A DNA stretch of 22,545 nucleotides from a virus. Made by a program: the position numbers and the translations under genes. Positions 1 to 22,545 of this stretch are shown one piece after another. The stretch spans positions 1 to 22,545 of IMG/VR virus record IMGVR_UViG_3300025913_000523; one strand, 5' to 3'. Position 1 is the stretch's first letter. Each line of letters opens with the position of its first letter. The notes under the pieces are model-generated. The model did not search any database. It saw only the letters and a list, made by a program, of their open reading frames with translations, and had not been told where the DNA came from.

Positions 1-1
1 A

Positions 2-100
2 ACCATCGTTTTCAATCTGATCGAAGTAGTGAAAAAGATGATGGCCCAAATCGAAAATCTGAATGAAGCGGTGAGGATTTTAAATGATCGACAAGGATAA
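2..100 (+). CDS. C-terminal end of an unidentified protein (5' truncated)
   Basis: An open frame enters from the left edge and stops with TAA at 98-100, giving 32 residues ending in EAVRILNDRQG. The visible part is an amphipathic helix with heptad-like hydrophobics (I, L, V, M), suggesting a coiled-coil or helical C-terminus. It overlaps the following RHH gene by 17 nt, as co-translated phage genes do. Function cannot be assigned because the N-terminus lies outside the window. Confidence 0.5.
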   Translation, partial: TIVFNLIEVVKKMMAQIENLNEAVRILNDRQG

Positions 101-263
101 ACGGCGGTACTATACGTCATCGGTACATTTTTCATTAGAAACCATGCGTCAGGCAAATGAGCTTGAGCAGGTTTTTCAGGAAAGCCGGAGCAAGGTTGTA
201 TCACGGGCAATTGATTTTCTGTACCAGTCTCGTATGGCAGGCAAACCAGTAACCAATGGCTAA
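84..263 (+). CDS. Small ribbon-helix-helix (CopG/Arc-like) DNA-binding protein
   Basis: This 59-aa protein is too short for routine ORF calling. The ATG at 84 follows GAGG with 7-nt spacing (71-76). Residues about 11-19 (TSSVHFSLE) look like the short beta strand of an RHH fold. Helix 1 is ETMRQANELEQVFQE, the turn is SRSKVVSR, and helix 2 is AIDFLYQSR. Such proteins dimerise through the strand and bind DNA, often as repressors (Arc and Mnt of P22 are the classic examples). Its TAA (261-263) overlaps the stop codon of the convergent endolysin gene (260-262). The RHH assignment is from pattern only; the regulatory target is unknown. Confidence 0.65.
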   Translation: MIDKDKRRYYTSSVHFSLETMRQANELEQVFQESRSKVVSRAIDFLYQSRMAGKPVTNG

Positions 264-670
264 TCGACAATCTCGAAGTGGCAAAGATCATTAAATTTCT
301 GGTCATTAATGTCTTTGTCACTATCCCAGTCGCCGCCGTAGCGGATTGCGTGGGTAATCTTGCCCTCGTCCTTCAGTCTTGCAGCAATGCCCATGACATA
401 CCCGGCAAACCAGTACATGCGATTGGTATTTGCCCAGTCAATAGGGTATGGAGCGACGTCAGCAGCCAGTGAGGGGCGAGCATTGTGTTTGCTGTCAGGC
501 CATTTGAGCTTCGTCGCTCCACGCCGGAACGCCATGTTCTGGTCTATTTCTGACCTAGCGCCCTCCAGCACAGTGCAGTCGAAAGTGCGCACCACCTCAA
601 AAAACAGCGCCTGCAAGTCAGGATGGCAGGTGGACAGGTTCGAGAAGGATTTTTTGCTAAAGGTCGGCAT
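260..670 (-). CDS. Endolysin, peptidase M15 family (L-alanyl-D-glutamate endopeptidase type)
   Basis: This 136-aa protein should cut the peptide stem of peptidoglycan at lysis. The Zn-ligand pattern of phage M15 endopeptidases is present: SKHNARPSLAAD (H62, D71) followed by VAPYPIDW, then GGDWD near 113-117 and the C-terminal DLCHFEI with H131. Length matches the family. I chose the ATG at 670 because MPTFSKKS begins the domain and AGGA lies 8 nt upstream; the frame stays open further upstream, but that part is read in another frame by the preceding gene. There is no signal peptide, so release would need a holin, which is not evident beside it. It is last in the leftward operon and overlaps the Cys-rich gene by 14 nt. 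Confidence 0.93.
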   Translation of the reverse strand: MPTFSKKSFSNLSTCHPDLQALFFEVVRTFDCTVLEGARSEIDQNMAFRRGATKLKWPDSKHNARPSLAADVAPYPIDWANTNRMYWFAGYVMGIAARLKDEGKITHAIRYGGDWDSDKDINDQKFNDLCHFEIVD

Positions 671-872
671 CGGTATCGTCCTGATTTTGTTCAGTCTGTT
701 TGTGATTGTCCACCAGCAGCGGATGGCATGGTTTACCGCATGTCCGGCAAATGTAATGGCCGCCGCAATCCGCCGTGTGGACGGCATAAAATTCCCGCTT
801 GCAGCATATCGACACCAGCACCTTTCTTTCTCCAGATACAATCCCGCCCAAGGAGTAGCGGGGCCACCTCAC
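657..872 (-). CDS. Cys/His-rich mini-protein (putative zinc knuckle)
   Basis: The 71 residues contain CCKREFYAVH, then HTADCGGHYICRTCGKPCHP, a cluster of Cys and His that could bind zinc (CxxC plus CH). The start ATGA (872-869) overlaps the stop of the upstream VRR-NUC gene, and the 3' end overlaps the endolysin by 14 nt, so it is translated as part of the same operon. Function is unknown. The Cys cluster and the overlaps on both sides are the reasons for calling it real. Confidence 0.6.
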   Translation of the reverse strand: MRWPRYSLGGIVSGERKVLVSICCKREFYAVHTADCGGHYICRTCGKPCHPLLVDNHKQTEQNQDDTDADL

Positions 873-1528
873 CTGTCATCCCTGTCCGGGGGAATGGAGG
901 CTTCGTACGGTGACATGACTTCCCTGATTCCGAGGTTAATATACGCCCTGATTATTTTTATCCCATCTTCGGCCCCAAATGCAAAGCGGCAGGCGAACCC
1001 TACCGACCTCATGCGCTCCTGAAACTCTTCCTGCCGTTTCCACGTCTCACTGCGGCGTTCGGATGGCGTGTACTCGCGGGCCTGCTTCACCTCCAGCCAA
1101 AGCCCGCAGAACCGCCCTGAGGGCCTCGCCACGAATAGATCACTGGTTCCGGCCAGTAGCCCCATGCGTTTTGCAACAGCGGCCTGTACAACGGTCCTAC
1201 GGCGCTCGTTGTCGAACTTCATGGTGAACCCGCGCAGTACCTCCTGTGTCTGTGTCCACTGGTAAATATCTGCCTGCTCTTTCCACTCCTTTCGGTGCTT
1301 CGGCTTTGTTCCTCGTGGAACCTTGGGCGATGACCCGTGAACCGGCCCCTGACTCGCCTCCTCTCTGCCAGACGCTTTTTCGTGGGATAGCCCTAAAACC
1401 TCCAGAGAAACCCGTGGTGCGACTATCCCGACTGACCCCTTGCTCGGGGTCGAGTAAAGCATTTTAACCGACTGTAGGTACTTCTCCCGCTGTTTTTGGG
1501 TTAAATTCCATCCGTCTTTGTCTCGCAT
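869..1528 (-). CDS. VRR-NUC domain nuclease (PD-(D/E)xK fold)
   Basis: This 219-aa protein carries a C-terminal nuclease domain. GTSDLFVARPSGRFCGLWLE followed by VKQ supplies the G-x-x-D...ExK signature (residues about 129-150), and a helical segment ending in GIKIIRAYI closes the domain. VRR-NUC proteins in phages are thought to act as structure-specific nucleases in recombination, replication or DNA packaging. The first 90 residues are basic, low in motif content and probably flexible. The start at 1528 has only a weak Shine-Dalgarno (GGAT), and the gene overlaps the preceding one by 28 nt, so the true start could be further in. Its place next to the initiator fits a replication/recombination role. 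Confidence 0.85.
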   Translation of the reverse strand: MRDKDGWNLTQKQREKYLQSVKMLYSTPSKGSVGIVAPRVSLEVLGLSHEKASGREEASQGPVHGSSPKVPRGTKPKHRKEWKEQADIYQWTQTQEVLRGFTMKFDNERRRTVVQAAVAKRMGLLAGTSDLFVARPSGRFCGLWLEVKQAREYTPSERRSETWKRQEEFQERMRSVGFACRFAFGAEDGIKIIRAYINLGIREVMSPYEASIPPDRDDR

Positions 1529-1848
1529 GCTGCACCATCCTTGGTGATTGGTTTGTCCAGCATTCTTTGCTGAGGCGCCAACATCCTTGCTTCAATGTCC
1601 TTCTCATAGGCCGGTCTATAAAACATGGGAAGCCAGGTTACAGGCTGTTTCCCGCCATTCATGAATATCACCATCTGCAAGCCTTCAATCGTCCTGGACA
1701 GTCTGCCTGCTTCGTATCTTTCAGGATTTGGCACCGTGTCATCATTTGCCCTGTTCAGGTCATCCCATGTCACGTTGCTTGCAATATCCTTGAGTGACAT
1801 TTGCGCAGCTTCTAACGTTTGGAGATTTCCATATCTTCCGTTGTACAT
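1501..1848 (-). CDS. Hypothetical protein downstream of the replication initiator
   Basis: The 115-aa protein is not recognised. It is preceded by AAGG 8 nt before the ATG and begins 10 nt after the initiator stop codon, so it is in the same transcription unit. The middle (YEAGRLSRTIEGLQMVIFMN) looks folded, while the C-terminus is Lys/Asp/Thr-rich. By position it sits where lambda keeps its helicase loader P, but it is half that size and shows no Walker motif, so I do not assign that function. An internal Met at residue 17 is an alternative start. Confidence 0.6.
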   Translation of the reverse strand: MYNGRYGNLQTLEAAQMSLKDIASNVTWDDLNRANDDTVPNPERYEAGRLSRTIEGLQMVIFMNGGKQPVTWLPMFYRPAYEKDIEARMLAPQQRMLDKPITKDGAACETKTDGI

Positions 1849-1858
1849 TTTTTATACC

Positions 1859-2581
1859 TTAATGTTGGGTGGACTTCCTTCCAAGTCGTGCCAGTGCCGC
1901 TTTCGAAAATGCCTGTGCTATTTCCTTTGGCAGACGCGGTGCTGGTTCTCCGTAGCACCCGCAGTGTTGCTGTGGCCTGCGACAACTGCCGCATATCACA
2001 GGGTCCTGCGTGACTGGCTCGCAGACCTTGGCATTCTTGTGCCAGTGGGGCTTTGCCTCGTTTTCTTCCTTGTAGTCCTTTCGGGTCTTTGGCTTTCGGC
2101 TTTTGGCTTTTGGAGACGCAGTCTCACAAGAGCTTTTTTGTATCTGTGTTTGAATATGGTTTGTATCTGGTATAGCTGTGCCGATTCCGGCACTTCCAAC
2201 TGCCGATTCCGGCATTTCGATATGCCGATTTCGGCAAATGGCATCTTTCATCTGTTCGAGGGCCGGGAAAAGAGCCATTCCTTTGTCAGTAAATGCGTAC
2301 CAAATTGTTCTATCCATTGAAGTTTTATTGTAATTTCCTTTCAAAAGAAGGTTCTCTTTCTCGCACCTTTCTATCGTTGTTCTTAGTGTCTTTTTAGACC
2401 AATATGAGAAAATATCAAGCAAAGCGTCATGTGTATTATATGACCAGAATGTTCCATCGAAGAAATTCTTTCTATTGGCAATATTTCGCTCGGTCCAGTG
2501 GGCAATGTGGTTCAAAAAAATAGCAACATGAACGCCATATTTTTTTGCAATCTGTACATCGAAAGAATGGTGAAGAGACAT
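1859..2581 (-). CDS. Winged-helix replication initiator with origin iterons inside the gene (lambda O-like organisation)
   Basis: This 240-aa protein has three parts. Residues 1-110 form a helical, winged-helix-like DNA-binding domain (AIFLNHIAHWTERN, then YWSKKTLRTTIERCEKENLL, then TIWYAFTDKG). Residues about 112-190 are a low-complexity linker, and the C-terminus has a Cys cluster (CGSCRRPQQHCGC, 197-209) that could bind zinc. The linker coding sequence contains three 22-bp-spaced repeats, which is the layout of lambda O, where the initiator gene contains its own origin. I chose the ATG at 2581 because AAGGA lies 10 nt before it, whereas it directly abuts the ATG at 2590. Helicase-loader partners are not identifiable nearby. 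Confidence 0.75.
   Translation of the reverse strand: MSLHHSFDVQIAKKYGVHVAIFLNHIAHWTERNIANRKNFFDGTFWSYNTHDALLDIFSYWSKKTLRTTIERCEKENLLLKGNYNKTSMDRTIWYAFTDKGMALFPALEQMKDAICRNRHIEMPESAVGSAGIGTAIPDTNHIQTQIQKSSCETASPKAKSRKPKTRKDYKEENEAKPHWHKNAKVCEPVTQDPVICGSCRRPQQHCGCYGEPAPRLPKEIAQAFSKAALARLGRKSTQH
2091..2178. other. AT-richer flank with heptamer repeats beside the iterons (possible unwinding element)
   Basis: On the downstream side of the iterons in gene direction lie GGCTTTC, GGCTTTT, GGCTTTT in tandem (2091-2111) and then an AT-rich stretch with a TTTTTT run (about 2125-2178). Lambda ori has the same order: iterons followed by an A+T-rich segment in the direction of O transcription. Assignment as a DNA unwinding element is inference. 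Confidence 0.4.
2179..2236. repeat. Three 14-bp iterons at exact 22-bp spacing (putative origin)
   Basis: Plus-strand copies are TGCCGATTCCGGCA at 2179-2192 and 2201-2214, and TGCCGATTTCGGCA at 2223-2236. Each is a near palindrome (the third has arms TGCCGA/TCGGCA). The 22-bp period is about two helical turns, so bound proteins would stack on one face. Because 22 is not a multiple of three, the three copies are read in three different codon frames of the initiator (CRNRH, MPESA, SAGIG), so the DNA, not the peptide, is conserved. This is expected for initiator binding sites. Confidence 0.85.
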
Positions 2582-2671
2582 AACTGACATTTCCTTGTGA
2601 TGGTGGTTGACCCCGACACAAGGAAGGCTATAATTGGCCTTGCGCTGGTAAGGATCACCGTAGTTTTGAAT

Positions 2672-2695
2672 CCCGTTCCCTTGCCGGGGGACGGG
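2672..2695. other. GC-rich hairpin in the initiator leader
   Basis: CCCGTTCCC (2672-2680) can pair with GGGGACGGG (2687-2695) with one G-U, leaving a 6-nt loop. It lies in the 147-nt gap between the 178-aa gene and the initiator. No T-run follows on either strand, so it is not a standard intrinsic terminator; it could be a leader structure or transcript stabiliser. The rest of the gap shows no gene. Confidence 0.4.
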
Positions 2696-2737
2696 GTAGC
2701 TTTAGCCAGATAATACTACTCCACCAAATCCCGCTCG

Positions 2738-3274
2738 TCACACCGCAATAAACAGTTGTGGCAACTCCTGAAGGGTTACCACCAGCTTTCGATATTTTTT
2801 GTACAGTTCCAGTTGTACGGTTTCCTCCTGATATTCCTTTTCACAATCGACTATTTCCTTTTGCGTTTCTTCAAGTCTCTTTATGTTCCAGTGGAACATG
2901 CAGTCTTTTTTGTTAATCTCTTGCTGAAGGTCCATTGTTTTTTTTCTTAAGGAAGCCATTCTGTTTACAAGATTCACAAGATCACGCTCCCTTGAATTGG
3001 TATAGTCATGCAGCTCAATGCAGTTCCTGAAAATCTCATTTCCCTTTTGCCAGATTATGTTGATTGCATTGCCAGCATGATGGTCTGATCGAATGAAATA
3101 ATTGACCCTTCCCCATGGAATGCCATTGAGTTTGCTCGATTTATAGTCAATCAACTCCATGGGTGTTATCTGTTTGAAAAACGAAAGTGTCATCTGTTTC
3201 TTGTTAAGGGACAGCGTTTTGATTTCCATTGCAACTGTATTTATTTTAACCTGAGAAATATCGATGACTGCCAT
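2738..3274 (-). CDS. Hypothetical coiled-coil protein, first gene of the leftward operon
   Basis: The 178-aa protein is not recognised. Residues 1-85 appear globular (TLSFFKQITPMELIDYKSS, then VNYFIRSDHHAGNAINIIWQ). Residues about 95-160 are a long charged helix with heptads (LVNLVNRMASLRKKTMDLQQ and the following segment), likely a coiled coil. The ATG at 3274 has AGGGAG 9 nt upstream. It is the promoter-proximal gene facing the RHH gene at 3403, so it may be an early regulator or a replication accessory protein, but no motif shows this. Confidence 0.75.
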   Translation of the reverse strand: MAVIDISQVKINTVAMEIKTLSLNKKQMTLSFFKQITPMELIDYKSSKLNGIPWGRVNYFIRSDHHAGNAINIIWQKGNEIFRNCIELHDYTNSRERDLVNLVNRMASLRKKTMDLQQEINKKDCMFHWNIKRLEETQKEIVDCEKEYQEETVQLELYKKYRKLVVTLQELPQLFIAV

Positions 3275-3305
3275 TTACTGAATCTCCCTTTATGAAAAGT
3301 TACCC

Positions 3306-3316
3306 ACAGTTTCTGT
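3306..3316. promoter_or_regulatory. Palindrome at the rightward -35 (candidate operator)
   Basis: ACAG-TTT-CTGT, overlapping the last base before the -35. The overlapping 9-mer TTACCCACA (3300-3308) is one mismatch from the DnaA box TTATCCACA. ACCCACA recurs at 3323-3329, 21 bp later. Confidence 0.4.
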
Positions 3317-3344
3317 TGATAAACCCACATTCTACCTATATAAT
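3316..3344 (+). promoter_or_regulatory. Strong sigma70-type promoter for the rightward operon
   Basis: TTGATA (3316-3321), a 17-bp spacer, and a perfect TATAAT (3339-3344). Transcription would begin near 3351 and read into the RHH gene at 3403. Confidence 0.8.
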
Positions 3345-3356
3345 TAGACAAGTAAA
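3329..3356 (-). promoter_or_regulatory. Candidate leftward promoter overlapping the rightward one
   Basis: On the minus strand, TTTACT (plus-strand AGTAAA, 3351-3356), a 16-bp spacer, and TAGAAT (plus-strand ATTCTA, 3329-3334). Its -10 lies inside the spacer of the rightward promoter, so the two cannot be occupied at once. It would drive the gene at 3274-2738 and the initiator. Confidence 0.5.
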
Positions 3357-3366
3357 CAAAAACACA

Positions 3367-3379
3367 TTTGTTCAACAAA
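3367..3379. promoter_or_regulatory. Palindrome just downstream of the rightward start site (candidate operator)
   Basis: TTTGTT-C-AACAAA is a perfect 13-bp palindrome at about +16 to +28 of the predicted rightward transcript, a normal position for a roadblock-type repressor site. The RHH protein encoded just downstream is the natural candidate ligand. Confidence 0.4.
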
Positions 3380-3402
3380 ACGGCACTAACAGGATCAAAA
3401 CA

Positions 3403-3582
3403 ATGACAAAAGAACCACTGATCGGATTCAACTTCCAGATGCCGGAATCACGCTGGAAGTTTCTTAAACAGGAGTCCATGGAAACCCGCAAGCCCATGGG
3501 GCGCATACTCATTGAGTACATCGAGGCACAGATCAAAAAAAGAGAGAAAAAGGAGTTGACAGGCAAGGAGACAAATGTATAA
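3403..3582 (+). CDS. Small RHH protein, first gene of the rightward operon (candidate repressor)
   Basis: This 59-aa protein starts at the ATG 3403 (AGGA 8 nt upstream). An open frame extends upstream to 3292, but that would include the promoter. GFNFQMPESRWKFLKQESME gives an RHH-like strand and helix 1, KPMGRILIEYIEAQI gives the turn and helix 2, and a Lys/Glu-rich tail follows. It resembles Arc-type regulators that control phage promoters. Being encoded directly behind the divergent promoter pair suggests autoregulation. DNA binding is inferred from the fold pattern only. Confidence 0.7.
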   Translation: MTKEPLIGFNFQMPESRWKFLKQESMETRKPMGRILIEYIEAQIKKREKKELTGKETNV

Positions 3583-3679
3583 TTCTACATATCGACAAAT
3601 AAATATGAGTGACGAAGATATACTTGGAATCGAATACTGGCTGTTTATGATTTTCTTGCTGTTGCTTTGGAAGTTGTAA
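3575..3679 (+). CDS. 34-aa single-pass membrane peptide
   Basis: ATG at 3575 follows AAGGAG closely (4-nt spacing) and overlaps the RHH stop by 8 nt. Its C-terminal half, YWLFMIFLLLLWKL, is a hydrophobic helix preceded by an acidic stretch (SDEDILGIE). An internal Met at 3605 lacks a ribosome binding site. Role unknown; it could be a holin-like or host-membrane-modulating peptide. Confidence 0.55.
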   Translation: MYNSTYRQINMSDEDILGIEYWLFMIFLLLLWKL

Positions 3680-3691
3680 TACAGAAGTAAA

Positions 3692-3744
3692 ACCGCTGGG
3701 CCAAGGGGCAGCAACCCCATGACCCGGTGTTCAAAACCACTTGG
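3692..3744 (+). promoter_or_regulatory. Leader hairpin that can cover the next ribosome binding site
   Basis: One fold is ACC (3692-3694)/GGT (3726-3728), GGG/CCC (3723-3725), GGGG (3705-3708)/CCCC (3715-3718) with loop CAGCAA. An alternative pairs CCAAG (3701-3705) with CTTGG (3740-3744), which overlaps the GGAG used by the gene at 3753. The two folds share G3705, so they compete, a layout suited to translational control. Confidence 0.4.
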
Positions 3745-3752
3745 AGATTGTC

Positions 3753-3923
3753 ATGAACGATAGAAGCATAGCGCTTGTATGCGCTGTTGTGCAACAGGAA
3801 CGCCCGTACTACAACGGGAATCCCCAAATGGACAATGGGGATGTATGGTGTCCTATGTGCGATCTCTGGCATGAGAACAGCACATGGTGCCAGGCAAACA
3901 TGGAGGTTGGCCATGAGTTATGA
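3753..3923 (+). CDS. Small zinc-ribbon-like protein
   Basis: 56 aa from the ATG at 3753, with GGAG 7 nt upstream. It contains WCPMCDLWHENSTWC, giving CxxC plus H and C as possible zinc ligands. No function is recognised. The last 11 nt overlap the next gene. Confidence 0.65.
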   Translation: MNDRSIALVCAVVQQERPYYNGNPQMDNGDVWCPMCDLWHENSTWCQANMEVGHEL

Positions 3924-4359
3924 CAGACAGGTTACAGACATAGCAGACCGCTTCGTAGAGCTGTACGCCAAGCGCGACAGCATGACCGGAGTCTGGTCCA
4001 TCGATACATACGACATCCCCGAATATGACCTGAATCACCTTGCAGGAATGATGCTGTCCAAGGATGACGATCTTGCCTCGCAGGCGACAGGCCCAGACAA
4101 CGACGAATGGGAAAAGGCCATGATGCCTGCCCTGACACGCGCCCTGCTGTCCGGCAGACCACCCGCAGAACAGGAAGACTTCAACGATGTCTGGATGAGC
4201 GGCGTTCGCGCATACCTGAGAGACAGCATGCAACACGTGCTGGACGAGCGGCTTGATTTCATCAAGGAGGATGACCAGTGCTACACAACAATGGTGTGGG
4301 ACCGAGGAAACGAAAGGGCGTGCGAAATCACGCAGATTGGCTCAGGACGACAGTACTGA
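3913..4359 (+). CDS. Hypothetical acidic protein
   Basis: The start is the ATG at 3913, 6 nt after GGAGG; longer upstream versions are shadows of the preceding gene. The 148-aa product is acidic and mostly helical (VTDIADRFVELYAKRDS; AYLRDSMQHVLDERLDFIKE) with no recognised motif. It precedes the Sak4-like ATPase and may belong with the recombination genes, but only by position. Confidence 0.7.
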   Translation: MSYDRQVTDIADRFVELYAKRDSMTGVWSIDTYDIPEYDLNHLAGMMLSKDDDLASQATGPDNDEWEKAMMPALTRALLSGRPPAEQEDFNDVWMSGVRAYLRDSMQHVLDERLDFIKEDDQCYTTMVWDRGNERACEITQIGSGRQY

Positions 4360-4430
4360 TGAGCATGTTGTTTGTGGGTATTTTTTACATTGTTTGGTTA
4401 ATGACGGGAGAAACAATATGGCATTAAGAG
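4359..4430 (+). CDS. Possible 23-aa hydrophobic peptide
   Basis: ATG at 4359 overlaps the upstream stop as TGATG. The peptide MSMLLFVGIFYIVWLMTG plus five residues is one membrane helix. It overlaps the Sak4-like start by 13 nt. There is no good Shine-Dalgarno (AGGA is 11 nt away), so it may be chance. Confidence 0.3.
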
Positions 4431-5275
4431 GCGTTAAGCCCGAGGCGATCAAAAAGCGTCTGAAGGCATTCTTTTACGGGAACGCAGGGGCAGGCAAGAC
4501 AACAGCGGCGATCAGTTTTCCAAAACCCTATCTCATTGAGACTGAGGGCGGCGCAGAGAATGATTCCTACATCAAGAAGCTGAAGGAAAGCGGGGCGTCC
4601 GTGTTCAGCACCTCAGACTATGACGATGTGATGGAGGAAATTCGCACCCTGATGACAGAGGACCATGACTACAAGACACTTGTCATTGATCCGCTCACGC
4701 ATGTATACGATGACCTTGTCGAGAAGTGCGGCAAGAACAGCAAGATCGGGACTGACTTTGGCCGTCACTACTCAGAAGCCAACAAGCGAATGAAACAGAT
4801 GATGAAGATTCTTGCCAGACTGGACATGAATGTCATCATCACGAGTCATGCCAAGAAAGAATACGGCGATGAGATGAAGGTCATTGGCACGACATTCGAT
4901 TGCTACAAAAAGCTGGACTACCTCTTTGATCTCGTCATCGAAGTGCAGAAGCGTGGAGACAACCGGGTCGGGATTGTGAAGAAGTCACGCATTGATGCAT
5001 TCCCCGATGGCGAAACAATAGAATTCAGCTATGACCAGATTGCAGAACGGTATGGAAGAGAGACGCTTGAGAGAACAGCCGTCGCCGCCAGTCTTGCAAC
5101 ACCAGAGCAGGTGGCTGAGATCAGGCGATTCATCGAGATTCTGCACATAGATGAAGAGACACAAGGGAAAATACTTAAGAAGGAGGACGTTGAGGATTTC
5201 AGCTATCTGTCAGCAGATTACATTCAACGGTGTATTGACAAAATGAAGAGCAAAATAAACGGAGACGCAGCATGA
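4418..5275 (+). CDS. Sak4-like RecA/AAA ATPase (phage single-strand-annealing recombinase family)
   Basis: This 285-aa protein has Walker A GNAGAGKT (residues 21-28), Walker B-like YKTLVID (85-91) and IITSHAKKE later in the core, the pattern of phage AAA_24/Sak4 ATPases. These small RecA-fold proteins assist strand annealing with a dedicated SSB, and an SSB-like gene follows with an ATGA overlap, matching the usual pairing. The ATG at 4418 (GGGAG 8 nt upstream) starts MALRGVKPEAIKKR, directly before the core beta strand. The C-terminal 60 residues are helical. Confidence 0.88.
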   Translation: MALRGVKPEAIKKRLKAFFYGNAGAGKTTAAISFPKPYLIETEGGAENDSYIKKLKESGASVFSTSDYDDVMEEIRTLMTEDHDYKTLVIDPLTHVYDDLVEKCGKNSKIGTDFGRHYSEANKRMKQMMKILARLDMNVIITSHAKKEYGDEMKVIGTTFDCYKKLDYLFDLVIEVQKRGDNRVGIVKKSRIDAFPDGETIEFSYDQIAERYGRETLERTAVAASLATPEQVAEIRRFIEILHIDEETQGKILKKEDVEDFSYLSADYIQRCIDKMKSKINGDAA

Positions 5276-5784
5276 TGGAAGATTTCAGCTATGAGGCAAT
5301 GTCAGAAGAGCAGGCGCAGCAACAGAGGTTTTCGCTCCTGCCAGATGGTGAGTACCATGCGACAGTGGAAAGGTTTGAAGGCAAGATGTCCAGGTCCGGA
5401 AATCGCATGGTGGAGTTCCTCCTTCATGTGTATGACAAGGAAGGTCGTCCACATGAGGTCACAGATTACATCGCCTTCACTCCAAAAATGGCATGGAAGC
5501 TGCGACATCACTGCGAGTCTGGTGGCATGAAAGAAGCCTATGAGAACCGCACATGGCGTCCCCAGTTGTCAGTCGGCAAGAGCTTTCGGGTGCTGGTGAA
5601 GACCGATCCGGGTCAGGAAATACCCCATGACAAGCTCAAGGGTAAACCAGCAGGGTCCAGATATTCAGACAAGAACTCGATTGAAGACTATCTGGCACCG
5701 AAGCCAAAGAGCGCTGGAGCTGCTACGCAGAACTCTATGCAGGGGCATCCGGCCTTTGAAGATGACATAGACATACCGTTTTGA
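5272..5784 (+). CDS. Single-stranded DNA-binding protein (DUF669-like)
   Basis: The 170-aa protein has an OB-type N-terminal domain (LPDGEYHATVERFEGKMSRS, then MVEFLLHVYDKEG). It ends in an acidic tail DDIDIPF, the peptide SSBs use to recruit partners. It starts ATGATGG, overlapping the Sak4-like stop codon; a second ATG at 5275 is equally possible. Role: coating ssDNA for replication and Sak4-driven annealing. Confidence 0.85.
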   Translation: MMEDFSYEAMSEEQAQQQRFSLLPDGEYHATVERFEGKMSRSGNRMVEFLLHVYDKEGRPHEVTDYIAFTPKMAWKLRHHCESGGMKEAYENRTWRPQLSVGKSFRVLVKTDPGQEIPHDKLKGKPAGSRYSDKNSIEDYLAPKPKSAGAATQNSMQGHPAFEDDIDIPF

Positions 5785-5799
5785 ATGATACAACAGTAT

Positions 5800-5824
5800 G
5801 AGGGGTGTCTATTATTTACCCCTC
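5800..5824 (+). other. Hairpin after the SSB gene
   Basis: GAGGGGT (5800-5806) pairs perfectly with ACCCCTC (5818-5824) around an AT-rich 11-nt loop. There is no U-tract, so it is not a canonical terminator; it may be a processing or attenuation site at an operon boundary. Confidence 0.45.
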
Positions 5825-5845
5825 CACTGTTCTACAAATCCATCG

Positions 5846-5874
5846 TTGATTAACCGTAGCTTTTTGGTTTAAAT
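5846..5874 (+). promoter_or_regulatory. Possible internal promoter
   Basis: TTGATT (5846-5851), 17-bp spacer, TTAAAT (5869-5874). It lies in the only gap between the SSB gene and the exported-protein cassette. The -10 is weak (4 of 6). Confidence 0.35.
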
Positions 5875-5888
5875 AGCAGGATTCGAGG

Positions 5889-6128
5889 ATGAAGAATCAG
5901 GGAAAAAAGATGTTCGATTACAGGGCTATACTGGAAAGCCCACAGGCCGTTGCCTTCCGTCTTGCAGTGAGTGCCTATGGCATGTATTGCCTTGGTGGCA
6001 TAACCCCTCCCCATGCCGTTGAGAAGCTCCACAAGGAATGTCTCCAGAGATACCGGGACTTTCTGGACGAGCTTGGAATCCACATGTCTATCCCAAACCA
6101 CAAGGCGGTTTCCCGTGAAAGAAAGTGA
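5889..6128 (+). CDS. Hypothetical small helical protein
   Basis: 79 aa from the ATG at 5889 (AGGA 7 nt upstream), or 72 aa from 5910 (AGGG 7 nt upstream). Both have usable ribosome sites. It is helical (AVAFRLAVSAYGMYC; AVEKLHKECLQRYRDFLDEL). It is not recognised. Confidence 0.6.
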   Translation: MKNQGKKMFDYRAILESPQAVAFRLAVSAYGMYCLGGITPPHAVEKLHKECLQRYRDFLDELGIHMSIPNHKAVSRERK

Positions 6129-6138
6129 GGGACCAGTA

Positions 6139-6423
6139 GTGATTCAATGCAAGAGTTGCAGCAAACCGATTGTGATTGACTGTGACAGATTCCACTGTGT
6201 GGGGTGTTCAGTTGCTATGCTTCACAAGTCCATGGCTCCAAGGTCAAAGAGTGAAAGGCTCAGACGCTGGAGAAAGATGGCATATGAAGTAGGAATAATG
6301 GTTCTTCTTTTTGGTCTGGTAAACAGATATTACGGACTTGAGATACAGCTTGTGGCTACAGGATTCTACATAATGTCTTCATTGATTACATGTATTGGCG
6401 ACACGCTTTCAAGAATATTTTAA
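6139..6423 (+). CDS. Zinc-ribbon plus two-helix membrane protein
   Basis: The proposed start is GTG at 6139, 7 nt after GAGGG. Residues 1-26 hold CKSCSKPIVIDCDRFHCVGC, a CxxC/CxxC zinc-ribbon pattern. A basic segment (RSKSERLRRWRK) follows, then two hydrophobic segments (VGIMVLLFGLV; LVATGFYIMSSLI). The 94-aa product is probably an inner-membrane protein with a cytoplasmic zinc head. Function is unknown. It precedes the lipoprotein gene by 12 nt and may be part of the envelope cassette. Confidence 0.6.
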   Translation: MIQCKSCSKPIVIDCDRFHCVGCSVAMLHKSMAPRSKSERLRRWRKMAYEVGIMVLLFGLVNRYYGLEIQLVATGFYIMSSLITCIGDTLSRIF

Positions 6424-6435
6424 GAGGAAAGGTTA

Positions 6436-6591
6436 ATGAAAAAGGTTTTATTGTTCGTTGCTGTTTGCATGCTGTCAGGCTGTCAGGCAGTTATTGGCGG
6501 ACAGCAGTACAAGAAAGGTCCGCAAATCTACACCACTCCAGGCAGTCCAGGCGGCGTCAGCTTCTCAAAGTATGAGGTGACGCCACTATGA
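6436..6591 (+). CDS. Small phage-encoded lipoprotein (51 aa)
   Basis: The N-terminus MKKVLLFVAVCMLSGC is a Sec signal with lipobox LSG-C (cleavage before Cys16), leaving a 36-aa mature lipoprotein. AGGAAAGG lies upstream of the ATG at 6436. The stop overlaps the next start as ATGA, so it is co-translated with a secreted protein. It is not nested in a larger frame and has no Rz partner, so I do not call it Rz1. A superinfection-exclusion or receptor-masking role, as for phage T5 Llp, is one possibility. Confidence 0.8.
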   Translation: MKKVLLFVAVCMLSGCQAVIGGQQYKKGPQIYTTPGSPGGVSFSKYEVTPL

Positions 6592-7079
6592 AACGCCTGA
6601 TAATACCTGGCCTGTGCTTCGCAGCGGCTAGCCTTTGCCATGCAGAGGCTAGCATCAAGGTCTCGCAGGGTGACGGTGGCGTCCTGTACAGCCGCATCGA
6701 GTCAACGCCATTGACTGCTGACGAAATAAAGTCAACCCGCATGATGGCAACCGCCGAGGTAACGGCATCAACAACGAACATCACCGGCACAGTTAACCAG
6801 CCCGTGGTCGTCAAGAGCTGGCACACCGTGTGTTTTAGCACGATGTTCACCACCGAGGCAGACTACAGCTTCGTGCTGGACATAGGCGGACAGCAGACTG
6901 TGGTAAGCGAGCATATCGTCATTCCAAACAAGCAGCGCACCTGCGTGACCAAGGAGCTATACAAGCAGGTCACATTTGCTAGCCCCGGCAGTTATCGATA
7001 CTCAGCCAGCAGCATTGGCACTACTCAAATGGCCGGCAAGAAAGAGACTCATTCGGATGCATATATTTTTGTGAGATAG
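6588..7079 (+). CDS. Secreted periplasmic protein, paralogue A
   Basis: The 163 aa start with MKRLIIPGLCFAAASLCHAE, a Sec signal peptide (AxA-like site near residue 19-21). The mature domain is beta-rich with two cysteines (C82 in HTVCFSTMF, C119 in KQRTCVTKELY) that can form a disulfide in the periplasm. It ends IFVR. Similar order, spacing, cysteines and ending are found in the protein at 7285, so the two are paralogues. Start is coupled to the lipoprotein stop. Function is unknown. Confidence 0.8.
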   Translation: MKRLIIPGLCFAAASLCHAEASIKVSQGDGGVLYSRIESTPLTADEIKSTRMMATAEVTASTTNITGTVNQPVVVKSWHTVCFSTMFTTEADYSFVLDIGGQQTVVSEHIVIPNKQRTCVTKELYKQVTFASPGSYRYSASSIGTTQMAGKKETHSDAYIFVR

Positions 7080-7081
7080 GA

Positions 7082-7288
7082 ATGATCAGGTATTTAGGCC
7101 ACACAATACATGATGCGCAGCATGTGGAAACAAAGGAAACATGGTGGGAGCTTTCGTATTGGTACACTTCTGATAAGTCACCACAGGTTGCTGGAAGAAG
7201 ACATTCTGGATATTTTAAATCCAGAGAAGAAGCCGAGAAAAAACACAATCAAAATTTAGTCAATGGATTATTAAAGGACGAAGAATGA
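7082..7288 (+). CDS. Hypothetical 68-aa protein between the two secreted paralogues
   Basis: Aromatic- and His-rich N-terminus (YLGHTIHDAQHV, TWWELSYWY), then a charged helix (KSREEAEKKHNQNLVNGLL). No signal peptide. It starts 2 nt after paralogue A with a poorly placed GGA, and its stop overlaps the start of paralogue B (ATGA at 7285). The overlaps make it a real operon member; the function is not recognisable. Confidence 0.6.
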   Translation: MIRYLGHTIHDAQHVETKETWWELSYWYTSDKSPQVAGRRHSGYFKSREEAEKKHNQNLVNGLLKDEE

Positions 7289-7794
7289 AACGATACAAAC
7301 TTGCGATTCTGTTGTCATGTGCGGCAGCAATAACAACAAACTCAATGGCCAAGCCAGTCGTCAATGTATCGCCAGACACCAAGGGTGGCATATCCAGAAC
7401 CGTCACCGAATCATGGAAACTGTCTGACGACGAAAAAAAAAATACTCTGACGATGATGAGCAGTATATCAGCGACAGCGATAGCCCCGACGAAAACGATC
7501 CGGAAGAAGGAATGGACGGCGCTGACTAGCCAGCACAAGTCCTGTTTCTATAACACCTTTGGAACGACCGTTGAGGGCAGGTATCTCATAAAGTTTACTG
7601 TCGCAGGCAAGGAAGTGAACGCCTATGACAAAGTCCCCGTGGGTGGCGGACAGGCGTACTGCGTGACAAGATACCTTGAGATATGGGTCAAGGGCGAACG
7701 CCCCGGAGACTCGTCGTCAGTGGCCTCTACGCACGTCGAAATGGACGGCAATGCGACTGACAATGAAGGACACGGAACTATTACGGTTAGATAG
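7285..7794 (+). CDS. Secreted periplasmic protein, paralogue B
   Basis: The 169 aa start with MKRYKLAILLSCAAAITTNSM and a cleavage site near A22. The mature part aligns with paralogue A: KGGISRTVTESWKLSDDE against GGVLYSRIESTPLTADE, then C87 in HKSCFYNTFGTT against C82, then C126 in QAYCVTRYLE against C119, ending ITVR against IFVR. The pair therefore share a disulfide-bonded beta domain. It is the last gene before the non-coding interval, and a 17-bp repeat begins right after its stop. Confidence 0.8.
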   Translation: MKRYKLAILLSCAAAITTNSMAKPVVNVSPDTKGGISRTVTESWKLSDDEKKNTLTMMSSISATAIAPTKTIRKKEWTALTSQHKSCFYNTFGTTVEGRYLIKFTVAGKEVNAYDKVPVGGGQAYCVTRYLEIWVKGERPGDSSSVASTHVEMDGNATDNEGHGTITVR

Positions 7795-7904
7795 GTTTAT
7801 GGCCGACGATACTGATAAACAGTCGAAACTAGATTGAGCGGCGCCGCCCCTCGAAATTGACTGCGGGAAAATAGGCCACTATTTATAGTTTATGGCCGAC
7901 GATA
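7795..7904 (+). repeat. 17-bp direct repeat pair at the start of the non-coding interval
   Basis: GTTTATGGCCGACGATA occurs at 7795-7811 and 7888-7904 (93 bp apart). In the first copy GTTTAT also pairs with ATAAAC (7815-7820). GCGGCGCCGC (7838-7847) is a perfect palindrome between them. Confidence 0.85.
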
Positions 7905-7968
7905 ATCCTTGGCGTATCCTGTACCCATTCGTTGAGATAATGGGGGGATGACAATAGGCCACCATTTA
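7870..7968 (+). repeat. 16-bp near-identical repeat pair interleaved with the first
   Basis: AATAGGCCACTATTTA (7870-7885) and AATAGGCCACCATTTA (7953-7968), one mismatch, 83 bp apart. The first copy forms a 6-bp hairpin AAATAG-GCCA-CTATTT (7869-7884). TTGACT (7857-7862) with 17 bp to TATTTA (7880-7885) is a weak promoter candidate for the RNA. Confidence 0.7.
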
Positions 7969-7969
7969 C

Positions 7970-8250
7970 GGCAATCGCGGCGTGGACAGTGACACGCTTA
8001 TTCCCCAACGCCATAAGGTGGCCTTGGAAACAAGGTGAGGGGTGGGCCGGTAGGTAGCCACAAGCGCCCTTGGACGATACGACTACCATAAAGCAGGTGC
8101 AATTCCTGCCGATTGCCAACTTTTTAGGGGGGAAGGACTACGCGGTGGCAAGCTCCGAAGGTAAACCCGGATTATGTCGAGGGTCGCTAACCTCGTCCAC
8201 TTCGGTAATCCCTTCGAGTGGGTCAGGCCACGGACTCACACACTTCCCCC
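7970..8250 (+). ncRNA. Candidate large structured RNA (two nested multi-helix domains)
   Basis: Domain 1 is closed by GGCAATCG (7970-7977)/CGATTGCC (8110-8117). It encloses GCGTG/CACGC (7980-7997), TTAT/ATAA (7998-8016), CCTTG-GAAA-CAAGG (8022-8035, a GNRA tetraloop), GGTAG/CTACC (8049-8087) around CAAG/CTTG, and GCAGG-TGCAATT-CCTGC (8093-8109), a T-loop-like arm stacked on the closing helix. CCCC (8003-8006) could form a pseudoknot with GGGG (8039-8042). Domain 2 is closed by GGGGGAAG (8128-8135)/CTTCCCCC (8243-8250), then GTGGC/GCCAC (8145-8231), with hairpins CGAGG/CCTCG (8178-8195) and CCACT/AGTGG (8197-8221). No coding frame fits. No known family was recognised; it is either an ornate phage RNA or a leader of the gene at 8268. 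Confidence 0.6.
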
Positions 8251-8267
8251 ACCCTTATAGGTGAAAT

Positions 8268-8744
8268 ATGAAACTTGAAGATCAAGTGGTAAGTCTAAAT
8301 TTAGCCAAGCGACTAAAGGAACTTAAATGTTCGCAGGCTAGTATTTTTTACTGGATAAGGTCTGAAACCGCAGATCCCAATATTGATGCATTTGGCTTGC
8401 CCTATGTAACGCAAATTTGGCAGGAGCGTGACAAGTTTAAAGAAATTTATTCTGCATATAATCCAGCAGAATTGTTCGACATGCTTCCTGCAAGTCTTGA
8501 CATAAAGGAAAACGAACCGTTCAACCACTTCTATCTGCACGTTGACAAACGCCATGCAAAAAACATCCAGTACATTGCAAACTACGTTGGCGACAGCGCA
8601 CGTTATGAAGATGATGCCAGACCTTTGATGGTAAACACTCTTTTTAGGCCCGGATCATATTCAGAAAATCTGGCCGAAGCCCTTGGAGAGCTTCTTGTGA
8701 GAATCATCGAAAAAGGAATTTGCCATGACAAACTGCAAAGATAA
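8268..8744 (+). CDS. Conserved phage hypothetical protein
   Basis: 158 aa. The SLNLAKRLKELKCSQASIFYW opening, the YNPAELFDMLPASL middle and the LAEALGELLVRIIEKGI ending follow a pattern I know from many phage hypothetical proteins, which have no established function. AGGTG lies 4 nt before the ATG and can pair with CACC at 8250-8253, next to the end of the structured RNA, so translation may be controlled by it. The 3' end overlaps the next gene by 20 nt. Confidence 0.75.
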   Translation: MKLEDQVVSLNLAKRLKELKCSQASIFYWIRSETADPNIDAFGLPYVTQIWQERDKFKEIYSAYNPAELFDMLPASLDIKENEPFNHFYLHVDKRHAKNIQYIANYVGDSARYEDDARPLMVNTLFRPGSYSENLAEALGELLVRIIEKGICHDKLQR

Positions 8745-9129
8745 ATGTTGGTGCAAGCACATCGAGAAAAAGGAAGGAAAATGGAACCAATATTTCATGG
8801 AACAATTTCATGAGAGATTGGCAAAACTCGAAACTCTAGTAAACACAATAGGGGAACACTTTGCAATCAATAAACATGTAGAAGATTTTGTTGAAATGAA
8901 TGTAAAAAACACTCATGAAAGAATTGATCAAGTCGAACAATTAGTCTACGACGAAAAAGAAAAGTTCAGGTGCAATGACAAAAAGCCGCACAAATGTCCA
9001 GTATGCTATGGAAGTTGTATTGTTCTAACTGAAGCAGCAAAAATTGATTTTGATGGTATGTGGCGTGCTGGTTTAGATACAAAAAAAAGATGTGATTCGT
9101 GCGAAGGAAAAGGAATAGTCTGGGGGTAA
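8725..9129 (+). CDS. Coiled-coil protein with DnaJ-type CxxC zinc motifs
   Basis: 134 aa. AAGGA 7 nt before the ATG. Residues about 20-80 form a heptad-rich helix (FHERLAKLETLVNTIGEHF; HERIDQVEQLVYDEKEKF). The C-terminus has CPVCYGSC and CDSCEGKGIVWG, the CxxCxGxG repeat of DnaJ zinc centres without a J domain. It is likely a small zinc-binding protein; partner unknown. Confidence 0.7.
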   Translation: MTNCKDKCWCKHIEKKEGKWNQYFMEQFHERLAKLETLVNTIGEHFAINKHVEDFVEMNVKNTHERIDQVEQLVYDEKEKFRCNDKKPHKCPVCYGSCIVLTEAAKIDFDGMWRAGLDTKKRCDSCEGKGIVWG

Positions 9130-9131
9130 AT

Positions 9132-9413
9132 ATGAAACCAAAGAACAAGGAACTAGCAAACAACATGTCAAGGTCACTGAAGTTCACTACTATTGACATG
9201 ATAACTTCCAACATCAATGAGGAAGATACCGGCGAACTGCTAGACATAATCGTATCAGCCCATATTACCTCGATGTTTAACTGCATGAATCTGGTTGCTG
9301 AGATGTGCGATAATGAAACACCAAAGGAAAACGTATCACAGTTTATTACTGAATTGCAAAAATTTTTAAGAGCCTGTGGCCCCGTTGAAGAAGTTGAGGT
9401 ATGTAACATATGA
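9132..9413 (+). CDS. Hypothetical helical protein
   Basis: 93 aa from the ATG at 9132, just after the stop of the preceding gene, with GGGGGT 5 nt upstream. Helices include ELLDIIVSAHITSMFNCMNLV and VSQFITELQKFLRAC. Its end overlaps the next start as ATGA. It is not recognised. Confidence 0.65.
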   Translation: MKPKNKELANNMSRSLKFTTIDMITSNINEEDTGELLDIIVSAHITSMFNCMNLVAEMCDNETPKENVSQFITELQKFLRACGPVEEVEVCNI

Positions 9414-9766
9414 TTCACCCCAGACATTTTTATTACATTCTGGACAAGATGAAAAACGTGGTTGAATGTAGCGTCGAGGAAGTGGAATTTCTTCTAAAAG
9501 ACAAGGACAAAAAAATTGTCCGACAGGAAGAGATTGGTGATAAATTCGTCTCCACAATTTTTCTCGGTATTGATCATTACATGGGACCAAACAAGGACCA
9601 TCCTCCCGTTGTGTTTGAAACAATGGTGTTTGACCGTAGCGAGTCTCAAAAAGGAGACATTTATCAGGAAAGATACTGCACTTGGAAAGAAGCTGAAGAA
9701 GGCCATGCCAGAGCCGTTCAATGGGTAAAGGAAGGATGTCTTGATGAGGATGCATCAATTGATTAA
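9410..9766 (+). CDS. Conserved phage hypothetical protein (FLGIDH...FETMVF family)
   Basis: 118 aa. VSTIFLGIDHYMG, PPVVFETMVFD and ERYCTWKEAEEGHARAVQWV are the conserved blocks of a small protein common in phage genomes, of unknown function. The start overlaps the previous stop (ATGA at 9410). Its 3' end overlaps the 50-aa gene that follows by 17 nt. Confidence 0.8.
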   Translation: MIHPRHFYYILDKMKNVVECSVEEVEFLLKDKDKKIVRQEEIGDKFVSTIFLGIDHYMGPNKDHPPVVFETMVFDRSESQKGDIYQERYCTWKEAEEGHARAVQWVKEGCLDEDASID

Positions 9767-9902
9767 ACGGATCATGTGTTTCATCAAGGGACACAACAGA
9801 CAGTCAGGCAGCAAAAGAACAGTCTGTGTTCTGAGACATGACACTGAAATTGCAGTGACAATATGTTATTGCAGTCGTTGTGAAAAGTATGTGAAAGCGT
9901 AG
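9750..9902 (+). CDS. 50-aa Cys-rich mini-protein
   Basis: ATG at 9750 overlaps the upstream gene by 17 nt. The sequence has CFIKGH, then TVCVLRHDTEIAVTICYCSR and CEKYVKA: paired Cys (CYCSRC) plus C/H near the N-terminus could bind zinc. The ribosome site is poor (GAGG abuts the start), so it probably relies on coupling. Confidence 0.55.
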   Translation: MHQLIKRIMCFIKGHNRQSGSKRTVCVLRHDTEIAVTICYCSRCEKYVKA

Positions 9903-9907
9903 ATCAG

Positions 9908-9950
9908 GCCAGCGGGGGGTTTCAGCCGTTTGAATCGGAGTGAAGCTGGC
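9908..9950 (+). other. Leader stem-loop with a G6 bulge
   Basis: GCCAGC (9908-9913) pairs with GCTGGC (9945-9950), TTCA (9921-9924) with TGAA (9941-9944), and CCG (9926-9928) with CGG (9936-9938), closing loop TTTGAAT. GGGGGGT on the 5' side is unpaired. It lies in the 103-nt gap before the gene at 10006. Confidence 0.5.
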
Positions 9951-10005
9951 GAGGACAGCACGTGCCCTTACCCCATATTTTCTATTCTATGGAAGGATGA
10001 TGGCG

Positions 10006-10473
10006 ATGGGATTCGTGATAATTGTGAATGAGAATTCAAAAGAAGCACATCCAGAAAAAAAACCTGAAGTACATGATGAGTTTGTGGATATACAGCAATA
10101 CAGGCGAGCAGTTCTTTTTAAAGATGGAGTATATGTTTCTATCAAGAAAAATTGCAGGAAAAATAATGTACATAATTTTATGTACACAGTAATGATGGGT
10201 GAAGTGATCTCAGAACTTTACGAGTTTAATTTTCCTTGCAGGATAAATATTGGAATATCTGATGATTACAAAAAAATACGAATAAAAAGTCAAGAGGATG
10301 GTTCAAGACTGTTAAGGACAAATTCAAAATCAACAGTCGGAGTGGTTAGTTTCACTCTTCCACATTCTATTCGAGAAAAGGAAATGCGTACGACAGAGGT
10401 TGATCTTGAGGATATGAGTAAAGGGGAAATAATCATAAACCTTGAAAAGGCGATCATGACACATGGATACTAA
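10006..10473 (+). CDS. Hypothetical protein, first of the AT-rich mini-gene train
   Basis: 155 aa from the ATG at 10006, 9 nt after AAGG in GGAAGGATGATGGCG; the two earlier ATGs lie too close to it. The frame continues back to a GTG at 9940, but that would translate the stem-loop. It is mixed alpha/beta (RRAVLFKDGVYVSIKK; CRINIGISDDYKKIRIKS). It is not recognised. Base composition is clearly AT-richer than the flanking blocks. Confidence 0.65.
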   Translation: MGFVIIVNENSKEAHPEKKPEVHDEFVDIQQYRRAVLFKDGVYVSIKKNCRKNNVHNFMYTVMMGEVISELYEFNFPCRINIGISDDYKKIRIKSQEDGSRLLRTNSKSTVGVVSFTLPHSIREKEMRTTEVDLEDMSKGEIIINLEKAIMTHGY

Positions 10474-11107
10474 AAAAATACGTTTTGAGGATGTGGAAAA
10501 CCCTGAAGTTGAAAAACAACTACACAATATATGTTTCAGTATCTTGTCAAGAATATTGCTTAACTCAAACAAAGGAATCAGACACACCATTGGAAATTCC
10601 CTTGTGGAAAGTACTGGAACAATAGGTCTTCAAATGGACGAGGATGGAAAATCACTTGTCCTTATTCCTATGAATTCAGCAAGACGTGTTGAGGTTCCTA
10701 CTGAAAAAATACAGATAGAAAATGCAAGGATAAAATCCAGTCCTGACAATGAAGAGCCGTATTATGGATGGATAAAAGTATCATCTTCGCTTCCAAAGGA
10801 AAGAGAGCCTGTTCTTGTTGCTCAAGAGGTTGATGGAAAATATCTTCCTTTGGTTGCATACAGAAAGGATGATGAAAACAAACCAATTTTTTACAGTGTT
10901 TTAAACATCAATGGTGCATCTACCATGTTCCCATTGAAAAATATTTTGTTCTGGATGCCATTGCCTGTTTCTCCACAAAATGACGTGACACTTGATCTCT
11001 CTTCGGAAAAATCATCTGCGCCAGTCAATCTGTCAGTGCGTGATGGATTCAGGCAATATTCCACAAAAAAACACAGCAACAAAAAGAAAAATAAAAGGAG
11101 AAGATGA
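10463..11107 (+). CDS. DUF551-domain protein with N-terminal extension
   Basis: 214 aa. Residues about 109-176 match DUF551 (WIKVSSSLPKEREPVLVAQE ... ILFWMPLPV), a small domain frequent in phages with no known function. The N-terminal 100 residues are different, and the C-terminus is very basic (TKKHSNKKKNKRRR), suggesting nucleic-acid contact. It overlaps the previous gene by 11 nt and the next by an ATGA. A second DUF551 gene lies at 12922. Confidence 0.75.
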   Translation: MDTKKIRFEDVENPEVEKQLHNICFSILSRILLNSNKGIRHTIGNSLVESTGTIGLQMDEDGKSLVLIPMNSARRVEVPTEKIQIENARIKSSPDNEEPYYGWIKVSSSLPKEREPVLVAQEVDGKYLPLVAYRKDDENKPIFYSVLNINGASTMFPLKNILFWMPLPVSPQNDVTLDLSSEKSSAPVNLSVRDGFRQYSTKKHSNKKKNKRRR

Positions 11108-11217
11108 TGAATCAGGACGACATGTTTATGAAAGTAACCTGCGCATTCATGGGATTGATGAGTGGCTGCGCAATCATATCAACAATGTGTTTTATTCAAA
11201 TGGCGTTTGGAAAATGA
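11107..11217 (+). CDS. 36-aa single-pass membrane peptide
   Basis: ATG at 11107 is 6 nt after GGAG (an adjacent ATG at 11104 is only 3 nt away). Residues VTCAFMGLMSGCAIISTMCF form one hydrophobic helix. It starts on the preceding TGA and ends on the next ATGA, so it fills the space between neighbours exactly, which supports expression. Role unknown. Confidence 0.55.
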   Translation: MNQDDMFMKVTCAFMGLMSGCAIISTMCFIQMAFGK

Positions 11218-11426
11218 AACTGACACAGGAAATCAAAAAGCAGATAGACAGTTACAGTGAAGGAAAGCTGAGGTCCATGTTCAGGTTTTTCCCTTCTGAC
11301 ATTACGACTGGAGAGTCTGGACGTTACATACAAGACCGTGCGAGATACATGTCTGAAAGTGATCGAAGTTCTTCAGAAAGCAGATCATCAAAGGGTTCAC
11401 TTGGAAGTTCACCAAAGTCACTATGA
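11214..11426 (+). CDS. 70-aa protein with Ser-rich tail
   Basis: ATGA at 11214 overlaps the membrane peptide stop. A longer frame upstream runs through two other genes and is discounted. The N-terminal helix KLTQEIKKQIDSYSEGKLRS precedes a Ser/Arg-rich tail (SESDRSSSESRSSKGSLGSS) that is probably disordered. It is not recognised. Confidence 0.55.
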   Translation: MKLTQEIKKQIDSYSEGKLRSMFRFFPSDITTGESGRYIQDRARYMSESDRSSSESRSSKGSLGSSPKSL

Positions 11427-11620
11427 TGCGGAGTTACACGATGATAATTGAATCAAATGGAAACCTAATTGAGTTATCCAGAATAGACAAGGATAAAATG
11501 AAAATAAAAATTAATGACAATACAGTTGAAATAATTCTAGAAATCAATGGCAAATGGTTACTTAAAACAATACATGATCTAGGTTTTGAATTGGATACGC
11601 CGGAGTATGATGATGTCTGA
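11423..11620 (+). CDS. Hypothetical 65-aa beta-rich protein
   Basis: ATGA overlap with the previous stop at 11423. Alternating hydrophobic residues (MIIESNGNLIELSRI; KMKIKINDNTVEIILEI) predict a small beta sheet. It has a weak ribosome site, so coupling is likely. It is not recognised. Confidence 0.55.
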   Translation: MMRSYTMIIESNGNLIELSRIDKDKMKIKINDNTVEIILEINGKWLLKTIHDLGFELDTPEYDDV

Positions 11621-11798
11621 CAGGATTCCTGAATGCCCACATCCAGACAACGAGATAATAGAAGGTAAATTCTGTTGGACTTGCCTAAAATGCAGACGAG
11701 CAGTATCCAGAAGTTTTTATCCATTGGAATTTCAGGAAAAATTCAAAATAACAAATGTGGTTTTTAGTTGGGAGAATGATGATGCACATAACACTTGA
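11613..11798 (+). CDS. Zinc-finger-like mini-protein
   Basis: 61 aa from the ATG at 11613, third ATG of the GGAG-TATGATG-ATG start cassette. CPHPD followed by CWTCLKC supplies Cys/His zinc ligands. It overlaps both neighbours. Function unknown. Confidence 0.6.
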   Translation: MSDRIPECPHPDNEIIEGKFCWTCLKCRRAVSRSFYPLEFQEKFKITNVVFSWENDDAHNT

Positions 11799-11910
11799 TC
11801 CATTGGTGCATTTCATTTTTCAGTGTATTGGAATAGCAGTTACATTTGGGTTTGTAATTGGAATTAGTGCAGCAGTCGCAAAGTTTGTATATAAAATATT
11901 TTACAATTAA
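11782..11910 (+). CDS. 42-aa membrane protein
   Basis: Third ATG (11782) of GGAG-AATGATG-ATG. The segment CIGIAVTFGFVIGISAAVA is a glycine-rich transmembrane helix, followed by a basic/aromatic end (KFVYKIFYN). It overlaps the zinc-finger gene by 17 nt. Possible inner-membrane effector; no family recognised. Confidence 0.55.
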   Translation: MHITLDPLVHFIFQCIGIAVTFGFVIGISAAVAKFVYKIFYN

Positions 11911-11925
11911 AACTGGATAATGATA

Positions 11926-12177
11926 ATGTCTGATATTGATAAACTTAAAAACATACTTTCGTTTCTTTGTATTCTTTTTGGAGAGAAACACGATGTTATG
12001 GAAAAAATATTTGATTTTAGCCCTGAATACATAATGGAAAAATATGAAAGATACATAAAATCCGACAGGCGTGAATGGCCTTGGGGAATGCACCCAAGTT
12101 TAAGGAAAGGTCATTTTCTTCGATGGCTTGAAAAACATAAAGTTGAAATGTCAGAAGATAAGGCAGAAATATGGTAG
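11926..12177 (+). CDS. Hypothetical 83-aa protein
   Basis: Third codon of the GGAT-AATGATA-ATG cassette (11926). Helical, with EWPWGMHPSLRKGHFLRWLE as its most distinctive stretch. It is not recognised. TAG at 12175-12177 sits on the next gene's GGAG. Confidence 0.6.
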   Translation: MSDIDKLKNILSFLCILFGEKHDVMEKIFDFSPEYIMEKYERYIKSDRREWPWGMHPSLRKGHFLRWLEKHKVEMSEDKAEIW

Positions 12178-12187
12178 GAGAATGATA

Positions 12188-12361
12188 ATGATCCACACGC
12201 ATGTTCAGCAGATACTTGAATTGATCGATGACAGGATTGCTACATTGAAAGATCAGATAAAATTATTGCCACCAAAATCTACAGGACTGTATATTCATCT
12301 TGGCGCGCTGGATGAATTGCATTATATCAAAAACGATATTGAGGAAATGTTTGGAGAATGA
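12188..12361 (+). CDS. 57-aa coiled-coil mini-protein
   Basis: Start at 12188 from the GGAG-AATGATA-ATG cassette. Two helices (VQQILELIDDRIATLKDQIK; GALDELHYIKNDIEEMFG) suggest a helical hairpin or dimer. Its TGA is inside the next start cassette. Function unknown. Confidence 0.6.
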   Translation: MIHTHVQQILELIDDRIATLKDQIKLLPPKSTGLYIHLGALDELHYIKNDIEEMFGE

Positions 12362-12363
12362 TG

Positions 12364-12606
12364 ATGCCTGAAAATGAAAAAGTTAAAATACTCAGAGACT
12401 GGGTCGAGGAAATGTGTGTGTTGACTGACGATCTCGAAAAGCTGGAATTAACGCCCGGAACTCCAAGTTATAATTTTCAGCAGGGTATGGTGGCCGCTGC
12501 GAGAAGGTATCGTTTATCAAAAGATCAAGACTCTGAAAACACAATATTGAATTTTATTCCGCCAAATTCTTTTGATTTAATATTTAAAAGTGGCAGCGGA
12601 GAATGA
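12364..12606 (+). CDS. Hypothetical 80-aa helical protein
   Basis: Start at 12364 from GGAG-AATGATG-ATG. KVKILRDWVEEMCVLTDDLE is an amphipathic helix. The stop TGA at 12604 lies within the next cassette. It is not recognised. Confidence 0.6.
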   Translation: MPENEKVKILRDWVEEMCVLTDDLEKLELTPGTPSYNFQQGMVAAARRYRLSKDQDSENTILNFIPPNSFDLIFKSGSGE

Positions 12607-12608
12607 CG

Positions 12609-12857
12609 ATGACGTTTGAATCATGGTTAAAACTTCAGAAAAACAGGGATGATGCTGTTGGTGATTTATCGAAAGATTTTTTCGACGCAAAAAAAATTGA
12701 TATGGCAAAAGGCATATCAAATAAATTTCAAAAATGTGACAAAGAGCATCTGGATCGGTGGCACGCCATTCCTGATGCTTATAAGGCCCTGAAGCAGGCA
12801 AAGAGGGAATATAGTGCATATATTAAACTATTAGAGTGCAATTTAAACAAAGCCTGA
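12609..12857 (+). CDS. YozE-like (SAM-like fold) small protein
   Basis: 82 aa from the ATG at 12609 in GGAG-AATGACG-ATG. MTFESWLKLQKNRDDAVGDL followed by SKDFF resembles the F-x-x-W-L...R-D-D-x-x-G-D-L-A-x-D pattern of YozE-like proteins. The second half (RWHAIPDAYKALKQAKREYS) is helical. In this family a DNA or protein contact role is suspected but not proven. Confidence 0.6.
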   Translation: MTFESWLKLQKNRDDAVGDLSKDFFDAKKIDMAKGISNKFQKCDKEHLDRWHAIPDAYKALKQAKREYSAYIKLLECNLNKA

Positions 12858-12921
12858 TAGTGACACCTATCGCGCTTTTTAGACCCGGAATTGCCCATGT
12901 TTTGTTCGGAGTGATTTAAAA

Positions 12922-13200
12922 ATGACAGAATGGATTAGCGTAAAGGACAAATTACCAGAACATGATCAGAAAGGATATACAAAATATACAAGAGTGATTG
13001 TTTACTTGGCTGGTCATGGCATTCATATCCGCTGGTTTTCATTCGGTCTGTTCTTTTCAAAACATTATGATGCCTGGCAATACAGTCTGGACAAACATTC
13101 TGCATATGCCAGAAAGGCTTTGAAAAAAGTAAAATACTGGCAAAATCTTCCAGACCATCCACAGGAAACTTCTGATAAGTCCCATTCTAGGAATCAATAG
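12922..13200 (+). CDS. DUF551-domain protein
   Basis: 92 aa. MTEWISVKDKLPEHDQKG at the N-terminus and VKYWQNLPDHP near the end are the family's bracketing motifs, with VIVYLAGHGIHIRWF between. The usual terminal W-x-P-L-P is W-x-N-L-P here. GGAG is 10 nt from the ATG. Function unknown; paralogue of the domain in the gene at 10463. Confidence 0.8.
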   Translation: MTEWISVKDKLPEHDQKGYTKYTRVIVYLAGHGIHIRWFSFGLFFSKHYDAWQYSLDKHSAYARKALKKVKYWQNLPDHPQETSDKSHSRNQ

Positions 13201-13210
13201 AGGATAAAAA

Positions 13211-13699
13211 ATGACGCTTGAAGAAAGAATGGCCACTCTGTCATGGATGTTCGGCATGTCGATGGCGCTTAATTTTACACTGAAATCTGCTTTGGAAGCC
13301 CATGAGATAGTCACTGATTCATTCGTCGGGATAATGGATAAACTCGATAAAATGACAAAGGACATGTTTTATTCCGGGACGTACATCACAAAAGACAGAA
13401 ACCGCTCAAATAATATGCATTCAACCACAGTAGATCCCCGGCTTTTCACTCCTCTTTGGGAGCTTGATGGCATGTCACAACGGGCATTGAGCTGCCTGAA
13501 AGCTGAAAACATGACTCTGGTTGGTGATGTTTTATGCAATGAGGGTCTTAAAGATGGGCACATATTCTTTTACAAGATACCCAATTTCGGTAAACATTCG
13601 TTCAATTCCATCAAGGAAGCTCTTGAGCGGCACGGTTTCCAACTGGAGTACATAGAATGTCCAGAATTTTTTGAACATAAAAGGATTAAAAATGAGTGA
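13211..13699 (+). CDS. Protein with RNA polymerase alpha C-terminal-domain-like fold
   Basis: 162 aa; GAGG 7 nt before the ATG. Residues about 80-146 read PLWELDGMSQRALSCLKAEN, then LVGDVL, then IPNFGKHSFNSIKEALERHG. This matches the alphaCTD order of helix, HhH core and NFGxKS...IxxxLxxxG. The N-terminal 60 residues are helical with Met-rich stretches. In bacteria alphaCTD binds UP elements and activators, so a phage copy could divert host transcription, or it may simply be a DNA-binding HhH domain. It overlaps the next gene by 8 nt. Confidence 0.75.
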   Translation: MTLEERMATLSWMFGMSMALNFTLKSALEAHEIVTDSFVGIMDKLDKMTKDMFYSGTYITKDRNRSNNMHSTTVDPRLFTPLWELDGMSQRALSCLKAENMTLVGDVLCNEGLKDGHIFFYKIPNFGKHSFNSIKEALERHGFQLEYIECPEFFEHKRIKNE

Positions 13700-13916
13700 C
13701 AAGCCCGACATGATCGACCACCCACCCCACTACAACAGCAGTCCGGCAAAGTGCGAGTGCGGCCGTCGTATCGAGTGTATAGACGTGACCCGACACATGG
13801 ACTTCAACGTCGGCAATGCGTTCAAGTACCTCTGGCGGTACAAGCACAAGAACGGGACCGAAGACCTGAAGAAGGCTGTCTGGTATCTGAACGATGAGAT
13901 TAACAAAAAGACATAA
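13692..13916 (+). CDS. DUF3310 family protein
   Basis: 74 aa from the ATG at 13692 (AAAGGA 6 nt upstream). IDHPPHYNSS, IECIDVTRHM and GNAFKYLWRYKHKNGTEDLK are the DUF3310 signature found in many phages, sometimes annotated as a nucleotide kinase-like protein without proof. An extra CECG (residues 21-24) lies between the HYN and IECID blocks. It is the last gene of the rightward operon. Confidence 0.85.
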   Translation: MSDKPDMIDHPPHYNSSPAKCECGRRIECIDVTRHMDFNVGNAFKYLWRYKHKNGTEDLKKAVWYLNDEINKKT

Positions 13917-13950
13917 AAAAACGGGACATCCTCCTTGAGAAATGTCCCGT
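13915..13950 (-). terminator. Intrinsic terminator of the leftward virion operon
   Basis: ACGGGACAT (13921-13929) pairs perfectly with ATGTCCCGT (13942-13950). Read on the minus strand, the stem is followed by TTTTTT (complement of 13915-13920), the intrinsic terminator form. It directly follows the collagen-like gene on that strand. On the plus strand no T-run follows, so rightward transcripts may read through or be stopped only weakly. Confidence 0.85.
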
Positions 13951-13965
13951 CCCTGCACATACAAC

Positions 13966-14646
13966 CTAGTCGGCTTTTAACAGGATTATCTTGAGATAAG
14001 CACTGTTTGTCTGTGCATTGGTTCCAAGTGATGGAGCCTGTAGCACAACATTAGCGTTACTGGTATTTGCCAGCTCCAGATAATCACCTGCGTCAAGATG
14101 AACAAACACGTCTGCCACGATCTCATTGGCTTTCTGCTCTGGACTCAGGGTCATGTTCGCAAAGGTTGATCCGGGAACAATCACACCATTTTTGAACAGA
14201 GACAATGTCCACACAGGAAGAGGCGAGGAAATCGGGTTCAGAGATCCACACAGCCCGGTATAAATGTCATACCAGCCTGCACGATTTACTGTGATCTTGC
14301 CGCTTGTTCCTGCCTGTGAAACATCGATATTTGCCGTTGAGAAAATGCTGTTTTCCAACAACACAATACCACCAGCCATGTTTGCACCGGGTGATGCTGG
14401 CAAGTCCTGAGTCAGTGTTGAGAAGACTTCAGAAAATTCCGGCTCCGGACACTTGCATTCAGGATGTTCGCCGCCGTTGCAGTTTACGCAGTTACCGGGA
14501 ATGCCCTGTGGACCCTGAATTCCCTGTGGGCCTTGCAGACCATCCTGACCCCTTGGCCCCTGAACGCCTTGCGGACCCTGTACACCCTGCATGGATTTAT
14601 CACACGGGTCACAGTGACACTTTTTATCTTCATGATCATACGCCAT
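13966..14646 (-). CDS. Collagen-like virion/fibre protein with C1q-type jelly-roll C-terminus
   Basis: 226 aa. Residues about 21-52 are Gly-X-Y triplets ([20 protein letters not shown], then [11 protein letters not shown]) that can trimerise as a collagen-like stalk. CHCDPC before and [14 protein letters not shown] after are Cys-rich knots. Residues about 75-226 are a beta-rich domain ([28 protein letters not shown]) like the C1q/TNF-type heads of bacterial collagen-like proteins. It is probably a surface-binding appendage. GGAG 7 nt upstream of the ATG; a terminator follows. Confidence 0.85.
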
Positions 14647-15062
14647 TGGTTACGCTCCATTAGTTAGTGTGTGCGTAATCATTTCAGCATTGAAGACCAG
14701 GTCGATTATTAAGATGGAAAAATAAAGGGTGTCAGTACCGAGGGTTTTCCATGCTGGAGAGATCATGAAAAAGGAGGGTTACTACTAAAGATGCTGGCGT
14801 CCAGTCCGGAATATCACTTGCAAATCCTGATACATCAGATAACTTGAACGCCATGCTCCTCATTTATTGTTCTACGTTTTTAGCTTGTGTGTTCAGAGCG
14901 ATTCTCTGGCTAAAAAAGACCCGGAATTATGGTGTGAATGGGCAGCGCATGCAAGTATAATTTCCCGGTACCTGCGGTGGACGGTCCTCGAACAGCCGAT
15001 CCTTTCCCGGTGGCGCTGCCCCGCTCCGCATGATACGGCAGCAACCTTAAAAGGCAATCAGA
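14647..15062. other. 416-nt gene-free interval between collagen-like gene and membrane mini-gene
   Basis: I see no convincing coding frame; the longest (plus strand, 14867-15166) lacks a ribosome site and runs over the mini-gene at 15063. It holds a long-range helix (see 14940-15042), TATAAT at 14956-14961 without a good -35, and on the minus strand TTGCAT-17 bp-CATAAT as a weak promoter for the collagen-like gene. Confidence 0.5.
14940..15042 (+). ncRNA. Possible switching leader with two mutually exclusive helices
   Basis: GGGCAGCGC (14940-14948) is a perfect complement of GCGCTGCCC (15013-15021). The inner part GCTGCC (15015-15020) can instead pair with GGCAGC (15037-15042). TTTCCCGGT is repeated at 14961 and 15003. 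The element ends 20 nt before a small membrane-protein start, so it may be its leader. Function is inferred from pairing only. Confidence 0.35.
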
Positions 15063-15191
15063 ATGACCGTTTTTTGGGTAATCTTGAGTATTATTTGCTC
15101 ATGGGTTTTGGCAGTGGTAGCCCTCGGTTTCTGGGCTACGCACACAGTCAGCAAAATGCAAGATGATGGCACCCTTCATAAGGGATGCTGA
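15063..15191 (+). CDS. 42-aa membrane protein between fibre genes
   Basis: ATG at 15063 with AAAAGG 8 nt upstream. Residues 3-25 (VFWVILSIICSWVLAVVALG) are one hydrophobic helix, then a polar tail HTVSKMQDDGTLHKGC. It is on the strand opposite to the virion genes and ends 2 nt before the convergent tail-fibre stop. Holin-like size and topology are possible, but one helix and no partner make this uncertain. Confidence 0.45.
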   Translation: MTVFWVILSIICSWVLAVVALGFWATHTVSKMQDDGTLHKGC

Positions 15192-15193
15192 TA

Positions 15194-16285
15194 TCATCTC
15201 ATTCTTCTTGCACCAATAAATCCACCCGCAGTATATGTAGACACACTGAAAGCAGCAACAGCCAGCAGATAAATGGTTGTCGTACCAGACAGGCTGTACC
15301 GCCTTCTGCCAGCAGAAATAAGCTGATTTCCAGAAGAAGCAAATGGAAGGGTAAGCTGTTGAATTGCTCCTTCACTTACCTGGGCATCATAAGTGGCACT
15401 TGTTGAGCTTATTCCTGCAACGATAGCAGTGGCAAGAGTTCCAGCTCCAGCCGAGAAACTAACCACTCCATACACATCCCAATCACCAGCGGTTAAAGAT
15501 ATCGATGTGACATTCGATACGACATTATTTGTAAGAGAAACAGTCCCAACATTGGCTTGAGCTGATATAAATTCTCCAACATAACCTGCTGAAGCATTAT
15601 TATTTGTGGTTGTACCGACAATACCGGATGTTGTCGGATTGAATGTTATGGATGAAGTTGTAAAAGCAGGAAGCGTTGTACTCCATGAAGGAACACCGCC
15701 AGCGGATGAAACAAGAACCGAGTTGTTTGCCGCTGCGATAACTCCAAGCACGTTTGCGCTTGAAGCATACATTATCGTGTTGATGGCATTCGTTGCAGGA
15801 TATGTCGTTGTAGACCATGTTGGTTGTGCCGTAGATCCAGAAAGGAGAATCTGGTTTGCAGTTGCAGTGGATGCCGGTATCTGTGTTAAATTACGGTCTG
15901 CATCCGGAAAAGTAAGAGTCCGACTTCCTGTCAGTGCTCCAACATTAAATTCTACGTTATTTGCTCCAAAATACAGTGCCATCGGAACAGTTGCAGTGCC
16001 TCCCGGGTTAATTGCAATACCACCAGATCCCTTGGAAATTAATGACCAGGCCGCGTTTGTATTGCTGCTTGTCACTCTTATTTCTGCGCCATTGGCAATG
16101 CCACTTGTAATTGACAGGTAATCAGTAGTCGATGCCACATCAGCAAAAGTGGCGACATTGAACCCATTGGTTCCCTTGATTGCTGCAATAATGGGAGTCG
16201 TGATAGTCGGTGACGTGGACCCCACAAAAGTTCCGGTACCAGTCTGCCCTGCCAGAGTCACGTCTACTGAGTTATTTGTGGCCAT
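15194..16285 (-). CDS. Tail fibre protein with beta C-terminal domain
   Basis: 363 aa from the ATG at 16285 (AAGGA 7 nt upstream); an adjacent ATG at 16288 is only 4 nt away. It is Ser/Thr/Ala/Asn-rich with repeats such as AQPTWSTTTYPAT and NNSVLVSSAGGVPSWSTTLP, shared with the next fibre gene. The last 135 residues (VTSISLTAGDWDVYGVVSFS, ending GGFIGARRMR) form a beta-structured head domain common in phage fibres. It starts 11 nt downstream of the other fibre's stop, in one operon. Likely function: trimeric fibre for host binding. Confidence 0.82.
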   Translation of the reverse strand: MATNNSVDVTLAGQTGTGTFVGSTSPTITTPIIAAIKGTNGFNVATFADVASTTDYLSITSGIANGAEIRVTSSNTNAAWSLISKGSGGIAINPGGTATVPMALYFGANNVEFNVGALTGSRTLTFPDADRNLTQIPASTATANQILLSGSTAQPTWSTTTYPATNAINTIMYASSANVLGVIAAANNSVLVSSAGGVPSWSTTLPAFTTSSITFNPTTSGIVGTTTNNNASAGYVGEFISAQANVGTVSLTNNVVSNVTSISLTAGDWDVYGVVSFSAGAGTLATAIVAGISSTSATYDAQVSEGAIQQLTLPFASSGNQLISAGRRRYSLSGTTTIYLLAVAAFSVSTYTAGGFIGARRMR

Positions 16286-16296
16286 CATTTAATCCT

Positions 16297-18258
16297 TTAA
16301 GCGACTGTTAATGATCCAGAAGAGTTCATCACGGTGAACGTGGTATTAGCTGTCACGCAGACTATCTGTACAGCGTTCCACTGATTGGTCGATGCCAGTG
16401 ATCCGGCGCTACTGGTAGCAGAGCTGTTCAGATGACAGACCTGTCCGGTGTTCATCTGTAGAACCCAACCACCGGCGCCCTTTCCAGCAATGGCAAACAC
16501 AGAGCCCACTGCGGCTGTGGCTGGAATCGTTACGGTCGTCAAACCAGCGTTGGATATGATATAGCCGTTGTTGACAGCAGCTGCCTGACTGGTTCCGGAG
16601 ACATCATTCCATACCAGAGACCCCACACCAGTTGATGCAATGCTTATTGAACCCGCTCCCGGCGTGATGGCTATACCTGTTCCTGCGGTCAGCGACGCAA
16701 CGACTGGAGTCGCACCAGTGGAACCAACAATCAGCTGACCATTGGTCATTGTTCCAGACTGTACGGGGACGCCTGCGGAAGTAGTTACCAGTACCGAACT
16801 ATTAGCGGTTGCCAGCCCGGTAATAGTGTTTGCTCCATTAGAGTACAGGATTGTGCTTGCGCCATAGGTATCTGCAAATGTGGAGGTGCTTGCAAGCCAG
16901 TTAGTACCGTCCGCTCTTAATATCGTCCCTGTTCCTGTGGCTGTGACAGGAAAAGTCGCCGTAGACCACGCAAGACCTGTTGCGGCTCCTGAATTGACCT
17001 GGAGTATCTGTCCATTAGTTGATCCGACTGCCAGTCGTGCGTTTACTGTACTGAAGGTATAAAGATCACCTTTTGTAGTAAGCGGAGAGCCTACGCCAGC
17101 CGCTGATACAGATGTCCAGTTTGTACCATCTGAAGTCAAAATATTTCCACTGGTTCCCGCAGTTGCCGGATAGGTTGCAGTTGACCATGTTGGCGCAGCA
17201 GAAGACCCGGATTGCAATATCTGACCCGCAGTTGCAGTACCTGAAAGGATCGCCATTGCTGTTGCGGTGGAATAGACAATGCCACCATTAGACGCAACGA
17301 GTGATGCGTTGGTTCCTCCGCGGGTCAGCGCAAGCTGGCCTGTCCATCCCAGAGTCAGGCTAACAGCATTGATCAATGCGGTTGCAGGAGTGCCACCCAA
17401 AGTCAGGGTTACATTGGTGTCGTCTGCTTTGGTGAGGGCTGCCAGAGCGTTTACGGCAGGCACAGCAGCGCCACCGGTATTGTTGACCCAGATACTATTT
17501 GCGGCAATGGTGGCGAAGGATATGGTGCCCGTTGTGGTAATAGGGCCACCTGTCAGGCCAGTACCGGTATCGACTTCCAGCACCGTCCCCATGCCAGCAG
17601 GCGAGCCACCATCCTTTACTGTGCCATTGGCATCTGCGGCAAGCAGTACATTATTAATGGTAAAGGCGCCTGTCACTGAGGCCACATTGGCCTTTGTATT
17701 GTCAGTCACATTCTTGACTGCGGCCTGTCCCAGCCCAAGGGTTGTCCGCATGGCAGCTGCATTGGCATCATCCAACAGCGTTCTGGCAAAAGCTGTCAGG
17801 GATGTGGTGGCATAGACATTCGATGCCGTAGTGTAAAGCATCAGATCGGCAGACGTTGTCAGGCCATCAATGGAGGTCAATGGTGCGCTGATACTCAGGA
17901 CACCCGTGGTTGTTGTGGACTTCAGGATGCCGGTTGAAAGCGCGCTCAGGGCCTGTGCGGCTGGAAGAGAGGCGTTGGGCTGCTGGACAATGAATTTGGC
18001 ATTGACGAACACGGCATTGTCAGCCAGCTGGACCCATGACAGCGAGCTGCCATCGTAATACTCGTACTGCTTCAGGTCGGTATTGTAGCCAAGCAGACCA
18101 TCATAAGGAGGCGAAGGGCGACCAGCGGTAGTCCACTCCACCGTGAAGTCCATAATGATGTTTTCGCCGCCGGCAGTGTTACTGATTCCCGCCATCTTCT
18201 TTGTGGTAGTGGTCAGGCTGCCCGCAGCAAATTCAGAAAACTTCTTGGTATTGACCAC
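16297..18258 (-). CDS. Large repeat-rich tail fibre protein
   Basis: 653 aa. Start is a GTG at 18258, with GGAG 8 nt upstream. Residues about 150-185 contain the TLLDDANAAAMRTTLGLGQA segment seen in many tail fibres. Repeats near 310-390 (ALTRGGTNASLVASNGGIVY, SGSSAAPTWSTATYPATAGT) and further copies downstream build a fibrous shaft. The C-terminus (GSVFAIAGKGAGGWVLQMNT) resembles a tip domain. Thr, Ser, Ala and Gly dominate. Likely function: host-recognition fibre. Confidence 0.82.
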   Translation of the reverse strand: MVNTKKFSEFAAGSLTTTTKKMAGISNTAGGENIIMDFTVEWTTAGRPSPPYDGLLGYNTDLKQYEYYDGSSLSWVQLADNAVFVNAKFIVQQPNASLPAAQALSALSTGILKSTTTTGVLSISAPLTSIDGLTTSADLMLYTTASNVYATTSLTAFARTLLDDANAAAMRTTLGLGQAAVKNVTDNTKANVASVTGAFTINNVLLAADANGTVKDGGSPAGMGTVLEVDTGTGLTGGPITTTGTISFATIAANSIWVNNTGGAAVPAVNALAALTKADDTNVTLTLGGTPATALINAVSLTLGWTGQLALTRGGTNASLVASNGGIVYSTATAMAILSGTATAGQILQSGSSAAPTWSTATYPATAGTSGNILTSDGTNWTSVSAAGVGSPLTTKGDLYTFSTVNARLAVGSTNGQILQVNSGAATGLAWSTATFPVTATGTGTILRADGTNWLASTSTFADTYGASTILYSNGANTITGLATANSSVLVTTSAGVPVQSGTMTNGQLIVGSTGATPVVASLTAGTGIAITPGAGSISIASTGVGSLVWNDVSGTSQAAAVNNGYIISNAGLTTVTIPATAAVGSVFAIAGKGAGGWVLQMNTGQVCHLNSSATSSAGSLASTNQWNAVQIVCVTANTTFTVMNSSGSLTVA

Positions 18259-18318
18259 TTATTGCACTCCTGTGCAGACATCTTCCGTTGTCCAGCCGAC
18301 ATCCTGTCAACTGTGTTC

Positions 18319-18660
18319 CTATGGAGTTCTTTCCACTTCCAGTAATGATACACCGATCTGCGGCGTGCCAGTGCTGATGAAGCTCAGGGTGTCACCACCA
18401 ACCACGTAGCGTGCCATGCCAGGAACAACGAACTCCTGATCGGAGGTGTCGGTAGCTGTATTGGAGACTGGAACAATAGCCGTTCCATTTACTTTCACCC
18501 ATACTTCAGCATTGGACGAGCAACCAAAATAAGCCCGGTATTTCACTTTATCATTACCCGGAACAGTCCATCCAAGAGCTGTACTGGCAACAAGCAATGA
18601 GTTCATGCCAGCACCACTGAAAGGCTTTGTTCCGTCAAAATTGTCATGAAATTTTGTCAT
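18319..18660 (-). CDS. Small virion-associated beta protein
   Basis: 113 aa, starting one base after the 723-aa gene's stop (AGGA 10 nt upstream). Beta-strand-rich (VKYRAYFGCSSNAEVWVKVN; FVVPGMARYVVGGDTLSFIS) with no motif I can name. Position between fibre genes suggests a fibre accessory or adaptor protein. Confidence 0.7.
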   Translation of the reverse strand: MTKFHDNFDGTKPFSGAGMNSLLVASTALGWTVPGNDKVKYRAYFGCSSNAEVWVKVNGTAIVPVSNTATDTSDQEFVVPGMARYVVGGDTLSFISTGTPQIGVSLLEVERTP

Positions 18661-18661
18661 G

Positions 18662-20833
18662 TCAGTTTATTCCTAATCGTGAGTCTACAGTGTAATGAAA
18701 TTGAGTTATCCCTTCATCCCCAGCAAGAGTGTTAGCTGAAGCCACCGATAAAACTTGAGTCGATGTGTTTTGGGCTATCAATGAGATTCCATCTAATGAG
18801 ACATTTGGTGTGCCTATCCATGAGGTTGAAACTATATCCCTTGGATTTGCTCCAGCAGTTGCGGCTGGATTTCCACCATTTTGATAAATCCCAATATATG
18901 CCCGGCCAGAAGTGCCAGTGCTGGGAGAATACAAAACAAGAGCACCTATCGTTCTTTTTGTCTGTTTATATGGAAGATAAAAAGATTTTGTATGTAAGAA
19001 AACATTCACTCCGCTTCCGCCTGGTGGATCAACAAAAGCAGGAGCACTATTCATACCCACTACTGTTGCTGTGCCGGGCGCCACTCCTGCGGTATAACTT
19101 TTCTCATAGTAATACTGACACTCACGAAGAACTTCATCAGGAGTCTGGGGGGCGGGAATTGTGGGTATTGATCCAGAGCAGAGACCCACAGACACAAACT
19201 CAGGGCTTGGAGGTGTACCGCTATCCATAGAAGCTGTGCCAATCACAATCGCAAAAAATGTCGCATTCTTTATATTTTCACCTTCTCCTGACATATCCCA
19301 TATATTAAAAGAATAATCGATAACATCAGGACTAAGTGTAAATACTGCTTCCTGACTATTGTTTTTAGTTACTTCAGTCCAGGTTCCACCGGTGGGATTA
19401 TTGAAAGTGGCTGGCTTTCCATTCGCATCAAGCGTAGCAACAATTGAATTATTTGTACCTGCGGCTATGTTAGGCAACGCGCTTCCCGTGGTGTACCACA
19501 GAGACACCGTGCATTTTAATGTGGTTCCTGCCCCACATATTGCCCTGACATTAACAGAAATCTGATCCGCAAGAAGCTGGTTTACCTGGTACGATTCCAG
19601 ATACTGAATGATCGCAGCTTGTCCCGTAACCGCAGGAGTCAATGTGATACCAAAATTGTTCACATTTCTTGTAACAATGATTCCACTGTTTGCGCTCTGG
19701 AAAACTATTGTCTGATCCCACGCATAGTAGGATTTGTTTGCCCCTACTGCCTGTGTGGTAACTGTGTCTCCAAAGAACTGAGCCGGATTTAACGGGAAAT
19801 CCCAGCCAGTCAAGTAACTTGGGATTGGTTTGAATATCAATCCTTCCTTGTAGACGTTGAACTCACCATTAACAACCTCCTCGTAAGATATTTCCTGAAA
19901 CGCGGGAGCATCAGTGGGATTGTCAAAACCGGATGACAGGTTTGAACTCTGGCCTGTGATCTGAATGTTCGTCAACTGGAAGTGACTAGTACCATCCATG
20001 GTAAACAGGATGTCAACATACGCCGTGGTTCCGCTGTCTGAGTTGGTCGAAGCAGGAATGTCAACAGCGTTCTTGTAAGCAGTCAGGGTTCCAGTTGGAA
20101 TGGACTGCTGGAATATATTGGTTGCTGTTCCAGTGGACGGGGCATAAGAAACTGTCAGGGTTTCAGCATTACTGACAGAAGCTGCCGTAAAGGCAACTGC
20201 GACAGCACCACCGCCAAATATCGCACCATTGTTTGCTAGCCGCTGGCGCAAAACCACTGAAGTCCATCCAGAGTTTTCTATGTCCAGATAATAGGGAGGG
20301 TTTCCAGCAATTCCTGACGATCCTGCATTGGGTGTCTGGGTCAGTGTGGTAGTACCAGCGCCCGTCAAAACAAGCTGCCATCCGGGCCCAACATCCAGTG
20401 TGTAAGTAGCAGGGGTAGACTTCGTGAAAGTGAATGGAGACTGAAAATCAATGTCCGCGAATTGAGAGTTGGTTATCAGGTTCGCAGCCACAGTCAGTTC
20501 GTCATCAATGATCGTGCTACCACCTCCACCATCACCTGGCACGAAGTCGTTTATTTCCCATATCAGTTCATCAGCCTGTGTATTACCATGACGTACCTCA
20601 ATCCTGTAAGTCAGGGTCGGATCAAAATACAGGTTGTCTGGCAGTGTACCTGCCGGGGAAAATTCAATGGGATTGGAATATGCAGTTCCATTTGGAGTTG
20701 AGTACACAGCCTGCGGTATGTACGGCAGCGTGTTGGTCAGGAAGAATGCATAATACTCGTCGTTCAGGCTGACGCCAGTGTGGTCTGGCAACCACCAGAT
20801 AGGGTTCGCTGCTCGGACAAAAATGGTGGCCAT
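18662..20833 (-). CDS. Tail fibre/receptor-binding protein with carbohydrate-binding-type modules
   Basis: 723 aa. Residues 1-105 form an N-terminal domain (NPIWWLPDHTGVSLNDEYYA; EVRHGNTQADELIWEINDFV) that probably attaches to the virion. Two beta-sandwich-like modules follow: LITNSQFADIDFQSPFT (about 118-300) and VVNGEFNVYKEGLIF with LTGWDFPLNP (about 325-575). Near 590 the LRECQYYYEKSYTAG motif common to phage fibres with such modules precedes a C-terminal beta domain. AAAGGAG 6 nt upstream of the ATG. Likely function: glycan or surface binding. Confidence 0.83.
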   Translation of the reverse strand: MATIFVRAANPIWWLPDHTGVSLNDEYYAFFLTNTLPYIPQAVYSTPNGTAYSNPIEFSPAGTLPDNLYFDPTLTYRIEVRHGNTQADELIWEINDFVPGDGGGGSTIIDDELTVAANLITNSQFADIDFQSPFTFTKSTPATYTLDVGPGWQLVLTGAGTTTLTQTPNAGSSGIAGNPPYYLDIENSGWTSVVLRQRLANNGAIFGGGAVAVAFTAASVSNAETLTVSYAPSTGTATNIFQQSIPTGTLTAYKNAVDIPASTNSDSGTTAYVDILFTMDGTSHFQLTNIQITGQSSNLSSGFDNPTDAPAFQEISYEEVVNGEFNVYKEGLIFKPIPSYLTGWDFPLNPAQFFGDTVTTQAVGANKSYYAWDQTIVFQSANSGIIVTRNVNNFGITLTPAVTGQAAIIQYLESYQVNQLLADQISVNVRAICGAGTTLKCTVSLWYTTGSALPNIAAGTNNSIVATLDANGKPATFNNPTGGTWTEVTKNNSQEAVFTLSPDVIDYSFNIWDMSGEGENIKNATFFAIVIGTASMDSGTPPSPEFVSVGLCSGSIPTIPAPQTPDEVLRECQYYYEKSYTAGVAPGTATVVGMNSAPAFVDPPGGSGVNVFLHTKSFYLPYKQTKRTIGALVLYSPSTGTSGRAYIGIYQNGGNPAATAGANPRDIVSTSWIGTPNVSLDGISLIAQNTSTQVLSVASANTLAGDEGITQFHYTVDSRLGIN

Positions 20834-20986
20834 TTACAACTCCTTTGCAAAATCGTTCTTCCGTGGTCATGGTTATTCTAAAATACGCACATTCCCACGT
20901 ACCCTATAAGCATGACTGACAATAATATCAGCTCGAACATCTAAATCCCCTGTTGGCACAAAATGTGCAATACTGTATCATAAAGC
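20834..20986. promoter_or_regulatory. Intergenic gap with a palindrome, weak promoter for the fibre operon
   Basis: Between the ejection-type gene and the 723-aa gene. GCACA-AAA-TGTGC (20956-20968) is a perfect palindrome, possibly an operator or weak hairpin. On the minus strand CTGATA-17 bp-TATAGG is a weak promoter candidate. The ribosome site AAAGGAG of the downstream gene lies at the 20834 end. Confidence 0.35.
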
Positions 20987-22291
20987 CTAATCTTTGTTCA
21001 ACAGTTTGTTCAAAATCGTCTGGTCCCATCCCAGCTGGTGTACAAGTTCAGCCCCGAGCCCAAACTTAATGGCGGGCTTGATAAGTTTACGCCGGGCAAT
21101 CTCAGGGTGAACCGATCCCTTTCTGGCCGCAAACTTTCCTTTGGACAGCTTCTGGATAAGCTCTTTCTGGGTAATGTCACCTTTCTTGTAATCCTTGATT
21201 GCCTTGTTGGTCGTGTACGGGATCACATCCTCGGCATAACCAGACTGGACCTTTCTGTGTCTCTCAAGAAACTTGTCATCGACCTTTCCGGACTGGTCCA
21301 TGAACATGTTTTTCTGGATATGTTCCTTGGCCTTCTCGGCAGCCTGAAGCTGTTTCTTCTGGAATGGTTCCAGCGTTGTCCGGTTTTCCAGAGGGCGGAT
21401 GATTGACCCAAGCTGGCTTACAGCTGCCTGCGCATTCTCAAGAGTAGGATTGTCTGCAAACGCCTTGATTGCCTCCATGGGCTTTCTGGGCGTGTACTTC
21501 TCAAGGGTCGGAATGTTCATCTTCGTGACATCAAGGTTTTGAAATCCACCAAGTCCACTGGTTCTGGCATCATTGAAAAGTGTTCGATAAATTCCCTTTG
21601 GACCAGAGTATTTCAGCTTGTTTGCCAAGGCGGTATTGAGAACGTCCTTTGTGATGGCGCCCTTGGTGTAGCGCAATGGATTAATCAGGGAAGCCAGCCT
21701 TGCGCCTCCATAGACATTCTCGGGATTTCTGAACGCTCCCCTTATCAGACCGCCTCCGGGCTGCGGTTCACCTTCAATTTTGTTTCCCCACTGCTGGAAC
21801 TGTTCCTCAGATGGTGGCTTGGCCATTGCCTCATAAGCCTCGGGGGACATCATTCCAATATGGACAAGGTATTTGGCTACGCCAGGAGGCAGTCTTGAAA
21901 CCTTGCCAAGAAATTCGGCTCCACCAGCAGCAGCACTCCGACCGGCAGCAGCCGGATTGGACATGGCAAGCCTGCCCGCTGCGGGGACATTTTCCTTGAG
22001 ATAGTCGACCGCCTCCGGGATTTTTCCGATACCATGAATAATGCCCTTGTAAGCCTCCGGAACGCCCGTAGCGACGTCTTTTCCTATCTGGGACAGCGCC
22101 CCCGGAATCTTGTGACCAAGGCGTGCTGCGGCCCCCAGAGGGCCAGGCATCAGCTCAGAGGCAAACTTCATTGTTTCCCCAAGTCCCGGTCCATTCTGGT
22201 TTCCGGAAGCCATGGGTCTGGACAAATCCGGATAGTCACCTTCACCCGAAAGCGGTTTGGACAAATCTGGATAATCCATAGCGTCAGCCAT
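20987..22291 (-). CDS. Probable internal virion or DNA-ejection protein
   Basis: 434 aa. The N-terminus has a tandem repeat, DYPDLSKPLSGEG then DYPDLSRPMASGN. Residues about 40-150 are Ala/Gly/Pro-rich with amphipathic helices (GRLAMSNPAAAGRSAAAGGA). The rest is Lys-rich and helical (KAIKDYKKGDITQKELIQKL; RRKLIKPAIKFGLGAELVHQ). Long Ala/Gly-rich helical proteins next to head genes are typical of ejected virion proteins, but no signature proves it; a transglycosylase motif is not seen. The ATG at 22291 overlaps the previous gene by 8 nt. Confidence 0.6.
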   Translation of the reverse strand: MADAMDYPDLSKPLSGEGDYPDLSRPMASGNQNGPGLGETMKFASELMPGPLGAAARLGHKIPGALSQIGKDVATGVPEAYKGIIHGIGKIPEAVDYLKENVPAAGRLAMSNPAAAGRSAAAGGAEFLGKVSRLPPGVAKYLVHIGMMSPEAYEAMAKPPSEEQFQQWGNKIEGEPQPGGGLIRGAFRNPENVYGGARLASLINPLRYTKGAITKDVLNTALANKLKYSGPKGIYRTLFNDARTSGLGGFQNLDVTKMNIPTLEKYTPRKPMEAIKAFADNPTLENAQAAVSQLGSIIRPLENRTTLEPFQKKQLQAAEKAKEHIQKNMFMDQSGKVDDKFLERHRKVQSGYAEDVIPYTTNKAIKDYKKGDITQKELIQKLSKGKFAARKGSVHPEIARRKLIKPAIKFGLGAELVHQLGWDQTILNKLLNKD

Positions 22292-22545
22292 TCTGACCTA
22301 CCCTTTTGAATTTGTACTGTTCCATTGCCTTCTGAACATTGGATGTGTGGACACGGACTACTTTTCCGTCAGGTCGTTCCATCATGACAATGTCGGCCTC
22401 ACCCGGAGCATTGGAAGGGGCGCTGGGATGTTCTTTCTGATAAGTCGCCTTCTGGGATTTCTCGGACTGTTTAAAGCGATCCTCGACCTGCTTCACTATC
22501 TGCTTGGTGCCAATCTGCCTGTCAGCAATGTCCAGTGCATCATTG
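22284..22545 (-). CDS. C-terminal part of an unidentified virion-operon protein (truncated by the window)
   Basis: The frame is open to the right edge, so the start is outside the window; an in-frame GTG at 22496 is not needed. The visible 86 residues run from NDALDIADRQIGTKQIVKQV to a C-terminal MMERPDGKVVRVHTSNVQKA segment and FKRVGQNG. The PDGKVVRV...FKRV ending is a short basic motif seen at the C-termini of small phage structural proteins, but I cannot name the family. A Pro/Ser/Lys-rich linker lies between. Confidence 0.6.
   Translation of the reverse strand, partial: NDALDIADRQIGTKQIVKQVEDRFKQSEKSQKATYQKEHPSAPSNAPGEADIVMMERPDGKVVRVHTSNVQKAMEQYKFKRVGQNG

Follow-up and report, generated by a model that had tools for sequence, protein, structure and literature searches.

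The window analysed here is a viral DNA stretch of 22,545 nucleotides, and it raises the question of what occupies the 473-nt gap between the gene ending at 7794 and the gene starting at 8268. The initial annotation had read this gap (7795-8267) as one structured RNA of 470 nt with two domains. The elements that it listed were found: both 8-bp helices are exact and span 148 nt and 123 nt as claimed, and the GAAA tetraloop, the T-loop-like arm stacked on the closing helix and the 5ʹ repeats (two copies of GTTTATGGCCGACGATA, 17/17 identical, plus a 19-nt pair at 89%) are all present. The evidence for structure from this single sequence was nevertheless weak. The 473 nt folded 1.4 standard deviations better than shuffled sequences, 8 of 100 shuffles being as good, and a simple count predicts that an interval of this length holds one or two perfect 8-bp pairings by chance alone. 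It is because of comparative evidence, and not of single-sequence folding, that we accept the structure as real.

The comparison with other phages showed that the interval holds four small structured RNAs in tandem, A1, A2, B and C, each separate from the next and with AU-rich spacers between them (Table 1). A single two-domain RNA was the wrong unit, as other phages carry A, B and C independently of one another and in a different arrangement, and the 5ʹ repeats turned out to be two copies of a separate small class, A. No promoter or terminator above chance was detected at the RNA row. Two open frames overlap it, 7883-8119 on the minus strand (78 codons) and 8070-8264 on the plus strand (64 codons), both without signs of coding.

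Table 1. Coordinates of the RNA cassettes and of their parts in the window.
Feature	Position	Strand	Basis or remark
Spacer GTTTAT	7795-7800	+	Precedes A1; same spacer before A and many B units
Cassette A1: P1 GGCC/GGCC, GACGATA facing GAAAATA, variable inner stem, tail ACTA	7801-7877	+	Class A
Cassette A2: P1 GGCC/GGCC, GACGATA facing GACAATA, inner stem ATCC/GGAT	7894-7960	+	Class A
Cassette B: tRNA-like RNA with variable insert	7970-8117	+	Covariance model and covariation
B, acceptor-like stem, 5ʹ strand GGCAATCG	7970-7977	+	Complementarity in relatives chosen without using the stem
B, 2-nt linker CG, matching tRNA positions 8-9	7978-7979	+	CG 96, CA 11, CT 2, TG 1 of 110
B, D-arm-like hairpin GCGTG-GACAGTGA-CACGC	7980-7997	+	Stem covaries
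B, insert, replacing the anticodon arm	7998-8092	+	Close relatives only in L007, L093 and L203
B, insert helices 8003-8006/8039-8042, 8009-8012/8017-8020, 8021-8026/8031-8036	8003-8042	+	GAAA loop 8027-8030 caps the last helix
B, insert H-type pseudoknot: 8044-8047/8066-8069 crossed by 8053-8057/8083-8087	8044-8087	+	Compensatory changes
B, T-arm-like hairpin GCAGG-TGCAATT-CCTGC	8093-8109	+	Recovered downstream when the 5ʹ hairpin alone was used for selection
B, acceptor-like stem, 3ʹ strand CGATTGCC	8110-8117	+	As for 7970-7977
Cassette C: 8-bp closing stem (GGGGGAAG 8128-8135 with CTTCCCCC 8243-8250), nested hairpins, then ACC 8251-8253	8128-8250	+	Single sequence

A 22-mer at the 3ʹ edge of the first 8-bp helix recurs in three other viral contigs, and the closing stem is kept in all three. 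Pattern scans together with a counting script gave 110 non-redundant B units in 104 viral loci (cited by L numbers); L001/L006, the window's own or a near-identical record, were excluded from the script-made counts. Each unit consists, in order, of an 8-bp closing stem, a 2-nt linker, a 5-bp hairpin, an insert, an A residue, a 5-bp T-arm and the 3ʹ strand of the closing stem. The loop of the 5ʹ hairpin was GACAGTGA in 95 units, GACAGCGA in 14 and GACAGGGA in 1 (consensus GACAGYGA), and the insert ranged from 29 to 254 nt with a median of 80. The A residue directly precedes the T-arm stem in 108/110 units, the T-arm loop is UGCAAUU in 99/110 (rarely UGUAAUU, UGCGAUU, UUCAAUU, UUCGACU or UUCGAAU, the last two being the canonical T-loops TTCGACT and TTCGAAT), and no gap separates the T-arm from the closing-stem 3ʹ strand. 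The first pair of the closing stem was formed in 96 of the 110 units and the other pairs in 107-110; six units have CCA right after the eighth position and may be of the 7/5 form. Locus L009, one of the three contigs with the 22-mer, has a second unit with the same two loops and a wholly different closing stem, GTTAGCAG/CTGCTAAC.

Since the counting script demands at least 6 of 8 closing pairs, the unbiased tests of the stem were the selections made by hairpins only. Among 70 places picked by the two hairpins, the stem was 8/8 complementary at the predicted offset in 56 and at twelve shifted offsets in none. Of 69 places picked by the 5ʹ hairpin string alone, 49 had a perfect downstream partner of the eight upstream bases, nearly always directly after a T-arm. 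Across the 110 units, the 17 strongest covarying column pairs were exactly the 17 variable predicted pairs, the eighteenth being an invariant G-C, and in a separate alignment of 40 sequences without the window's relatives 16 of 18 pairs were altered on both sides, with none of 500 shuffles as good. When 30 carrier records were searched with the B covariance model, 29 yielded between one and three units apiece. Because several of these carriers had supplied training sequences, the window is the cleaner test, and its B unit was found at 77.3 bits (E 5e-19) by a covariance model built without its relatives. There was no reading frame shared across the B units, only 31/110 being stop-free in some frame. 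Thus B is a proven structured RNA. The initial annotation had proposed to look for compensatory changes among homologues, and the covariation in the B family supplied them; its suggestion of a structured phage RNA outside Rfam was likewise borne out, as the fold has comparative support and Rfam 15 gave no family match, just a chance HOTAIR match appearing at E 10.

B was shown to have the topology of a tRNA, with an insert that is hypervariable and itself structured where the anticodon region would be. The T-arm has 5 bp and a tRNA-type 7-nt loop and abuts the acceptor stem, and the equivalents of U54, C56 and A58 are nearly invariant; the position 55 equivalent is G, not U. CCA in register was present in 15/110 units, in comparison to a background of 1%, and an anticodon arm after the D-arm in 0/110, in comparison to 0.6 expected by chance. 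Canonical phage tRNAs and these cassettes have in common the cluster position, the T-arm, in part the NCCA end and the same spacers; B, however, is missed by ARAGORN and the Rfam tRNA model, lacks the anticodon arm and has another D-arm loop. The tRNA topology and tRNA-cluster location, and the UGCAA T-loops of odd tRNAs in the same large phages, could also point to highly divergent tRNAs that still translate with an enlarged anticodon domain, comparable to allo-tRNAs and tRNA-Sec. We consider this very unlikely, as the anticodon arm is absent at its tRNA place, inserts reach 254 nt and the loop GACAGYGA has no D-loop GG. The 110 units have 70 distinct acceptor stems and therefore no fixed synthetase identity there; with a stem too variable for one synthetase and no anticodon arm, a role as translation adaptor is unlikely.

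Transfer-messenger RNA has tRNA-like ends and a long insert where the anticodon arm would be, and B likewise carries its insert in place of that arm. The B insert is, however, too short and not conserved, and neither Rfam models nor the tRNA/tmRNA search found a tmRNA in the window. The 8-bp acceptor stem, the irregular tRNA-like units in rows and the soil sources are also features of tRNA-Sec, allo-tRNAs and the polycistrons of irregular tRNAs described from soil metatranscriptomes (Mukai et al. 2017, reviewed in PMC7609411). As far as the review describes them, and the comparison is by description only, those RNAs keep the anticodon arm, which B lacks; of the published observations, only the polycistrons might overlap with the B family.

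Of 77 inserts compared, 62 had no relative and 15 formed five small groups. The insert type of the window is common to L007, L093 and L203, and among these four 18 pairs were altered on both sides, frame included, 10 of them inside the insert. The latter include the GAAA-capped stem, which was rebuilt in different letters (5/6 pairs altered on both sides among relatives), and the pseudoknot, with changes of GGTAG/CTACC to GGTGC/GCACC in L203 and of GGGC/GCCC to GAGC/GCTC. A search with the insert core only matched just the window's own contig, L007 and L093. In L093 this insert type is combined with different frame stems, so the frame evolves separately from the insert. Inserts taken alone folded only slightly better than shuffles (mean z -0.53). 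The structured, modular inserts, with one type on different frame stems (window, L007, L093 and L203), might also suit a regulatory scaffold, in which the insert binds a metabolite or an mRNA of host or phage, with the tRNA-like frame doing no more than stabilising it, as in an engineered tRNA scaffold. We regard such a role as unlikely, because conservation is too low for a common ligand and no antisense match of the inserts to the carrier's own locus was worth noting (mean longest match 7.95 vs 7.43 for shuffled inserts).

The carriers range from phages of ~33-40 kb, whose large terminase shares 43% identity with its counterpart in Pseudoalteromonas and Vibrio phages, up to a 184-kb T4-like phage. 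Successive RNA units in them are separated by a spacer resembling (N)CCA-GTTTAT. Some family members lie inside phage tRNA clusters (L219, L179, L204, L032, L043 and L212; the window is not among them): in L219 the order is tRNA-Pro, 6 nt, B, 9 nt, tRNA-Met, and in L179 a tRNA-Gln is flanked by two B units. A tRNA neighbours an RNA unit in L032, L043, L204, L210, L212 and L224. Of the tRNAs within 500 bp of units, 33 were on the same strand and 1 on the opposite strand, and a recognised tRNA lay within 100 nt of only a minority of B units (11/110). In the window record no tRNA was found with the RF00005 model or ARAGORN.

The initial annotation had also considered a leader of the gene at 8268, and a cis-acting leader or riboswitch would fit the position of cassette C, which ends beside the ribosome-binding site and whose CACC (8250-8253) can pair with GGTG (8261-8264). 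For the family this is refuted: the proteins downstream of 80 B units fall into 72 unrelated groups, some units lie between tRNAs, and B precedes in L007 the same gene that it follows in the window (7285-7794, 68% identical protein). Given these unrelated downstream genes and the two positions relative to the same gene, B is a cassette that moves, not a leader; the idea could hold for C alone and seems to us barely credible otherwise. Cassette order and number vary between related phages and the spacers are shared, as would also be expected of selfish or recombination cassettes in which repeated spacers shuffle RNA units without benefit to the phage. The two near-invariant loops and strict covariation indicate, however, selection on the RNA fold, and we find this explanation quite improbable.

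The reading that we prefer, with a probability of about one half, is that the B units are trans-acting phage RNAs matured like tRNAs, in which the insert would be an effector on a tRNA-like frame, perhaps serving as a decoy. The row would be transcribed together with the neighbouring genes and cut into units by tRNA-processing enzymes: RNase P would generate the 5ʹ end, and the 3ʹ end would undergo tRNA-type maturation and receive CCA. We infer this because these enzymes recognise the stem, the T-arm and, where present, NCCA. As CCA is not encoded in most B units, the host would need to add it. The GACAGYGA and UGCAAUU loops, both invariant or nearly so, may form a tRNA-like elbow, so that the frame would supply processing and stability and the insert would be the working part. 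The mature RNAs would then work in trans and most likely engage a host factor, with tRNA-directed defences or tRNA-binding proteins as the favoured targets and the RNAs as decoys. Phage tRNAs have been proposed as decoys or supplements against tRNA-cutting defences (PMC13096335), and the fixed frame with a fast-changing insert suggests an arms race; the decoy role is favoured for these two reasons. Even if the RNAs act in trans, their role as decoys for tRNA-targeting defences is a guess drawn from an analogy, with the odds against it. More broadly, and only tentatively, the frame might be a general delivery format of phages, treated as a tRNA in cutting, protection and recognition while accepting interchangeable effector RNA domains that are unrelated to one another.

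The nearest known oddities to B are RNAC and RNAD of phage T4 (species 1 and 2), small stable RNAs of the tRNA cluster with unknown function (PMC3014915, PMC9697503). Like some B members they are small RNA genes located in a phage tRNA cluster; the final part of RNAC is a tRNA T-arm (CCGGG-TTCGAAT-CCCGG), an element that B also has, and ACCA plus an AU-rich spacer come after RNAD, a pattern also seen after cassettes here. However, no GACAGYGA hairpin was seen in them and the B model had no match in T4. GOLLD and ROOL are structured phage RNAs, often near tRNA islands and also of unknown function (PMC12286853). The likeness to them suggested earlier did not hold, as neither sequence nor structure models matched, even at E 10; they are much larger, differ in structure and lack the tRNA-like frame, and the common ground is the neighbourhood. 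If phages do use the general delivery format suggested above, the cassettes would be an RNA counter-defence arsenal located in tRNA clusters, and RNAC and RNAD may represent a further form of it.

Class A is a second covarying RNA class, with 49 units having at least 3 pairs in P1. Its P1 of 4-5 bp covaries (GGCC/GGCC, GGGC/GCCC, GCCC/GGGC, GGAC/GTCC, GGCT/AGCC and GGCCT/AGGCC), a GACGATA loop lies opposite GAAAATA, the variable inner stem is paired 4/4 in 51% of units, in comparison to 10% with shuffled partners, and 32/49 units have an NCCA end. In the window A2 is followed by ACCA (7961-7964) and then TTTAC. A hammerhead-like string in A1 (CTGAT..CGAAAC) was rejected, as it is missing from A2 and has no Rfam match. 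Cassette C, known from the window sequence only, folded with a z of -2.36 and had no relatives among the fetched loci.

We also noticed a further RNA class after unit A in L009 (259-346), L136 (minus strand) and L140, with a closing stem GGGGAGAG/CTCTTCCCC (in L136 GGGGTGAG/CTCATCCC) around invariant CAAAGTAAGCGTACGATGAAATG and an inner stem altered on both sides. Upstream of the A units in L144, L167 and L136 lie still other closed cassettes; their closing stems measure ~10-11 bp and enclose T-loop-like hairpins. On the minus strand of L143 (3519-3629), a unit closed by the stem GGCAATCG/CGATTGTC contains GTGGG-TTCGAAT-CCCAC as a canonical T-arm; it lacks the GACAGYGA hairpin, and no anticodon arm is evident.

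The B family is a large and widespread phage RNA family, apparently undescribed. Viral contigs gave about 76 matches in 2.9 million, a rate that predicts one or so in cultured phages, and the lack there of a convincing match to the B or A consensus therefore says little. In 257 Gb of bacterial genomes there were 5 pattern matches, none with the full architecture, and the B model had no match in 398 genomes of one phylum, a weak test without a positive control. Because standard tRNA and Rfam searches miss the B family, the RNA gene content of phages is undercounted. More than 100 members with a proven fold, two invariant loops and a constant frame around a variable insert make two questions testable, namely what reads the frame and what the insert targets.

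In the tRNA clusters of L239 and L240 (184-kb and 225-kb phages) we observed many NCCA-ended units between tRNAs that were missed by ARAGORN; some of these units are otherwise tRNA-like but have UGCAAC or UGCAAU as the T-loop. In the window, 6588-7079 and 7285-7794 encode small proteins that appear to carry signal peptides and that match nothing in PHROGs, each 68% identical to a neighbour of the L007 B unit, and 13966-14646 (minus strand) encodes a protein with collagen-like GxxGxxG repeats beside tail-fibre-like genes.
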